A DNA stretch of 64,000 nucleotides, taken from contig NZ_NIHB01000007.1 in assembly GCF_002591915.1 (NCBI RefSeq), positions 6,076-70,075 of the forward strand, given 5' to 3'. The position numbers were made by a program, and so were the translations under genes. Source of the stretch: Marinicella litoralis (lineage in GTDB: Bacteria > Pseudomonadota > Gammaproteobacteria > Xanthomonadales > Marinicellaceae). The notes under the pieces are model-generated. The model was not told where the DNA came from. It did no database searches and saw nothing but the letters and a program-made list of their open reading frames with translations. This document shows positions 1 to 64,000 of this stretch, one piece after another (the stretch's first letter is position 1; each line of letters opens with the position of its first letter).

Positions 1-2624
1 GAATCAAACTGACCGTTGGGGTCATAACTCACGGTGTCATTATCACCATTGATTGTCACAGCACCCAAAGTACCAGTGGTGTCGATGCTGGAAATTTCAA
101 CATCATCACCATCCACATCGGTGTCATTGCCCGTCAAGTCGACACTGGCCAATGCACTGTCCTCATCGGTTGAGGCAGAATTGTCATTATTAGCTACTGG
201 AGGCGTGTTTGACACTGTTGGAATGTAACAAATTTCCAAGCTCCAAGAATCAATACTTCCGCCATCCAAATTGGCCGCATCATTGACAGTCATGGTCCAA
301 ACACCGTTTAAATTTTCATTGTCATAATCGGCCAAAGAACCGGTGGGTTGATAACTCAATCCATCTGTAGGTGGACAAGGAGCAGAAGTGACTGGATTCG
401 TTGCATCATCATCAAATCCAATGTCCCAGTCATCTTCATTAGAACATCTTCTTGGCATCAGGTTAACCGTTGAAAGCTCTGGAGATTCCAATCTGAATGA
501 CAAATCATTAATCCAGGTGTGGGTTCCGGTGAAATTAATTACATTGACATCTGTGATGGTTCCGTCATCTGCAATGTTCAATACTGAATCCACATCTCCG
601 GCAGCAGGGCTGTCTGTAATCGTTTTAGGCACATCAGAACTGTTGTAAACTTGACAAACCTCAGTGCCTGTTGTGAAAGAATAGACCGTCGATGCACCAT
701 TACCACAAGAGTTCACTGCGGTTACCCGCCAAAAATAGGTGGTGTTTCCACTCAATAAAGTTGTTACATCATAAGTAGTGGTATTGAGTCCTGATACTGT
801 CTCAACAATGTTATTGAAACCTACATCTGTTGCCACTTCGATGGTATAACTAGTGGCTTGACTGGCAGCTCCCCAAGTCAATGTTGGCATGGTTGCCACC
901 GATGTTGCATTGTCAGCAGGTGAACTCAGCACTGGATTGCCAGCTGCTGCCAGAACTGAAAATGACAAACTCAAATCATCAGTTATACCAGCATCAATTG
1001 AATCAGTTCCCGTAGCTATTAAATTGTAGCTACCTGGTGTAATGGAACCAATACTCGAAATATTTAAATTGGTCGTGTCTGCTGGCGCATTGACCGGATC
1101 GACTGAGTAACTGCATGAGCCACCCGATGGGCAACCTGAAACCGTCATTTCAGTGGAATTTCCGAAATCTGCCAAAGTAAGGGCAAAAGCAGTTGAGCCT
1201 TGGTTGGTACAAACTGAAATTGTATCATTCGCGGTTGACAAAGTGGCTACAGGACCCACGTTAACGGCCGCAATGGCAGCGGCTGCATCAATGATGCCAT
1301 CGCCACAATCATAAGTGGTGATACAATCCGACCCGCCAGGAAAACTACGGGCTGATGATTTAATGGCCGCTTCTACTTCAGCTGGTGTCACAGCCGGGTT
1401 CACTTGAAACATCAAACCGACCACCCCGGCTACATGAGGGGCTGCCATCGAAGTACCTTGATAATAGACATAGGTATCCGCACCTGGTGTCGTCGTTCCA
1501 TCATTTAATGTGGATGCCACACCATCTTGACCAGTGCCAACTGTGACATCACCACCAGGAGCGGCAATATCAATCAAACTTCCATAGTTGGAATAATAGG
1601 CCCTGTCAGCATTTCGATCGGTTGAAGCCACTGAAATCACATTGTTACAGTTACCTGGGTTAAAACCGGATACATCCGCATTTGAATTACCCGATGCGAC
1701 GACCACGACTGAACCATTGGCAACCGCTGTATCAATCGCTGTTTGTGTGGCGGCACTACATGCACCAGACCCACCTAAACTCAAATTCATCACTTGTGCA
1801 GGGTTGGGATTATTGGGCACTCCAGTAACAGTACCTCCAGAAGCCCAAACCATACCATCCGCTATGTCTGAAGTATATCCGCCACACTTGCCCAAAACGC
1901 GCACAGGAACCACCTGAGCATCAAATGCCACCCCAGCAACACCCGCATTGTTATTTGTCACCGCTGCAACCGTACCAGCCACATGCGTTCCATGCCAACT
2001 AGAATCACTGGCAGCTCCACAACCATCAGATGCAACAACCCAATCACCAGGATCTGAAGCATCAGCATCTCGGGCATCACCATCATTACCCACAAAAGGG
2101 TCATCAATCATGTCATAGCCACCCACAATATTGGCCGCCAAATCAACATGAGGCCGATAACCAGTATCCAATACTGCAATGGTTACGCCAAGCCCAGTAC
2201 TGACATCCCAAGCAGCCTCTAAGTTGATTCCACCGATGGCTTCATAATAATGCCATTGCAAATTGTAAAAGGTATCATTAGGTATAAAAGACTTTTGCAT
2301 GAGTTTATCTTCTTCTACATATTCAATGGAAGAAGAAAGAGACAGTTGCTTGATGATGTCCATCATTTCAAGATCACTGTAATTTTGAGTCAATTTAATC
2401 ACTTGAGAGCCATCATGCATAAATCGTGCATGCGCCAATGGAACCCCTGCCAGTGATGACAAAAGACTTAAATTTTGTGAAGATTCATAGACAATCGCAC
2501 CGTTCCCTTGTTTGTATTTGATAATGAGTCTATCGACAAGTCCGCTGGCATCGGCTTGCGGTGCAAACACCATACCTAATGCAACTGACAATGCGGTGGG
2601 TTTTAAGTACGATTTATATTTCAT
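1..2624 (-). CDS. Secreted subtilisin-like S8 peptidase with C-terminal adhesion-type domains (3' end outside window)
   Basis: The frame is open from an ATG at 2624 to the left edge (about 874 codons), so the C-terminus is missing. A signal peptide (MKYKSYLKPT..., to about residue 26) and an inhibitor-like propeptide come first. The S8 domain follows: Asp in VLDTGYRP (about 153), His in WHGTHVAGT (about 213) and Ser in QGTSMAAPHVAG (about 393). After the catalytic domain come a fibronectin-III-like segment, a P/Homo B-like beta domain (FTGTHTWINDLSFRL through GSIDSWSLEICY) and the start of a cadherin-like region (PPVANND...DVDGD). The start is backed by a strong AGAGGAAA ribosome site. It is likely secreted and degrades extracellular protein. 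The family tail motif seen in other secreted proteins here would lie beyond the edge. Confidence 0.9.
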   Translation of the reverse strand, partial: MKYKSYLKPTALSVALGMVFAPQADASGLVDRLIIKYKQGNGAIVYESSQNLSLLSSLAGVPLAHARFMHDGSQVIKLTQNYSDLEMMDIIKQLSLSSSIEYVEEDKLMQKSFIPNDTFYNLQWHYYEAIGGINLEAAWDVSTGLGVTIAVLDTGYRPHVDLAANIVGGYDMIDDPFVGNDGDARDADASDPGDWVVASDGCGAASDSSWHGTHVAGTVAAVTNNNAGVAGVAFDAQVVPVRVLGKCGGYTSDIADGMVWASGGTVTGVPNNPNPAQVMNLSLGGSGACSAATQTAIDTAVANGSVVVVASGNSNADVSGFNPGNCNNVISVASTDRNADRAYYSNYGSLIDIAAPGGDVTVGTGQDGVASTLNDGTTTPGADTYVYYQGTSMAAPHVAGVVGLMFQVNPAVTPAEVEAAIKSSARSFPGGSDCITTYDCGDGIIDAAAAIAAVNVGPVATLSTANDTISVCTNQGSTAFALTLADFGNSTEMTVSGCPSGGSCSYSVDPVNAPADTTNLNISSIGSITPGSYNLIATGTDSIDAGITDDLSLSFSVLAAAGNPVLSSPADNATSVATMPTLTWGAASQATSYTIEVATDVGFNNIVETVSGLNTTTYDVTTLLSGNTTYFWRVTAVNSCGNGASTVYSFTTGTEVCQVYNSSDVPKTITDSPAAGDVDSVLNIADDGTITDVNVINFTGTHTWINDLSFRLESPELSTVNLMPRRCSNEDDWDIGFDDDATNPVTSAPCPPTDGLSYQPTGSLADYDNENLNGVWTMTVNDAANLDGGSIDSWSLEICYIPTVSNTPPVANNDNSASTDEDSALASVDLTGNDTDVDGDDVEISSIDTTGTLGAVTINGDNDTVSYDPNGQFD

Positions 2625-2919
2625 TGTGGTTTCCTCTATTTTTGATTTCTGCATTGTTTCTTCAAACCCATTGAAATCATGGTTTTGAGAACCATTGCGT
2701 GCCTATGACACATGATTAAGATTGAAAAAATGATCAATATCAAAGTTATATCAAAAATAAAGAAAACAAGCAATCAGCCACATTCAAAAACATAGAATGT
2801 CAGACTGATTTATAATAAAAACTGTGACCGAACACTTGTTTCAGCCACTGTTATGTTCACGCCCCAAGAAGTATTAAATATTCTTTAAAGGGCTTGATTC
2901 CTTGTGCCAGTAATTTTAT
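2625..2919. other. Intergenic region upstream of the S8 peptidase
   Basis: This stretch holds no ORF I would call. Next to the peptidase start is the ribosome site (AGAGGAAACCACA before ATG). A small inverted repeat (ATGGTT-ttgag-AACCAT, 2679-2695) lies in the likely 5' leader. No clear -35/-10 pair was found. Confidence 0.4.
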
Positions 2920-3180
2920 TTACTGACAAACATCAACCTGAAAACCATCTATAAACAAATAATCCTGAACATGCACGTAGAAGGTATGATCAACCGAGGT
3001 GTCATCACCACCATTTGCCGTGCCACCGTCATCTTGAAGGACTACAGTCACCTCAACCACACCACTGTTGCCACTGAATCAATAATTCATTGCCCCGCAG
3101 CTAACCATTTTGATGATATTCAATATGCCATCAGCATCATTTAGAATCACTACCAAATTTGTCACCGCTTGTGAAGCAAT
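2920..3180 (-). pseudogene. Remnant of a secreted surface protein gene (C-terminal fragment with internal stop)
   Basis: Read on the minus strand from about 3180 to a TAA at 2920-2922, one frame gives protein-like sequence: SQAVTNLVVILNDADGIL, then an in-frame TGA (3079-3081), then VEVTVVLQDDGGTANGGDDT and a DYLFIDGFQVDVCQ end. The DDGGTANGG(D)D segment is typical of Ig-like or cadherin-like bacterial surface repeats. The LFIDGFQ end resembles the C-terminal tails of other secreted proteins in this window. There is no start codon, signal peptide or upstream domain, so this is a decayed 3' end. It may be a duplicate of, or a relic related to, the neighbouring peptidase. Similarity is judged by eye. 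Confidence 0.6.
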
Positions 3181-3207
3181 ATAGAAAAAGGAAAGGAACA
3201 AATTAAT

Positions 3208-3243
3208 GGAAAAGCACCTGCAAACTGAATGAGGCAAGTGCTT
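3208..3243 (-). terminator. Rho-independent terminator of the DUF885 gene
   Basis: On the minus strand AAGCACTTGC ... GCAGGTGCTT can form a 10-bp stem with one G-U pair. It is followed by TTTT and lies about 17 bases after the stop codon. Confidence 0.65.
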
Positions 3244-3259
3244 TATTTAAATTTTTAAG

Positions 3260-5014
3260 TTATTGAATCAGAGGATTGACAAAATTTTCCATAACCACTT
3301 TTGACAGCAAATCCGGTGGCAAAAGGCCTTGTTTCAAAATAAAATCATGAAAATCTTTTTGCTTGAACTGGTCTTTGAGTTTCAGCTCTGTGCTGGCACG
3401 CAGTTGCAACAGTTTTTCGTACCCATAATAATAGGCAGTGGCCTGAGCAGGTGAACGGAAGGTATACCGATCAATCTCAGTTTGGGCATTTAAGTCATCT
3501 TCACCCACATCCTCCATCAACACACGTTTGGCTTCCGCAGGCGTAATCAAGCCTAAATTAAGCATCGGATCCAGCCAAATTCTTGCCGCGCGCAACAAAC
3601 GGGCTTGTAATGAATAAAGCTGTCCCTCTAGGGGCATATACTCTTTACTGATGGCCTCTGCATACAATGCCCACCCTTCAACATTGGCAGAATTGAAGGC
3701 AAACATGGCTCGCGCTGTGGAGACTCCGCCGCGTAACATGGTGGTGAATTGCATCTCATGACCTGGCCTGGCTTCATGCGCAGACAAAGTCCACATCATG
3801 GCTTTGAAAGCATAGTCATTTTTAGGCCAACTGCCATCTTCATTTTGTTCAATTTTTGGCACAATGAATTCAGGAAATTCACCGGTATTGCCCACCAGCC
3901 TGGGTACATCTAAATGTGCAGCTGGTTGTTGTGCGGTTTCTGCTGCCGTTGCCATTCTGGCACGAGCAGGTTCATTAGGCAGTGAAATCAACCCATGCCT
4001 TTTAATGATGTTATCCAGTTCACGCATCACGGCGGCATATTCTTCCATCAATGCATCGCCATGGATTTGCTCTTCTTTTAATAATGCCATCACTTCACGA
4101 TAGTCACTGGTTTCATAACCCATTTTCTGGGCCACCAAAGGCGCCAATGCCATCATTTCAAAACGAATGTTCATGAATGCCACCTGGCCAATTTTAATCA
4201 ATTCTTCAGGGGTCGCATTCACGCCATAATTTTTTAATTGCAACTCATACAATTCACGCGGCAACATGGCGTTTTCTCGGGTATGAGGTAAAATATTTTC
4301 TTTAACCCACACGTTATAATCAGACAGTTGACGCTGTAATAACTGCAAAGAATCTTCGTATCCAGTTAAATCTGTGGCTGCAAAAACTTGAGATAAACCT
4401 TCAATAAACACTGGGGAACGTTGGATGTCTTGTTCAACCTCTCCTTTGTATGGCTTAATCAGTCCCTTTTCGCCCATGCGTTCAGTCAGGCGTTTTTTAG
4501 CCAGTTCAACCAAAGGTTCATAACCTTTCGCTTCTCCGGTGTATTTTTTCAACCTAACCAAAGCGGCTTTTTGCCTTTCAAATGGCACTTGCTTATCCAG
4601 TTGACCATTGAATCCAGCGAACACCAGACCAATCACATTGCCATAAGGCAGTACTTTTGCATCATTGACTTTAGTGGCTTCAATGCTGTCCTTAACCGAC
4701 TGGATCATGATTTCAATGTCTTGTTTGACTCTTGGGTCTTTTTCCTTTGATAGGTGCTTATGCAGCATTTTTAAATTGGCTTCTGCATTTTTAAGCTGTC
4801 GTTGAACCAAGTTGTCTTTTAAATCAAAAATCTCTTCATCATAACCATCAACGCCAGATTGACCGGAAAATTCAGGGGCGAATTTTGCACCTGATTCTAA
4901 TATTTTATATGCAATTTCATTCGACCTCTTAACCCAGTCTTGTTCTTCAGCAAAAAGCTGAGCACTGAAAGTGAGCAAAGCGAATGTGATCAAATAATTC
5001 ATTTGTTTTTTCAT
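3260..5014 (-). CDS. DUF885 family secreted protein, putative metallopeptidase
   Basis: The 584-aa protein belongs to the DUF885 family, whose members resemble zinc peptidases. The hallmark HEARPGHEMQF (HE-x4-GHE) is present about two thirds along. A later DLNAQTEIDRYTFRSPAQA segment is the conserved C-terminal block. The ATG at 5014 gives a normal signal peptide (MKKQMNYLITFALLTFSAQLFA) and has AGGG upstream. A TTG 24 bases earlier would add eight residues before the signal and is less likely. The protein is predicted to be periplasmic or secreted. A second, divergent family member lies at 52409-54160. Substrate unknown. Confidence 0.85.
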   Translation of the reverse strand: MKKQMNYLITFALLTFSAQLFAEEQDWVKRSNEIAYKILESGAKFAPEFSGQSGVDGYDEEIFDLKDNLVQRQLKNAEANLKMLHKHLSKEKDPRVKQDIEIMIQSVKDSIEATKVNDAKVLPYGNVIGLVFAGFNGQLDKQVPFERQKAALVRLKKYTGEAKGYEPLVELAKKRLTERMGEKGLIKPYKGEVEQDIQRSPVFIEGLSQVFAATDLTGYEDSLQLLQRQLSDYNVWVKENILPHTRENAMLPRELYELQLKNYGVNATPEELIKIGQVAFMNIRFEMMALAPLVAQKMGYETSDYREVMALLKEEQIHGDALMEEYAAVMRELDNIIKRHGLISLPNEPARARMATAAETAQQPAAHLDVPRLVGNTGEFPEFIVPKIEQNEDGSWPKNDYAFKAMMWTLSAHEARPGHEMQFTTMLRGGVSTARAMFAFNSANVEGWALYAEAISKEYMPLEGQLYSLQARLLRAARIWLDPMLNLGLITPAEAKRVLMEDVGEDDLNAQTEIDRYTFRSPAQATAYYYGYEKLLQLRASTELKLKDQFKQKDFHDFILKQGLLPPDLLSKVVMENFVNPLIQ

Positions 5015-5112
5015 TGATATCAACCCTAAATAAGTCAAATAATTATAAAGTCAACTAGACATTATCGCATGGGCTGGAGGTAACGAATTCAGTGTTTGCT
5101 TGCTTACGTTGT

Positions 5113-5147
5113 GAAAAAATTGTCTGATGCGACTCCTTCAATCAGAC
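5113..5147 (-). terminator. Rho-independent terminator after the ExeM-like nuclease
   Basis: On the minus strand GTCTGAT ... ATCAGAC forms a 7-bp stem followed by AATTTTTTC. It begins 17 bases after the stop codon of the nuclease gene. Confidence 0.65.
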
Positions 5148-5163
5148 TAAACATCACAATTGT

Positions 5164-6957
5164 TTATAAATCAAATCCTGCCAGGACCAAGTCATGATCT
5201 GACGATGCGAAAGGGCTGATTTGATAAAAACTGGCGGGTTTAATCTCACCCCCTTCTTCCCAAGGTTCTAAGTTATAGTCTAACTCCCTGAGGTGAATTG
5301 AATTGATGTGCCATTGTACCAAACCAGTGGCAACCTTGGCCGCTGCTGAATTGACCAAGACATAATCCAATGAACCCAGTTGGCCTCGAAAGCTGGTGGT
5401 CCAGTTACTGGGGTTTAGGTATGAATCAGCTAAGTTTTCAAATCCATTTTCTTGCAAAACAAGTATTGGATCTTCTTGCTGATAAGCATTTAAATCACCG
5501 GTCAAAATACTGATTTCCACCCTTTCTCCTGTGGGGTCATTATTTAGCCATGTTGAAATTTGCTGTGCGACTTCAACGCGAACCGCATTGAAGCAGCCTT
5601 GGCCATCTTGTTGGTCTTTATTGTCACCTTCTGCATCCCTGCAGTTTTTTGACTTCAAATGTGCAGTGGCTACATTAAAAAGGTTGTTATTCTTTGATTT
5701 AAACGTCTGCACGACCACAATTCGGTTTTTATTTTCTTTAAATTTTGGATTGGTTTTGGCATTCAGTAAAGCGTATTCCCCTATGGCAGACACTTCATTC
5801 GCTTGATAAATCAAACCCACTTTAATCACATCTTCACCCAAAACACCGGTATCGACATAAGCCCATTTTTTAGATCCTGCAGCTTGGTTCAAAGCTTCAA
5901 CCAAGCGCAAGCCTGAAATGTTATTGTTCTCCAACTCTTGAAGCCCAACTACACTGGCATCAGCTTGGTTAATAACATGTACTATTTTTTCAAGTTGCCG
6001 GTCGTATTCATCCATTGAATCAGCACCACGACAACCAAAGTTTTTCAAGGGTCCACATATGTCTTCACCCTGATCGATGGTTGTGAAATAATTTTCAAGA
6101 TTGAAATTAGCGATTTTTACCAAACCACCTGGATCGGATGGGGCAGATTGGTTTTCCAATTTTGAAAATTGTAATGCTTCCGTTGGTTGTAATTTATATT
6201 TTCCAAAAGCAAAATGCATCACACCTACAGTATTCAACATTTGCCCTACGGCTAAAGGATTCAGTCCATTGACCTCGTTCACACCATCGCTACCTACAGG
6301 TAATGGCACAGGAAATTGACTGTTGCGTCCATCGTCAATGGTTAGCCTATTTGCCTTGTTGTACTTACTGTGTTTATTGATTGCTTTTCCTGGGCGATAC
6401 ATTGCCGTTGGTGCCATCAACAATTCGGATGAAACAATCAACTCTCCGTATTTTAAGTATGGGTACAAATCTGTGACAACCACAGGTTGGTTGAAACCAA
6501 CACGCATGCCTTCTACTTGTTCCAAGTTAAATCCATTCAGAGGCATTTTCAATAAGTGTGCAGCTGGTAATTTGACTTTTTTAGCACAGGTTTTCATGGC
6601 GGAAATTGACACCAATTGCGTTACGTCAAATTGCTCGCTTACCCTGCCCTTAATAAGCATCAAATCGCCCAATTCAATCAACCTCTTTGCATCGTTGCTT
6701 TGAATGAACAAGCCCTCAGAAGTTTTGCTGTTGCCATCTGATTGTGGTTGCTGGACAAAAAAGCCACCCAGCCGTTCTTTGCCTCTGAAATCACCAGTCA
6801 CTACGCCTTTCACAATAACCTCTTCATCAAGCAGCTTTGAGGCCGACTGCGAACCTTGAATCAGGTGGATGGGAGTAAATTGACTTTCACAACTAAAATC
6901 AGTTGCTTGAATTGACCCGTTGAATATCAACAGCAGGGTGATTAAAGAAAATTTCAT
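5164..6957 (-). CDS. ExeM/NucH family extracellular endonuclease
   Basis: The 597-aa protein has a signal peptide (MKFSLITLLLIFNGSIQA). An OB-fold-like N-terminal region follows (about 45-125; VKGVVTGDF, FVQQPQSDGNS), then a linker domain. The C-terminal half is an endonuclease/exonuclease/phosphatase domain from about residue 283. Its catalytic motifs are visible in order: IANFNLENYF, VVGLQELENN, ATAHLKSKNC, LTGDLNAY and ASSDHDLVLAGFDL. This layout is that of ExeM/NucH secreted nucleases, which degrade extracellular or biofilm DNA for phosphate and nucleotides. Length and domain order look complete. It is transcribed alone. Confidence 0.9.
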   Translation of the reverse strand: MKFSLITLLLIFNGSIQATDFSCESQFTPIHLIQGSQSASKLLDEEVIVKGVVTGDFRGKERLGGFFVQQPQSDGNSKTSEGLFIQSNDAKRLIELGDLMLIKGRVSEQFDVTQLVSISAMKTCAKKVKLPAAHLLKMPLNGFNLEQVEGMRVGFNQPVVVTDLYPYLKYGELIVSSELLMAPTAMYRPGKAINKHSKYNKANRLTIDDGRNSQFPVPLPVGSDGVNEVNGLNPLAVGQMLNTVGVMHFAFGKYKLQPTEALQFSKLENQSAPSDPGGLVKIANFNLENYFTTIDQGEDICGPLKNFGCRGADSMDEYDRQLEKIVHVINQADASVVGLQELENNNISGLRLVEALNQAAGSKKWAYVDTGVLGEDVIKVGLIYQANEVSAIGEYALLNAKTNPKFKENKNRIVVVQTFKSKNNNLFNVATAHLKSKNCRDAEGDNKDQQDGQGCFNAVRVEVAQQISTWLNNDPTGERVEISILTGDLNAYQQEDPILVLQENGFENLADSYLNPSNWTTSFRGQLGSLDYVLVNSAAAKVATGLVQWHINSIHLRELDYNLEPWEEGGEIKPASFYQISPFASSDHDLVLAGFDL

Positions 6958-7027
6958 TGGGTGATTTCTTGACTGGTAAATTGATATATTAGCATGCCAA
7001 AGGGCGCAATCAAATCTCAGTTTTTAT

Positions 7028-7130
7028 TTGAGTAAAAAAAACCCAGGCTATGACCTGGGTTAAGGGGGGATTTAGACCCGAAGGCCTATGAAAAATCTAT
7101 TCAATACCTGGAGAGCATGCATCTGAATTT
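7028..7130 (-). ncRNA. Candidate small RNA ending in a strong terminator
   Basis: On the minus strand AACCCAGG-tcatag-CCTGGGTT (7040-7061) followed by eight T residues is an excellent intrinsic terminator, but no minus-strand gene lies to its right before 7270. Just upstream on the same strand is an AGGCC-TTCG-GGTCT hairpin (7074-7087) with a UUCG tetraloop. A terminator with a stable hairpin and no ORF suggests a short non-coding transcript starting between about 7100 and 7200. I could not fix a promoter and do not recognise a family. It could instead be a 3' relic. Confidence 0.35.
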
Positions 7131-7269
7131 CCGGCATGAATATTATCATCAATGCATGCAATTAAATGTGAATCACTGTAAAATCATTGTCTTGTAACAA
7201 ATCACAACCTTTCATTTGCTTGAAAAGTGATACCCTAACGACTGAACACCCTATAACAACGGAGAAAAC

Positions 7270-7671
7270 ATGAAACAAATTTTAACTGTATTAATGGCTG
7301 CATTGGCATTGAGCTTAAGTGCATGCAGTGATAATAATGCCGATGAAGCTGAAACCAAAGTTGAAGAAGCACAATCTGAATTGAGCCAAGCGGTTGAAAA
7401 AACAGCTGACAAAGCGGAAGAAATAAAAGACAAAACAGTGGCTTTAACTAAAGAAGGCTTTGATGATACCAAAGATGCTGTCAACGATTTATCTACAGCC
7501 ACCAAGGATCAATACCAAGAAGGCAAAGAAAAGGCTGGCGAGATGATTGAAGACGGAAAGCAAAAAGTAGATGAAATGGCTACAGCGGTCAAAGAGAAAA
7601 CCAGTGAAGTGGTTGAAGACGCCAAGAAAAAAGCCGATGAATTAACAGATGACGATGACGATGGTAACTGA
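7270..7671 (+). CDS. Small coiled-coil lipoprotein
   Basis: The 133-aa protein has a lipoprotein signal with lipobox LSAC (Cys about 19). The rest is a charged Lys/Glu/Ala-rich helix (AETKVEEAQSELSQAVEKTA and onward) with an aspartate-rich end (DDDDDGN). The heptad-like pattern predicts a long coiled coil, as in YtxH- or apolipoprotein-like envelope proteins. CGGAGAA before the ATG is a good ribosome site. The gene is monocistronic, with its own terminator. No specific function is recognised; an envelope stress or spacer role is only a guess. Confidence 0.75.
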   Translation: MKQILTVLMAALALSLSACSDNNADEAETKVEEAQSELSQAVEKTADKAEEIKDKTVALTKEGFDDTKDAVNDLSTATKDQYQEGKEKAGEMIEDGKQKVDEMATAVKEKTSEVVEDAKKKADELTDDDDDGN

Positions 7672-7696
7672 TTCCAAAAGTTAAGTCATATTTTCT

Positions 7697-7732
7697 AAGC
7701 CATTGCTGTCTTTTACTGCAATGGCTTTTTTA
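7697..7732 (+). terminator. Rho-independent terminator after the lipoprotein gene
   Basis: AAGCCATTGC ... GCAATGGCTT is a perfect 10-bp stem followed by TTTTTT, 26 bases after the stop codon. Confidence 0.85.
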
Positions 7733-7828
7733 ATGCCTGACATTCTATGGAATTAATAAACTTTTATTTATAGATTGAGTCTATAGAAGGATTAAGCCAC
7801 AATAGCCATTGACTCAGTGGAACTGTTT

Positions 7829-9073
7829 ATGAACCTACCTTTATTTATTGGACTAAGATACACCAAAGCCAAAAGAAAAAATCATTTCATCTCTTTCATA
7901 TCATTGATTTCAATGGCTGGAATTGCTTTGGGTGTGATGACTGTGATTGTTGTGATTTCAGTCATGAATGGATTCAACAAGGAATTTCAACAGCGGATGT
8001 TGAGTACCGTTTCCCATGCCACCATTTCTGCCTTCAGCGGAGATCACTTAACCGATTGGCAACAGGCCATTGAAAAAGTCACCAAGAAACCGGAAGTTTT
8101 GGGAGCAGCTCCATTCATCAGAACAGAAGGCATGCTACAAGGATACAAAACTGAAGGTGCAATGATACAAGGGGTGATGCCAGAACTAGAAACTGAAGTC
8201 ACCGAATTTCAGAATGCCATGCGGTATGGCGCCCTTGATGATTTACAGGCTGGTGAATTCAACATGATATTGGGGGTTGATTTAGCTGCCCACCTTGGTG
8301 TTGGACCAGGAGATACCGTCACTTTATATGTACCAGAGTTTCGCACCACAGCCGTGGGAGTCACCCCTCGACTGAAACGTTTTACCGTGACAGGCATATT
8401 TGAGGTGGGTATGTATGAATATGATTATAAATTGGCTTTGATCCACTTAGAAGATGCCAGAAGATTGTTGCGCATTCCAAAAGGCTCAGCCGAAGGCGTC
8501 AGAATCAAAGTCAATGACTTGATGCAGGCTCCCAAAATTGCCCGTGATTTGGCACCTGAATTAGACGGTTTTTATCGCATCAGGGATTGGACCCAAGAGC
8601 ATGTTAATTTTTTCAAGGCCACCAGAACTGAGCGCATGGTGATGTTTATCATATTATCCATGATAGTAGCTGTGGCTGCATTCAACATATTATCCACCTT
8701 GGTGATGTTGGTGACAGAAAAACAGTCAGATGTGGCTATTTTACGTACACTGGGTATGTCGAGCAGTCAAATCATGGGAGTGTTCATGGTATCCGGCACC
8801 TTAATTGGGTTGATTGGAACCGCCATAGGTACTGGCTTAGGTATCATCACAGCCATCAATATCAACAGCATCATGCAAACATTAGAAGGTTGGTTTAACA
8901 CCGAGTTTTTATCGAAAGATGTCTATTACATCACTGAAATCACAGCAGACCTCAGATCTGCTGATGTGATGATGATCGTATCAATCGCTTTTGGTTTGTC
9001 AATTTTAGCCACGCTTTATCCCGCATGGCGAGCATCTAAGGTTGAACCAGCGGAGGCATTGAGGTATGAGTGA
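7829..9073 (+). CDS. Lipoprotein-releasing ABC transporter permease (LolC/LolE/LolF type)
   Basis: The 414-aa inner-membrane subunit would, with LolD, extract lipoproteins from the inner membrane for LolA. The N-terminus LPLFIGLRYTKAKRKNHFIS followed by a membrane segment (about 20-45) is typical. A large periplasmic domain and three C-terminal membrane segments follow (about 265-292, 310-340, 375-398), ending YPAWRASKVEPAEALRYE. I prefer the ATG at 7829 over the upstream GTG at 7817 because homologues begin with a short lead before the FIGLRY block. The gene overlaps lolD by 8 bases. Only one permease gene is present here, so it may act as a LolF-like homodimer or have a partner elsewhere. 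Confidence 0.9.
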   Translation: MNLPLFIGLRYTKAKRKNHFISFISLISMAGIALGVMTVIVVISVMNGFNKEFQQRMLSTVSHATISAFSGDHLTDWQQAIEKVTKKPEVLGAAPFIRTEGMLQGYKTEGAMIQGVMPELETEVTEFQNAMRYGALDDLQAGEFNMILGVDLAAHLGVGPGDTVTLYVPEFRTTAVGVTPRLKRFTVTGIFEVGMYEYDYKLALIHLEDARRLLRIPKGSAEGVRIKVNDLMQAPKIARDLAPELDGFYRIRDWTQEHVNFFKATRTERMVMFIILSMIVAVAAFNILSTLVMLVTEKQSDVAILRTLGMSSSQIMGVFMVSGTLIGLIGTAIGTGLGIITAININSIMQTLEGWFNTEFLSKDVYYITEITADLRSADVMMIVSIAFGLSILATLYPAWRASKVEPAEALRYE

Positions 9074-9752
9074 TTCAGTGGTATTAAAATGTGAAAACTT
9101 AAGCAAGTTTTTTACTGATGGACAGCGAAAAATACAAATTTTTGAGGGTTTAGACTTTCAAGTCAAAGCCGGTGAATCTGTAGCCATTATGGGAGCATCT
9201 GGATCAGGAAAAAGTACCTTGTTGCATTTGCTGGGTGGTTTAGACACTGCCAATGCGGGTGATATCAATATCCAAGGCCAACAGCTGTCAAAGTTGAGCG
9301 GTAGACAACGAGGCCTTTTGCGAAACCAACATTTGGGCTTTGTTTACCAGTTTCATCACTTGTTGCCAGAGTTTTCTGCCCTCGAAAATGTCATGATGCC
9401 ATTGCTGATTGGTAAGACAGCAAAAGCCGCAGCCAAACAACAAGCCACTGAAATTTTACAACAGGTAGGACTTTCCGATCGATTAACTCACCGACCCGCG
9501 CAATTATCCGGCGGGGAAAGGCAAAGGGCCGCCATAGCCAGAGCCATGGTTACTTCTCCAGCTTGTATTTTGGCCGATGAACCCACTGGCAACTTAGATG
9601 AAAAGACTGCCAGTTCGGTCATGGATTTACTGATCAACCTCAAAGAACAGCTGAACACATCGTTGGTACTGGTCACCCATGACCAAAAAGTGGCCGACAA
9701 GATGCAGCACCAATATTTATTACAACAAGGGGCATTGATCAAATTAAGTTAA
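9066..9752 (+). CDS. lolD: Lipoprotein-releasing system ATP-binding protein LolD
   Basis: The 228-aa ABC ATPase has all core motifs: Walker A GASGSGKST (about 41-48), Q-loop VYQFHHLLPEFSALENV, signature LSGGERQR, Walker B CILADEPTGNLD and the H-loop VTHD. The FHHLLPEF Q-loop context and the NLDEKTA following Walker B are characteristic of LolD. Its start overlaps the permease stop, implying translational coupling. ATP hydrolysis powers release of outer-membrane lipoproteins to LolA. Confidence 0.95.
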   Translation: MSDSVVLKCENLSKFFTDGQRKIQIFEGLDFQVKAGESVAIMGASGSGKSTLLHLLGGLDTANAGDINIQGQQLSKLSGRQRGLLRNQHLGFVYQFHHLLPEFSALENVMMPLLIGKTAKAAAKQQATEILQQVGLSDRLTHRPAQLSGGERQRAAIARAMVTSPACILADEPTGNLDEKTASSVMDLLINLKEQLNTSLVLVTHDQKVADKMQHQYLLQQGALIKLS

Positions 9753-9763
9753 AACTGACTCCA

Positions 9764-12013
9764 ATGGATGCACTCATGTTTTTATTGGGTGCCATGCAAA
9801 TTCTGTGGTGGCCACTGCTCACTGAAGTGACACTGATGATTGCCACTGGGCTGTTGTTCCTCTGCTCATTATTAAAAGCCCGATTCAATCATTTAATTCC
9901 TGTAATATTTTTTATATCTGGTGTGCTGTATGCCATGTTGGCCTGTCAAATTCAACTGCAAAGTGAAATTGAAACGCCCCAAAAGCGTTCTTTTCAAGGT
10001 CGCATAGAATCCTTACCAAAACACACGGCACAAAAGGTCAGCTTCATAAGCAGCCATTCGGAAAGCAAACAATCCTTTTTACTTAATTGGTACTCAAAAG
10101 GCCAATCAAAACAAGTCGACTTCGAACCCGGAAACCTGTATCAATTTGAAGTCAGTCTAAAACCGCCCCATGGCATGGCCAATGGCATCGGCTTTGACCG
10201 TGAAAAATGGTTGTTTCGCAACAGAATCGATGGCATTGGAACCATCAAAAGCATGGACTTGATTGCTGAAAAAACTCGCCCACTTTCTTCAAATATATTG
10301 AATCAATGGCGCGCTACAACTGGAAAATCAATTGATCAACATTTTAAAGAACAAAGAATCAATGGTCTTATCCATGCACTTTCTATCGGCGATAAATCAC
10401 ATTTTGAGCATCAGGATTTCCAATTATTTCAAAACACAGGTACTGCGCATTTAATCGCCATTTCTGGTTTACACATCGGTATGGTTGCGCTTTTGGGTTG
10501 GTTATTGGGTGGGCTGGTGTTTCAACTCTTGCCACAACAAATCATCCCAAAATCCTTGATTCAAATTTATCTTGGGCTCTTATTTGCTGTACTTTATGCC
10601 GCATTGGCTGGCTTTGCGGTTTCAACCCAAAGGGCGCTGATTATGTTATTGGTTTACGCCTTGTTTAAAATTTTCAGGAGAGCCAGCTATGCCTGGGATG
10701 TGTGGTCAACTTCATTGTTGGCGGTGCTGTTACTGGACCCATTGAATGTGTTGGATGCTGGTTTTTGGCTTTCCTTTACAGCGGTTGCTGTGTTGATTTT
10801 ATCGTTCAATGGCATTTCTAATACACACAGCCGAACAAGTAATTTCATTGTTATGCAGTGGCGATTATTACTTGGTATGTTGCCATTGAGTTTATTGGTA
10901 TTCTCCAGAGTAAACTTGCTGGCACCGCTGATTAATTTATTGATGATTCCATTGATGACTTTTTTACTGGTACCGATGATTATGTTGTTGCTAATCATTG
11001 GTACTTTATTCAATTTCATGCCTGAAACATTGATCGATTTACTGTCCTGGAGCAGTCAACTTTTTCTTGACTTGCTGACTTGGTTTGCACATCATGCATC
11101 ATGGCCAATCCATGTTGCTGTCAACTCATGGTGGCAATTGGCCTTGTTGGGCATGGGAACAACCTTGTTTATTTTACCCAAAGCCATTCCACAACGTTTT
11201 TGGGGCCTTCCGCTGATTCTGATGGCAATAATCCCCATTGAAGACAGAATTAAATTGGGCCAATTTAATGCTTATTTTTTAGATGTGGGCCAAGGTTTAT
11301 CGGTGGTCATTAAAACCCAAAGTCATCAGCTCATCTACGATGTGGGGTCAGCCTATGAAAGTGGATTCAATATGGCTGATGCAATCACCCTTCCATGGCT
11401 ACAACAACAAAACATCACTGACTTGGATGCATTGGTGCTTTCGCATCAAGACAATGATCACTCTGGTGCTGAGGACTCATTGTTAGACAACACCTCTGTT
11501 GAAACCATTTGGGGAACTGAAAAACACCACCTTCCCTGTATTGCTGGCACGCAATGGCAATGGGACAATGTTACATTCAGTTTCTTAAGCCCTTACAATT
11601 TGACACCTTATCTGAAGAACAACAGTTCTTGTGTGTTAAAAATCAGCGGCACTGACTTCAGTTTATTACTCACTGGTGATATTGAAACTCCGGTTGAATA
11701 CAGGTTGTCACAAGCCGCTCCTGAACTCATCCAAGCTGATGTGTTATTGGTACCTCATCATGGCAGTAAGACATCATCATCTGCTGAGTTCATTCAAGCC
11801 GTTAACCCACAATTAGCCATTAACTCATCGGGCAAATACAATCCATTCAACCACCCAGCCAAGCAGGTGGTCGATCAATACACCCAACTCGGCATCCCAC
11901 TGATCGATACCCAAGACAGTGGCATGATTACCTTGAATACTTATCCAACACTACAATATAAAAGATTTCGCAATGAATCAGTCAGAATTTGGCGCAAAAA
12001 AAAGCCCGAATAA
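9764..12013 (+). CDS. comEC: DNA uptake channel protein ComEC/Rec2
   Basis: The 749-aa polytopic inner-membrane protein has an N-terminal membrane and OB-like region, the Competence domain (about 205-470, with SIGDKSHF and AISGLHIGMVALLG) and a C-terminal metallo-beta-lactamase-like domain. That domain shows FLDVGQGLSVVI, LSHQDNDHSGA, LLTGDIE and VPHHGSKTSS. ComEC moves single-stranded DNA into the cytoplasm during natural transformation. It starts 11 bases after lolD, the lol-comEC order found in many gammaproteobacteria. The stop codon lies in the loop of the terminator hairpin. Confidence 0.93.
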   Translation: MDALMFLLGAMQILWWPLLTEVTLMIATGLLFLCSLLKARFNHLIPVIFFISGVLYAMLACQIQLQSEIETPQKRSFQGRIESLPKHTAQKVSFISSHSESKQSFLLNWYSKGQSKQVDFEPGNLYQFEVSLKPPHGMANGIGFDREKWLFRNRIDGIGTIKSMDLIAEKTRPLSSNILNQWRATTGKSIDQHFKEQRINGLIHALSIGDKSHFEHQDFQLFQNTGTAHLIAISGLHIGMVALLGWLLGGLVFQLLPQQIIPKSLIQIYLGLLFAVLYAALAGFAVSTQRALIMLLVYALFKIFRRASYAWDVWSTSLLAVLLLDPLNVLDAGFWLSFTAVAVLILSFNGISNTHSRTSNFIVMQWRLLLGMLPLSLLVFSRVNLLAPLINLLMIPLMTFLLVPMIMLLLIIGTLFNFMPETLIDLLSWSSQLFLDLLTWFAHHASWPIHVAVNSWWQLALLGMGTTLFILPKAIPQRFWGLPLILMAIIPIEDRIKLGQFNAYFLDVGQGLSVVIKTQSHQLIYDVGSAYESGFNMADAITLPWLQQQNITDLDALVLSHQDNDHSGAEDSLLDNTSVETIWGTEKHHLPCIAGTQWQWDNVTFSFLSPYNLTPYLKNNSSCVLKISGTDFSLLLTGDIETPVEYRLSQAAPELIQADVLLVPHHGSKTSSSAEFIQAVNPQLAINSSGKYNPFNHPAKQVVDQYTQLGIPLIDTQDSGMITLNTYPTLQYKRFRNESVRIWRKKKPE

Positions 12014-12026
12014 TTCGGGCTTTTCA
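11995..12026. terminator. Bidirectional terminator between comEC and ompA
   Basis: AAGCCCGAA-taa-TTCGGGCTT is a perfect 9-bp stem. The minus strand has a run of eight T residues and the plus strand TTTT. The TAA loop is the comEC stop codon, so one hairpin serves both convergent genes. Confidence 0.85.
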
Positions 12027-12045
12027 TACTATACATAAGGACTGT

Positions 12046-13167
12046 TTAGTCTTGTATAACCAATTCAGTTCTTCTGTTTTTAGCGCGACCTTCTGCCGTA
12101 TCATTGGTGGCAATTGGGCTTAACTCACCATAACCTTTCCAAGTCATGCGATCAGCTGCAATGCCATGATCGACCAAGTAGTTATAAACCACTTTAGCAC
12201 GTCTTTCTGAAAGATTTTGATTATAAGCTTCTGAAGCAGTTGAGTCAGTATGACCGGCCACTTCAACCACCAATGTGCCATGATCACCCATGGTTTTAAC
12301 CGCTGCATCTAAAATGGCTATAGACGTAGGCTTTAAAGTGGCTTTATCAACATCAAAATGAACACCTTGTAATTCAATCACAACTTGAACTTCGCAACCA
12401 TCGGCATCAACCACAGCGCCAGCTCTTGAATTTGGACATTTATCAACAGAGTTCATCACACCATCATTGTCATCATCGCCATCAACATCGTGACAACCAT
12501 ACATGTCGACTGCCATACCAGCTGGTGTGTTAGGACAACGATCGGCTTGATCACTTACACCATCACCATCTGAATCCAGCTGAGGTGCTGGTTCAACAAT
12601 GGGAGCAGCAGCTTGGCTTGTTTGTGCATCACCCAAAGCAATACTTACACCCATGCTGTATTGAAAATCATCATAGCTATTCGAATTATTGGTGTAATCA
12701 TCCGTATCAAGTCTGTATTTAACTTCTGTAATGAAACCAACACGGTCAGTCATTGCTTTGCGGATACCTACACTGACATTCAACATTAAATCAGAAGAAT
12801 CGACACCTCTGGCTGCACCACTGCCGTTGTGGTCCAAATAACCAGCACCCAATCCAATAAATGGTCTTAAGCTGGTTCCATCATTAAAATGGTAACGGCT
12901 CATCAAACCCAATCCAGTTTGCTCAACTGCACCACTGCCACCTTCAACATCAAAATTAACATTGTCCAACTCTAAATCCAAAGACCAATTTTCATTGATG
13001 AATTTACCAAGACCTAAACCAAGCCCAAAATCAGACTCTAAATTTTTTCCACTGTCCGGTGCATTAAAGATAAAACTTGGTGAAAACATCCAACGATCAT
13101 CATAATCATTGGCTAAAGCAGCCCCTGCAACGCATGACAAAGTTAATCCTAACAATGTTTTTTTCAT
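12046..13167 (-). CDS. OmpA family outer-membrane protein with thrombospondin type 3 repeats
   Basis: The 373-aa protein has a signal peptide (MKKTLLGLTLSCVAGAALA) and an eight-strand-type beta-barrel (about 22-180; alternating Gly/aromatic strands such as FGLGLGLGKF). Calcium-binding TSP3 repeats follow (DSDGDGVSDQADRCPNTPAG and DGDDDNDGVMNSVDKCPNS, about 198-255), then an OmpA-C peptidoglycan-binding domain (VEVAGHTDSTASEAYNQNLS, WKGYGELSPIATND, GRAKNRRTEL). It anchors the outer membrane to the cell wall. AGGAGAG precedes the ATG. High expression is likely, given the extended -10 promoter. Confidence 0.92.
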   Translation of the reverse strand: MKKTLLGLTLSCVAGAALANDYDDRWMFSPSFIFNAPDSGKNLESDFGLGLGLGKFINENWSLDLELDNVNFDVEGGSGAVEQTGLGLMSRYHFNDGTSLRPFIGLGAGYLDHNGSGAARGVDSSDLMLNVSVGIRKAMTDRVGFITEVKYRLDTDDYTNNSNSYDDFQYSMGVSIALGDAQTSQAAAPIVEPAPQLDSDGDGVSDQADRCPNTPAGMAVDMYGCHDVDGDDDNDGVMNSVDKCPNSRAGAVVDADGCEVQVVIELQGVHFDVDKATLKPTSIAILDAAVKTMGDHGTLVVEVAGHTDSTASEAYNQNLSERRAKVVYNYLVDHGIAADRMTWKGYGELSPIATNDTAEGRAKNRRTELVIQD

Positions 13168-13203
13168 TTTTCTCTCCTAACGAGTTTATAGATTTAATAG
13201 CTA

Positions 13204-13212
13204 ATTATAACA
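13204..13212 (-). promoter_or_regulatory. Extended -10 promoter of the ompA-like gene
   Basis: On the minus strand TGTTATAAT gives a consensus TATAAT with the TGn extension, about 37 bases before the start codon. No good -35 hexamer is seen, which fits an extended -10 promoter. Confidence 0.55.
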
Positions 13213-13315
13213 TATACAACACAATTGGAATATTTATGACAAACAAATTAACATTTAAATGGCTTTTAAAAACCTGAGACATAAAATAGGTATTTTTAGA
13301 TGTTAATATGACTGA

Positions 13316-14842
13316 ATGTTGGTGCCTGGCTGGATAATAATCATTGGAAGTCTTGTTGGTCTTATGTTGTTAGGCTTTGCCCTTTATTACTGGCATCAAA
13401 TCAAACAAATTAAAATCGATATGCTGGCTAAAACCAATGAATTAAATTCATACAAGAAGCAACAGCAGGTGGCCAAAGCAACCCATTTGAGTGCGGAAGC
13501 CGCCAATGCAGCAAAAATCAAATATTTATCCGGCATTTCTCATGAACTCAGAACCCCGTTGAATGTAATCATGGGTTATGCCCAACTGTTAGAAAACAAA
13601 ACAGCAACAGACGACCCCAATCACCACAGTTTTCAGTTAATCAGAACCAATTGTGAGCACCTTACACATTTGATTGAAGGCATTTTAGAATTTTCTGCCA
13701 TTGAATCTGGAAAGCTGCGTGTTCAATCCGACGTCTTAGACCTGAAACAGTTACTGAACCACATGGGTCATATGTTTTCTTTGCAGGCAACCCAGAAAAA
13801 CCTTCAATTCAAATACCACATCAACGAAAACTTACCTCAATTCGTAAAAACAGACCCCAAAAGGTTGAAGCAAATTCTGATCAATCTGTTATCCAATGCC
13901 ATTAAATTCACTGCCAAAGGATGCGTCAGCTTTGATGTGAGTTACCGTTATCAGATTGCCACTTTTGTGATTAAAGACACCGGCTGTGGCATAGCTTCCA
14001 GTGACACCGAAAGAATATTTCAACCCTTTGAGCGCATTCAAACAACTGCAAGCAATATTCCTGGCACAGGTCTTGGTTTAACCATTGCCAATTTACTGGT
14101 TGAGTTGCTTGGCGGTGAATTGAAAGTAAAAAGCGAACTGGGTCAAGGCAGTGAATTCACCCTAAAATTAATGCTTTCTGCACAAAACCCACCCACAACA
14201 TCTGATGAATTTAAAGTGACACCAGAAGATGGCAATCACCATAAAATTTTAATTGTTGATGACATCGAAGAACACCGAACATTGATTCAAAACATCCTAC
14301 AACCCTATGGCTTTAAAACATGGGTTGCCAAAGACGTATCATCAGCCAAAAAAATGATTGAAAAACATGGATTTGATTTGATGTTGTTGGATGTGGCCAT
14401 GCCTAATGAAAATGGCTGGGCTTTGGCACAATGGTGTACCGAACAAAATCATCCTTGCAAAATTTGTATGATCTCTGCCAATCCAAGAGACATAGACCCA
14501 CAAAGACACCCGCATCACCAAGCTTACATAGCAAAACCCATACAGATCAATCAATTATTAACCGTCATCAATCAATTGTTAAAATTGGGGTGGGATGACC
14601 AAAACAGTCAACCGTTAGAAACTTCACAACCAAAACCAGTAGTCAGAATCAAACGCAAAGACCGCTTGGCTTTGACTGAATTGGTTGAGATTGGTCACCT
14701 CAATGGGATTGAAACCTATTTAAATACCATGTATGAAAATCATTTAATCAGTGACACCGAGTTGAAACAATTACTCAAACCCATCAAACAATTGAATTTA
14801 ACCCAGTTCACTACAATCATTGGCAACCATGACAAAAAATAA
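13316..14842 (+). CDS. Membrane-anchored hybrid sensor histidine kinase
   Basis: The 508-aa protein begins with one membrane segment (5-26) and a short coiled coil. The HisKA domain has phospho-acceptor His76 in SGISHELRTPLN. The ATPase domain shows QILINLLSNAIKFT, DTGCGIA and GTGLGLTIA. A receiver domain (about 312-430) has ILIVDDIEEH and the phospho-acceptor Asp in LMLLDVAMPNENG. A C-terminal tail of about 80 residues has no recognised domain and no obvious HPt histidine. There is almost no periplasmic part, so the signal is probably cytoplasmic or membrane-borne. It overlaps the following response regulator by 14 bases, so the two form a two-component pair. The start has a poor ribosome site. 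Confidence 0.9.
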   Translation: MLVPGWIIIIGSLVGLMLLGFALYYWHQIKQIKIDMLAKTNELNSYKKQQQVAKATHLSAEAANAAKIKYLSGISHELRTPLNVIMGYAQLLENKTATDDPNHHSFQLIRTNCEHLTHLIEGILEFSAIESGKLRVQSDVLDLKQLLNHMGHMFSLQATQKNLQFKYHINENLPQFVKTDPKRLKQILINLLSNAIKFTAKGCVSFDVSYRYQIATFVIKDTGCGIASSDTERIFQPFERIQTTASNIPGTGLGLTIANLLVELLGGELKVKSELGQGSEFTLKLMLSAQNPPTTSDEFKVTPEDGNHHKILIVDDIEEHRTLIQNILQPYGFKTWVAKDVSSAKKMIEKHGFDLMLLDVAMPNENGWALAQWCTEQNHPCKICMISANPRDIDPQRHPHHQAYIAKPIQINQLLTVINQLLKLGWDDQNSQPLETSQPKPVVRIKRKDRLALTELVEIGHLNGIETYLNTMYENHLISDTELKQLLKPIKQLNLTQFTTIIGNHDKK

Positions 14843-15695
14843 GCCGACCATCCTGGCAGTCGATGACAATCCCGACAGCCTCAATATCTTGAACCTCACA
14901 TTAAGTGCACAAGGATTTACTGTATTGGTGGCAAACAGTGGGGTACAAGCCCTGAACATATTGCACAAAGTACAACCGGACTTAATTCTATTAGATGCCA
15001 TCATGCCAGAAATGGATGGCTTTGAAACCTGCCAAGCCATCAAACACATCAACCCGGATGCGCCAATCATTTTTATGACAGGTCTCAGCGACACTGAACA
15101 TGTGGTACAAGGCCTTTCTCGGGGAGCTGTCGACTATTTAATCAAGCCATTGAACCACGAGGAATTGATCGCCAGAGTCAAAGTGCATATCAATACTGCG
15201 CAACAGACACGCATCAGTAAACAAGCCCTTGAATCCGCCGGACAACATTTGGCCACCATCACTTCGGATGGACAAGTCATTTGGACCACTGCGCAAGCCA
15301 ATACCTACATCAAAGCATTAAACAAACAAGACCTTTTAACTTTGATTGCTTGGTTAAAACAAGCAGAAACAACTGACCTGCTGGAACTGTTGCATGAGGA
15401 CAGTACATTAAACTTAACCTACCTGACCTTACAAAAAGACGGCTCACATCTGATTAAATTCAAAGCATCGGACTTGAAATTAGAAAAACAAACTTTGAAA
15501 CTTAAATTGAAAATCACTCGCCGTGAGTCTGATGTGCTTTACTGGGTGGCCAAAGGCAAAACCGACTGGGAAATTTCAAAGATTCTCACCATCAGTGAAC
15601 GAACAGTCAATAAACACCTGGAACAGATCTATCGCAAGTTGGAAGTTAACAACCGCACTGCTGCCTCAGCAATGGCCTTGAATGCATTGAATTAA
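14829..15695 (+). CDS. Response regulator with LuxR-type DNA-binding domain
   Basis: The 288-aa protein has a receiver domain (TILAVDDNPDSLNI; phospho-acceptor Asp in LILLDAIMPEMDG; MTGLSD; Lys in YLIKPL). A middle segment with no call comes next, then a GerE/LuxR helix-turn-helix at the end (ITRRESDVLYWVAKGKTDWE, ISERTVNKHLEQIYRKL). The ATG at 14829 is preferred over the TTG at 14820. The gene sits in the end of the kinase gene and is probably its output partner. Target genes are not visible. Confidence 0.9.
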   Translation: MTKNKPTILAVDDNPDSLNILNLTLSAQGFTVLVANSGVQALNILHKVQPDLILLDAIMPEMDGFETCQAIKHINPDAPIIFMTGLSDTEHVVQGLSRGAVDYLIKPLNHEELIARVKVHINTAQQTRISKQALESAGQHLATITSDGQVIWTTAQANTYIKALNKQDLLTLIAWLKQAETTDLLELLHEDSTLNLTYLTLQKDGSHLIKFKASDLKLEKQTLKLKLKITRRESDVLYWVAKGKTDWEISKILTISERTVNKHLEQIYRKLEVNNRTAASAMALNALN

Positions 15696-15863
15696 TGAAC
15701 GGTGCTTTTACACAATACACTTTATAATCAGATAAATTTTCCCAGTCACCTCAAGAGCCCATGAAATGGTAAACATCGGTGTCTCAAGGTATTGAGAATC
15801 TAAAATATCAATTGATTTTCCGATTTGTGATTGAAAACATAATTAAAAATAAGAACAAAGACA

Positions 15864-17369
15864 ATGAAAACAGCGCACTTAATATTTCCCCACCAATTAT
15901 TTAAAAACCACCCATTGATTCTTGCCAAAGCTGAATGTTGGTTGATAGAAGTTGATCTTTTTTTAACACAATATAAGTTTCACCAACAAAAAATAGCTTT
16001 TCACAGAGCCAGTATGAAAAGCTTTGCTGAAACAGCCAGTAAACAAGTGGCTTCATTAACCTATATAGATGCACACGATGAATACGCAAAGCTGTCAAAC
16101 TTAATCAATCATCTGGCACAATCAGGAATCCAAAAAGTCATAACCATTGATACCGTTGATGACTGGTTAGAACAAAAATTACAAAAGGCATGTGTAAAAA
16201 ACGACCTCCAACAAGAAATTTTAGACAATCCAATGTTTTTATCAAAACCTGAAGTCATTGAAGGCTTTTTCCATGCGGATAAAAACAAATTTTTCCACCA
16301 CCAGTTTTACCAACAACAACGTCGCAGCCTAAACATCCTGATGGAAAATGATAACAATCCCACTGGTGGCCAGTGGAGCTTTGATGCAGACAATCGAAAA
16401 AAATACCCTAAATCCAAAAGCCCACCGAGTATCAAGTTTCCTGAAAAAAGCCAATTCCACCAAAAAGCAGAACATTATGTTGAGCAAAACTTCAGCGATC
16501 ACTTGGGTCATTTAGATGAAAAAAATGGTCACCGAATCACCTATCCAATCAATCATACAGAGGCCGAAGCTTGGTTGGAGGACTTTCTGAACAGTCGATT
16601 TACAGAGTTTGGTACTTATGAAGATGCAATCGTAAAACACCACCTGATTCTTCATCACAGTGTATTAACTCCTGTGTTGAATGTGGGTTTGATAACACCT
16701 CAACTATTGATTGACCGCATGCTTGTGCACGCAAAAAAACACGACGTACCGCTGAATTCTTTGGAGGGTTTCATCCGCCAAATCATTGGTTGGCGAGAAT
16801 TTATCCGTGGCGTTTATGAGTCAGTGGGTCGGCAACAAAGAACCCAAAATTATTGGCAATTCAAGCGGCCTATTCCTCAATCATTTTATACTGGAGAAAC
16901 TGGTATCGAACCAGTTGATCTCACTATCAAGAAAGTATTGGATACCGGTTATTGTCATCACATAGAAAGGCTGATGGTGCTCGGTAATTTTATGTTGTTG
17001 TGTGAATTTGACCCAGACAAGGTTTACCAATGGTTTATGGAGTTATTTATCGACGCCTACGACTGGGTTATGGTGCCGAATGTATATGGCATGAGCCAAT
17101 TTGCTGATGGTGGCCTTATGGCCACCAAACCCTATATCAGCTCCAGTAATTATATTTTAAAGATGAGTGATTACTCAGGTGGTAAACAAGCCATACATTG
17201 GCGTTCCATTTGGGATGGGCTATTCTGGCGTTTTATGCACAAGCAACGTGCTTTTTTCGAATCCAACCCGCGCATTGGCATGTTACTAAAAACCTGGGAT
17301 CGTATGGACCAAAAGCAACAACAAAATCACCTTGAACAAGCCGAAAAGTATTTGTCATCATTGTCTTAA
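15864..17369 (+). CDS. FeS-BCP (PhrB/CryB-like) cryptochrome/photolyase family protein lacking the Fe-S ligands
   Basis: The 501-aa length and sequence match the FeS-BCP branch of photolyases, which includes the bacterial (6-4) photolyase PhrB. Family blocks include LIFPHQLFKNHP, GGQWSFDADNRKKYP, SLEGFIRQIIGWREFIRGVY, HHIERLMVLGNFMLL, VPNVYGMSQFADGG and LMATKPYISSSNYILKMSDY. In PhrB four cysteines (350, 438, 441, 454 as I recall) hold a 4Fe-4S cluster. Here the matching positions read Pro350, Ser438 and Lys441, and no cysteine occurs after Ser438. The FAD-binding blocks look intact. It may repair UV lesions or sense light without a cluster. Monocistronic. Confidence 0.88.
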   Translation: MKTAHLIFPHQLFKNHPLILAKAECWLIEVDLFLTQYKFHQQKIAFHRASMKSFAETASKQVASLTYIDAHDEYAKLSNLINHLAQSGIQKVITIDTVDDWLEQKLQKACVKNDLQQEILDNPMFLSKPEVIEGFFHADKNKFFHHQFYQQQRRSLNILMENDNNPTGGQWSFDADNRKKYPKSKSPPSIKFPEKSQFHQKAEHYVEQNFSDHLGHLDEKNGHRITYPINHTEAEAWLEDFLNSRFTEFGTYEDAIVKHHLILHHSVLTPVLNVGLITPQLLIDRMLVHAKKHDVPLNSLEGFIRQIIGWREFIRGVYESVGRQQRTQNYWQFKRPIPQSFYTGETGIEPVDLTIKKVLDTGYCHHIERLMVLGNFMLLCEFDPDKVYQWFMELFIDAYDWVMVPNVYGMSQFADGGLMATKPYISSSNYILKMSDYSGGKQAIHWRSIWDGLFWRFMHKQRAFFESNPRIGMLLKTWDRMDQKQQQNHLEQAEKYLSSLS

Positions 17370-17468
17370 GGCCTATAATCAATTGTGACCAAATGATGAC
17401 CAAAATTATGACAACCATCTCGAAAAAAAACACCCATTTTTTATCATGAAAACCACTGAGAATATAAA

Positions 17469-17852
17469 ATGACCATCAACGATGTTTTAAAAATAAATGC
17501 TTTGAATTGTTTGCTGTTTGGCGCTCTTTTCGTTTTTATGCCTGAACCGATTTCATCCTTCCTCAGTGAAAATGCAAAAGCCCCCTTACTGGTGTTTTTG
17601 TCTCTTGGTGTGCTGCTCAATATCTATGGTTTATTGCTGTTGTGGTTAGCCAGTAAAAACCCAGTACCTCAATTGCCGTTACTCTTGGTGGCCATTGGGG
17701 ATTTCTTGTGGGTGGTTGCCACCATAATCGTCATTCAATTAAATGTATGGATTACCAGCATCAATGGCATCACAGCTGCTGGTTTGGTGGCTATTCTGGT
17801 TGGCTGGCTAGGTTGGATTCAACTCAAACACTATTTAAGCAATAAACCATAA
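17469..17852 (+). CDS. Small four-helix membrane protein, unknown
   Basis: The 127-aa protein has four predicted membrane segments (about 10-30, 40-62, 70-92, 97-119), a short polar N-terminus and a KHYLSNKP tail. I do not recognise the family. It follows the photolyase gene after about 100 bases, on the same strand, and could share its transcript. Such small membrane proteins often accompany photolyase genes, but a link here is only a guess. Confidence 0.65.
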   Translation: MTINDVLKINALNCLLFGALFVFMPEPISSFLSENAKAPLLVFLSLGVLLNIYGLLLLWLASKNPVPQLPLLLVAIGDFLWVVATIIVIQLNVWITSINGITAAGLVAILVGWLGWIQLKHYLSNKP

Positions 17853-17920
17853 AAGAGCCAACCAAATTGATTCAATTTTTCACAGAAATCGCTGCGAATA
17901 AGGATTCGGCCCACAATGTA

Positions 17921-18442
17921 TTATTCTGACTGCCAAAAAACTTCATCACCGCCATTCAACACCCTGGCAAGTACAAACAAATAATCAGACAGGCGATTCA
18001 AGTATTGGGTCACTTCACTTTCAATCTCATGATTATTGGCTGCTTGCCAAGCTTTTCGTTCTGCTCGGCGGCAGGTACTTCTGGCCAGGTGTGCGGCACA
18101 TCCTGATTGACTGCCTGCCGGCAAAATAAACTGTTTCAACGGAGCCAATTGCTGTTGCCAATGATCAATCCACTGCTCTAAATTCACAATGTCAGCAGCA
18201 TCAACGTTGTTACCTTTGTATTGTGCCACTTGCGCTCCCAAATCGAACAACTTATGCTGTATTTTAGACAGTTGCTTGTCTACTGCTTCGGAACTGTTCA
18301 AGGCACGAATCATGCCCAATTGGGCATTGAGTTCATCGACGTCGCCAATGGCCTCAAACAACAAATCTGTTTTACTTATTCTTTGTCCATTGGCCAAGCC
18401 AGATTCGCCTTGGTCACCACTGCGCGTATAAATTCTTGTCAT
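17921..18442 (-). CDS. Cob(I)yrinic acid a,c-diamide adenosyltransferase, PduO type
   Basis: The 173-aa protein shows the PduO-family N-terminus (RIYTRSGDQGESGLANGQRI, an ATP-binding segment), the GDVDELNAQLG motif, FILPAGSQSG and the HLARSTCRRAERKAW helix, ending LNRLSDYLFVLARVLN. It transfers adenosyl from ATP to cob(I)alamin, giving adenosylcobalamin. That cofactor would serve methylmalonyl-CoA mutase, downstream of the propionyl-CoA made by the valine pathway at the window's right end (inference). It stands alone, divergent from gcvT. Confidence 0.93.
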   Translation of the reverse strand: MTRIYTRSGDQGESGLANGQRISKTDLLFEAIGDVDELNAQLGMIRALNSSEAVDKQLSKIQHKLFDLGAQVAQYKGNNVDAADIVNLEQWIDHWQQQLAPLKQFILPAGSQSGCAAHLARSTCRRAERKAWQAANNHEIESEVTQYLNRLSDYLFVLARVLNGGDEVFWQSE

Positions 18443-18531
18443 TATGCTGTTTTTCCTGAAACTTTGGTTGAAAAGAGTGAGTTCTTTAGCGTATAGTTCG
18501 ACAGATTTTTTTGCAAATACAATTTGGTCAA

Positions 18532-19602
18532 ATGAAGAAAACTGTACTTAATGAAGCTCACCGCAAAGCAGGCGCCAAAATGGTTGATTTTGGTGGTTGG
18601 GACATGCCCATCAATTACGGCTCGCAGATCGAAGAACATCATGCCGTCAGACAGCATGTAGGGATGTTCGATGTATCGCACATGACAGTGATTGATGTTG
18701 AAGGTCCTGAAGCAACAGATTTTCTATACCATTTATTGGCCAATGACATCCGCAAACTCAACATCAACCAAGCCATGTACAGCACCATGTTGAATCATGA
18801 GGGTGGCATCATTGATGATTTAATCACATATAAAATTTCTGACACCGCCTATCGAGTGGTGGTCAACGCAGCCACCAGAGAAAAGGATTTGGCATGGTTC
18901 GAAAAAGAAATTGCTGAATTCGATGCTTTTATGAAGGAACAATCTGATACAGCCATGATTGCCGTACAAGGCCCTGAAGCTATGGCAACGATTCAACCTT
19001 TGATTGATTTGGATTTAAGTGAAACCAAACGATTTTACGCATCTCATAATGAAGACATGTTTGTAGGTCGTACAGGTTACACCGGCGAAGACGGGGTGGA
19101 AATCATTGTGGCCAGTGAAGCCGCCGAATCATTGTGGGAAAAACTGATTGAGGCGGGTGTTCAACCTTGCGGTTTGGGTGCTCGAGACACCCTTCGCTTA
19201 GAAGCTGGTATGCATTTATATGGTCAAGACATGGATGAAAACATCAGCCCATTAGAATGTGGTCTGGGCTGGACCGTACGCCAGGAAAACCATGAATTTA
19301 ACGGCGCAGAAGCACTTCAAACTTTGCGCGAGGCAGGCATCAATAAAAAATTAATCGGTTTGGTGTTAGAAGGACGTGGCGTCCTGCGACACGACCAAAC
19401 TTTGATAGATGATGAAGGCAACCAAGGCATCATCACCAGCGGTGGTTATTCACCATCCACAGAAAAAGCCATAGCCATGGCCGTCGTAGATAAAGGCATG
19501 AATGCTGATTCAGTCCAAGTACAGATCAGAAACAAAAGCTTGCCTTGTCGCATTGTAAAATTACCTTTTGTCAGAAATGGCAAATCATTGATTGAGGATT
19601 AA
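18532..19602 (+). CDS. gcvT: Glycine cleavage system aminomethyltransferase (T protein)
   Basis: The 356-aa protein begins KKTVLNEAHRKAGAKMVDFG and contains MPINYGSQIEEHHAVRQHVG, FDVSHM, GIIDDLITYK, GRTGYTGEDGVEI and GLGARDTLRLEAGMHLYGQD, all typical of GcvT. It releases ammonia from the aminomethyl-lipoyl H protein and passes the one-carbon unit to tetrahydrofolate. The ATG at 18532 is chosen over a TTG at 18511. I looked for a glycine riboswitch in the 90-base leader and saw none. First gene of gcvT-gcvH-gcvPA. Confidence 0.95.
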   Translation: MKKTVLNEAHRKAGAKMVDFGGWDMPINYGSQIEEHHAVRQHVGMFDVSHMTVIDVEGPEATDFLYHLLANDIRKLNINQAMYSTMLNHEGGIIDDLITYKISDTAYRVVVNAATREKDLAWFEKEIAEFDAFMKEQSDTAMIAVQGPEAMATIQPLIDLDLSETKRFYASHNEDMFVGRTGYTGEDGVEIIVASEAAESLWEKLIEAGVQPCGLGARDTLRLEAGMHLYGQDMDENISPLECGLGWTVRQENHEFNGAEALQTLREAGINKKLIGLVLEGRGVLRHDQTLIDDEGNQGIITSGGYSPSTEKAIAMAVVDKGMNADSVQVQIRNKSLPCRIVKLPFVRNGKSLIED

Positions 19603-19605
19603 AGC

Positions 19606-19998
19606 ATGAGTTATGTTCCAGATAATTTAAAATACACCGCCAGCCATGAATGGTTAGAAGACCTGGGCGATGGTGTTTACCGTGTTGGCATCACTGAATT
19701 TGCACAAGCACAATTGGGTGACATTGTTTTTGTTGAATTGCCAGAAATGGATGAATCTTACGCACAAGAAGATGAATGTGGCGTGGTCGAATCAGTAAAA
19801 ACAGCTTCAGACATTTATGCACCTTTGGTTGGTACCGTTACCGCCGTCAATGATGCATTGGAAGACACCCCTGAATTAATCAACGATTCCCCATTTGATG
19901 ATGGCTGGATTTTTGAATTTAAAATTGATGAAGATGCAGATTTAGACTCCTTGCTGAGTGCAGAGGATTACCGCAACTCAATTGCTGATGAAGACTGA
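19606..19998 (+). CDS. gcvH: Glycine cleavage system H protein
   Basis: The 130-aa lipoyl carrier has the classic KYTASHEWLE start, VGITEFAQAQLGDIVFVELP and the lipoylated lysine in VESVKTASDIYAP (Lys about 65). It shuttles the aminomethyl intermediate between the P and T proteins. It begins three bases after the gcvT stop. Confidence 0.97.
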   Translation: MSYVPDNLKYTASHEWLEDLGDGVYRVGITEFAQAQLGDIVFVELPEMDESYAQEDECGVVESVKTASDIYAPLVGTVTAVNDALEDTPELINDSPFDDGWIFEFKIDEDADLDSLLSAEDYRNSIADED

Positions 19999-20039
19999 AT
20001 TCAAGTCATAGACCTCCTTACAATAGACCTTAAAATACT

Positions 20040-21398
20040 ATGCCATTTATCCCTCACACAGAAGACGAAATCAAGGAAATGCTGGACACCATCGGGGTTG
20101 ACAGCATCAACCAGTTATTCGATGAAATACCAGCAGAGTTGATTTCTTCTAAATTGGATCAAATTCCAGATCGCATGAGCGAAATGGAAGTGACCAGGCA
20201 CATCAGCAATTTAGCCAAAAAAGATGGAACACCCATGTGCTTTGCTGGTGCTGGTGCATATGAACACCACATTCCCGCTGCAGTCTGGCAGGTAACCACC
20301 CGTGGTGAGTTCTATACGGCTTATACACCTTACCAACCAGAAGTGGCCCAAGGCACCCTGCAAGTGATTTATGAGTTTCAAAGTATGATGGCTCACTTAA
20401 CAGGGATGGATGTCTCTAATGCATCCCTCTATGATGGTTCTTCCGGTTTGGCCGAAGCGGTGCTAATGGCTGTGCGAGCCAACCGCAAAAGCAAAAGTAA
20501 AACCATCTTGATACCGAAAAACATTAACCCGGTTTATACCCAAGTGGTGAACAACATCGTCAAAAACCAAGAGATCAATGTAATCGGTGTCGACTTTGAT
20601 CCTAAGACTGGTTTGGTTGATCATGCACACCTGAAATCATTTTCCGGACAAGACATCACTGCCGTTGTGGTACCACAGCCAAACTACTTTGGTTTGTATG
20701 AAGACGTTCATGCGATGACTGATTGGGCTCATGAACAAAATGCTTTGGTGGTTGGTTTGGTTAATCCGATGTCATTGGCGTTGTTATCCGCACCCGGTAA
20801 TTGGGGTGAAAACGGCGCAGACATTTGTTGTGGTGAAGGACAGTCCATGGGCGTTCCCCTGTCTTCAGGTGGACCTTATTACGGCTTCCTTACATGTAAA
20901 GAAGCCAATGTCAGGAATATGCCTGGCCGTATTGTTGGCATGACCACAGACTTAGATGGCAAGCCAGGTTTTGTTTTAACCTATCAAGCACGTGAACAAC
21001 ACATTCGCCGCGCTAAAGCGACTTCAAACATTTGTACCAACCAAGGATTAATGGTCACTGCTTCAACCATTTACATGTCATTATTGGGTTCAACTGGTTT
21101 GCGTAATGTCGCAGCCAACTGTATACAGAACACAGATTCACTTAAGCAAAAACTGGCCCAAGTTGCTGGTTTAAAGTTGTTGTTTAAAGGGGCTGGCTTC
21201 CATGAATTTGTGGTTCAACTTGAAACAGCCAAGGCCGCAGATGTGGTGGAAAAAATGGCAGCACGTGACATCGTCGCTGGAGTAGATATATCAGCACAGT
21301 ATCCAGAGATGGGACAATGCTTACTGTTGTGTGTAACTGAAACCAAAACTGCTGCCGATTTAGATGACTTTGTCGCCAACTTACAGGCCTGCCTGTAA
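20040..21398 (+). CDS. gcvPA: Glycine dehydrogenase (decarboxylating) subunit 1
   Basis: The 452-aa protein is the N-terminal half of a split P protein: PFIPHTEDEIKEMLDTIGVD at the start, CFAGAGAYEHHIPAAVW, TPYQPEVAQGTLQVIYEFQ, NASLYDGSSGLAEA and QAREQHIRRAKATSNICTNQ. The PLP-lysine is carried by subunit 2 (GcvPB) in such systems and is absent here. gcvPB usually follows directly, but here a terminator closes the operon, so the partner must be encoded elsewhere. Confidence 0.95.
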   Translation: MPFIPHTEDEIKEMLDTIGVDSINQLFDEIPAELISSKLDQIPDRMSEMEVTRHISNLAKKDGTPMCFAGAGAYEHHIPAAVWQVTTRGEFYTAYTPYQPEVAQGTLQVIYEFQSMMAHLTGMDVSNASLYDGSSGLAEAVLMAVRANRKSKSKTILIPKNINPVYTQVVNNIVKNQEINVIGVDFDPKTGLVDHAHLKSFSGQDITAVVVPQPNYFGLYEDVHAMTDWAHEQNALVVGLVNPMSLALLSAPGNWGENGADICCGEGQSMGVPLSSGGPYYGFLTCKEANVRNMPGRIVGMTTDLDGKPGFVLTYQAREQHIRRAKATSNICTNQGLMVTASTIYMSLLGSTGLRNVAANCIQNTDSLKQKLAQVAGLKLLFKGAGFHEFVVQLETAKAADVVEKMAARDIVAGVDISAQYPEMGQCLLLCVTETKTAADLDDFVANLQACL

Positions 21399-21428
21399 GC
21401 GCTGAGCATGACTTATGTTTTTCTTTTT

Positions 21429-21456
21429 AGCCGATTCTATCGAATCGGCTTTTTTG
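21429..21456 (+). terminator. Rho-independent terminator of the gcvTH-PA operon
   Basis: AGCCGATTC-tatc-GAATCGGCT is a perfect 9-bp stem followed by TTTTT, 30 bases after the gcvPA stop. Confidence 0.9.
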
Positions 21457-21501
21457 TGGGTTCGTCATTCAGCTGAGATTATTTGATGCTAAAATAAATC
21501 C

Positions 21502-22023
21502 ATGATAAAAAATCTAATCGACAAAATTTTTTTCGCAGTGGGCGTCATGTTGTTTTTACAATTACCCCATTTTATTGATCAATACACCCAACGCATGGGT
21601 GGCTATGCTGATTCTCAAAAGCAACAAATCCAAGAATACCAAACCATTGCTGACCAACATTTTAATGGTGATCTGGATGCGTATATGCAACGTTTGCAAC
21701 TCAATGCCGATCCAGCAGTGGCTGAATCGGCAGAGCAAATGGATCAACGATTAAAAAATGCAGCTTCGATAGAAAAAGAACTCAAGGTGTTTGAACAAGA
21801 AGCCTTGTGGTATCAGGTCCCCTATTTCATCTCACACATCAGGTATGATTTAGCCAAGGGCACTGCAGAAAACTTCTCACCAGGTTTGCCGCTTAATTTA
21901 TGGGCATGGGGTTATGGCCTGATTGGTGGTGTCTTATTCAGCCTGCTATTCAATGGGGCAGTTAAATTACCCCGTGTAGTCAGAAGAAAGTCAAAGCAAC
22001 AATCTTTTTCTAGGCCGAATTGA
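21502..22023 (+). CDS. DUF2937 family membrane protein
   Basis: The 173-aa protein has an N-terminal membrane segment (about 8-24, FFAVGVMLFLQLPHFIDQY), a helical periplasmic middle and a C-terminal membrane segment (LWAWGYGLIGGVLFSLLF). That layout and the preceding GLPLN motif match DUF2937. It ends in a basic tail. Function unknown. Single gene after the gcv terminator. Confidence 0.75.
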   Translation: MIKNLIDKIFFAVGVMLFLQLPHFIDQYTQRMGGYADSQKQQIQEYQTIADQHFNGDLDAYMQRLQLNADPAVAESAEQMDQRLKNAASIEKELKVFEQEALWYQVPYFISHIRYDLAKGTAENFSPGLPLNLWAWGYGLIGGVLFSLLFNGAVKLPRVVRRKSKQQSFSRPN

Positions 22024-22094
22024 TTGCCCTGGCATTCATTTTCAGAATTGACCCACTATTTGAATGATTGATAATAATGGTAAGTTTTTAACAC

Positions 22095-24452
22095 TCAATC
22101 AAATCCATCAATATAAATCACATCCCCTAATGTCTCACAAAAACCAGGAACCTGAACATGGGTCATAGCAACATCGTCCAAATACCATCCAGGGTTATTT
22201 ACACTGCCGTCAGTTGAATAACTGAAGCGAATCCTGACATCTTGTCCATTGTAAGCCGATAAGTCCATGGTGTGTTGCTGCCATGTACCATTGGAACCCG
22301 AAAATGCCGGGGTATTTTCAGTATAACCACATTGATCTGATGTGTTTCTGAAGGTATCTGGATAGGTGGGTGTTATGTCTGGCATCAGCCATGGACCGTC
22401 AGCCACACTGATTTCAACCAAGCCACCGTCGTACCTGCTTTCAATGTCATAAAGGGTGTTAAAACTCAAAACAGAAGCTTGCCCTTCAGTCAAATCAAGG
22501 GGGTCAGAAGTCAATTGGTTACAGGCATTGTTTTCATTTTGAGACCAATAACTGCGTTCTCCATTAAACACTTGGTCAGTGATTAATTCCCAGCCTAAAT
22601 GTCTGGTGGCTTGACCTAGACCAGAATCACCCGTTTCAGCCCCAACTGACCACACACCATTGGTTAGATTTCCATAAGCTTGGTTGGACATTTTTAATGA
22701 ATTGTTGTCTTCCTGAGCATTATTGACATCGATTGATTTAACCAAGTAATGGTAGTTTTGCTCATGTAAAACAGTGTAATCAGTCCAAACAAGATCCGTG
22801 ATTTCTGTAGCCACCAAATTTGTCGGACCAGGTTCAAAGGCCTCATCTGTGGATCGATACACATTGTAGGCCACTGGTGAACCACAATAGGAAGAAGCTG
22901 CACTCCAGTTAACGGTTAAACTACAAGTATTCATCGCATTATCAACCACTGAGCTGATGCCATTGAAGGCAGGGGCTGCTGTACATACTCCAGTGGTTTG
23001 GGCTTCACTGCATGTGCTTCTTGCTGATTCACACACACCTTCTGCATTCACTTTAGAAACTTTATAGCCTATGTCAACCAAACCAGACGCTGTCAAATCG
23101 GTGAATTGTTCATCGCTGATTTGGTCGGCAATTTGAATGAAGTTATCAGCAGCACATCCACCTTCTGATCGATAAACGTTATACGATTCACCCGCCTCCA
23201 AACTGTCTGTCCAAGTGAGTGATATGCTGTTGTCACCACTGGCTTGTGCCACCAAATCAGTCGCTGGTGTCGTGGTTGGACACAACAGCGGATCTAAAAT
23301 GAACAAACCACCGGAAATGTCACTGACAATCACATTGCCACTGGCAAAATAAGGGTAGTTACTCCAAGCACCGTTGAACACATTGTTGTTATTGCTGGGA
23401 TAGGTATCAAAATTTGCCACTTCTGTTAGGTTGCCATTTCCTATGTCTGAAATTTCAACCACACTTAAGCCACTGGTGTAATTTGAAAGGTATGCAAAGT
23501 TGCCTCTGATGTATAAGTTGTGGTCAATTGAAGCTTCAGGCCCTATGTAACTACCAACAATTTGAGGGGTTTCTAAATCAGCCAGGTCCCAAATATAAGT
23601 TTTGGTGTTGTGGCCAAAATTTTGCTCATCCAACTCATCATTCATCAAATAATAACGCTGATCTTCCGTTAACCAACCTTGGTGAGTGTATCTTGAATCA
23701 GTATAAGGCGTTCTTGATATCTGTCGTGGAATTGATTTGTCACTGACATCAACAATAGTTAATGTGTTTTCATTGGAGTTGAAACAAATTTCTTGTCCTA
23801 CATAAGAGACATCGGGTCCAACATACATCACACATTGAGCGTCATGGGTATATCCATCCGCACTGAAACAGCCTTCATTGGTGGGTGCAACAGGATCAGT
23901 CAAATCCATCATATGTAAACCACCACTGCAATTGGCCCCCACGGCATAAGCAAAGCCACTGTCTTCATTGATCACAATATTATGCGCATTTCCAAATTCC
24001 GTGTAATTGGCAGTTGCGGTAAAGTCCACCGGTGGATTGGGGACATTCCTGAGTTGGGTCAAGTCAAAAATTTGCATCCCATGACCACTGGCCTCTGAGA
24101 CAATATAGGCATGGTTGTTGTAGGTTTTGATGTCTCGCCAACTGCTGTTCCCTGTGGCAGTGGATAAATGACCAAGGTATACTGGAGCGGTCGGTATCGA
24201 AATGTCAACAAATGCAGTGCCTGTACTTAAACCCATCAAGGCATATTCTTTGCCATCAAGTGGATCGGTCCACCCCCAAATGTCATTGCCAGAACCATTA
24301 CCGGTTCCCATGTCTTCTAAGTGAATTCGGTGCAACAAATCGATGCTGTTACAGGCGTAAAAATCTGCCATGCCATTGATACATTCGGTGAATGGGTGGG
24401 CAATGGTAAGCGGGGTGAAGAAGGAAATTATCCAGGCTATTTTCTTAGACAT
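22095..24452 (-). CDS. Choice-of-anchor B family secreted protein with fibronectin-like domains
   Basis: The 785-aa protein has a signal peptide (KKIAWIISFFTPLTIA). The choice-of-anchor B domain with LVIVD-like beta-propeller repeats follows (about 30-400; IWGWTDPLDGKEYALMGLST, VDISIPTAPVYLG, SSWRDIKTYNNHAYIVSE, FGNAHNIVINEDSGFAYAVG). Next are two fibronectin-III-like domains (SYNVYRSEGGCAA, AYNVYRSTDEAF) and a MAM-like jelly-roll domain (VRIRFSYSTDGS, NPGWYLDDVAM). It ends DVIYIDGFD, the tail motif shared with other secreted proteins here. The ATG at 24452 replaces a TTG at 24464. It is probably surface-bound or exported; ligand unknown. Confidence 0.85.
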   Translation of the reverse strand: MSKKIAWIISFFTPLTIAHPFTECINGMADFYACNSIDLLHRIHLEDMGTGNGSGNDIWGWTDPLDGKEYALMGLSTGTAFVDISIPTAPVYLGHLSTATGNSSWRDIKTYNNHAYIVSEASGHGMQIFDLTQLRNVPNPPVDFTATANYTEFGNAHNIVINEDSGFAYAVGANCSGGLHMMDLTDPVAPTNEGCFSADGYTHDAQCVMYVGPDVSYVGQEICFNSNENTLTIVDVSDKSIPRQISRTPYTDSRYTHQGWLTEDQRYYLMNDELDEQNFGHNTKTYIWDLADLETPQIVGSYIGPEASIDHNLYIRGNFAYLSNYTSGLSVVEISDIGNGNLTEVANFDTYPSNNNNVFNGAWSNYPYFASGNVIVSDISGGLFILDPLLCPTTTPATDLVAQASGDNSISLTWTDSLEAGESYNVYRSEGGCAADNFIQIADQISDEQFTDLTASGLVDIGYKVSKVNAEGVCESARSTCSEAQTTGVCTAAPAFNGISSVVDNAMNTCSLTVNWSAASSYCGSPVAYNVYRSTDEAFEPGPTNLVATEITDLVWTDYTVLHEQNYHYLVKSIDVNNAQEDNNSLKMSNQAYGNLTNGVWSVGAETGDSGLGQATRHLGWELITDQVFNGERSYWSQNENNACNQLTSDPLDLTEGQASVLSFNTLYDIESRYDGGLVEISVADGPWLMPDITPTYPDTFRNTSDQCGYTENTPAFSGSNGTWQQHTMDLSAYNGQDVRIRFSYSTDGSVNNPGWYLDDVAMTHVQVPGFCETLGDVIYIDGFD

Positions 24453-24713
24453 GCATTTTATCAATTATAACTAGCTTGTAAAATATCACATTTCACTGAT
24501 TAAAACAGTGATGCGCTGCAAAAAAAGCCAGCTGAAGCGCATTATACAGAAAAACATCAAAAACTTAAGGGTTACCCACCTTCATCCTTGGCTGGCTGCT
24601 TCCGCGTCCTGCTATCGCAGCACACCTACATCCTTGGCTGGCTGCTTCCGCGTCCTGCTATCGCAGCACACCTACATCCTTGTAGGTGGCACAGATGTTA
24701 ATTTAAACTACAG
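24453..24713. other. Intergenic region between the choice-of-anchor B and cyclophilin genes
   Basis: Most of this gap is the 46-bp tandem repeat described separately. A short plus-strand ORF through the repeat has no coding character and is ignored. The last part (CTACATCCTTGTAG, from 24672) is an inverted repeat that may end transcription of the cyclophilin gene. Confidence 0.4.
24583..24684. repeat. 46-bp tandem repeat, about 2.2 copies
   Basis: Units starting at 24583, 24629 and 24675 repeat with a 46-base period. The first two appear identical. The third breaks off after CATCCTTG and continues into TAGGTGGC. Each unit contains GCTGC ... GCAGC, able to form a hairpin, and is richer in G+C than its surroundings. 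It looks like a dispersed intergenic palindromic element (REP-like), not a CRISPR. Confidence 0.8.
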
Positions 24714-25211
24714 TTAAAGGTAGTCGTTCCAATCTTTAACTCGATCAGCTTGGGCTTCCAAAACTGCATCAACATCACCAGATAATTCAATGGTTGAAAT
24801 TGAGTCACCACCAACAATTGAATTAACCACAGCCATATCGGCATCAGATTCCACTGCACCAAATACCGAATGTTTACCGTCTAACCACGGGGTTGCTACG
24901 TGGGTAACAAAAAACTGACTGCCATTGGTACCAGGTCCGGCGTTGGCCATAGACAGCACACCCGGTTTATCATGTTTCAATGAAGCATCAAATTCATCTT
25001 CAAATTTATACCCAGGACCACCTGTTCCAGTACCGATTGGACAGCCACCTTGAATCATGAAATCAGGAATCACACGGTGAAATGACAAATCATTGTAAAA
25101 TCCGTTTTTCACTAAATTAACAAAATTTGCCACTGTGACAGGTGTTTTGTCGTCAGTTAGATTGATGTTGATGTCGCCTTTGTTGGTTTTGATGGTCGCT
25201 TTGATCGCCAT
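24714..25211 (-). CDS. ppiB: Cyclophilin-type peptidyl-prolyl cis-trans isomerase
   Basis: The 165-aa cytoplasmic cyclophilin (no signal peptide) has [56 protein letters not shown], and the [10 protein letters not shown] block with the active-site Trp. It speeds proline isomerisation during protein folding. The length and lack of a signal peptide match PpiB rather than periplasmic PpiA. Confidence 0.93.
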
Positions 25212-25363
25212 TGATAATTCTCGAAAAATTTAATTGTGCCTTATAGTAGGGTTTAAACGCCAGCTTTCAAGGGTAATGGTTACATTAATCTACAGGAAAA
25301 ACCGTTTGCTGATTATCAATGTATGCCTTATCATAAAATCCTGTTATATCAAACGCAAACAAC

Positions 25364-26638
25364 ATGAAATTCAGATTCACCTGCTTTACGTTTTTAATTA
25401 GCACTTTAATCAGCACTTTTGCCACAGCTGACATACAACAAGACATCATAGATATCGAGGGTAAAATGCTCGACTGGCGGCGGCACTTGCATCAAAATCC
25501 AGAACTAAGTAACCGCGAATTTAAAACGTCATCCTATGTAGAAAAGCACCTCAAAGCCTTGGGCTTAGAAGTCAAAACAGGCATAGCCTATACGGGCGTC
25601 GTCGGTATTCTCAAAGGTGACAAACCTGGCCCTACTTTAGCGTTGCGTGCTGATATGGATGCGCTACCGGTAACTGAACAAGTGGACTTATCCTTCGTCT
25701 CCAAAGCCACAGCAGAATACCGAGGAGAAACGATCGGCGTGATGCATGCTTGTGGACATGATACCCACGTGGCAATCTTGATGGCAACCGCAGAAGTTTT
25801 TGCCAAAAACAAAGCCGATCTCGAAGGCACTTTGATGTTTATTTTCCAACCGGCTGAAGAAGGTGCTCCAGGAGATGAGGAAGGCGGTGCTGAACTGATG
25901 TTGGCTGAAGGTTTGTTCAATGACATGAAACCTGATGCCGCTTTTGGTTTACATGTATGGTCTAAGGTGAATTCAGGCATTCTTGCATTCAGATCAGGTC
26001 CTTTTATGGCAGCCGTCGACGATTTTGAACTTAAAGTCATTGGTAGACAGACTCATGGTTCAACACCTTGGTCCGGTATCGATCCAATTGTAACTGCGGC
26101 ACAAATTATCAACTCTGTTCAAACCATAGTGTCTCGTAGAACAGCCATAACGACAGCTCCAGCAGTGGTTTCTTTTGGTGCAATCAAAGGCGGGATCCGC
26201 AATAACATCATTCCAGATGATGTGACCATGGTCGGAACCATCCGGAATTTTGACATGGATATTCGTGATGACATTCACCGTCATTTAGGCAATATAGTCA
26301 GCCATGTAGCACAGGCCAATGATGCTGATGTAGAATTTAAAATCAATGAAGGTTATCCAGTCACAGTCAATGACCCAGAGTTGGCAGAAAAAATGCTGCC
26401 TTCACTCTACAAAATATTTGGTAAGGACAATGTGGTAGATCCTGGTTTAATTACAGGCGCAGAAGATTTTTCTTATTTTGCCAATGAAGTGCCGGGCATG
26501 TTCTTCTTTTTGGGCATTACACCACAAGGCAAAGATGCCAGTACGGCACCATCCAACCATTCTCCACACTTCTATGTAGATGAACCCGCCTTATTGAATG
26601 GTGTTAAAGCTTTCGTACAATTGGTTCAAGATTACTGA
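25364..26638 (+). CDS. Secreted M20D family amidohydrolase
   Basis: The 424-aa protein has a signal peptide (FRFTCFTFLISTLISTFATA) before an M20 catalytic domain: WRRHLHQNPELSNREF, LALRADMDALPVTE, metal ligands in HACGHDTHVA, FQPAEEGAPGDEEGG, the HGSTPW dimerisation-domain motif and a late GAEDFSYFANEVPG. The family hydrolyses N-acyl amino acids or hippurate-like amides. The signal peptide places it in the periplasm. The next gene starts three bases after its stop, so the two hydrolases are probably co-transcribed. Confidence 0.9.
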   Translation: MKFRFTCFTFLISTLISTFATADIQQDIIDIEGKMLDWRRHLHQNPELSNREFKTSSYVEKHLKALGLEVKTGIAYTGVVGILKGDKPGPTLALRADMDALPVTEQVDLSFVSKATAEYRGETIGVMHACGHDTHVAILMATAEVFAKNKADLEGTLMFIFQPAEEGAPGDEEGGAELMLAEGLFNDMKPDAAFGLHVWSKVNSGILAFRSGPFMAAVDDFELKVIGRQTHGSTPWSGIDPIVTAAQIINSVQTIVSRRTAITTAPAVVSFGAIKGGIRNNIIPDDVTMVGTIRNFDMDIRDDIHRHLGNIVSHVAQANDADVEFKINEGYPVTVNDPELAEKMLPSLYKIFGKDNVVDPGLITGAEDFSYFANEVPGMFFFLGITPQGKDASTAPSNHSPHFYVDEPALLNGVKAFVQLVQDY

Positions 26639-26641
26639 TTC

Positions 26642-27997
26642 ATGCGGTTTTTGCCCCTTTGTGTGCTCATTTTATTGAGTGCCTGCCAAGTCAGTAAAAG
26701 ACCCAATTTGGCAGAACTGTATCAGCAACACGGTACCGATCACAGCAACACCCCTTTGATACTGATCCATGGCACCATGGGCAGTAAATTACGCCTCATA
26801 GAAAGCCAGGAAGAAGTCTGGCCAGGCAAGATCAACCAGCTGATTTTTTCAAATTACAAAAACTTGGCCAATTTAATCGAGCCATCAGGTATGGCTTTGA
26901 TGGCCTCAAAAATTGAATCCTATGCCATATTTGATTCATATTCAGGCCTGAGTGTCTATGATGAAATCATTGAAACATTGATTGAATTTGGTGAATACCA
27001 ATTGAATGTAGTTAATCTTCCAGCAATGCCTGGCAGAAACTTATATGTTTTTAATTATGATTGGCGTCAAGACAATGTCCACAATGCGCAAGTCTTGGCT
27101 CATTATATCGACCAGGTATTGATTAAACACCCCGGCCATACCCAAGTAGATGTGGTGGCACATTCAATGGGTGGATTGATATTGCGTTATTACCAAAGGT
27201 TTGGCGACAAAGATGTGCTGACTGAATTGAATCAAATTAAAAATGGCAACCCTTACAGCAAAGCCAGTGTTATCAGACATGCTGTGTTCCTCGGCACGCC
27301 ACAACTAGGAACCGTAAAATCGGTAAAACGATTACAACAGGGATTTGATTTCAACCTCAGAAATATACCGGTTGAAGTGCAAATAACCATGCCCAGTGTA
27401 TACCAATTATTGCCCCATCCAGACAGCCAGCCTGTGGTCAATGTTGACGGAAACCCCATGGAATTGAATTTATACAATGTTGACTTTTGGCAACAAAACC
27501 AATGGTCGATTTTCAATCCAGCAGTTGAAGAACGAATCATCAAACAAGCCACAGATGAAGCCAGTGGTAAAGCACAAGTAACCACATTAAAGCTGTTTTT
27601 TGAACATCAACTCGCCCGCGCTGAATTATTTTGGGAAGCCCTTTCACCCGCTTATGAAGTTGACCATGAAGGTTTTATTATTATGGGAGGTGATTGTAAG
27701 AAAACGTTGAATAAGTTAATCGTTGAACGCAACGGTGCTGCCGTCAAACTTAATGATGATTTTAAGCCAGATGATGCCTACGAAATTCGTGCATTGCATA
27801 AATCCATTTTATTTGAACCTGGAGATGGTCAAGTCAGCAAGTCGTCTTTATTGGGACAAATTCATGATTCCAACACCCACAAAACCACGAAAACCATTAA
27901 AATAAAGTACCCAGTTTTCGTCTGTGAAGAGCACCTTAAACTGACACAAAATCTTACGTTCCAAGACAATTTACTGCATGTTTTATTGAATGAATAA
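26642..27997 (+). CDS. Lipoprotein of the lecithin:cholesterol acyltransferase-like alpha/beta hydrolase family
   Basis: The 451-aa protein has lipobox LSAC (Cys about 15). Motifs are an oxyanion-type LILIHGTMGSKLR, the YDWRQD block, and the nucleophile elbow VAHSMGG (Ser about 176). The acid and His are probably in the later GDGQVSKSSLL and in CEEHLKL regions, less surely. LCAT/PDAT-like proteins act on phospholipid or lipid ester bonds. It would be anchored in the envelope, next to a periplasmic M20 amidohydrolase. Confidence 0.8.
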   Translation: MRFLPLCVLILLSACQVSKRPNLAELYQQHGTDHSNTPLILIHGTMGSKLRLIESQEEVWPGKINQLIFSNYKNLANLIEPSGMALMASKIESYAIFDSYSGLSVYDEIIETLIEFGEYQLNVVNLPAMPGRNLYVFNYDWRQDNVHNAQVLAHYIDQVLIKHPGHTQVDVVAHSMGGLILRYYQRFGDKDVLTELNQIKNGNPYSKASVIRHAVFLGTPQLGTVKSVKRLQQGFDFNLRNIPVEVQITMPSVYQLLPHPDSQPVVNVDGNPMELNLYNVDFWQQNQWSIFNPAVEERIIKQATDEASGKAQVTTLKLFFEHQLARAELFWEALSPAYEVDHEGFIIMGGDCKKTLNKLIVERNGAAVKLNDDFKPDDAYEIRALHKSILFEPGDGQVSKSSLLGQIHDSNTHKTTKTIKIKYPVFVCEEHLKLTQNLTFQDNLLHVLLNE

Positions 27998-28157
27998 AAC
28001 AAATTAATTTACTTAGCACTACGAACATGTCGATTCAATACAGCACTTAATGCTGAAACATCCCCAGAACGAAAACCAACTTTTTTCTCTTTTTTCAAAC
28101 GATTTTAAATTTATCCCGAATGTATAAGTAATTCAAATTTAAACACTGAGAAACAAA

Positions 28158-29492
28158 ATGAAAACACATCACCTATTTTCTGGTCTTATTTTTACTTTCA
28201 TTGCATTTTATGCACATTCAGCCAATTTCATCGTAGATCGATTTGAAGACGCGCCTGATGACCTGCCTGGCAATGGCGTCTGTGCAGCCACCAATATGGT
28301 TGGAGCCGTCTGTACGTAAAGAGCAGCCATCATGGAATCAAATGCCCAAGTCGGCTCAGACACCATCCTTATCCCACAGAACACCTATGTTTTATCCAAC
28401 ACGGGTGAAGATGATAGTGGTTTCCTGGGCGATTTGGACATCACCGGTGAGCTCATCATCATCAATGGAATCACTGGCGGTTTTGTGATTGACGGCAATG
28501 GTTCAGACCGAATTTTTCATGTGCATTCCGGTGGGGATTTAACCTTGATCAATGCCACATTGACTCATGGCGTCGCCAATTCACCCAATGTAATTGAAGG
28601 CGGTGCAGTCAAAATTGAAAACGGTGGTTAATTTGCCACCGATGAAGTTGTATTTGTTAACAACTTAGCCAACCGAGGTGGTGACATCTTCAATGATGGT
28701 ACAGTGGTGATTGGAAACTCATATTTTCACCACAACGCAGTCACCAATTAAAACACCCCACAAAACCTCAATTCAGTGGGCAGTGCCATACTCAACAGGG
28801 AAATTTTATTGTTCGCAACCAGTACCATTGCCCACAATGGCCAACTGTTGGACAATCCAAGCAATGCTGTCCAGACCAGCAGTCAATATGCCATGCATTT
28901 TAACCTGAATGGCAACAATGCGGCACCACCGGTCAGTTTTATCTTTAATTCCACCATTGCCAACAATGGTTTTGCTGGCATCAGATCAGACCGTGGTTTT
29001 ACTGACATCAATCAATCCACCATTGCTAACCATGAAAGCAGGGGTTTGCGGTTTACCAGAAATGACAATCATTTGGACGAATTACAACTTAAGATACGCC
29101 ATTCTTTAATCGTAAACAGTGATTTTCAGGACTGTAATGATCCCTGGGTATATCCAGTCAGCGAAGTGGATTTAGTGAATAACTACAATGCCAGTACCGA
29201 TGAGTCTTGTGGTTTTTCTGGCATGAACGACATTGAAAACATCAACAATCCAATCAATGGCTCTTTGCATATGTGGGGAGGTTTTGCGCCTACCTTGATG
29301 ATAAACGCAAACAACAGCGTCATCGATGCTGCCAGCAATGGTTGTACCGATGAAGATCAAAGAGGAGAAACTCGCCCCTTGGATGGTAACAACAATATGG
29401 TTTCAAGTTGTGACATGGGTGCTGTTGAGTTCAACCCAATGACTGACCCAAATGATTCAGATGTTATTTTTAAACACGGTTTTGAAGATTGA
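28158..29492 (+). pseudogene. Beta-helix / choice-of-anchor Q-like secreted protein gene interrupted by three in-frame TAA codons
   Basis: One frame runs from an ATG (28158) to a TGA (29490-29492) and encodes a plausible 440-residue product: a signal peptide (LFSGLIFTFIAFYAHSA), CSLP-like features ILIPQNTYVL, right-handed beta-helix repeats (HSGGDLTLINATLTHG, STIANHESRGLRF), a choice-of-anchor Q style end (GCTDEDQRGETRPLDG, CDMGAVEFNP) and the tail SDVIFKHGFED. Three TAA codons break it at 28317, 28629 and 28749. Each could be a single C-to-T change from CAA, and no frameshift is seen. Either a young pseudogene or, less likely, stop readthrough. The last piece (28776-29492) is the longest open part. 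Confidence 0.8.
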
Positions 29493-29516
29493 ATCCCAGC
29501 CACTGACAAAAACAGT

Positions 29517-29547
29517 AACCAGGAAATCAATTAAGAATTTCCTGGTT
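29517..29547. terminator. Hairpin between convergent genes, likely terminator
   Basis: AACCAGGAAAT ... ATTTCCTGGTT is a perfect 11-bp inverted repeat between the beta-helix gene and tldD, which converge. T-runs are weak on both sides (CCTTT; TTTTTG after a gap). Confidence 0.5.
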
Positions 29548-29551
29548 GCCT

Positions 29552-30991
29552 TTAAACCTGGGTTCCACCCACCGTTAATTTATCTATTTTCAAACTGGGT
29601 TGACCAATGCCAACAGGGATGCTTTGACCATCTTTTCCACAGACACCCAAACCTTGGTCAAATGCCAAGTCATTGCCTACCATACTGACTTGTTGCATAG
29701 CAGCTGGACCATCGCCAATCAAAGTGGCACCCTTAACAGGGTATGAGATTTTACCATGCTCAATCATGTATGCCTCTGAAGCAGAAAACACAAACTTACC
29801 GTTGGTGATGTCCACTTGACCGCCACTGAAATTAACCGCATACAAGCCCTTTTCCACCGAAGCGATGATTTCATTGGGATCATTTTCGCCACCCAACATA
29901 TAGGTGTTGGTCATCCGTGGCATTGGCAAATGAGCAAATGATTCTCGTCTTCCATTTCCAGTTGTTGGTACGCCCATTAACCGGGCATTGAGCTTGTCTT
30001 GCATGTAGCCACGCAGGATGCCATTTTCTATCAAAACATTTTCTTGTGACTGAGTTCCTTCATCATCTATGTTCAAGGAACCGCGCCTATTGGGTAAAAT
30101 ACCACTGTCAATGATGGTGCATACTTTTGATGTGACCTGTTGGCCCACTTTCCCTGAAAAAGCAGACGAGCCTTTTCGATTGAAATCTCCTTCCAATCCA
30201 TGTCCAACCGCTTCATGTAACAGCACACCCGGCCAGCCAGCAGCCAAAACAACAGGCATTTCACCCGCCGGTGCTTCTTTGGCCTGAAGGTTGATCAAAG
30301 CGCCATGGATGGCTTGCTCAATATAACCATCGGCATAGCCTGCTTTAAACACATCATTCAACAATATCCGTCCACCACCTCCAGCATAACCCATTTCCAT
30401 GCGACCTTTGTCATCGGTACAGATGACTTGGATGCTGAGCTTAACCATCGGTCTGATATCAGCCGCAAAGACACCATCCGTGGCTGCTACCATGATTTCT
30501 TCTTGCGATGAAACCAATGAACAGATCACTTTTTTAACTCGGTGGTCTTGTTTCCTGGCTTTCACATCCATTTGATTCAATAAATCCAAGATGGATTGGT
30601 TATCTACACCAGTCAATACATCTTTGGGAGTATAAAGATCAGGTGGCTGATGTTGTTTAAGGTTCACTCCTTTGTGAGTGGATTGACTTCTGGCGATGCT
30701 GCGAGCTGTATGAACGGCATGATTGATGCTGTTTTTATTCAACGCATCGGTATAAGCAAAACCTGTTTTTTCACCTTGATTGATGCGTATTCCGACCCCT
30801 CGATCAATGCTGTGGCTGCCTGATTTGACTTGCTGATTCTCTAACACCCATGATTCTAATCGTGATGATTGAAAATACAAGTCGGCAAAATCCCCACCTG
30901 TGGATAAAGCATCTCCAAGCATTTGTTCAAGGTCATTAACACTTAAACCACCTGGTTCAAGAAAAGTTTGGCTGGTTTGTTTGATTGACAT
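29552..30991 (-). CDS. tldD: Metalloprotease TldD
   Basis: The 479-aa protein contains the zinc motif HEAVGHGLEGDF (HExxxH), GSLNIDDEGT, RRESFAHLPMPRMTNT, LGGENDPNEIIASVEKG and the late GPAAMQQVSMVGND. TldD works with TldE/PmbA as a heterodimeric peptidase that trims flexible peptides, such as leader peptides of some RiPPs and the CcdA antitoxin in E. coli. TldE is not in the window. It closes the yhdP cluster, starting four bases after the PqiA-like gene. TldD/E could in principle mature the small peptides found at 43.8-46.6 kb (speculation). Confidence 0.95.
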   Translation of the reverse strand: MSIKQTSQTFLEPGGLSVNDLEQMLGDALSTGGDFADLYFQSSRLESWVLENQQVKSGSHSIDRGVGIRINQGEKTGFAYTDALNKNSINHAVHTARSIARSQSTHKGVNLKQHQPPDLYTPKDVLTGVDNQSILDLLNQMDVKARKQDHRVKKVICSLVSSQEEIMVAATDGVFAADIRPMVKLSIQVICTDDKGRMEMGYAGGGGRILLNDVFKAGYADGYIEQAIHGALINLQAKEAPAGEMPVVLAAGWPGVLLHEAVGHGLEGDFNRKGSSAFSGKVGQQVTSKVCTIIDSGILPNRRGSLNIDDEGTQSQENVLIENGILRGYMQDKLNARLMGVPTTGNGRRESFAHLPMPRMTNTYMLGGENDPNEIIASVEKGLYAVNFSGGQVDITNGKFVFSASEAYMIEHGKISYPVKGATLIGDGPAAMQQVSMVGNDLAFDQGLGVCGKDGQSIPVGIGQPSLKIDKLTVGGTQV

Positions 30992-30995
30992 TATT

Positions 30996-31817
30996 TTATG
31001 GTTCCCTCTTAATATTTATGAGGTAAGTTAATAACATGGATGAAATCACGTAAGCAACGAAATAGTAAACACCAATTTGCAAAGTGGCATCTGTAGCGCC
31101 ACCTGACTTGGTGGTGAAATAAGTCACTAAAATGGCGATAACAAAAACATCCAACATGGACCACTTTCCAATGGCCTTAAGTACTTTAACGCTTTTCTGT
31201 GAAAAGTGTAAATTCTGACTGAATAAAACCACAGACATCATTAATGATTTAAGGATGGGGGTTAATATTGTAAATACAAATATGACAATGGCAATGGCCA
31301 TTTGCCCAGAGTCATATAATTTTTGCAGGGCCGAAACAATGCTTTTGGATTCAAACTGAAATACAGTTTGTCCCAGAACAGGGATCTCCTGATAAGCAAT
31401 GATGGCCAATATTGGTGCAAACCAGCCTGTAATCAATGCCACTATAGTGACCAGTAACAAAGCCATCAAAGATATCTTTGACTTTAAGAACCCATGAATT
31501 AAAAACATCAATACCAATGTGGCTATAAATAACTTGGTGTATTTATACGCCAATTTATCATGTGACTCTGCTTTGGTTTTTAACTCACTCAGTGCATCCA
31601 GTTCTTCGGTGTGGCCAGGATACCAACCAAATGTAATGGTTTCTAGCACTTGTTTACTCTTGGATTTAAAATTATCTGACATTGATAGTTTTTCAGACAA
31701 CTCACCAATTCGATGTTCATAAGCCAAAGACTGCCCCCATGATTCATAAGCCAAATAAGTACAAAAACTGACCACTATCAACAAGTATAGGGTTTGGAAC
31801 AGGTTATTTTTATTCAT
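30996..31817 (-). CDS. PqiA/LetA domain membrane protein
   Basis: The 273-aa protein has four or five membrane segments and a single PqiA-type domain: the YQEIPVLGQTVF region and the GKWSMLDVFVIAILVTYFT block, which is the family signature. A non-conserved N-terminal loop (about 30-90) faces the periplasm. No zinc-ribbon cysteines are seen. PqiA and LetA act with MCE proteins in moving lipids between membranes. It overlaps the end of yhdP by 8 bases and precedes tldD, splitting the pair usually adjacent in E. coli. Confidence 0.8.
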   Translation of the reverse strand: MNKNNLFQTLYLLIVVSFCTYLAYESWGQSLAYEHRIGELSEKLSMSDNFKSKSKQVLETITFGWYPGHTEELDALSELKTKAESHDKLAYKYTKLFIATLVLMFLIHGFLKSKISLMALLLVTIVALITGWFAPILAIIAYQEIPVLGQTVFQFESKSIVSALQKLYDSGQMAIAIVIFVFTILTPILKSLMMSVVLFSQNLHFSQKSVKVLKAIGKWSMLDVFVIAILVTYFTTKSGGATDATLQIGVYYFVAYVISSMLLTYLINIKREP

Positions 31818-34800
31818 CGGATATCAACTCTATTTGGGGATCATCCCAGGTACCAGTGACGTGGTAGATGATTTCATTTTTATTTTTTAATTGTTTATCG
31901 AACAACCCTTGTACCAAAAATCCAGCCGCTGCACCCACTGGACCACCAGCAATGGCACCAATGGTTGGGAATGTTTTTCCAATTTGAGGTCGCACAGTGA
32001 TGGTTTGATTATAACTTTGTTCAGCAAAGCCCACATCACCTTGAATGTGGATTTTAGCAGAAGAAGCTTTGATTAAAAAATCTTGTGTGTTGGCCACACC
32101 ATCGGTAATCACGAAATGACCCTCCATACTTCTGAACAACAGGCCTTCTGCCAACACATCCCTGAAATCCAACAGCAACCTTCTGGGTAGATTAGTTAGA
32201 TTAAACAGGCCCAAAACACGACCAAAACCTGGTTGTTGATCCAACACTTGGCCTTGTCCAATTTTAATGTCCAATTCACCGTCAATGTTGGCCATATCAA
32301 ATTCACTGGGTACACCCGTCCAAATCGCATTCATTTCAATCAAAGTCTGGGCATTGGTGATTGGAGCGTTGAATCCCACATTACTCAAAAAATCCGCAAT
32401 TTTCTCAGAAAACATCACCACATTAAAATTGGATTGTCCCATCGGTCCTGAGGCTTTGTTCCATGCGCCAGATATGTTGATTTCTGCCAACTCTGATTTG
32501 ATGCTCATTTGTTCGACTTTGATGCCATCAGCGACGTTCCTCATTTCCATTCTTAAAGCACCCAATGGAATGCCAGCGTAACTGAAATTCTCAGCCCACA
32601 GGTGAATATCAGGCACCGCTGATTTGGTTGATGTGGGTGAGTGGGTGTTGTCGTTTTGCACGGAATCTATCCAGTTCAAATGATCGAATTGCGCAACAAT
32701 GCCTTTGCGGCCTATGTCATCAGCAATGGTGACCAAGCCTTTGATTGCCTGACTGTCTACATTGATTTCATAACTGCTTGCTTGCCGGACGATGTGAAGA
32801 TCAATTTCAGTGAACTCACGAGACATGAACAACAACTTTTCTATACTGACCCTGACTTCAGAAAAGGGTAAATTTTGACTTTCATTGGCTGTTTTATTTT
32901 CTGCCATTAAGGCCAACCATTGGTCTAGATCTAAAACTTTGATGTACCCACCAAATGGAGCTTCACTGGGTGATTCGGCATTGGGATCAATGAATTTTAA
33001 CTGCGTCAGGTGGTAATCACCTTCTGTGGTATTGATGATTGATTCAATTTGGTTGTTGTAATTGATTTCCACCTGGGATTCTTGGCATGGAATGTTGCAT
33101 TTGATGGAAAATGTTTTTTGTTCACCTTCAGACTTGTCTAAGGGCGCTGGTAATAAGCTACTGACCCCTGACAGGTCTGATTGTGCGGTCATAAATAATT
33201 GGTCTTGTTGGTTTTTAATCCATATATTCCAAAATGACTCGCCTTCAATCGGCAGGATTTGGTTCACTTTATTCAATAAATATTCAGCATTCAAAAAACC
33301 TGCAATATTCACATCTATGGACAAGCCAGTTGCTGTTTTGGTGGCTATTTTTCCATTCAATTTAACCGGAGCCGATTGCAATTCTGCTGCCAAGTCATCT
33401 ATCAGTAAATCATAGCCATCCAATTGGACGGGGCCATTGATATGGTCAAGGCTAAAATGTTCGGTTTCAAATGTACCTTGGTTGAAGTTAATTTGTCCTT
33501 GTGGGTTAAAATCAGTTTTTTTATCACTTTTCAATGAAATATCAAAGTTCAATGCAATCTGTTGATCACCACTTAATGTGATGGCATCACTTAATTTGAT
33601 GTTATTTGATAAAGGCGATTGATTCAGGTAATCCAGAAGTTGGTTGTTTTTTGCTTTTGCAGTCATCTCAACAGATAAAATGCCCACATCCAATGAATCG
33701 ATATCAACCTGGCTCTTGGCTATTTCTATGCCCTGGGTTTTGGCTTGATTCACCGATACATGGACCTCATCGTGGGTAAATAAAGCGGTGGCATTCAAGT
33801 CCGATACAACAGGCCAATCTGGACGAAATTGGTTGCTTGTATTTCTAACATAAGCCCTGGAAACAAACGCTGCGGCACCACTTTTAAATGCTTGTGGGAT
33901 CATGTCCCCATTGACAAAAACAAAGCCCGTTTCAACAAGCCCTTTGAGTAAGCTGTTGTCTAACCAATTCAAAGTTTTTTCTTTCCATACATTGTGTGGC
34001 CAATATTTCCATAGCATACTCACATCCACATCATTCAGGCGACTGTTCAAAATCACAGAATTAACCGCTGTCAAATCAAGGTGCATCCAAAGTTGCAAGT
34101 CAAAATCTTCACAATCACACCAAAAGTTATTCAACCTGACCTGCCTATCAGAACTCGCAAAATCAACATCTAATTGAGCCGACAATTGTTGCCAATTCAA
34201 GGTGTCTCGATAAAGCGCTGGTGCTGACAAATGACCTGAACCGGTATCAAGTAAAATGTTGGCTTGATTTGTAGTTAATTTGACTTCGCCTGACAGGCCT
34301 GCCAAATCAAAGGACTCATGCTTCACGGCCAAGCCTTCGAATGCCACAAAACCTGATTGCAACTCTGCGGCGGCGTGATCAAAACTCAACTCAATGTTCG
34401 ACAAATCACCCCTCAACTGATCCAATAAGCTTTGGTAATATGCATTTTGCGGTTTGATTTCCAGCAAAAACTGAGTCATTAAATCAATCGGCAAACCTCC
34501 ACTTTTGATTTGACTGATTGTTCCATTGCGTTGTACATTGATTTCAAAATCATCATGGTTAACACCATTGACTGATAAATCATCAAGTTGCCAATGACTT
34601 AACCAATGCTTGTCATCTCCTTGGTGCTTCACTTTTAATTGAAATGACATTCCTTGCTCAGGATTTGACCAATTAAGGTCACCCAATGCATGGCTGACAT
34701 AACCATTTTCTGCAGTGACCCACAGTTGACCATCCAGGTAGCCGTTTGGAAACTGAATGTCTGTTACCAGTTCATTCAGTTGGTTTACCTCAAATTGATG

Positions 34801-35484
34801 AAACTTTATATACCATTGTGCATTACGGGTAAGGCTCTGAGACCTTTGACTCAGGCTTCTTACTTCAATGTTTTGGTTGTCTTTGGCACTGTTAATCAAG
34901 AGCTTGAAAGCCCTTTGGGTTTTATCTTGTTCCAGCAAGAAATCAGCTTTTAAGCCAGCCAATAAAACTTTGCCTTCTTGGTTGGCTATGTTCAAAACCA
35001 ATTCATCCACCCGCAGCGAACCGGTAGTGAGTACCCGATCCAACATGTCTGTGAATTTCGCTTCGTCTTGTTGGTTGTTGATGGTTATGCTGGCACCATC
35101 CGCCGATTGGATCATGCCCAATTCTGCATTGTTGATGCTTAAATCAATCCCTGTGCGACCGCCAGGCAGTAAATACTGGTAGACATTTATTGATAAACTG
35201 GCGGCTTCCAATTCAATATTTTGCTTGCCACTGAGGGTTAAATTCTTTAACTGGAAATAAGGTCCATAACCATTCCATGAACCATCAATTTGATCAATAT
35301 TGACTTCCAAGTTCCATTGTTCTTCTAAAAATTGTTCCAATTGCTTTTGGTACAAAGATTCAAATGGTAACAACAAGCTTAATAAACCAACACAAACTCC
35401 AGCCAAGACCACTGTCAATGCCAGTAAGCCACGAATTTTTACCCACAACTTAAACAACCAATGATGTTTTTTCGTTTTGGTCAT
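31810..35484 (-). CDS. yhdP: YhdP family AsmA-like lipid transfer protein
   Basis: The 1224-aa protein has an N-terminal membrane anchor (about 17-40, LLALTVVLAGVCVGLLSLLL), a long repetitive beta-strand-rich periplasmic body, and the C-terminal block typical of YhdP/DUF3971 (GRVLGLFNLTNLPRRLLLDF, LLFRSMEGHFVI, GGPVGAAAGFLVQGLFDKQL). YhdP is thought to form a bridge carrying phospholipid to the outer membrane. It starts 12 bases after rng, in the E. coli-like order maf-rng-yhdP-tldD. Confidence 0.92.
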   Translation of the reverse strand: MTKTKKHHWLFKLWVKIRGLLALTVVLAGVCVGLLSLLLPFESLYQKQLEQFLEEQWNLEVNIDQIDGSWNGYGPYFQLKNLTLSGKQNIELEAASLSINVYQYLLPGGRTGIDLSINNAELGMIQSADGASITINNQQDEAKFTDMLDRVLTTGSLRVDELVLNIANQEGKVLLAGLKADFLLEQDKTQRAFKLLINSAKDNQNIEVRSLSQRSQSLTRNAQWYIKFHQFEVNQLNELVTDIQFPNGYLDGQLWVTAENGYVSHALGDLNWSNPEQGMSFQLKVKHQGDDKHWLSHWQLDDLSVNGVNHDDFEINVQRNGTISQIKSGGLPIDLMTQFLLEIKPQNAYYQSLLDQLRGDLSNIELSFDHAAAELQSGFVAFEGLAVKHESFDLAGLSGEVKLTTNQANILLDTGSGHLSAPALYRDTLNWQQLSAQLDVDFASSDRQVRLNNFWCDCEDFDLQLWMHLDLTAVNSVILNSRLNDVDVSMLWKYWPHNVWKEKTLNWLDNSLLKGLVETGFVFVNGDMIPQAFKSGAAAFVSRAYVRNTSNQFRPDWPVVSDLNATALFTHDEVHVSVNQAKTQGIEIAKSQVDIDSLDVGILSVEMTAKAKNNQLLDYLNQSPLSNNIKLSDAITLSGDQQIALNFDISLKSDKKTDFNPQGQINFNQGTFETEHFSLDHINGPVQLDGYDLLIDDLAAELQSAPVKLNGKIATKTATGLSIDVNIAGFLNAEYLLNKVNQILPIEGESFWNIWIKNQQDQLFMTAQSDLSGVSSLLPAPLDKSEGEQKTFSIKCNIPCQESQVEINYNNQIESIINTTEGDYHLTQLKFIDPNAESPSEAPFGGYIKVLDLDQWLALMAENKTANESQNLPFSEVRVSIEKLLFMSREFTEIDLHIVRQASSYEINVDSQAIKGLVTIADDIGRKGIVAQFDHLNWIDSVQNDNTHSPTSTKSAVPDIHLWAENFSYAGIPLGALRMEMRNVADGIKVEQMSIKSELAEINISGAWNKASGPMGQSNFNVVMFSEKIADFLSNVGFNAPITNAQTLIEMNAIWTGVPSEFDMANIDGELDIKIGQGQVLDQQPGFGRVLGLFNLTNLPRRLLLDFRDVLAEGLLFRSMEGHFVITDGVANTQDFLIKASSAKIHIQGDVGFAEQSYNQTITVRPQIGKTFPTIGAIAGGPVGAAAGFLVQGLFDKQLKNKNEIIYHVTGTWDDPQIELISDE

Positions 35485-35496
35485 TGATCCAAATCC

Positions 35497-36960
35497 TTAA
35501 AGCAAGACCACATCATGTTGATGCCTCTCATAACTGTCTTCCGCTTGAAAACTGATTCTTTTGCCCAATGCTTCTTCCATTTCAGCCAAAGTTTCAGAAT
35601 GTTCATCAATGATGTATTTGACCAAGCGAGATGAACCTATCACCATCACTTTGCTGGCTTTGAATTGTTTAACAGAACGAGTGATTTCCCGAAATAATTT
35701 AAAACTGATGGTTTCGATGGTTTCAATGGATCCATTGCCTTGGCATTTATCACAAGGTTCACACAACAGGTCATTTAAATTCTCAGTGGTTCGCTTACGA
35801 GTCATTTCAACCAGCCCCAAACCTGTAAACCCAAGTACATTGGTTCGGGCGCTGTCAGGCTCAAGACATTCTTCAAGGGTTTGTAAAACTTGAATTTTAT
35901 GAGATTTTTCAATCATATCAATGAAATCAATGATGATGATGCCGCCTATATTCCTCAGCCTTAACTGACGGGCAATGGTCTGAGCTGCTTCTAAATTGGT
36001 CTTAAATGCAGTGTCTTCTAATGACTTATAACCCACATATTGACCGGTATTGATATCTATGGTGGTCATTGCTTCATTTTGATCAAAAACCAAATTACCA
36101 CCTGATTTTAATGGCACCCTTTTACTGATTGAACGATCTATTTCATCATCAATGTGAAATTGATCAAACAAAGGTCGAGTGGATTTGTATTCAATCAATT
36201 CACCAGACCAATCTGCTGCATAATCTGCTACAAACATTCTAACGTTTTGGTAGATGTCGTAAGAATCTGTGGTTATTTTAGTCAAGTTTTCGTTGATTTG
36301 ATCTCTGACCACTTTTTTGGCCAATGAAAATTCACTGTAAATTAAACAGGGTGACTTTGATTCATTGATACGTTGTTCAATTTGTTGCCACAACCGTTGC
36401 AAGAAACGCCAATCATGATACAAGGCTGTATAACTCACTTGTTCGGCATTGGTTCTGGCTATTAAGCCAAATGCATCATTGTTCTGGTTGATCTTCATCA
36501 ACAACGCAGTCAGACGGTCACGTTCTGACTCATCTGTGATGCGTGCTGAAATGGCCGCTAAAGACGGGGAATTGGGCAACATCACCAAGTACCGACTGGG
36601 AATACTGAGTTGCGTTGTGATCCTGGCTCCTTTGCTGCCTATTTGGTCTTTAAACACCTGCACCACAATTTTTTGCCCTTCATGTAAAATGCGAGCAATG
36701 GACCCTTCAGCCACTGTGGTGGATTCTATGTGTTGTTCAGCGATGTCCGAGACATGAATAAAAGCCGCTTTTTCTTGTCCAATGTTTACAAAGGCTGCTT
36801 GTAAGCCTGGCAACACTTTTTCTACGGTTCCTTGGTAAATGTTACCTACGATAGAATGTTTCTGTCCGCGTTCAAGCCACACCTCAGAAAGCATGCCCTC
36901 CTCGACCAAAGCCACACGCGTCTCAAATCCATTGCTGTTGATTAATATCTCTTTGGACAT
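35497..36960 (-). CDS. rng: Ribonuclease G
   Basis: The 487-aa protein has the S1 domain (NIYQGTVEKVLPGLQAAFVN, from about 40), catalytic-core motifs with the metal-binding aspartates (AMTTIDINTGQYVG and IIIIDFIDM), and the Zn-link cysteines in LLCEPCDKCQGNG. There is no RNase E-type scaffold tail, which separates it from Rne. It processes rRNA and mRNA 5' ends. Downstream of maf by 13 bases and upstream of yhdP. Confidence 0.95.
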   Translation of the reverse strand: MSKEILINSNGFETRVALVEEGMLSEVWLERGQKHSIVGNIYQGTVEKVLPGLQAAFVNIGQEKAAFIHVSDIAEQHIESTTVAEGSIARILHEGQKIVVQVFKDQIGSKGARITTQLSIPSRYLVMLPNSPSLAAISARITDESERDRLTALLMKINQNNDAFGLIARTNAEQVSYTALYHDWRFLQRLWQQIEQRINESKSPCLIYSEFSLAKKVVRDQINENLTKITTDSYDIYQNVRMFVADYAADWSGELIEYKSTRPLFDQFHIDDEIDRSISKRVPLKSGGNLVFDQNEAMTTIDINTGQYVGYKSLEDTAFKTNLEAAQTIARQLRLRNIGGIIIIDFIDMIEKSHKIQVLQTLEECLEPDSARTNVLGFTGLGLVEMTRKRTTENLNDLLCEPCDKCQGNGSIETIETISFKLFREITRSVKQFKASKVMVIGSSRLVKYIIDEHSETLAEMEEALGKRISFQAEDSYERHQHDVVLL

Positions 36961-36973
36961 AAGCTCACCTTTT

Positions 36974-37582
36974 CTACAATGTCTTTAAGACATCTAATGG
37001 ACTTATTATATCCAGTTTATTAAGCAGTTGTGAGGTCTCAAACAAGGGTAAACCCATTATTCCAGAATAACTGCCACTGATGTGCTCGATCCACATCGCA
37101 GCATAACCTTGTATACCGTAAGAACCCGCTTTATCCATCGGCTCTCCAGTGGCTATATAAGCATGTATTTGTGCTTCATTAATTTTTGCAAACTTGACAT
37201 CACTGCGATTCATCAACGAATGAACCTTACCCAGGTAAACAACCGTCACTGCTGTATAGACCTGATGACTTGATCCTGACAGTTGATTCAATACAGCAAA
37301 AGCCTCATCAACACTTTGTGGCTTGCCCAAAATTCGATCGTGATGTACCACAGTGGTGTCTGCCGTTAGTATAGGCCACTTTATAGACACTTGGACTTGA
37401 GCTGCTTCGGCTTTTTCAATTGACATCCGATGGCAATATTGATCGGCAGGCTCATTGGGATAAGGTGTTTCATCGATATCCACCGCTTGCACCTGTACCT
37501 GCCAGCCTAACTGCTCTAGCAATTGTTTGCGCCTGGGTGAAGCTGACGCCAACATCAGGGTGGGATGGGTAGATTTATTCAC
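36974..37582 (-). CDS. maf: Maf family nucleotide pyrophosphatase
   Basis: The 202-aa protein begins with the Maf signature LMLASASPRRKQLLEQLGW and has DETPYPNEPAD, the WPILTADTTV active-site block, GKPQS, and the GSYGIQGYAA motif. Maf enzymes hydrolyse non-canonical or damaged NTPs. The start is GTG at 37582, which overlaps the rlmH stop by 8 bases. Divergence from E. coli means the exact substrate (dTTP/UTP versus m7GTP) is open. Confidence 0.92.
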   Translation of the reverse strand: MNKSTHPTLMLASASPRRKQLLEQLGWQVQVQAVDIDETPYPNEPADQYCHRMSIEKAEAAQVQVSIKWPILTADTTVVHHDRILGKPQSVDEAFAVLNQLSGSSHQVYTAVTVVYLGKVHSLMNRSDVKFAKINEAQIHAYIATGEPMDKAGSYGIQGYAAMWIEHISGSYSGIMGLPLFETSQLLNKLDIISPLDVLKTL

Positions 37583-38045
37583 GGTGATATGGATGGTTAT
37601 TCAGCATGCTGTACGCTCGATAGATTTGTTCTGCCATAATGACACGGACCAGCTGATGCGGAAATATTAATTTTGATAACGACCAAGTCTGTTTGGCCAG
37701 TTTTAAAATTGACTCATCTAGGCCGTCTGCACCACCAATGATGAGATTGATGTCTTGCCCCTGCATTTGCCAATTCGCTAATTGTTGAGATAAAAAAGTC
37801 GTGCTGATAGACCGACCCTTTTCATCCAACGCAATGTTCAAGGCGCCAGGTTTAAGTTGTTTGGAAATTATCTGGGCTTCGTGTGACTTTATTTGAGCAA
37901 TCGACAGGCCTTTTTGTCTCGAAACTGGGTTCAATTCAACCAAATTTATTTTGAGGTGAGCGGGCAGTCGATCGTTGTAAGTTTGATAGGCAGCATTCAC
38001 CCAATCTGGCATCTTATGCCCGAGTGAAAGCAAACTGATTTTCAT
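37575..38045 (-). CDS. rlmH: 23S rRNA pseudouridine1915 N3-methyltransferase RlmH
   Basis: The 156-aa SPOUT methyltransferase shows the family's IALDEKGRSISTTFLSQQLA, LIIGGADGLDESIL (knot and SAM site), SKLIFPHQLVRVIMAEQIYR and the end NNHPYHRE. It methylates pseudouridine 1915 in helix 69 of 23S rRNA. It overlaps rsfS by an ATGA junction. Confidence 0.96.
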   Translation of the reverse strand: MKISLLSLGHKMPDWVNAAYQTYNDRLPAHLKINLVELNPVSRQKGLSIAQIKSHEAQIISKQLKPGALNIALDEKGRSISTTFLSQQLANWQMQGQDINLIIGGADGLDESILKLAKQTWSLSKLIFPHQLVRVIMAEQIYRAYSMLNNHPYHRE

Positions 38046-38404
38046 TCTTCAGTTGATTCTTTGATGTCCCAAAGGCCTTCCAGATGATAAAACTCACGTG
38101 CTTCAACACTCATTACATGTAAAACCGCATCACCACAATCCACAATAATCCATTCATCAGAATTCATGCCTTCTGTACTGAGTATTTCACCACCATTTTC
38201 TTCAATCGCTGCGACTGCAGTTTCAGCCAAGTGTCTCATGTGTCGGTTTGAACTGCCGCTACAAATAATCATATAGTCAGTAACTGCAGTCAAATGACTG
38301 ACAGGTAAAGTGATGACATTTTGCGCTTTGGCTGATTCGACCGCTTGAGAGATGATTTCTGAAATTGAGTTGCTTGGGTTGGTATCTTCTATATTTTTTT
38401 GCAC
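38042..38404 (-). CDS. rsfS: Ribosome silencing factor RsfS
   Basis: The 120-aa protein contains LPVSHLTAVTDYMIICSGSS, RHMRHLAETAV, EGMNSDEWIIVDCGDAVLHV and EAREFYHLEGLW, all hallmarks of RsfS. It binds uL14 and keeps subunits apart in stationary phase. The start appears to be GTG at 38404. It leads the rsfS-rlmH-maf-rng-yhdP-pqiA-like-tldD minus-strand cluster. Confidence 0.93.
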   Translation of the reverse strand: MQKNIEDTNPSNSISEIISQAVESAKAQNVITLPVSHLTAVTDYMIICSGSSNRHMRHLAETAVAAIEENGGEILSTEGMNSDEWIIVDCGDAVLHVMSVEAREFYHLEGLWDIKESTEE

Positions 38405-38684
38405 AAATTAACAGTTTAATAAAACGGAGGCATTTTAACATGTAAAACTTGAAAACATGAAATGCTTTTACTGATAAGTCGCAGCTATATGGACATTCCG
38501 AAGATTTAATTGAAAAATTTGTTGGTATTTCACCTCTTTTGCTGTCAACTCTTGTTAAACGCATCATTGAATATCAAATCATGAAAAAGACATCATCAGC
38601 TGCTTAGATGAAAAATCTATTCACGCGTTTCATGGAATTATAACCCACAAATTGATACAATCTTCACACAGCCAAAGGCATCAT

Positions 38685-40838
38685 ATGACACTCCAAAACA
38701 ACAAAATATACCCACCGATTAATATGTCAACACCTATCAGCAAGACGCCTTTGATTCAAAACGGCAGTGCCAACGCAAAAAGGAATGAAATCAAAGCCCA
38801 TTTCATGAGTACCTATACACGGTATGAAAATTTATTTGAATGCTTAGCCAATGACGAAGCCTATTACCTCAAACCTGAATCATTGCGCCACCCATTGATT
38901 TTCTATTTTGCCCACACCGCAGTCTTTTTTGTCAACAAACTGCGAGTGGCTAAATTAATTGAACACAACATCAATGACGACATTGAGTCAATGATGGCCA
39001 TTGGTGTCGATGAAATGTCTTGGGATGACTTGAATGATGGCAATTATCAGTGGCCCAGCGTTCAAGAAGTCAGAAATTATCGCAAGCATGTGAGTCAACT
39101 GGTGTTGAATTTAATTGATCAATTACCATTGACCTTGCCCATTGGGTGGGATGACCCCTTTTGGATCATCTTGATGGGGATTGAACATGAACGGATTCAC
39201 TTAGAAACTTCTTCGGTATTGATCAGACAATTGGACATCCATCAGGTCAAACCTCACAGTGAATGGCCTCGATGTCAAAATGACAACCCTGTGGTTCAAA
39301 ACAGCTTAATTCATATTGATGCTGGCACCATTCATCAAGGTCGCCAGCTGCCCAGCGAAACTTACGGCTGGGACAATGAGTATGGGAGTTTGGAGACTGA
39401 AGTCGCTGCTTTCAAAGCCAGTCAATATTTGGTTTCTAATCACGAGTTTTTATCATTCATCGAAGATGGTGGCTATCAAGACATTCAATGGTGGACCGAT
39501 GAAGGCTGGCAGTGGAAGCAATTCAAGCAAGCTGAACACCCCACGTTTTGGTTGAAAAAAGCAGGCCAATGGTATTACCGCAGTATGACAGAAGAGCTTC
39601 CCATGCCTTGGAGTTGGCCAGCCGATGTTAATTACCTTGAAGCCAAAGCTTTTTGTAATTGGTTAGCAGCTCGGACTGGAGAGCCCATCAGATTACCAAC
39701 CGAAGCTGAATGGTTTCGCTTATACCAACACACCATCAACACCCACTATCCACATTGGGACCATACACCTGCCAACATTGATTTGGCTTATTTTGCCTCG
39801 TCTGTTCCCGTTGATCATTTTACTTTTGGCCAGGAGCAATTTGGCGACGTTATTGGCAATGTGTGGCAATGGACAGAAACAGCCATCGATGGTTTTGCAG
39901 GTTTTCAAGTTCATCCAGCTTATGATGACTTCTCTGTACCCACCTTTGACGGCCAACACAACCTGATCAAAGGTGGCAGTTGGATCAGTACCGGTAATGA
40001 AGCCCATAAGGATTCAAGATACGCCTTTCGCAGGCATTTTTTTCAACACGCAGGATTTAGATACGTCGAATCGGAGCAACAAGTGAACCAAAATTTTAAC
40101 ACCTATGAAACGGATGAACTCATTTCTCAGTACCTCGAATTTCATTATGGCAATGAATATTTCAATGTACCAAATTTCCCCAAAGCCTGTATAGATACTT
40201 TGATTCAATATGTTGATTTATCCGAACACAAACGCGCATTAGACTTAGGTTGTGCGGTAGGAAGGAGTTCTTTTGAGTTGGCGAAGTATTATGACCATGT
40301 TGATGCCCTGGATTTTTCTACGCGCTTTATTCGCAATGCCATTAACTTGGTAGATCATGGTGAAGTTAAATACATGATTCCTACTGAAGGCGAACTGACT
40401 GAAGTCAAATCCTTCAGCTTGTCTACATTGGACTTGGGAGAAAAAGCCAACAACATCGAATTTGCACAAGGTGACGCCTGTAATTTAAAAGCCAAATATG
40501 ATCATTATGATTTGATCTTTGCTGGCAATCTGATAGATCGGCTGTACCAACCCAAGCAGTTTTTGTCCAGCATCAAAGACCGCATCAATGCTGGTGGTTA
40601 CCTGGTTATCACATCACCTTACACATGGCTGGAAGAATTCACTGAAAAACAAAATTGGTTGGGTGGCGTTAAAATCAACGGTGAAAATCACACCACTTTG
40701 GACGCCCTTAAAGAACATCTAAAAGCAGATTTTGAATTGGTGGGTCTACCTCAGGATATACCCTTTGTGATCAGAGAGACAGCGCGAAAACATCAACACA
40801 CAGTCGCTCAGTTAACAGTCTGGAAAAAACACAAATGA
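38685..40838 (+). CDS. ovoA: 5-histidylcysteine sulfoxide synthase / putative 4-mercaptohistidine N1-methyltransferase OvoA
   Basis: The 717-aa enzyme starts ovothiol A synthesis. Its DinB-like N-terminal part carries the non-haem iron ligands: a His in FYFAHTAVFF (about 77) and the HERIHLE motif (His168, His172). A formylglycine-generating-enzyme-like domain follows (RLPTEAEWFRL, FGDVIGNVWQWTETA, KGGSWISTGNEAH, YAFRRHFF). The last 240 residues are a SAM methyltransferase (RALDLGCAVGRSSFELA). Iron-dependent oxidation joins cysteine to histidine C5, and the C-terminal domain should methylate the imidazole. The ATG at 38685, with AAGG upstream, is preferred over the TTG at 38652. Overlaps the next gene by ATGA. 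Confidence 0.93.
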   Translation: MTLQNNKIYPPINMSTPISKTPLIQNGSANAKRNEIKAHFMSTYTRYENLFECLANDEAYYLKPESLRHPLIFYFAHTAVFFVNKLRVAKLIEHNINDDIESMMAIGVDEMSWDDLNDGNYQWPSVQEVRNYRKHVSQLVLNLIDQLPLTLPIGWDDPFWIILMGIEHERIHLETSSVLIRQLDIHQVKPHSEWPRCQNDNPVVQNSLIHIDAGTIHQGRQLPSETYGWDNEYGSLETEVAAFKASQYLVSNHEFLSFIEDGGYQDIQWWTDEGWQWKQFKQAEHPTFWLKKAGQWYYRSMTEELPMPWSWPADVNYLEAKAFCNWLAARTGEPIRLPTEAEWFRLYQHTINTHYPHWDHTPANIDLAYFASSVPVDHFTFGQEQFGDVIGNVWQWTETAIDGFAGFQVHPAYDDFSVPTFDGQHNLIKGGSWISTGNEAHKDSRYAFRRHFFQHAGFRYVESEQQVNQNFNTYETDELISQYLEFHYGNEYFNVPNFPKACIDTLIQYVDLSEHKRALDLGCAVGRSSFELAKYYDHVDALDFSTRFIRNAINLVDHGEVKYMIPTEGELTEVKSFSLSTLDLGEKANNIEFAQGDACNLKAKYDHYDLIFAGNLIDRLYQPKQFLSSIKDRINAGGYLVITSPYTWLEEFTEKQNWLGGVKINGENHTTLDALKEHLKADFELVGLPQDIPFVIRETARKHQHTVAQLTVWKKHK

Positions 40839-41935
40839 ATTTCGAGCCGTTTAAGATGGCTCAATTCAGTGGCCAATGGCCAGCTGGATCATTACACAAT
40901 ATGCACAGCAGCAACCCACAACCAATGACATGGGATGAAGTGGCTGAATTGACTCAAGTTGATGTGGTGGCTGTGCTTAAAAATGCGCCCTTAGGTTATG
41001 AGTCCTCACAAGGCAATGAAAAATTACGCCATAGCCTAAGTCTTCATTATCACAAGCAAATAAAAACCAATGACATTGTGCTTACTTCAGGCGCACAAGA
41101 AGGGATATTTTTAACCATGCATGCTTTGTTGGATCCGGGTGATCATGTGGTGGTTATAACGCCTTGTTTTGAACCTTTACACAAAGTGGCACATGATTTG
41201 GGTGCAAAGGTCAGTACCTGTCAATTAAAACCCCAAGATCAATGGCGTATAGATTGGCCTGCTTTGACTTCATGTTTAAAACCAGAAACCAAGTTATTGA
41301 TTATCAATTTTCCACATAACCCAACCGGCTCACACATCAGTTCTGCTGATTTACAACGCATCGTTGAATTGTGTGAAAAGAACCATTGTTGGCTGTTTTC
41401 AGACGAAGTGTTTCGCGGCTTGGAACACCAAGTCAAGCACAGATTAACTTCAGCAGCTGATTTGTACCACAAAGCCATAGCCATTGGGGTGGTATCAAAA
41501 GCCTTGGGGTTACCAGGCATCAGGGTGGGGTGGGTTTCTACGCAAAATCAGTCATTGGTCGATAAAATCATGGTGATAAAATCACACCTTTCCATTTGTC
41601 AAAGCAGTTTAGATGCACAGTTGTGTCAAACACTGGTTCCACACAGCGAACGTTTGTGGCAAAGGCATGTTGAAATCATCAAAACCAATAAAGCACTTGT
41701 AGAAAAATATTTAGATGGCCACTCACAACTTCACTGGCACCCGCCACAAGCTTCGGCAACTGGCTTCGTCCAATTGAAAAACAAAGTGGCCGCAGGGTTT
41801 GTTGATGATTTAGCCAAGCAATCATCCATCATGGTGATGCCCAACGAGGTCTTTCTGACGCAACAACAAGGATTCAGGTTAACCCTGGGCCAAAAAGGGT
41901 CGGCTTCCCTGTTGTCGACAATTATGAAGCCCTAA
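40835..41935 (+). CDS. ovoB: PLP-dependent fold-type I enzyme, probable OvoB sulfoxide lyase
   Basis: The 366-aa aminotransferase class I/II-fold protein has LTSGAQEGIFLTMHALLDPG, NFPHNPTGSHIS, LFSDEVFRGLE and the PLP-lysine in GVVSKALGLPGIRVGW. In ovothiol pathways a PLP lyase (OvoB) cleaves the histidylcysteine sulfoxide made by OvoA to release 5-mercaptohistidine. Position supports this: its ATG overlaps the ovoA stop by four bases. The sequence alone would only say aminotransferase or beta-lyase. Its 3' end overlaps the convergent GGDEF gene by 14 bases. Confidence 0.82.
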   Translation: MNFEPFKMAQFSGQWPAGSLHNMHSSNPQPMTWDEVAELTQVDVVAVLKNAPLGYESSQGNEKLRHSLSLHYHKQIKTNDIVLTSGAQEGIFLTMHALLDPGDHVVVITPCFEPLHKVAHDLGAKVSTCQLKPQDQWRIDWPALTSCLKPETKLLIINFPHNPTGSHISSADLQRIVELCEKNHCWLFSDEVFRGLEHQVKHRLTSAADLYHKAIAIGVVSKALGLPGIRVGWVSTQNQSLVDKIMVIKSHLSICQSSLDAQLCQTLVPHSERLWQRHVEIIKTNKALVEKYLDGHSQLHWHPPQASATGFVQLKNKVAAGFVDDLAKQSSIMVMPNEVFLTQQQGFRLTLGQKGSASLLSTIMKP

Positions 41936-43727
41936 CCACAGCGTTACCTTTGAGCAATGAAGCATAGGAAACAACCTGATTGCGGCCTTTGTTTTTTGCT
42001 TCAAACAAAGCCAAGTCAGCGTGGGTCAACAACATCGAAGTCTTATAACCAGAAAACCCATTGCTGCTGATGCCAAAGCTGGCTGTGATGTTGAAACTGG
42101 CACCAGAAGGTGAGCAGTCTAATTCGGTGATCGCTAGGCGCATTTTTTCCATCAAAGCAATCATTTTCTGGTGAGTGATTCCAGGCGAAACAATACAAAA
42201 TTCTTCGCCGCCTAAGCGTGCAATCATGATGTCGTGATCAGCTACATTTTCACAGGTAATGATGACTTCCCGCAACACCCAGTCACCGACTAAATGGCCA
42301 TGCTGGTCGTTGACATTTTTAAAATGATCCAAGTCCATGATGGCTAAATTAATGGGCTCTTGCTTTTCCTTACAGCTTGCCATCATTTGTTTCATTCGTT
42401 CTTCAAATGCTTTGCGGGTAAAGACTTTGGTCAGATGGTCAATTTCCGCCACTTCTTTAAAATAATCATGTCTTTTCTTGATTTTATAAGTCCAGACACC
42501 TAACAACAGCAAAACACTGACAATCAACAACATCATCAATTGTTGCTTTTTCGCGGTTTCAACTGACAGCCTATTTTCTAACACCAACAGTTTATTGTTT
42601 TGATTCAATTGCTCAATCTGTAATTCTTGCGCTAAGTTGGCATGTTTGACACGATAATAAGCTACTTGGGTCGCCAATTTTCGTTCAAACACAGCCTTTT
42701 CAATCTCATTTTTCTTGGCTAAAAATAAATAAGCGGGTTGCATCGTATTGGCTTCCAGACTTAATTGAATCAGTACATTGAGCGCTAAAATCAACTGCTC
42801 TGACTCTCCAATACTGATGTTTTCTGCAATGGCCAATTTTCCATAGGACATGGCTTGCTTATTCATATCAGCAATCCAATACATATGCGCCATCAAGGCA
42901 TGGTAATACACTTTGATGTTTTTAAATTGTGTTTTAATGACCTCATCTTCTAAAGACTCCAGTGTATCAACTGCTTGCAGTGCCTGAGCCGAATCATGGC
43001 TGTCTTTTTGAGGAAATTGATAGCGAACTTGATCTAATTGTAAGAACAGCGAGGCAATGTGATTTTCAACCGCTTCACAGCGTTCAATGGCTTGTTCAAT
43101 TTCATTGATGTACTCAGCGCCCTTTCCTTGCCTCATCAATATTCTGTATTTGTTAAAACCACCCATGCATTTGTCATCTTCAGTAAAATCACCTGAGATC
43201 AGCAAGTCTGCGTATTTTAAGGCAATTTCATCTTGATTCATTAAGCGATACGAAATGGCAGCCACGTTATTGGTCAGTGACCTCAGGTAATCATCTTCTG
43301 TATTTTCTGTGATCTGAATCGCTGTGTTCAAATTTTTCAGCGCAGGTTCAAAATCACCTGTTATGACTTGTAGGTTCGCCAGAAACTGAACAACCCTGGC
43401 TTTGTATTCAGGTGTCTCACACAGTGCCTTGGTTTGCTTCAATGCATTGATTGATTGGGAGTAATCACCTTTATAACTTTCTTTATAAATAGACAAGTAT
43501 TGATACAGACATTGCTCATCGGCTGACATGGTCGCCATCAATGGTTGCATGGCTTCTAACTTAGCTCCAAACTCATCTTGTTGTACTTTTCGGATTTTCT
43601 CCAAATCAATGAGCTGGGCTTCCAATTGATTGATGTTTGGATTTTGCTCACTGTCATTGATTTCGGCATAAGCAGGAGCAAAGGCCATAAAACCAGCGAT
43701 TAAGAATTGTTTGAATGATTTAACCAT
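41922..43727 (-). CDS. TPR-sensor diguanylate cyclase (DGC1)
   Basis: The 601-aa protein has a signal peptide (FKQFLIAGFMAFAPAYA), a periplasmic TPR-like helical region (about 30-390), one membrane segment (about 402-422, LMMLLIVSVLLLLGVWTY) and a cytoplasmic GGDEF domain. That domain shows IDHLTKVFTRKAFEE, NLAIMDLDHFKNVND, HGHLVGDWVLREV, the catalytic RLGGEEF and an ADLALFEAKNKGRNQV end. The active site looks intact, so it should make c-di-GMP. No RxxD inhibitory site is seen five residues upstream. Closely paralogous to DGC2. Last gene of the candidate borosin locus; a terminator-like hairpin sits just before its start. Confidence 0.88.
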   Translation of the reverse strand: MVKSFKQFLIAGFMAFAPAYAEINDSEQNPNINQLEAQLIDLEKIRKVQQDEFGAKLEAMQPLMATMSADEQCLYQYLSIYKESYKGDYSQSINALKQTKALCETPEYKARVVQFLANLQVITGDFEPALKNLNTAIQITENTEDDYLRSLTNNVAAISYRLMNQDEIALKYADLLISGDFTEDDKCMGGFNKYRILMRQGKGAEYINEIEQAIERCEAVENHIASLFLQLDQVRYQFPQKDSHDSAQALQAVDTLESLEDEVIKTQFKNIKVYYHALMAHMYWIADMNKQAMSYGKLAIAENISIGESEQLILALNVLIQLSLEANTMQPAYLFLAKKNEIEKAVFERKLATQVAYYRVKHANLAQELQIEQLNQNNKLLVLENRLSVETAKKQQLMMLLIVSVLLLLGVWTYKIKKRHDYFKEVAEIDHLTKVFTRKAFEERMKQMMASCKEKQEPINLAIMDLDHFKNVNDQHGHLVGDWVLREVIITCENVADHDIMIARLGGEEFCIVSPGITHQKMIALMEKMRLAITELDCSPSGASFNITASFGISSNGFSGYKTSMLLTHADLALFEAKNKGRNQVVSYASLLKGNAVVRAS

Positions 43728-43729
43728 TA

Positions 43730-43762
43730 AATAAAAAGTGCCCGTGAATTTTCAAAGGCACT
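43730..43762 (-). terminator. Terminator or attenuator between peptide A and DGC1
   Basis: On the minus strand AGTGCC-(14 nt)-GGCACT is followed by TTTTTATTTA. It ends almost at the DGC1 start codon and lies 22 bases after the peptide A stop. Partial termination would make more peptide mRNA than cyclase mRNA, as is common after RiPP precursor genes. Confidence 0.6.
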
Positions 43763-43784
43763 GTGTCATGATATTGAATTGATA

Positions 43785-43946
43785 TCAATCGTCGTCATCA
43801 CCAGGATGGTGTGCACACTTAAGCTCGTTGTCTAGCGATAACAACTGCTGCACTTGATCATCCGATAATTGACTTGCAATCTGGTTATTTTGATGAACAG
43901 AGTCGGTTTGACCTATGTTTTCTAATATTTTTACTGGTTTATTCAT
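43785..43946 (-). CDS. Small peptide A, candidate RiPP precursor
   Basis: This 53-aa peptide starts at an ATG with a strong AGAGGTG ribosome site. An upstream in-frame start gives 18 further residues but lacks such a site. The N-terminus MNKPVKILENIGQTDSV and the end NELKCAHHPGDDDD match peptide B (46410-46589) at both ends: LE-[NK]-IGQT-x-S and N-[DE]-L-x-C-x3-P-x-DDD. The middle (LSDDQVQQLLSLDNEL) is helical and resembles the LT/S-D/E-Q helix of borosin-binding domains. No signal peptide is seen. It sits between a GNAT gene and DGC1. It may be modified by the borosin-type methyltransferase at 46642-47424. Function unproven. Confidence 0.75.
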   Translation of the reverse strand: MNKPVKILENIGQTDSVHQNNQIASQLSDDQVQQLLSLDNELKCAHHPGDDDD

Positions 43947-44022
43947 AACACCTCTATTGTGATTTTTAAAAATAAATTGCTGGCACCTCAATGCCAACAA
44001 TCAATCTATTCTAACATCAATT

Positions 44023-44571
44023 TTATCGAAAATTCGAATCAATCCATGACGACTTTTCGATTGACCATTCTTGAGATAACTGTTGATTAACACCGGCTTT
44101 AATTTGCCTGCCTTTAAGTAATTTTAAGTACTCATTGGCTGCATTTGCAGCCACATTATTTATTTGACAAAATGCATATACCACATCAATTTTAAAATCT
44201 TCAAAAGCCGCACTTATCATCATCTTTTTGCTTTGATGCCCCCAATACTGACGTCGCCAATCGGGAGATATCATGATGCCAACTTCAGCAACACCCCGGT
44301 TATTTTGATCAAACCATGTCAAACCAGTGATACCAATTTTATCTTGCTTATCCCCATGAACAATCACATAAGTCAGATGATGAGGATCTGGTGTCTGCAT
44401 GACTTTGATTGTTTCATGCAATTGTTTATTGGCCTGGGCTTTAGTTAAGGGCCTGCCTATGTATTGCATGATGTCTTGATTGCTATACATTGCATAAAAG
44501 AAATCCATATCCGATTCATCCAAGGGCTTAAGGATGATTGGAACATTTGGCTTTGAGATGACAGAACGCAA
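44023..44571 (-). CDS. GNAT family N-acetyltransferase (GNAT1)
   Basis: The 182-aa RimJ/RimL-like acetyltransferase has ILKPLDESDMDFFYAMYSNQ, YIGRPLTKAQAN, VGIMISPDWRRQYWG (acetyl-CoA P-loop region, altered from the usual Q/RxxGxG/A) and AFCQINNVAANAANEYLKLL. It is a paralogue of GNAT2 (47424-47924): both share LKPL-[DS]-E-[ST]-D and I-M-x-x-I-G-x-x-L-T-x-x-Q-A-N. The best available start is TTG at 44571 with a poor ribosome site, 17 bases after DGC2, so translation may be coupled. The substrate might be the small peptide encoded next to it (inference). Confidence 0.8.
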   Translation of the reverse strand: MRSVISKPNVPIILKPLDESDMDFFYAMYSNQDIMQYIGRPLTKAQANKQLHETIKVMQTPDPHHLTYVIVHGDKQDKIGITGLTWFDQNNRGVAEVGIMISPDWRRQYWGHQSKKMMISAAFEDFKIDVVYAFCQINNVAANAANEYLKLLKGRQIKAGVNQQLSQEWSIEKSSWIDSNFR

Positions 44572-44588
44572 TTGACTGAAAAATGGAA

Positions 44589-46385
44589 CTATGTCCTACC
44601 CTGTAATGTTTTGAATTTGACCACCTGATTGCGACCGTGTTTTTTGGCATCAAACAAAGCCACATCGGCATGGGTTAATAACAGTGGCAAAGAATAACCT
44701 GAAGTCACTGACGAAGTGTAGCCAAAACTGGCTGTGACTGAAAGTTTAGCGCCTGACTCTGAACAATCCAAAGTTTCAATGGCAGAACGCATCATTTCTA
44801 ATTTGTTTCGCATCGTTTCACAATCCACATCCGCCATCACAATACAAAATTCCTCACCACCCAAGCGCGCTAAAATCATATTTTCCTCGACCAATTCTTT
44901 GATGGCATAAACGACGTTTTTCAACACCCAGTCACCAATCAGATGGCCATGACTGTCATTGACGTTCTTGAACAAATCTAAATCCATGATGGCTATATTG
45001 ATGGGGCTGTTGGTTTTTTCACAATTTTCCAATTGGACTTTTACTTGTTCCTCGAATGCTTTGCGAGTTAACACCTTGGTCAAATGATCAATTTCTGACA
45101 CGTCTCTGAAATAATCATGCCTTTTCTTGATTTTGAATAGCCATAAAACCATCATAGCCAAAACAGTTAAAATCAATAAAATGATCAACCTTTGGTTATT
45201 GGCTTCTTGGTTAGCTAACTTTTTCTCAAGTTCCAACACTTCTTTTTGCCGGTTCAATTGCTCTATTTCAAAAACCTTGGCTAAATTTGAATGCTTAACC
45301 GCCATAAACGCCATCTGCTTGGCTTGTGTTTCGTCATACATACTCAATTGAGTTTTGTTTATTTTCTTCAAATAATTATATGAAGATTGGAAGTCTCCAT
45401 TGTCCTTAGAAACCTTCTCCAACACCTCCAATGCCATAATCAGTTGTTCAGTATTTCCTAAATCTTGATTCAACTTCAATGCATTTAAAGCATGACTCTG
45501 AGCCAACTTATTTTCACTCTTAAACCAATAAAATTTAGCTTTAATCGCAGCGAATATACCAAGTATGTTTTTATAAGGACTGTTTTGAATTTCTGCATCA
45601 ATGTTACGAATTTCAGCTTCAATTTCGCCCAATGCATTTTCATCCAATCTGTCCTGAGCCAATTTCCATTTAATGTTATCTAAAATTAAGAATTGACTGT
45701 ATAACAAATTACCACTGCTTTTACATTGTCCAGACATCTCTTTAATTTCAGAAAATTCTTTTGGTGGGTTATTACCATCTAAATGATGCACATTACTGCT
45801 GTAATGCAAATGACACAAATTTTTATCTGTCGGTTCAAGGTTGTACAAAAGTTCAGAATACTTAACACCTAACTCTCTTTGATCCAATAAATTATAAACA
45901 ATAGCTGCCGCTGAATAAGCTAACGTTTTGGTTGTTGTATCAGCTGTTTGTTCGGCATTTTGGATCACCAAATCAATATGATTAGAAGCTTTTAAATAAT
46001 TTCCACCAATCACAGATATATTAGCAATCAAGGCATTCAGCCTTACCCTTACTCTTAAATCATCACAGCTTGGAATCAAATTTTCCATTACCTTAATTGC
46101 TTGCTTAGATTCTCCTTTAAATGCTTTTTGATATGCCCTTAAAAATGCATAATGACATTGTTGATAAGATGACATTTTCATTTGTTCAAAAGCCAATGCA
46201 TCTAAACCATCACCAAATAATTGAGGATTGTTAATTCTCAACGATTCCAGCCTTAATAATTCATCAGTGATGTATTGCGGTTCACCAGATGATTTTACTG
46301 AAATTTGAGCAAAAGAAGTACAGACACACAAAAAGAGCATGAAAACTAAACATGCTCTTCTATTCCAATCTATCTCTTGAATCAT
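44589..46385 (-). CDS. TPR-sensor diguanylate cyclase (DGC2)
   Basis: The 598-aa protein has the same layout as DGC1: N-terminal signal or anchor (ACLVFMLFLCVCTSFAQ), a periplasmic TPR-like helical sensor, a membrane segment (about 400-420, LIILLILTVLAMMVLWLF) and a cytoplasmic GGDEF domain with INIAIMDLDLFKNVND, HGHLIGDWVLKNV and RLGGEEF. No RxxD inhibitory site is seen. The C-terminal half is close to DGC1 and the sensor half has diverged, which suggests different ligands. It follows peptide B by 24 bases, the same order as peptide A then DGC1. Confidence 0.88.
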   Translation of the reverse strand: MIQEIDWNRRACLVFMLFLCVCTSFAQISVKSSGEPQYITDELLRLESLRINNPQLFGDGLDALAFEQMKMSSYQQCHYAFLRAYQKAFKGESKQAIKVMENLIPSCDDLRVRVRLNALIANISVIGGNYLKASNHIDLVIQNAEQTADTTTKTLAYSAAAIVYNLLDQRELGVKYSELLYNLEPTDKNLCHLHYSSNVHHLDGNNPPKEFSEIKEMSGQCKSSGNLLYSQFLILDNIKWKLAQDRLDENALGEIEAEIRNIDAEIQNSPYKNILGIFAAIKAKFYWFKSENKLAQSHALNALKLNQDLGNTEQLIMALEVLEKVSKDNGDFQSSYNYLKKINKTQLSMYDETQAKQMAFMAVKHSNLAKVFEIEQLNRQKEVLELEKKLANQEANNQRLIILLILTVLAMMVLWLFKIKKRHDYFRDVSEIDHLTKVLTRKAFEEQVKVQLENCEKTNSPINIAIMDLDLFKNVNDSHGHLIGDWVLKNVVYAIKELVEENMILARLGGEEFCIVMADVDCETMRNKLEMMRSAIETLDCSESGAKLSVTASFGYTSSVTSGYSLPLLLTHADVALFDAKKHGRNQVVKFKTLQGRT

Positions 46386-46409
46386 TAATACGTTCTAACG
46401 AGTGGTTGG

Positions 46410-46589
46410 TTAATCCTCGTCGTCATCGTCTGGAAACAGCACGCATACTAAATCATTATTTTGTGCTTTTAGTTTATCAAATGCGTGATCACTATATTTA
46501 GCAACCTCAAACATTTTATCAACCGAATCAAACTGCTGTATTGATTGTGTTTGTCCTATTTTTTCTAACATTGAAATGTTAATTTTCAC
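46410..46589 (-). CDS. Small peptide B, candidate RiPP precursor
   Basis: This 59-aa peptide is not in ordinary ORF calls because of its size. It starts at GTG (46589) with GAGGTGA close upstream. That start places LE at residues 8-9, exactly as in peptide A. Sequence features: MLEKIGQTQSIQQFDSV at the N-terminus and NNDLVCVLFPDDDDED at the end. The hydrophobic stretch LVCVLF before Pro-Asp4 would be a plausible borosin-type core, since known cores are rich in Val, Leu and Ile. No signal peptide or DNA-binding fold. It starts 52 bases after the methyltransferase stop and precedes DGC2. Confidence 0.78.
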   Translation of the reverse strand: MKINISMLEKIGQTQSIQQFDSVDKMFEVAKYSDHAFDKLKAQNNDLVCVLFPDDDDED

Positions 46590-46641
46590 TGGTCACCTCA
46601 CTTTTTAGTTAATAAAATTATTATTCTTTATCGCAAAAATC

Positions 46642-47424
46642 TTAACACGACTCATTAATCGACAACAACTCATTTATTTTTTGGTCATTTTTAGATTTTT
46701 CGATTGCTGGCGGAATCACCAATGTTGTTTTCAACGTCATGTCAGCTTGAGCCAAATCTCTTAAGGAAAGCCAATCCGCTTTGAATCTTTCAATGGGTAA
46801 GACTGCGCATTCATACAGTGCCACTTGGTGATCTGCCGGATAAAAGTCTAACAACATGTTCACCAATAATTGTTTGGCTTTTTCACTGGTCTCAAAAACC
46901 TTCAAACTGCGGTCACCGGCAATCCCTATTTGCCAAAGAATCAAGTAAGCACTTGGATCAAACTTGGTTTGATTGAACATGAAGTTATTCGCTTCAAAAT
47001 GAGCACATCCGAAGGTCCCAGGATCAATTCCCAAATCAGCATACAAACAATCCTCTGCAGATACCCCTGGTTCCATATGGGCCCTAAAACCTTCTGCCCG
47101 AGCCATCTTGATGGTTTCATGCGGGGTTAATGCAAACACCCCAGGGTGTCCGTAAAAAGCGCCCACCACCTTTTTACCTGCACGCACTTGACTCATGATG
47201 GCTTCATTCATTTCTGCATAGGTTTGCTTGCGTGATTTTCCCTCTGCATACAATGACTGTAGGCTGGTGACATTGTCATTCATGGTAGCCACCCATTCTT
47301 CGACCAATTGATTGGAAGCAGCAACGAACACAACGTCGGCTTGTTCTATAAAATGCCTTGATAAGGGTGTGATGTGCGAACCCAAAGTCATACCCAAGCC
47401 CACATTGACTAAACTGCCTTTCAT
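46642..47424 (-). CDS. Borosin-type alpha-N-methyltransferase (tetrapyrrole methylase fold), stand-alone
   Basis: The 260-aa SAM enzyme has a TP-methylase start (GSLVNVGLGMTLG) and close matches to borosin methyltransferases such as fungal OphMA and bacterial SonM: GKSRKQTYAEM, VVGAFYGHPGVF, PGVSAEDCLYADLGIDPGTF, FEANNFM and LILWQIGIAGD. The OphMA catalytic residues Tyr66, Arg72, Tyr76 and Tyr98 (as I recall) correspond to Tyr59, Arg65, Tyr69 and Tyr91 here, with identical spacing. It stops at 260 residues, so no precursor is fused and the type is split. Borosin enzymes N-methylate the peptide backbone. It overlaps GNAT2 (TAATG). The neighbouring peptides are the obvious substrates (inference). 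Confidence 0.88.
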   Translation of the reverse strand: MKGSLVNVGLGMTLGSHITPLSRHFIEQADVVFVAASNQLVEEWVATMNDNVTSLQSLYAEGKSRKQTYAEMNEAIMSQVRAGKKVVGAFYGHPGVFALTPHETIKMARAEGFRAHMEPGVSAEDCLYADLGIDPGTFGCAHFEANNFMFNQTKFDPSAYLILWQIGIAGDRSLKVFETSEKAKQLLVNMLLDFYPADHQVALYECAVLPIERFKADWLSLRDLAQADMTLKTTLVIPPAIEKSKNDQKINELLSINESC

Positions 47425-47924
47425 TATTTAAGTAACTCCATATTAAAATCCCACCGGATGAGGTTAAGATGTTTGGTTAATTTAGATGTGTTCTCAACAG
47501 GCACAAAACCCATCTTTTTATAACTGGTGTTGGCAGCAACATTGTCACCGCTGATATAAACCGTACACACTTTAACCGGAAAAATATTTTTTACCAAATG
47601 CAGGGCTTCCATTTGCGCCCAACGACAAACACCTTGGTTTTGAAAAGTGGGCAAAATAATCATGCCTGATTCAATGTGACATGACTCAGCTTTCCAATGC
47701 ATACTTAACAACCCCACCCTTTGCTTGCCATCGGCCGTCATAATCACTTGATAGATTGCTTTGTTTTTATCTGCTTCCGCCCTCATTTTACCACCCAGGC
47801 CATTTGCTTGGTGGTCGGTTAAAACGGCGCCAATGTGACGCATAATGACAGGGTTTTGGTACAAAACGATGACGAAAGTGTCATCAGTTTCTGACAGCGG
47901 TTTTAATTTAAAAGTCATGGTCAT
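47424..47924 (-). CDS. GNAT family N-acetyltransferase (GNAT2)
   Basis: The 166-aa acetyltransferase has FKLKPLSETDDTFVIVLYQN, RHIGAVLTDHQAN, the acetyl-CoA loop region ILPTFQNQGVCRWAQ and the NVAANTSYKKMGF motif at the end of the fold. The start chosen is the ATG at 47924 with AGGA upstream; a GTG at 47984 would add 20 residues of non-family sequence. Paralogue of GNAT1. It is the first gene of the candidate RiPP operon and its stop overlaps the methyltransferase start. Confidence 0.83.
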   Translation of the reverse strand: MTMTFKLKPLSETDDTFVIVLYQNPVIMRHIGAVLTDHQANGLGGKMRAEADKNKAIYQVIMTADGKQRVGLLSMHWKAESCHIESGMIILPTFQNQGVCRWAQMEALHLVKNIFPVKVCTVYISGDNVAANTSYKKMGFVPVENTSKLTKHLNLIRWDFNMELLK

Positions 47925-47995
47925 ATTATCCTGGTAACTTGTCTCAGCTTTGCCTATCGATATGATACTATAAACCAAAACCACGCAGAAAAACC

Positions 47996-48799
47996 ATGTC
48001 CCAAACCTACCTCATTTTATTGATTATTTTGTTGTTATTAATCTCATGTACTTGGCTGTATATGTGGCACAAAAAACAAAAAAGAAATCAAACTTTCAAG
48101 CTAGAAACACCTGCGCAATGGGTGACTTATATCAAAAACAATGTGGCCATCTACCATTTCCTACCGCAACATTTACAACAAGAGCTTTTGGGGCATGTGA
48201 ATGTGTTCCTTGCAGAAAAATACTTCTCCGGGCATGCAGGTTTAACCGTAACTGATGAAATGCGTGTGACCATAGCAGCCCAAGCCTGTTTGTTGTTATT
48301 GAATCGTAAGCACAATTATTTCACCCATTTAAAAACCATCATGATCTACCCTGCCGGTTTTAAAAATCCCAAACATGAAGGCCCTGGTCATCATTTAGGA
48401 GAGTCCTGGGTTCGCGGCCCTGTGGTGCTGTCTTGGAATGATGTTAAACATGGCGGCATGAATGCCAAGGATGGAACCAATGTGGTGATACATGAATTTG
48501 CCCACCAACTTGATCAAGCCGATGGTGCCGGTGATGGCCGGCCATTGATTGAAGGGGGACAGCTGAGAACGTGGGGTAAAGTTTTAAGTAAAGAATTCAG
48601 CAGTTTAAAAACCAAAGCCAAACTCAGGAAACGTACTTTTTTTGACCATTATGGTGCAACCAATCCCGCTGAATTTTTTGCAGTCATCAGTGAGCATTTC
48701 TTTGAACAGCCCAAAACGTTCAGCCGCAAACACCCTGATTTATACCAAACCCTTAAAAACTACTACAAGCTGGACCCTGTTACTTGGCTGATTACCTGA
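47996..48799 (+). CDS. MtfA-like zinc peptidase (M90 family)
   Basis: The 267-aa protein has an N-terminal membrane segment (about 4-23), then a DUF980/MtfA domain: LTVTDEMRVTIAAQACLLLL, IMIYPAGF, GPVVLSWNDVKHG, the zinc motif NVVIHEFAHQLDQADG and a downstream glutamate in NPAEFFAVISEHFFEQP. In E. coli MtfA is cytoplasmic and linked to Mlc and glucose-PTS control. The membrane anchor here is a difference from E. coli MtfA. It is divergent from the RiPP-like operon with a 71-base gap that must hold both promoters. Confidence 0.9.
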   Translation: MSQTYLILLIILLLLISCTWLYMWHKKQKRNQTFKLETPAQWVTYIKNNVAIYHFLPQHLQQELLGHVNVFLAEKYFSGHAGLTVTDEMRVTIAAQACLLLLNRKHNYFTHLKTIMIYPAGFKNPKHEGPGHHLGESWVRGPVVLSWNDVKHGGMNAKDGTNVVIHEFAHQLDQADGAGDGRPLIEGGQLRTWGKVLSKEFSSLKTKAKLRKRTFFDHYGATNPAEFFAVISEHFFEQPKTFSRKHPDLYQTLKNYYKLDPVTWLIT

Positions 48800-48960
48800 T
48801 TAAATTGATGTCTTATCTACAAGCCTGTCACATAAAATTCATCCAATCAAACGATAATGGCCGTCGAAAGTAGAGCCATTAGCGGAACCTAAGTAACTTT
48901 TTACAGTCTTAACCGTTAATAAGCATAACAATAGATATAAACACATTGGCGGGAATTGAC

Positions 48961-49503
48961 ATGATTAGTTTACAACACAGTTTTTTGACTTCATTTTTAA
49001 AAGCCAGTAGCCTTACGGTGCTGATGATTGGTGGATTACTGGCACAAAGCTATGCCACCACAGCCCTGTTCTCTGACACAGTGATGAAAATGAACATAGA
49101 ATTCAGTTCCACTGAAGACAACAGCGAAAAACCACAAGTGGCTTCGATGACTGTGCACAATGAACAAGAGTCCAGCATTGCCTTTGGTGACCACCAAATT
49201 AACATCAAGACCACATTCATTAAATGGACTGAAGATGCCGTTGAACCAGAACAAATTCTCGCTGAGCTAAAGTTATTAAAGCTTGCTGACAATGGAGACA
49301 TCATCAATATGCACAAACCCACTTTGATGATTGACAAAGATAAATGGGCTGAATTCAGAATAGCGCCCAGTGATGAGATGGAAGGCATCGAATTTAAAAT
49401 GAAATATGAAGATTACAACCACGCTGAAGATGACAATGCGATGAATGATGAACCCGCATGGCTGAATTGGGATTTAAAATCTGCCGAAGCAGAAGTTTGT
49501 TAA
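48961..49503 (+). CDS. Secreted protein of unknown function
   Basis: The 180-aa protein has a long N-terminal signal or anchor (FLKASSLTVLMIGGLLAQSYA, cut probably after YAT). The mature part is acidic, beta-strand rich, with MKMNIEFSSTEDNSEKPQV, a middle INIKTTFIKW and a single cysteine as the last residue. No family is recognised. The ATG at 48961 is preferred over a TTG at 48946. It is flanked by gaps of about 160 and 195 bases, so it is probably monocistronic. Confidence 0.65.
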   Translation: MISLQHSFLTSFLKASSLTVLMIGGLLAQSYATTALFSDTVMKMNIEFSSTEDNSEKPQVASMTVHNEQESSIAFGDHQINIKTTFIKWTEDAVEPEQILAELKLLKLADNGDIINMHKPTLMIDKDKWAEFRIAPSDEMEGIEFKMKYEDYNHAEDDNAMNDEPAWLNWDLKSAEAEVC

Positions 49504-49698
49504 GACATACTCATTAACCCGCCCTGAACATCCAGGCATATATGCACAGCCAATTTCAGCGAATCCCAAGGACGGGTTTGCTGATACCGAATCCAAATCC
49601 CAACTCAGTCATAGTCAAAGATTCATGGACTGAACACATTACCCCCAAAACAACATTAAATGAATGGTTTCAAAGTTAAAGTGCTTGTTGTTGAGTGA

Positions 49699-51084
49699 TT
49701 ACTCACAATCAACTACTTTCCCGCGATTCAATACGCCTTTAGGATCAAACACTTGCTTCACTGCTTGCATCAATTTAATTTCTTCGGCTGATTTTGAATA
49801 AGGCAAAAAGGGTTTTTTAATTAAACCCACGCCATGTTCCGCAGAGATACTGCCTTCAAATGTGGCAATCAAACCATAAACATGTTCATTAACCTTTTCA
49901 CATTGTTGTTTGAATTCAGTGGTTTCCATGTTTTCTGGCTTCAGAATATTTAAATGCAAATTACCATCACCGATGTGTCCAAACCATATGGTTTCAAAAT
50001 CAGGGTATTCAGCTGCCAACACATCTTCAAGTTGTTGCATGAACTCAGGCACCCTTGAGATTTTTACTGAGATGTCATTTTTGTACGGCGTAAAATGAGC
50101 AATCGATTCAGAAATGCCTTCGCGGTATTGCCACAATTGTTGGGCTTGATCGATACTTTGCGCAATGATGCCATCAGTGACCCACCCTGCTTCCATGCCG
50201 GATTCAAACACTTGCATGGCAGCTTCTTCGTCATCATCAAATTCCAACAGCACATAAAAAGGATGGAGGGCTTCAAAAGGGTTTTCAAACCCACGGTGTT
50301 GCATCACCCGATGTAAGGAACGATCTGAAAAGAATTCAAATGAAGACAACAACAATGACTTTCTGGCCAATGCGAAAACCGACATCACCGCTTCCAATGA
50401 GGACAATGCCAATAACATCACAGCTTGGTTTGGAGGCGTCTTGATTAATTTAATTTCTGCCTCAACCACCACACCCAAGATGCCTTCAGAACCAATGAAC
50501 AAATGCCTGAAATCTAAGCCACTGGCATTTTTTACTAACCCATTGTTCAGTTTTAAAATTTCACCGGCACCGGTAACCACAGTTAAACCCAATACATAAT
50601 CTCTGGTTAAACCATAACGCAAGACTCGAATACCACCGGCATTGGTCGCAATATTTCCAGCAATGTGGCTTGACCCAGACGAGGCGAAATCCACGGGATA
50701 AAACAAGCCCTGTTCTGTCGCAAAATGCTGCAATTGTTCTGTGATAACACCCGCACCCACTCGCACTGTTTGGTCTATGGGGTTGAATTCAGTGATTTGA
50801 TTAAACCGCACCATGGAAATAATCCATTCACCCTTGGTCGCCACTGCGCCTGCGCTGTAGCCAGTGCGTCCACCGGAAGGAATGACCACACAATCACATT
50901 GATTGGCCACCTGGATGATTTTTTGCACTTCTTCTACGTCATTGGGGAAAAAGACCACTGACGCATTGCTCTGGTGAAAGCGGGTCCAATCTTGGCCAAA
51001 TTGCACCAAATCATTGGGCTGGGTAGACCAAGCCAAACCGCTCAGTTCTGATTCTAATAAAGAAGACAGTTCATCTGCTTGCAT
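49699..51084 (-). CDS. FAD-binding D-2-hydroxyacid dehydrogenase, probably D-2-hydroxyglutarate dehydrogenase
   Basis: The 461-aa flavoprotein has an FAD_binding_4 domain (VVIPSGGRTGYSAGAVA, VDFASSGSSHIAGNIATNAG, GSEGILGVV) and a FAD-oxidase C-terminal domain (WFGHIGDGNLHLNI, SISAEHGVGLIKKPFLPYS). The family includes GlcD, D-lactate and D-2-hydroxyglutarate dehydrogenases. It is divergent from serA across only 56 bases. In several bacteria a D-2-hydroxyglutarate dehydrogenase pairs with SerA, because SerA can reduce 2-oxoglutarate to D-2-hydroxyglutarate while regenerating NAD. That supports the specific call, which is still inference. Confidence 0.85.
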   Translation of the reverse strand: MQADELSSLLESELSGLAWSTQPNDLVQFGQDWTRFHQSNASVVFFPNDVEEVQKIIQVANQCDCVVIPSGGRTGYSAGAVATKGEWIISMVRFNQITEFNPIDQTVRVGAGVITEQLQHFATEQGLFYPVDFASSGSSHIAGNIATNAGGIRVLRYGLTRDYVLGLTVVTGAGEILKLNNGLVKNASGLDFRHLFIGSEGILGVVVEAEIKLIKTPPNQAVMLLALSSLEAVMSVFALARKSLLLSSFEFFSDRSLHRVMQHRGFENPFEALHPFYVLLEFDDDEEAAMQVFESGMEAGWVTDGIIAQSIDQAQQLWQYREGISESIAHFTPYKNDISVKISRVPEFMQQLEDVLAAEYPDFETIWFGHIGDGNLHLNILKPENMETTEFKQQCEKVNEHVYGLIATFEGSISAEHGVGLIKKPFLPYSKSAEEIKLMQAVKQVFDPKGVLNRGKVVDCE

Positions 51085-51140
51085 ATCTGTTAAAATCCTG
51101 TTTTTAAGTTAAAAACACGTCAATCAAAGGCGCAAAGAAT

Positions 51141-52373
51141 ATGACCAAACTGTCCCTAAGTAAAGAAAAAATCAAGGTTGTTTTGTTAGAAGGTGTTCAT
51201 CCAGATGCTGAAAAATTATTCAGAAAAGATGGTTATGACAACATCCACGTTTACAACAGCACACCCAATGACGATGAATTACAAAACATATTGGCAGATA
51301 CCCACATCCTAGGCATCCGCTCCAGAACCCAACTCAAAGGACAAAATCTGGATACTTGTGAAAAATTAATGGCAGTGGGTACTTTTTGTATCGGTACCAA
51401 TCAAGTGGATCTAGATCAATGCAAATCACAAGGCATTCCCGTATTCAATGCCCCTTTCTCAAACACCCGAAGTGTGGCTGAGTTGGTGATGGCAGAAATT
51501 ATCTTACTGCTTCGCGGTATCCCAGAAAAAAATGCCAAGGCACATCGTGGGCAATGGTTCAAATCAGCTTTGAACTCCAATGAGACCAGAGGCAAAACTT
51601 TAGGCATAGTTGGATTTGGTCACATCGGTTCTCAACTGTGTATCTTGGCCGAAGCCATGGGTATGAAAGTAAAATACTACGACATCGAAAATAAATTACC
51701 CTTAGGCAACAGTGAAGCGGTGGGTTCTTTGGAAGAACTGTTACCCCAAGTTGACGTGTTGTCACTACATGTTCCCGACACCGAGCTCACCCAAGAAATG
51801 ATTGGCGCCAAAGAATTGGCCTTATTACCCAAGGGTTCATTCTTGGTCAATGCGGCTCGCGGACAAATAGTGGTGATCGATGACTTGGTTAAAAGTTTAA
51901 AAATGGGTCATTTAAACGGTGCAGCCATTGATGTTTTTCCCACAGAACCTGCCAGTAACAACGATCCATTTGAATCACCCTTGCTGGCATTTGACAATGT
52001 CATACTGACTCCCCACATTGGCGGCAGCACTCAAGAAGCTCAAGTCAATATCGCCAATGAAGTGGCCGATAAATTAATCAAATATTCCAACAATGGTTCC
52101 ACATCATCTGCGGTTAACTTCCCTGAAGTCTCATTACCAGCCTTGCATGCAGATTTAACTCGGGTGATGCACATCCATGAAAATAAACCAGGCATGTTAG
52201 AACGGATCAATCATGCATTTTCCAGTCAATCCATCAATATCGCTGCAATGTACCTGCAAACTTCTGGAGATGTGGGCTATGTCATCATGGATGTGAATTG
52301 TGAATCTTCTGATTCCATAGTTAAACAACTGAATGACATTGATGGCACCATCAGGGTTCGGGTTTTGCATTAA
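51141..52373 (+). CDS. serA: D-3-phosphoglycerate dehydrogenase
   Basis: The 410-aa length and order match E. coli SerA: substrate-binding domain with LLEGVHPDAEKLF and SRTQLKG, NAD domain with GKTLGIVGFGHIGSQL, catalytic block LVNAARGQIVVIDDLV, DVFPTEP, LTPHIGGSTQEAQ, and a C-terminal ACT domain (HENKPGMLERINHAFSSQSI) for serine feedback. It makes 3-phosphohydroxypyruvate, the first step of serine synthesis, which feeds glycine to the GcvTHP system above. Confidence 0.96.
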   Translation: MTKLSLSKEKIKVVLLEGVHPDAEKLFRKDGYDNIHVYNSTPNDDELQNILADTHILGIRSRTQLKGQNLDTCEKLMAVGTFCIGTNQVDLDQCKSQGIPVFNAPFSNTRSVAELVMAEIILLLRGIPEKNAKAHRGQWFKSALNSNETRGKTLGIVGFGHIGSQLCILAEAMGMKVKYYDIENKLPLGNSEAVGSLEELLPQVDVLSLHVPDTELTQEMIGAKELALLPKGSFLVNAARGQIVVIDDLVKSLKMGHLNGAAIDVFPTEPASNNDPFESPLLAFDNVILTPHIGGSTQEAQVNIANEVADKLIKYSNNGSTSSAVNFPEVSLPALHADLTRVMHIHENKPGMLERINHAFSSQSINIAAMYLQTSGDVGYVIMDVNCESSDSIVKQLNDIDGTIRVRVLH

Positions 52374-52408
52374 TAAAAATTAACCACAGGATAAATTAAG
52401 AGGTTCTT

Positions 52409-54160
52409 ATGAAAAATAGTTTTCACTTCAGCATCATTTTCCTGCTCATCAGCACATCAGCCGTGGCCAACAGAACCAGTAAAAAACTGCATCAAATTTT
52501 AGAGCAAGTGGTTGCAGTTCAAACAGCCCTCAGCCCACAAACGGCCAGTTATTTAGGTGATCAATCCAAAGCCGGTCAATTGGATGATGTGTCGGCAAAA
52601 TTTTACCAGCAACAAAATGCGAAACTTCAGCCATTGTTGGACCAGCTGAATCAATTGAAAGTCAACAAGCTGGATTTTCAAGACCAAATTTCATTACAAA
52701 TGCAAAAATCATTTCTGCAGGAAATAATGGCTGACAACAGATTCAGAACCTACGAAATGCCCATCACTGCTGAAGGCTCTTTTCATGTGCAATTGGCGAC
52801 CATGCATCGGTACGCATCCTTTCAAACTGTGGATGATTACAATAACCACTTGAGTAAAATGAAACAAATACCGCGGGTTATGCAACAACACATGGATAAC
52901 ATGCAAGCGGGACTGTCGCGTGGCTTCAGCCAGCCGAAGGCCATCATTCAACATTACCCTGATTTTGTGCAGACTTACATCAAAGACAAAGCAGAGGAAT
53001 CCAATTTCTATCAACCGTTTTTAAATAAGCCCAAACACATCAGTAGTGAGCAGTTTACTGAATTTCAACAACAGGCAAAAACCATCATCAACAATGCCAT
53101 CAACCCAAGTTACAAAAAATTCAAATCTTTCATGGCTGACACCTACCTACCCAATGCAAAAGATGACATAGGCGCCTACAGTTTTCCCGATGGCAAAGCT
53201 TATTACCAGCAACAAATTAAAGCTTACACAACGCTTGACTTAACCGCAGAGGACATCCACCAAATAGGCAGGAGTGAAGTTAAACGAATCCGCGCTGAAA
53301 TGGAAAACATCATTGCTGAATTAAATTTTGAAGGCAGTTTTGCAGATTTCCTTCTGTTCCTCAGAACCGATCCGCAATTTTATGCCACAACGGCCGAAGA
53401 CTTACTCAAAGCAGCGCGCGACATTGCCAAACGCATGGATGGCAAGTTACCTGAACTGTTTACACGTTTACCTCGTCAGCCATATGCAGTCAACCCAGTA
53501 CCCGCTGGCATTGCGCCCAATTACACCACAGGACGGTATGTCCCAGCACCCTTGGATTCAACTCGACCCGGACAATATTGGGTCAACACCTATGCTTTGG
53601 ACAAAAGACCCTTGTATAACTTAGAAGCTTTGACCTTTCATGAAGCGGTTCCAGGCCATCACTTGCAAGGTGCCTTAACCAAAGAATTGACCGATTTACC
53701 TAAATTCAGACAACATGCTTACATTTCAGCCTTCGGTGAAGGTTGGGGCTTGTACTGTGAAAAGCTGGCCAAAGAAGTGGGGTTTTATCAAGACCCCTAT
53801 GCAGAGTTTGGACGCTTGACCTATGAAATGTGGCGTGCCATGCGTTTGGTGGTCGATACCGGCATGCATGCAATGGGCATGAGCCGAGAGGAAGCGATTA
53901 AACTGATGGAGGATAACACGGCATTATCCAAACACAATGTGCGCACTGAAATTGATCGCTACATTGCATGGCCAGCCCAAGCACTGTCATACAAGCTCGG
54001 TGAAATTAAAATTTGGGACTTGCGCCATCAAGCAGAAGCTGCACTGGGTGCATCATTTGATATACGCACGTTTCATGACACCCTACTAAGTAGCGGCTCA
54101 GTACCATTGGATGTTCTGGAACAAATCGTTGAAAGATACATCATTGACAACAAAGAATAA
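52409..54160 (+). CDS. DUF885 family secreted protein, putative metallopeptidase
   Basis: The 583-aa protein has a signal peptide (HFSIIFLLISTSAVA) and a DUF885 body with the HEAVPGHHLQGAL motif, GEGWGLYCEKLAKEVGFY and the C-terminal NVRTEIDRYIAWPAQALSYK block. The HHLQ version of the motif is the commoner form; the other copy (3260-5014) has HEMQF. The two paralogues probably arose from old duplication and have different substrates. It begins 35 bases after serA and may share that transcript. Confidence 0.87.
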   Translation: MKNSFHFSIIFLLISTSAVANRTSKKLHQILEQVVAVQTALSPQTASYLGDQSKAGQLDDVSAKFYQQQNAKLQPLLDQLNQLKVNKLDFQDQISLQMQKSFLQEIMADNRFRTYEMPITAEGSFHVQLATMHRYASFQTVDDYNNHLSKMKQIPRVMQQHMDNMQAGLSRGFSQPKAIIQHYPDFVQTYIKDKAEESNFYQPFLNKPKHISSEQFTEFQQQAKTIINNAINPSYKKFKSFMADTYLPNAKDDIGAYSFPDGKAYYQQQIKAYTTLDLTAEDIHQIGRSEVKRIRAEMENIIAELNFEGSFADFLLFLRTDPQFYATTAEDLLKAARDIAKRMDGKLPELFTRLPRQPYAVNPVPAGIAPNYTTGRYVPAPLDSTRPGQYWVNTYALDKRPLYNLEALTFHEAVPGHHLQGALTKELTDLPKFRQHAYISAFGEGWGLYCEKLAKEVGFYQDPYAEFGRLTYEMWRAMRLVVDTGMHAMGMSREEAIKLMEDNTALSKHNVRTEIDRYIAWPAQALSYKLGEIKIWDLRHQAEAALGASFDIRTFHDTLLSSGSVPLDVLEQIVERYIIDNKE

Positions 54161-54228
54161 GTAAACAAAATCATGTGTATGTTTTTTAATAAAGATTAAA
54201 CACCAATTTCATACAAAAATTTTACCCA

Positions 54229-54258
54229 CAAAAAAACCGGCTTGTTGATACAAGCCGG
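54229..54258 (-). terminator. Rho-independent terminator of the DUF5666 gene
   Basis: On the minus strand CCGGCTTG-tatcaa-CAAGCCGG is an 8-bp GC-rich stem followed by TTTTTTT. It begins 25 bases after the stop. Confidence 0.85.
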
Positions 54259-54283
54259 CTCTATGTAAATCCCTATAAATGAA

Positions 54284-55774
54284 TTACTGGTCGTCAAATC
54301 CACCGTTAAATATTTGATCCATACCACCTGTAATGTGCCCCACTCCCGCAACAGTTGGATTACCATTTTTATTTGTATACCCTGCCGTAACTTTATTACT
54401 GGCCAGTTTTTCAATAAAGACATTGCCACCAGCAATCAATCCAGAGTTCTCATCTAATGTGGCGTCTTCAACATTTACCTCAGAACCCACAGTGATTGAT
54501 TCAAAAAACTCCACAGCTGAGATGCTCGTGCCAATGTCATCATAAAACAGCGAGCTTGTGGTGTCTAAACTGACACCAAACAAATCAACAATTGGGTCAT
54601 TAATCGCAGACACATTGCCATTGATTTTGACCCCATCATAATCAACTTCACCACGGGCATATAGTCGGGTGACAATCAACTCACCATCACCATGATCATA
54701 GCCTTTGAATTGAAGTTGTATGGATTCGTTGATCCCATTGGTAATGACACCATCAGGATCAAGCGTTTGTGGAGTGACTTGCAAACTGGCACCTGCCACA
54801 TTGAAGAACGGATAGGTAAAATCATTCGGTGTCACTGGCAGGGTGAGGTTGATACGATCTTCAAAAAAGCGAATTTTATCTGCCGAAATGATCCCAGACA
54901 CGTCATCTACAGTGCCCTCTACTTCAATACTAATGCGTTCTTGAATGTCCTCAGCACGGCCTCTGATGTACCGCGTCAGTTGATCAACAACAACCTGTTG
55001 CCCTGACAGGACAAAACCGTCGTCATCATCCAATTCATCAATCATACCAACCACAATAACTGTTCCATTGGGCGAGTTTGATTGTACACTTCGATCCACA
55101 CAATTGATTTGTGTGACAGAGTTGATGGTGTCATTGAGCACAAAACCTGAGACTGGATCAGCAAACACTTCAACGTAGTCATGATTGGCTAAACTGGCAT
55201 TACACGCGCCAACGTCACTGGGTGAAAATTGAATCCATTGGTTGTTGATACTGAATTGATTGTTCGACAAATTTTCAACATAACCACTTAATTTCCATTC
55301 TGTCAGTGAAGGCACCACTTCAACCCGAGTCATGACACTCAATGAATGACTGTCGACATAACCACTGATTAAGACTGTGTCGCCCACCGATAATCCAGCC
55401 TGCGATAAACCATTGGCAAAGTAAGTTTTACTGGAAGTTGCTCCTTCAATGTTGAAAATTTGCAGAGGGTCGACAGATAAAACGGGGCCCATATGGGTGT
55501 TGATAAAATCAATTTCCTCAAAAGTGCCAGACGTTAAATTGGGGTTGGTGTCTGAAATCTGGTACCTGATTTTATAACCCGTTCCACCCTGGGCATCTGG
55601 CTGTTGACTGGGCTTGCCATCTTCCATAAACAAAGTGTTTTCATCAACTTCAAAAGTGCGCGATAAATTAATCTGATACCCCGTTCCGCCTTGGGCTTTT
55701 ATGGCTTTGCTTGAATCATCTGCCACCGCTGATTGGAAATTAATTATAAGTAAGGTAAATATTAAAGTCTTCAT
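54284..55774 (-). CDS. DUF5666 domain secreted protein
   Basis: The 496-aa protein has a signal peptide (KTLIFTLLIINFQSAVA), two QGGTGY motifs near the start, and several OB-like beta segments typical of DUF5666 (VLISGYVDSHSLSVMTRVEV, VVGMIDELDDDDGFVLSG, VEVEGTVDD-type turns). It ends MDQIFNGGFDDQ, a tail like that of other exported proteins in the window. The ATG at 55774 is chosen because it starts the signal peptide. The earlier start at 55828 would overlap the DUF6502 gene. Seven bases separate it from that gene. Confidence 0.8.
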   Translation of the reverse strand: MKTLIFTLLIINFQSAVADDSSKAIKAQGGTGYQINLSRTFEVDENTLFMEDGKPSQQPDAQGGTGYKIRYQISDTNPNLTSGTFEEIDFINTHMGPVLSVDPLQIFNIEGATSSKTYFANGLSQAGLSVGDTVLISGYVDSHSLSVMTRVEVVPSLTEWKLSGYVENLSNNQFSINNQWIQFSPSDVGACNASLANHDYVEVFADPVSGFVLNDTINSVTQINCVDRSVQSNSPNGTVIVVGMIDELDDDDGFVLSGQQVVVDQLTRYIRGRAEDIQERISIEVEGTVDDVSGIISADKIRFFEDRINLTLPVTPNDFTYPFFNVAGASLQVTPQTLDPDGVITNGINESIQLQFKGYDHGDGELIVTRLYARGEVDYDGVKINGNVSAINDPIVDLFGVSLDTTSSLFYDDIGTSISAVEFFESITVGSEVNVEDATLDENSGLIAGGNVFIEKLASNKVTAGYTNKNGNPTVAGVGHITGGMDQIFNGGFDDQ

Positions 55775-55781
55775 AATGATT

Positions 55782-56618
55782 TTATAAGGGGTTTTCGTCA
55801 TTGTCAGCTTTATAAAAATAGATTCCAACGCCTATATATGGAATCAACTCTTGGTCATCCTCTAATTCAGAATGTTGAATTAAGTGTTCGATGTATTCAT
55901 CCACGTCATTAGCCAACTCCTGACTCTTTTTGCGTGCATAGGATTCGGCTAAATTAGCCAATGATTTAGGTAATTTGTCATGTAATACAATTCTTTGGAA
56001 CCGAGGATGGTCACGATCTGGATCGATGTTGTGATCTATGGTTTCCAATAGGTATTGTGTTGATAAACCCAAAAAATCGACATTCTGAATGTCATCCGGG
56101 TCATTTTCAGACAGGTAAAATGGCTTTATCAGCTCAACCTGATTATCAGAATTAACCACCACAGCCTCAGCTTGCAACAATTCATCCAAAACCGATTTAT
56201 AAGTCGCTCCACCAGAGTATTTCTCGACTAATTTGGTGAAATTGATGTTTGAATCATCTTCGATGGCGATGATCTTTGGCTTTCCATGGTGGTTTTGGTA
56301 GTCTTTATCTTCCACCCAACCGGTTAAAACGCGACCGGCACGGTGCCATTTCCGGTGGCTGTTGTCTGCATTGAACAAGTTCAGTTTTAATTGTTGGTCA
56401 ACTTGAATTCTAGAAAGGCCGGTAATAACCGCTATTCTGGACTTGGTGGGTTTCTTGTTATTGATGCCAAAATACTTATTGGCCACATCAACATACACCC
56501 ATTTCAAAATATCACTCACCACATGAAATGGCACATTCAAACGCAACAACATCCTGACCAGTGGTCTGAATATTTGAATCAACATTTTTTTTATAACGTC
56601 GTTCAATGAAGCCGGCAT
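55782..56618 (-). CDS. DUF6502 family protein
   Basis: The 278-aa protein starts with a helical region (LRLNVPFHVVSDILKWVYVD) followed by a winged-helix-like part (SRIAVITGLSRIQVDQQLKL, WHRAGRVLTGW), as in DUF6502. It has no signal peptide and an acidic C-terminus. DUF6502 genes often neighbour DUF5666 genes, as here. The helix-turn-helix look suggests regulation of its neighbour, but that is inference. Confidence 0.75.
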   Translation of the reverse strand: MPASLNDVIKKMLIQIFRPLVRMLLRLNVPFHVVSDILKWVYVDVANKYFGINNKKPTKSRIAVITGLSRIQVDQQLKLNLFNADNSHRKWHRAGRVLTGWVEDKDYQNHHGKPKIIAIEDDSNINFTKLVEKYSGGATYKSVLDELLQAEAVVVNSDNQVELIKPFYLSENDPDDIQNVDFLGLSTQYLLETIDHNIDPDRDHPRFQRIVLHDKLPKSLANLAESYARKKSQELANDVDEYIEHLIQHSELEDDQELIPYIGVGIYFYKADNDENPL

Positions 56619-56720
56619 TAAGAATGATTCCTATGATTTAAAATGAGGTGAATGTAAAAATACTACCAAAGATTATAAGTAAAAATCATTTAAAGTAAAT
56701 TTATTATCAAATTTAAGTCA

Positions 56721-56747
56721 TAAAAAAAACCCCGCCGAAGCGAGGTT
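56721..56747 (-). terminator. Rho-independent terminator of the PA-domain subtilisin gene
   Basis: On the minus strand AACCTCGC-TTCG-GCGGGGTT pairs as an 8-bp stem (one U-G) with a UUCG loop, followed by eight T residues. Confidence 0.85.
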
Positions 56748-56777
56748 TTCATTCTTCCCCCAATTAAATGTGATCAA

Positions 56778-58547
56778 TCAGAGGGTGATCTCATTGGTAC
56801 ATTCAACCGTTGAACCTTCTTCACAGACACTGAATGTATAAGTTGAATTTTTACTTACATTGTAAGTAGCAGATCCATCATTCACTGTGGTGTTATTCAG
56901 GCTGCCATTGATATATACATCAACATTGGCAGTGGTTCCACCTGTCCATGACAAATTGGCTTTGCGGTTACCATTGCTGCGGCTACCAGTCAAGGTCATG
57001 TCAGTGCCACCTGGAGGCTCAGTTACGCCACCTTCACAACCATTGGCTGTCAAGTAATCACTGGCCGCTTTGGCTTTAACAATACCATAACCAAAGTAAT
57101 CGTCTTTACCTGAAGCACCTGCATCTTCTGCTGAAGCTTTCAATGCATCACGAATTTCTTGACCGGTACAATCGGCATGATTTGACCAGACCAATGCAGC
57201 CACACCAGCAACTGCAGGTGTTGCCATTGATGTACCACTCATGTAGCCATAATCACTGGCGCCGATTGAAACCGAAGCAGTAGAAGCGCCCAATAAGAAT
57301 GTACGGTCTTCAAATGCTGCACCAACCGCTGGTATCGATGTTGCATTGGGATCGCCCAATGTTCCATACAACATACCTGGCTCATTATTGATGATAATGG
57401 CACCTGCACCGCCTGAGTTTTCACAATTGGCCACTTTGTCATGGAATGAAATAACCCCACGATCAATCAAACAAATTTTACCAGCAGCTCCTCCATCAGT
57501 TGATTCTGCAGTACCCATATAATATGTGGAACCACTGGCAGAGCCTACATTTTCCATGGCTGAAGAAGCCACACCAGCACCATCAGCTGTGGCAGAGGAG
57601 AGTGTTGCCAAGCCAGCTGGATAAGTTGAAAATGTATCGACCCCACCTGCAGTCACTTCAACACAAATTGTTTCGTCAGTTTTAACTTTCTTTCCTCTGC
57701 CTGAAGTACAAGAAGGAAATTGAGAAAAATCAGCGATGTTGTTATCCGCATCATTGGCCCCAATCATCATCACTGATGAATAGCCTGCAGGATAAGAACG
57801 CACTGAATTACCATCATTACCAGCAGCAGCAACCACCAGACCGCCGTTGGCGATAAAGGTATCAAATGCATTTTCTTCAATTGAATTGGCTCCACCACCA
57901 CCTAAACTCATGGAAATGATGTTGGCACCTGCATCAGTACATTTTTGTGCCGCGTACGCTAAATCAGAAGAATAACCCCAACCGGCAGCATTAAAAACTT
58001 TGATGATGTGCAATGGGACACCGGGGGCCATTCCAACCACACCAATGTTATTGTCAGCAGCCGCAATGGTTCCAGCGACATGGGTACCATGAGGACCACC
58101 ATGATCGAACCAGTTACCCGTGCCTGAATCATTGTCACCAGTGATGTTAGACCATTCGAAATCATTGTTGCTGGCATCTAAACCAGAGTCAATCACACAA
58201 ACCTTTTGACCAGGCTGTAAACTGAGTTGATCAGCTTGTGATTGATAAATGGCATATGGTTTTAATTGTTGTAAAGTAGGATCACCTGCATCATCATTAT
58301 AAATAGACAGTGGGTATCTTTTTGCATCCACTTCCATATTTTTGAATCCACTTTTGCCACGCATGGCAGATTTGCCATTCTCGTCCAACTCAACTGCAAA
58401 CCAACCATCACCTTGAACCAAGACTTGGTGACCATTTTTCAATCCATTGCCATTGTCATGATGACTCACAATCATGCGTTCAGCTTGTGCAAAAGTTCCC
58501 AGTGCCAACATGGTTGCCACACAGGTTTTCTTCATAGTAAATTTCAT
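56778..58547 (-). CDS. Secreted subtilisin-like S8 peptidase with PA domain insert
   Basis: The 589-aa protein has a signal peptide (KKTCVATMLALGTFAQA), a short propeptide, and an S8 domain with Asp120 (CVIDSGLD), His153 (PHGTHVAGT), oxyanion Asn244 (AAAGNDG) and Ser440 (SGTSMATPAVAG). A PA domain is inserted between Asn and Ser (about 300-420, KICLIDRGVISFHDKVANCE). The end is an Ig-like domain (LTGSRSNGNRKANLSWTGG). AGAGGA precedes the start. It differs from the truncated S8 at the left edge in domain make-up. It does not have the F-D/E tail motif. Confidence 0.92.
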   Translation of the reverse strand: MKFTMKKTCVATMLALGTFAQAERMIVSHHDNGNGLKNGHQVLVQGDGWFAVELDENGKSAMRGKSGFKNMEVDAKRYPLSIYNDDAGDPTLQQLKPYAIYQSQADQLSLQPGQKVCVIDSGLDASNNDFEWSNITGDNDSGTGNWFDHGGPHGTHVAGTIAAADNNIGVVGMAPGVPLHIIKVFNAAGWGYSSDLAYAAQKCTDAGANIISMSLGGGGANSIEENAFDTFIANGGLVVAAAGNDGNSVRSYPAGYSSVMMIGANDADNNIADFSQFPSCTSGRGKKVKTDETICVEVTAGGVDTFSTYPAGLATLSSATADGAGVASSAMENVGSASGSTYYMGTAESTDGGAAGKICLIDRGVISFHDKVANCENSGGAGAIIINNEPGMLYGTLGDPNATSIPAVGAAFEDRTFLLGASTASVSIGASDYGYMSGTSMATPAVAGVAALVWSNHADCTGQEIRDALKASAEDAGASGKDDYFGYGIVKAKAASDYLTANGCEGGVTEPPGGTDMTLTGSRSNGNRKANLSWTGGTTANVDVYINGSLNNTTVNDGSATYNVSKNSTYTFSVCEEGSTVECTNEITL

Positions 58548-58882
58548 TAAGTAATCCTCTTTTATTTAAGTTTGTATGTATTTCAAAATGGCCTGTTTTT
58601 TATTCTCATTTCAAAATATATGCGGAGTGCCATTAAAGGCTGCAAAAGATTAAAGCAATATATTTAACAAAGTTCAAGCAGAAATTTTCTTATTTGCAAT
58701 TATAATTACATATGTTGTTTGCTGACCAATCGCATAAGAAACAGTCAATCCCTTTTTATTCAATAAAGCGGTTTACGTGCTGCCTCACCTTTAAACCATC
58801 CGATCACTGGCTATTTTCATCATGCCGCTTTCAATCTAACTACAGGTCTCATACAATAAACACTTTATAAAAACAGACTCAG
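58548..58882. other. Divergent intergenic region between the subtilisin and rnt
   Basis: About 335 bases without an ORF. It carries the subtilisin promoter (58649-58677). The plus-strand half probably carries the rnt promoter, but no clear hexamers were found. AT-rich tracts (58680-58720) are the only other feature. Confidence 0.4.
58649..58677 (-). promoter_or_regulatory. Sigma-70-like promoter of the subtilisin gene
   Basis: On the minus strand TTGAAC and TTTAAT are separated by exactly 17 bases, about 100 bases before the start codon. Confidence 0.45.
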
Positions 58883-59500
58883 ATGCCCACAATCAAAGAC
58901 CGATTCAGAGGATTTTTGCCCGTAGTAGTTGATGTTGAAACCGGTGGTTTTAACAATCAAACCGATGCTTTGTTAGAAATTGCAGCAGTGATCATTGAAA
59001 TGAACGATGACGGCACCCTCAGATCAGGTGAGACTATCAATGCCTATGTCACTCCGTTTGAAGGATCAAACATTGAACAAGCGGCGTTGGATGTCACCGG
59101 CATAGATTTGAACCATCCTTTAAGAATGTCCTTGGATGAAAACGCCGCCCTGGGAAAAATTTTCACCCCAATACGCAAAGCCATCAAAGCCGCTGGCTGC
59201 ACCCGCGCCATTTTAGTCGGCCACAACGCACATTTCGATTTGGGCTTTGTCCATGCCGCCGCTGAACGCGCTGGCATCAAACGGAATCCATTCCACCCTT
59301 TCAGCTGTTTTGACACCGCCACTTTATCGGCTTTGGCCTATGGACAAACGGTCTTAGCCAGAGGCATCGATGCGGCAGGCATAGAATGGGAAACAGACCA
59401 GGCACATTCTGCCTTGTATGACACCGAAAAAACCGCCGAGTTGTTCTGTAAGATATTTAATCAGGCATTAGAAACTGGTATGTATACGCCCAAAACATAA
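58883..59500 (+). CDS. rnt: Ribonuclease T
   Basis: The 205-aa DEDDh exonuclease has [20 protein letters not shown] (Exo I), [16 protein letters not shown] (Exo II) and [14 protein letters not shown] (Exo III). It trims 3' ends of tRNA and other stable RNA. The ATG at 58883 gives the usual length. Confidence 0.95.
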
Positions 59501-59603
59501 GCAACTAATCATAAACAATTGACACTTCTGCAAGTTTAATCATAATAATACTGGGTCAGTCAAAGCATGTTATCAAACCTGCCTTACATCAATCTAAATG
59601 AAT

Positions 59604-59640
59604 GCAAAACACCCTGTTATTTCAGTTGACAGGGTGTTCT
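59604..59640 (-). terminator. Likely terminator of the valine-degradation operon
   Basis: AACACCCTGT ... ACAGGGTGTT is a perfect 10-bp inverted repeat. On the minus strand it is followed by TTTGC, so the T-run is short. It lies about 24 bases after the mmsB stop. Confidence 0.6.
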
Positions 59641-59661
59641 CAAATGAAGTGTTTTGAACAG

Positions 59662-60552
59662 TTACTTTTTTTGAAATAACTGTAATATACTTGAAAAATC
59701 TTTACCGCCAGCACCTGCTGCTTGGTGAATTTGGTACAGCTGAGTGGCCATGGCACCTAACGGTGTGGCACTCTTTGATTTGGCGGCCAGCTCTTGGGAC
59801 AAGCCCAAGTCTTTACTCATCAAGTCAACCATAAAACCACCTTGGTAGTCATTACTTGAGGGGACGTTTGGCATCACACCTGGGAATGGGTTATAGACTT
59901 GTAGTGACCAATTATTGCCCGAGCTGGCTTTCATGATTTCAGACATCACTTTTGGATCAAGCCCTTGTTGAGCCCCCATGTTCAAAGCTTCAGCTGTGCC
60001 AACCATGTGGATTGCCAATAACATGTTGTTACATATTTTAGCCACTTGGCCTGCTCCGGACGCGCCAGCATGGAAAATGTGCCTACCCATGGCACTCAAA
60101 ACCAATTTAGCTGCTTCAAAATGAGCTGGTTCGCCACCACATATAAAGGTCAAAGTACCCGCTTCTGCGGCTGCCGTGCCACCGGAAACCGGCGCATCAA
60201 TCATCGCGATGCCTTTGCGTTCACAGGCTTTGGCCACTGCACGTGCGTCATCAGCTGCGATGGTAGATGAATCGATGATTAACACATCGTCTTTGACCTC
60301 GTTGATCAATCCATTGTTGCCGATATACAGTGATTTAACGATCGCTCCATTGGGTAACATGGAAATAATCACATCGGCATCTTTGATCGCCGCTTTGGCA
60401 TTGTCAGCGGTGTTAGCCCCTGCCGCTTTCAGATCAGCAACCACATGGGCGTTCAAATCATAAACTGTAACCTTGAAATCATTTTTAATCAGGTTTTTGG
60501 CCATAGGGCCACCCATGTTACCTAAACCGATGAATGCGATGTTCTGTGTCAT
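59662..60552 (-). CDS. mmsB: 3-hydroxyisobutyrate dehydrogenase
   Basis: The 296-aa NAD-dependent dehydrogenase has the family's FIGLGNMGGPMAKNLIKN start, the substrate block IDAPVSGGTAAAEAGTL, and the catalytic lysine in GAGQVAKICNNMLLA. It oxidises 3-hydroxyisobutyrate to methylmalonate semialdehyde, the substrate of MmsA. Last gene of the operon. Confidence 0.94.
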   Translation of the reverse strand: MTQNIAFIGLGNMGGPMAKNLIKNDFKVTVYDLNAHVVADLKAAGANTADNAKAAIKDADVIISMLPNGAIVKSLYIGNNGLINEVKDDVLIIDSSTIAADDARAVAKACERKGIAMIDAPVSGGTAAAEAGTLTFICGGEPAHFEAAKLVLSAMGRHIFHAGASGAGQVAKICNNMLLAIHMVGTAEALNMGAQQGLDPKVMSEIMKASSGNNWSLQVYNPFPGVMPNVPSSNDYQGGFMVDLMSKDLGLSQELAAKSKSATPLGAMATQLYQIHQAAGAGGKDFSSILQLFQKK

Positions 60553-60570
60553 ATGAATACCTACTAAAAT

Positions 60571-61692
60571 CTAATTGTTTAATTGGGGTTGAGTAAAAAA
60601 TGCCTCAACCTCTGCCGTTGAAATTTCATCTACGCTGGCAGCACTCCATTGCGGCTGGCCGTCTTTATCAATCAACAAAGCCCGTATTCCCTCAGCCAAA
60701 TCTGCGTGCATGGCACACTGGGTCGACATGATGAGTTCCATATCAAACACCGCTGATAAACTCATGTGTTTGGCACGTTTGATTTGTTCTCTGACTAAAT
60801 GCAAAGTCATTGGACAACCATTAATCAGTGCTTTGGCGGCAAACGCCATCCATTTGTCATCGGTTGCCAACTCTTTGAATTGTTGTACCACCTCAGAAAG
60901 GTCTACCGGCGCCATCAATTCATTGATCAATTCATAATTAACCCATAACTGAGATTCGTGCACGCGTTGTTCCATTTGTGCAGATTGTATCGCAGTGGTG
61001 ATGCCCTCATGGCTGCCATCTGATTCCAAAATGGCCAATTGCATGACCCCCAAATCCTCAGTAGCGACTGCAAAGTCTGCCAGTTTGGCAAATAAGGCAT
61101 CAGCGGCATTCATTCTGGCGCCCGTCATACCAAGAAATTCTGCACATTTACCAGGCATGCGGTTAAAAAACCATGAAGCACCCACATCAGGATACAAACC
61201 TATGGTCACTTCTGGCATGGAAATCATGGATCGTTCTGTAACGATGCGGTGTGAACCACCAACAGTCACACCCAAGCCACCACCCATGACGATGCCATCG
61301 GCATAGACAATCACTGGTTTGGCATAATAGTGTATGGTTTGATCTAACTGGTATTCCTTGGTGAAAAATTCATGCGCTTTGCTTGGGACATCACCGGCTT
61401 TGGTTTCTTGCATCGAGTGATATAACATCACCACATCACCACCGGCACAAAATGCCTTTTCGCCAGCACCTTCAATCCACACCACCTTAACTTGATCATC
61501 CACAGCCCATGCGTCTAATGTGGCTTGCATGGCTTCAATCATCTCAGTTGAAAGGGCGTTCAACGCTTTGGGTTTATCCAAAACTATTTTTCCCAACAAA
61601 CCGAAATCTGCTTCAACCAATTTGGTTTTGATGTGCTCACTGAGCTCATGTGGCTTGGCTTTACCAATCTCAGAATTCAAAGAATTAACCAT
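60571..61692 (-). CDS. 3-hydroxyisobutyryl-CoA hydrolase (enoyl-CoA hydratase family)
   Basis: The 373-aa crotonase-fold protein has LDKPKALNALSTEMIEAM, GAGEKAFCAGGDV, DGIVMGGGLGVTVGGSHRIV, PEVTIGLYPDVGASWFFNRM and ARMNAADALF. The length and the E/D positions in the PEVTIGLYPDVG block match 3-hydroxyisobutyryl-CoA hydrolase and not simple enoyl-CoA hydratase. It frees 3-hydroxyisobutyrate from CoA in valine breakdown. Its start overlaps the dehydrogenase stop (TAATG), a sign of coupling. A separate enoyl-CoA hydratase for the step before is not seen here. Confidence 0.9.
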   Translation of the reverse strand: MVNSLNSEIGKAKPHELSEHIKTKLVEADFGLLGKIVLDKPKALNALSTEMIEAMQATLDAWAVDDQVKVVWIEGAGEKAFCAGGDVVMLYHSMQETKAGDVPSKAHEFFTKEYQLDQTIHYYAKPVIVYADGIVMGGGLGVTVGGSHRIVTERSMISMPEVTIGLYPDVGASWFFNRMPGKCAEFLGMTGARMNAADALFAKLADFAVATEDLGVMQLAILESDGSHEGITTAIQSAQMEQRVHESQLWVNYELINELMAPVDLSEVVQQFKELATDDKWMAFAAKALINGCPMTLHLVREQIKRAKHMSLSAVFDMELIMSTQCAMHADLAEGIRALLIDKDGQPQWSAASVDEISTAEVEAFFTQPQLNN

Positions 61693-62852
61693 TAAATAAT
61701 CACCTCAGTGGCGCCTTCTTGAAGAATTTTTCGCGAAATAATTAAGCGCATGATTTCATTGGTGCCCTCTAAAATTCGATGAACTCGAGTGTCACGCACA
61801 TGGCGTTCCAAGGGATATTCTTTGATGTAGCCATAACCACCGTGTAGCTGCAGGGCCTCATCACAAATTTGAAAACACACATCGGTGGCAAATCGTTTGG
61901 CCATGGCACAATAGGCCGAAGCTTGTGGGTGTTTATTGTCTAATTTTACAGCAGCCAATCGCACCATTTGTCGCGCTGCAATCAGTTCAGTCAGCATGTC
62001 CGCTAATTTAAACTGTAAGGCTTGAAATGATGCCAATGATTGACCAAATTGTTTGCGTTCAAGCATATAAGACTGTGCTTGGTTCAAGGCCGCCTGGGCA
62101 GTACCCAAAGAACAAGAAGCAATGTTAATACGACCACCATCCAATCCTTTCATGGCAAATTTAAACCCTTCACCCTCTTGACCGATTAAATATTCTGCAG
62201 GTATGGTCACGTCCTCAAAAGTGATCAACCGGGTTGGTTGTGAATTCCAACCCATTTTATCTTCTTTCTTACCGTATGAAATACCAGCCAAGTCAGCAGG
62301 AACCATAAAGCATGAAACACCCCTGGGGCCCGCTTCTCCGGTTCGCGCCATCACAATCAAAATTTCAGTTGAACCGGCTCCGGAAATAAAAGTTTTGCTG
62401 CCATTGAGTACATAAGTATCGTCTGTTTTGACTGCTGTGGTTTTCAAATTGCCTGCATCTGATCCATGACCAGGTTCAGTTAAACAATAAGAAGCCAACA
62501 ACTCACCTGAGGTCAATTGAGTGCCCCACGTTTCAGCCAGTGATTCGCTGCCAAATGTGGTCAGCATCCAAGCACACATATTATGAATGGTTAAGTAGGC
62601 TGTGGTTGAGGTGCAATGCTTGGACATTTCTTCGAATATCAAGGAAGCATCCAATCGACTTAAGCCCAAACCACCATATTTTTCTGGTGAATAAATGCCT
62701 AAAAATCCCAACTCACCCGTGTTTCTGATTACATCCACAGGAAAAATACTTTCCTCATCCCATTTGGCTGCCAATGGTGCCATCTCACTGATGGCGAATT
62801 CTTTGGCTGCATCGACAAAGGCTTGTTGGTCTTCGTTTAAGTCAAAATTCAT
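61692..62852 (-). CDS. Acyl-CoA dehydrogenase, probably isobutyryl-CoA dehydrogenase
   Basis: The 386-aa FAD enzyme has YCLTEPGHGSDAGNLKTTAV, YVLNGSKTFISGAG, GGRINIASCSLGTAQAALN, CDEALQLHGGYGYIKEYPLE and the catalytic-glutamate region HRILEGTNEIMRLIISRKIL. Placement between mmsA and the hydrolase points to isobutyryl-CoA as substrate; short- and branched-chain acyl-CoA are the alternatives. Confidence 0.9.
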   Translation of the reverse strand: MNFDLNEDQQAFVDAAKEFAISEMAPLAAKWDEESIFPVDVIRNTGELGFLGIYSPEKYGGLGLSRLDASLIFEEMSKHCTSTTAYLTIHNMCAWMLTTFGSESLAETWGTQLTSGELLASYCLTEPGHGSDAGNLKTTAVKTDDTYVLNGSKTFISGAGSTEILIVMARTGEAGPRGVSCFMVPADLAGISYGKKEDKMGWNSQPTRLITFEDVTIPAEYLIGQEGEGFKFAMKGLDGGRINIASCSLGTAQAALNQAQSYMLERKQFGQSLASFQALQFKLADMLTELIAARQMVRLAAVKLDNKHPQASAYCAMAKRFATDVCFQICDEALQLHGGYGYIKEYPLERHVRDTRVHRILEGTNEIMRLIISRKILQEGATEVII

Positions 62853-62878
62853 AACTGATCCTAATAAATAAAATGGGT

Positions 62879-64000
62879 TTATAAATTAATGGTGGCGTTA
62901 GGCGCAGCATCATCTGGAATGTCAGATTCAAACCAACGCGCTGTGATGGTCTTGGTTTCGGTATAAAAGCGCACGGCTTGCTTGCCATAAGCATGTTGAT
63001 CACCATAAAAAGATTTTCTCCATCCTGTGAATGAAAAGAAAGGCAGTGGCACTGGAATTGGAATATTAATCCCGACTTGCCCTACTTTGATTTCATGTTG
63101 GAATTTACGTGCAGCCGCGCCTGAAGAGGTGAACAATGAGGTGCCATTTCCATAGGGGTTGTTATTGATCAACTCAATGGCTTCTTCCAAGGTGTCAGCG
63201 GTCATCACACACAACACCGGCCCAAATATTTCTTCGTTGTAAATACGCATTTCAGTGGTTACATTGCTGAACAGGCTGGGACCTAACCAGTTACCATCCG
63301 GGTAGCCTTCGACCTTAAGATTTCGTCCGTCCAACATCAAATCAGCACCTTCATCAACACCCGATTGGATCAAACTTTCTACTTTGGCTTTGGCTTGTGG
63401 AGAAATCAGTGGTCCATAAAATGACTTAGGATCTTTCCAATATCCAGGTTGCATTTCAGACATTTTACCTTTGATTTCTTCCAACCAATCTTTGGCTTCA
63501 CCGACCAAAACGGCCACTGAAATCGCCATACAACGTTGACCAGCAGCACCACAAGATGAACCTGCGATGTTGTTAATGACTTGGTTTTTGTTGGCGTCAG
63601 GCATCACAACCATGTGATTTTTGGCACCAGCAAAAGCTTGAACACGTTTCAGGTTATCGGTCCCTGTTTTGTAAATGTGTTCACCTACTGGCACAGAACC
63701 CACAAAAGAAATGGCTTGGATGTCTTCATGATGTAAAATTTGATTCACTTGGTCTTTACCACCGTGTACCACTTGCAAAACATCTCTTGGAAATCCTGCT
63801 TCATAAAATAACTCAGCCAATCGCATGGGCGTATTTGGATCTTGTTCTGAAGGTTTCAAAACGAAGGTGTTGCCGCAGACCACTGCCATAGGAAACATCC
63901 ACAATGGAATCATCGCAGGGAAATTAAAAGGTGTGATACCAGCACAAACACCCAAAGGTTGAATCAAAGAGTAGGTGTCCACTTGAGAAGCCACATTTTC
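62879..64000 (-). CDS. mmsA: Methylmalonate-semialdehyde dehydrogenase (CoA-acylating), 5' end outside window
   Basis: The reading frame is open at the right edge (...[19 protein letters not shown]), so about the first quarter is missing. The visible part has [32 protein letters not shown], the catalytic cysteine in [24 protein letters not shown] and the end [12 protein letters not shown]. The GQRCMA block and CoA-dependent family features mark MmsA. It turns methylmalonate semialdehyde into propionyl-CoA and CO2, the last valine step. Confidence 0.95.

Follow-up and report, generated by a model that had tools for sequence, protein, structure and literature searches.

Gene content of the locus

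The window (the whole stretch of DNA that was analysed, 64,000 nucleotides) carries an operon on its minus strand at 41922-47924. The preliminary description had seven genes lying there nearly end to end, and all of these open reading frames were recovered at the same positions. Pfam searches of the operon genes identified GNAT, TP_methylase and GGDEF domains where they were expected. In the order of transcription, the genes are GNAT1, the methyltransferase (MT), peptide B, DGC_B, GNAT2, peptide A and DGC_A:

47424..47924, minus strand: GNAT1, RimJ/RimI-like acetyltransferase (Acetyltransf_3; Pfam E 2e-10)
46642..47424, minus strand: MT, split-borosin alpha-N-methyltransferase, SonM-like, 260 aa (SonM and OphMA matches, catalytic residues)
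46410..46589, minus strand: putative precursor peptide B, 59 aa, GTG start (member of the precursor family)
44589..46385, minus strand: DGC_B, TPR-TM-GGDEF cyclase (GGDEF Pfam E 4e-35; sensor profile 398 bits)
44023..44571, minus strand: GNAT2, acetyltransferase (Acetyltransf_3), TTG start (Pfam E 2e-19)
43785..43946, minus strand: putative precursor peptide A, 53 aa, ATG start (precursor-family HMM, 49 bits)
41922..43727, minus strand: DGC_A, second TPR-TM-GGDEF cyclase (GGDEF Pfam E 1.7e-35; sensor profile 340 bits)

GNAT1 overlaps MT by 1 bp, and the following gaps are 52 bp (MT to peptide B), 24 bp (peptide B to DGC_B), 17 bp (DGC_B to GNAT2), 76 bp (GNAT2 to peptide A) and 57 bp (peptide A to DGC_A). 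The operon is flanked by an MtfA-type peptidase on the divergent side and by a PLP enzyme downstream of OvoA on the convergent side, and no exporter or dedicated peptidase was found within it. Profile searches of the whole genome matched one borosin MT, two precursors and two TPR sensors, all of them within the operon. There are 26 GGDEF matches in the genome, and a TPR sensor of the operon type was found on DGC_A and DGC_B only. Since the MT, precursor and sensor families are confined to the operon genome-wide, their association is more than chance.

The two acetyltransferases share 25% identity. They had been described as a paired component of the locus, and this was borne out in part: of the 161 related MTs, 85 have a GNAT gene within 1.5 kb, so that such enzymes are frequent neighbours but not constant ones. 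They may modify the peptide.

The methyltransferase belongs with SonM

The enzyme had been described as borosin-type, with the four OphMA-type catalytic residues and no fused core, and all three points held. MT matched the crystallised SonM with an E value of 8.6e-70 and the fungal OphMA with 2.7e-44. It grouped with SonM and not with other TP methylases, none of whose models scored above the cut-off for MT, their scores being far below. Residues Y59, R65, Y69 and Y91 are present in MT and invariant over 15 diverse relatives; in the alignment they correspond to SonM Y58, R67, Y71 and Y93, with a three-residue insertion in SonM between the first two catalytic residues. These four SonM residues are the active-site set treated in the SonM paper (PMC8429565). 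The protein of 260 aa stops after the TP_methylase domain (SonM has 263 aa). Its closest named relatives are those of Marinicella sediminis and M. meishanensis, with 79% identity, while plasmid records held distant MT relatives only. Judged by its sequence, MT is a split (type IV-like) borosin alpha-N-methyltransferase.

Two putative precursors of a SonA-related family

Two short peptides had been noticed beside MT, and both belong, by sequence, to a SonA-related family of leader-bearing precursors. Peptide B has a borosin-binding-domain-like helical leader at about residues 1-46, followed by the putative core LVCVLFPDDDDED at residues 47-59. Similarly, peptide A consists of the leader ILENIGQTDSVHQ and the putative core ELKCAHHPGDDDD. 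The two share 36% identity, each start is preceded by an AG-rich ribosome-binding-type sequence, and a signal peptide is absent from both.

An iterated HMM search, seeded with Marinicella-family peptides, was run over 13,453 short ORFs in 140 loci and found 158 precursor-family ORFs. Among these, 134 lie upstream of a same-strand cyclase gene, mostly at 0-50 bp, and the remainder mostly overlap cyclase ORFs with an over-early called start or lie at contig ends. The leader motif is LExxGQxxSLxQ in Marinicella and FLExxGQDAxLRHA in Rhodanobacteraceae, and in 78 of 136 cores a C-x(2-4)-P motif precedes small or acidic residues. We then compared the family with SonA by searching the PDB with a profile of 65 precursors, which had the window peptide as its first member and held no SonA-like members. 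SonA was the sole match (E 0.0017), over its borosin-binding domain, and the next structure had an E value of 1.2. A profile of the Marinicella-family precursors alone did not reach SonA, and a Foldseek search of the PDB with the AF2 model of peptide B gave no significant match, as expected at 59 residues; the link of the window peptides to SonA therefore runs via their relatives. The cores of peptides A and B would be the sites of backbone N-methylation.

The TPR-GGDEF sensors

DGC_B consists of a signal peptide, a TPR sensor at about residues 28-398, a long helix with a transmembrane segment at about 400-418 and a GGDEF domain whose GGEEF motif at 509-513 is intact. DGC_A likewise has an N-terminal signal, TPR region and membrane helix and also carries GGEEF, and neither protein has an RxxD inhibitory site. 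Of the 137 family cyclases with a recognisable motif, 136 keep GGEEF or GGDEF intact, and 135 have a transmembrane segment ahead of the GGDEF domain. The sensor cysteines C191 and C221 (DGC_B numbering) are invariant in the family and are such as would be expected of a periplasmic disulphide.

The AF2 model of full-length DGC_B has a pLDDT of 93. Among the 50 matches listed for this model, the only non-GGDEF structure was Rap of phage phi3T, with 311 aligned residues (Z 22, rmsd 4.3, 10% identity). TPR folds generally resemble one another, and the Rap match is thus weak evidence for peptide binding. The modelled likeness suggests a shared TPR arrangement and is not a demonstration of shared function.

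The sensor is kept at nearly all close relatives of the methyltransferase

We surveyed 60 loci from the same order and 80 loci from a GTDB contig scan, the two sets overlapping, and extended the census with 40 further loci from the Alteromonas-Shewanella order. Genera with such loci in the GTDB scan include Marinicella, Alteromonas, Rheinheimera, Alkalimonas, Rhodanobacter, Lysobacter, Dyella, Luteibacter, Steroidobacter and others. A same-strand sensor of the TPR family was found within 2.5 kb of 151 of 161 distinct related MTs, so that the neighbourhood is conserved and the diguanylate cyclases, as the preliminary description supposed, are a regular part of it. Among the ten exceptions are two fusion proteins that carry the sensor themselves, as well as second enzymes beside a first, a broken cyclase (L238) and contig ends.

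Moreover, two of the loci (L223 and L224) encode MTs that are 98 and 99% identical to SonM, together with a SonA-like precursor and a TPR-GGDEF protein whose genes directly abut. As these loci are near-identical to that of SonM, the best-studied split-borosin type has the same arrangement. The GGDEF link is therefore no peculiarity of this locus and is present at nearly all close relatives. Five more distant MTs (L208-L212; 31-43% identity to SonM) have no such sensor beside them, indicating that the association is a property of this clade and not of all borosin enzymes. Taken together, the genetic link between methyltransferase, precursor and sensor is strong.

Fusions and exchanged output domains

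In two loci (L067 and L070), a single protein of 841 and 859 aa, respectively, has the order signal-TPR-TM-GGDEF-borosin MT, and a precursor gene lies just upstream of each fusion gene. Elsewhere the output of the sensor is exchanged. In L206, a protein beside a TPR-GGDEF joins the same sensor (full-length match of 168 bits, with both cysteines) to a HisKA-HATPase-receiver module. TPR-TM-histidine kinases also adjoin the MT in L207/L259, L253, L255, L257, L258 and L260, with sensor scores of 27-75 bits that could reflect generic TPR similarity. The two TPR proteins encoded at L243 are secreted, have the cysteine pair and lack an output domain. Since the sensor is kept while the outputs vary, the constant partner is the sensor and not c-di-GMP.

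Precursors and sensors diversify together

At loci with several sensors, most sensors have their own precursor. We compared leader and sensor distances over 106 pairs while controlling for GGDEF and MT, and found a partial correlation of 0.46. In the two large clades taken singly, the values were 0.56 and 0.58, with GGDEF at about zero, and they were 0.53 and 0.56 after the sensor had been cut to the length of the GGDEF domain. Re-pairing the peptides within nine multi-pair loci lowered the fit, and the true pairing ranked 2 of 1536. The cores gave a narrower signal. Core-sensor covariation was found in the Marinicella clade only (partial r 0.34) and was absent from the larger clade, where the core co-varied with GGDEF instead (partial r 0.38). 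No charge complementarity was seen when core tails were compared with sensors.

These results show that each precursor diversifies jointly with its sensor, although such pairing statistics are no proof of binding. DGC_A and DGC_B share 56% identity over TM and GGDEF and 29% over their sensors, so that the GGDEF domains of these paralogues look homogenised, which would lower the GGDEF correlation. Homogenisation between paralogues could thus yield a leader-sensor signal without binding.

A peptide-receptor model and its alternatives

Based on the above results, we propose that the locus is a RiPP operon encoding a split borosin together with its own receptor, and that the peptide is sensed by the TPR domain of its partner, which sets c-di-GMP; we give this reading an even chance of being correct. 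A single MT would recognise the helical leaders of both precursors and would N-methylate the backbone of the C-terminal cores LVCVLFPDDDDED and ELKCAHHPGDDDD. The processed peptide would leave the cytoplasm by a route that the operon genes do not account for and would bind the sensor whose gene follows immediately downstream, at its periplasmic TPR domain. The membrane helix would relay this binding so as to alter the activity of the cytoplasmic GGDEF domain, and the cell would perceive the peptide through c-di-GMP, plausibly as a signal of self or of the population. The two peptide-receptor channels, with one MT for both, would have arisen when the GNAT-precursor-sensor unit was duplicated. 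Methylation, peptide maturation, export, sensor binding and the direction of the c-di-GMP response are the steps that we infer here. Several points count against the receptor model. Because the operon has no exporter or peptidase and the precursors carry no signal peptide, the meeting of peptide and periplasmic sensor is left unexplained. Moreover, the core would be the expected ligand, yet its covariation with the sensor is limited to the Marinicella clade. The missing charge complementarity of cores and sensors, the possible homogenisation of GGDEF domains and the weakness of the Rap match also speak against it.

It is also conceivable, though on balance unlikely, that the TPR-GGDEF proteins are upstream regulators. 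Another periplasmic cue would then act through c-di-GMP, or through phosphotransfer in the kinase versions, to control the making or release of the borosin. The borosin itself would act elsewhere, perhaps in metal binding, in redox chemistry or as an antimicrobial. The constant gene order with the sensor last is consistent with such a role, as is the missing export signal of the precursors, and the invariant cysteine pair of the sensor could be a redox switch. In the fusions of L067 and L070, the MT sits on the cytoplasmic end of the cyclase, which would place methylation under local c-di-GMP control. However, the tandem duplicates have one sensor per precursor although a single MT serves both, and this argues against regulation of the pathway, since a pathway regulator needs no copy for each substrate. 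In the Marinicella clade, the leaders also track the sensor rather than MT or GGDEF.

Less probable still is a cytoplasmic mechanism, in which the intact precursor and MT would attach to the cyclase on its cytoplasmic side, and the methylation state, reflecting SAM supply, would set c-di-GMP with no need for export. Covariation that is stronger for the leader than for the core would agree with it, as would the core-GGDEF correlation of the larger clade, the lack of an exporter and the MT-GGDEF fusions that place enzyme and cyclase together in the cytoplasm. In contrast, covariation is strongest with the periplasmic domain and not with the cytoplasmic one, and the TPR protein that is the partner in L243 has a signal peptide and lacks any cytoplasmic output. 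Finally, a borosin locus lying fortuitously beside unrelated diguanylate cyclases might be entertained given how common GGDEF genes are in this genome, but a chance neighbourhood is ruled out by the census, in which 151 of 161 MTs from many families keep the sensor and fusions and output swaps occur, and by the restriction of this sensor to the operon's two cyclases.

Comparison with known systems

The locus resembles SonM/SonA, the type IV system of Shewanella oneidensis (Miller et al. 2021, PMC8429565), in its separate MT of about 260 residues with the same catalytic residues and in its separate small precursor with a helical leader; the loci with MTs 98-99% identical to SonM also have a TPR-GGDEF after the precursor. 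It differs in having two precursors and two sensors per MT as well as two GNAT genes. The core of SonA is methylated at Leu63 and Ile65 (PMC8429565). Unlike SonA, the window peptides have shorter leaders and an acidic core with conserved Cys and Pro (C-x3-P-D/G-D). According to the 2021 SonM paper (PMC8429565), no split-borosin pathway had yet been tied to a final natural product.

The preliminary description knew of no described borosin with paired acetyltransferases and membrane diguanylate cyclases. However, a GGDEF-containing domain is already drawn for at least one borosin type in Figure 1 of Xu et al. 2024 (PMC11395268), in a scheme whose types V-X come from Imani 2022 and Cho 2022. The legend of that figure gives no function, TPR sensor, pairing or kinase versions for the GGDEF domain (PMC11395268). 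This was the only paper that our searches for borosins with GGDEF or diguanylate cyclases found, the main classification papers lying outside their reach, and the published extent of the link is thus uncertain. In the accessible literature we found no stated biological role for split borosins, and no mention of how widespread the sensor link is, of kinase or output-less versions, of pairing statistics or of a Rap-like sensor.

Retention of the sensor in almost all close relatives, together with its fusion to the enzyme or its rewiring to other outputs in some of them, points to signalling and names a candidate receptor. The recurrence of the peptide-sensor pairing across many bacteria, including the kin of SonM, makes the job of these peptides testable. 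If the receptor model is true, it would add a backbone-methylated class of peptide signal and would connect RiPP chemistry with the control of lifestyle by c-di-GMP in Alteromonadales and Lysobacterales.

RRNPP receptors (Rap, PlcR, NprR) are cytoplasmic, with either an HTH or a Rap helical effector domain at the N terminus. The DGC sensors, likewise encoded beside a small peptide gene, may share with them a TPR solenoid of similar predicted fold, to judge from the model match to Rap phi3T. In contrast, the sensors of this family come from Gram-negative bacteria, are predicted to be periplasmic, and are connected by a membrane helix to GGDEF or a histidine kinase; an N-terminal hydrophobic signal and a C-terminal GGDEF stand in place of the N-terminal effector. 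The window peptide, unlike those of RRNPP systems, would be a borosin substrate without a secretion signal, and sequence identity to Rap is 10%. As a broader and more tentative proposal, for which we put the chances somewhat below even, bacterial split borosins may be N-methylated signals read by a dedicated family of Rap-like TPR receptors in the periplasm, whose outputs are exchangeable (c-di-GMP, kinase phosphorelay or none). They would form a Gram-negative counterpart to RRNPP systems, and SonM/SonA would be one case of it.

Ovothiol genes and GNAT2

The plus strand beside the borosin operon was found to carry a pair of genes in the window:

38652-41935, + strand: OvoA and a class I PLP enzyme

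OvoA was identified from TIGR04344 and TIGR04345 as an ovothiol sulfoxide synthase carrying a C-terminal methyltransferase, and its gene shares 4 bp with that of the PLP enzyme. No curated equivalog matched the overlapping PLP enzyme, which we consider a good candidate to carry out the OvoB step. Within the operon, the acetyltransferase activity of GNAT2 (44023-44571) is doubtful from its sequence, because Tyr (RRQYWG) occupies the acetyl-CoA loop position that is usually Gly.

Sensors and precursors in related loci

Among loci of the methyltransferase relatives, we found that L206 (8474-11434 and 5788-7584) has a single borosin methyltransferase flanked by two proteins of a common sensor family, one a TPR-histidine kinase-receiver and the other a TPR-GGDEF protein. 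Two secreted TPR proteins in tandem (L243:8800-10980) adjoin the borosin enzyme and precursor, and they retain the sensor's cysteine pair with the output domain absent.

Gene copy number was also recorded. Five consecutive TPR-GGDEF genes surround a single borosin methyltransferase (L052:2221-14120), where the ORF scan picked up few precursors, and six tandem precursor genes precede one TPR-GGDEF gene in Luteibacter sp. dw_328 (L179:9164-11105). In the Steroidobacter and Povalibacter precursors (L145:9417-9848, L153:9461-9892), an acidic segment is followed by a long lysine-rich tail, in contrast to the acidic tails of other precursors.
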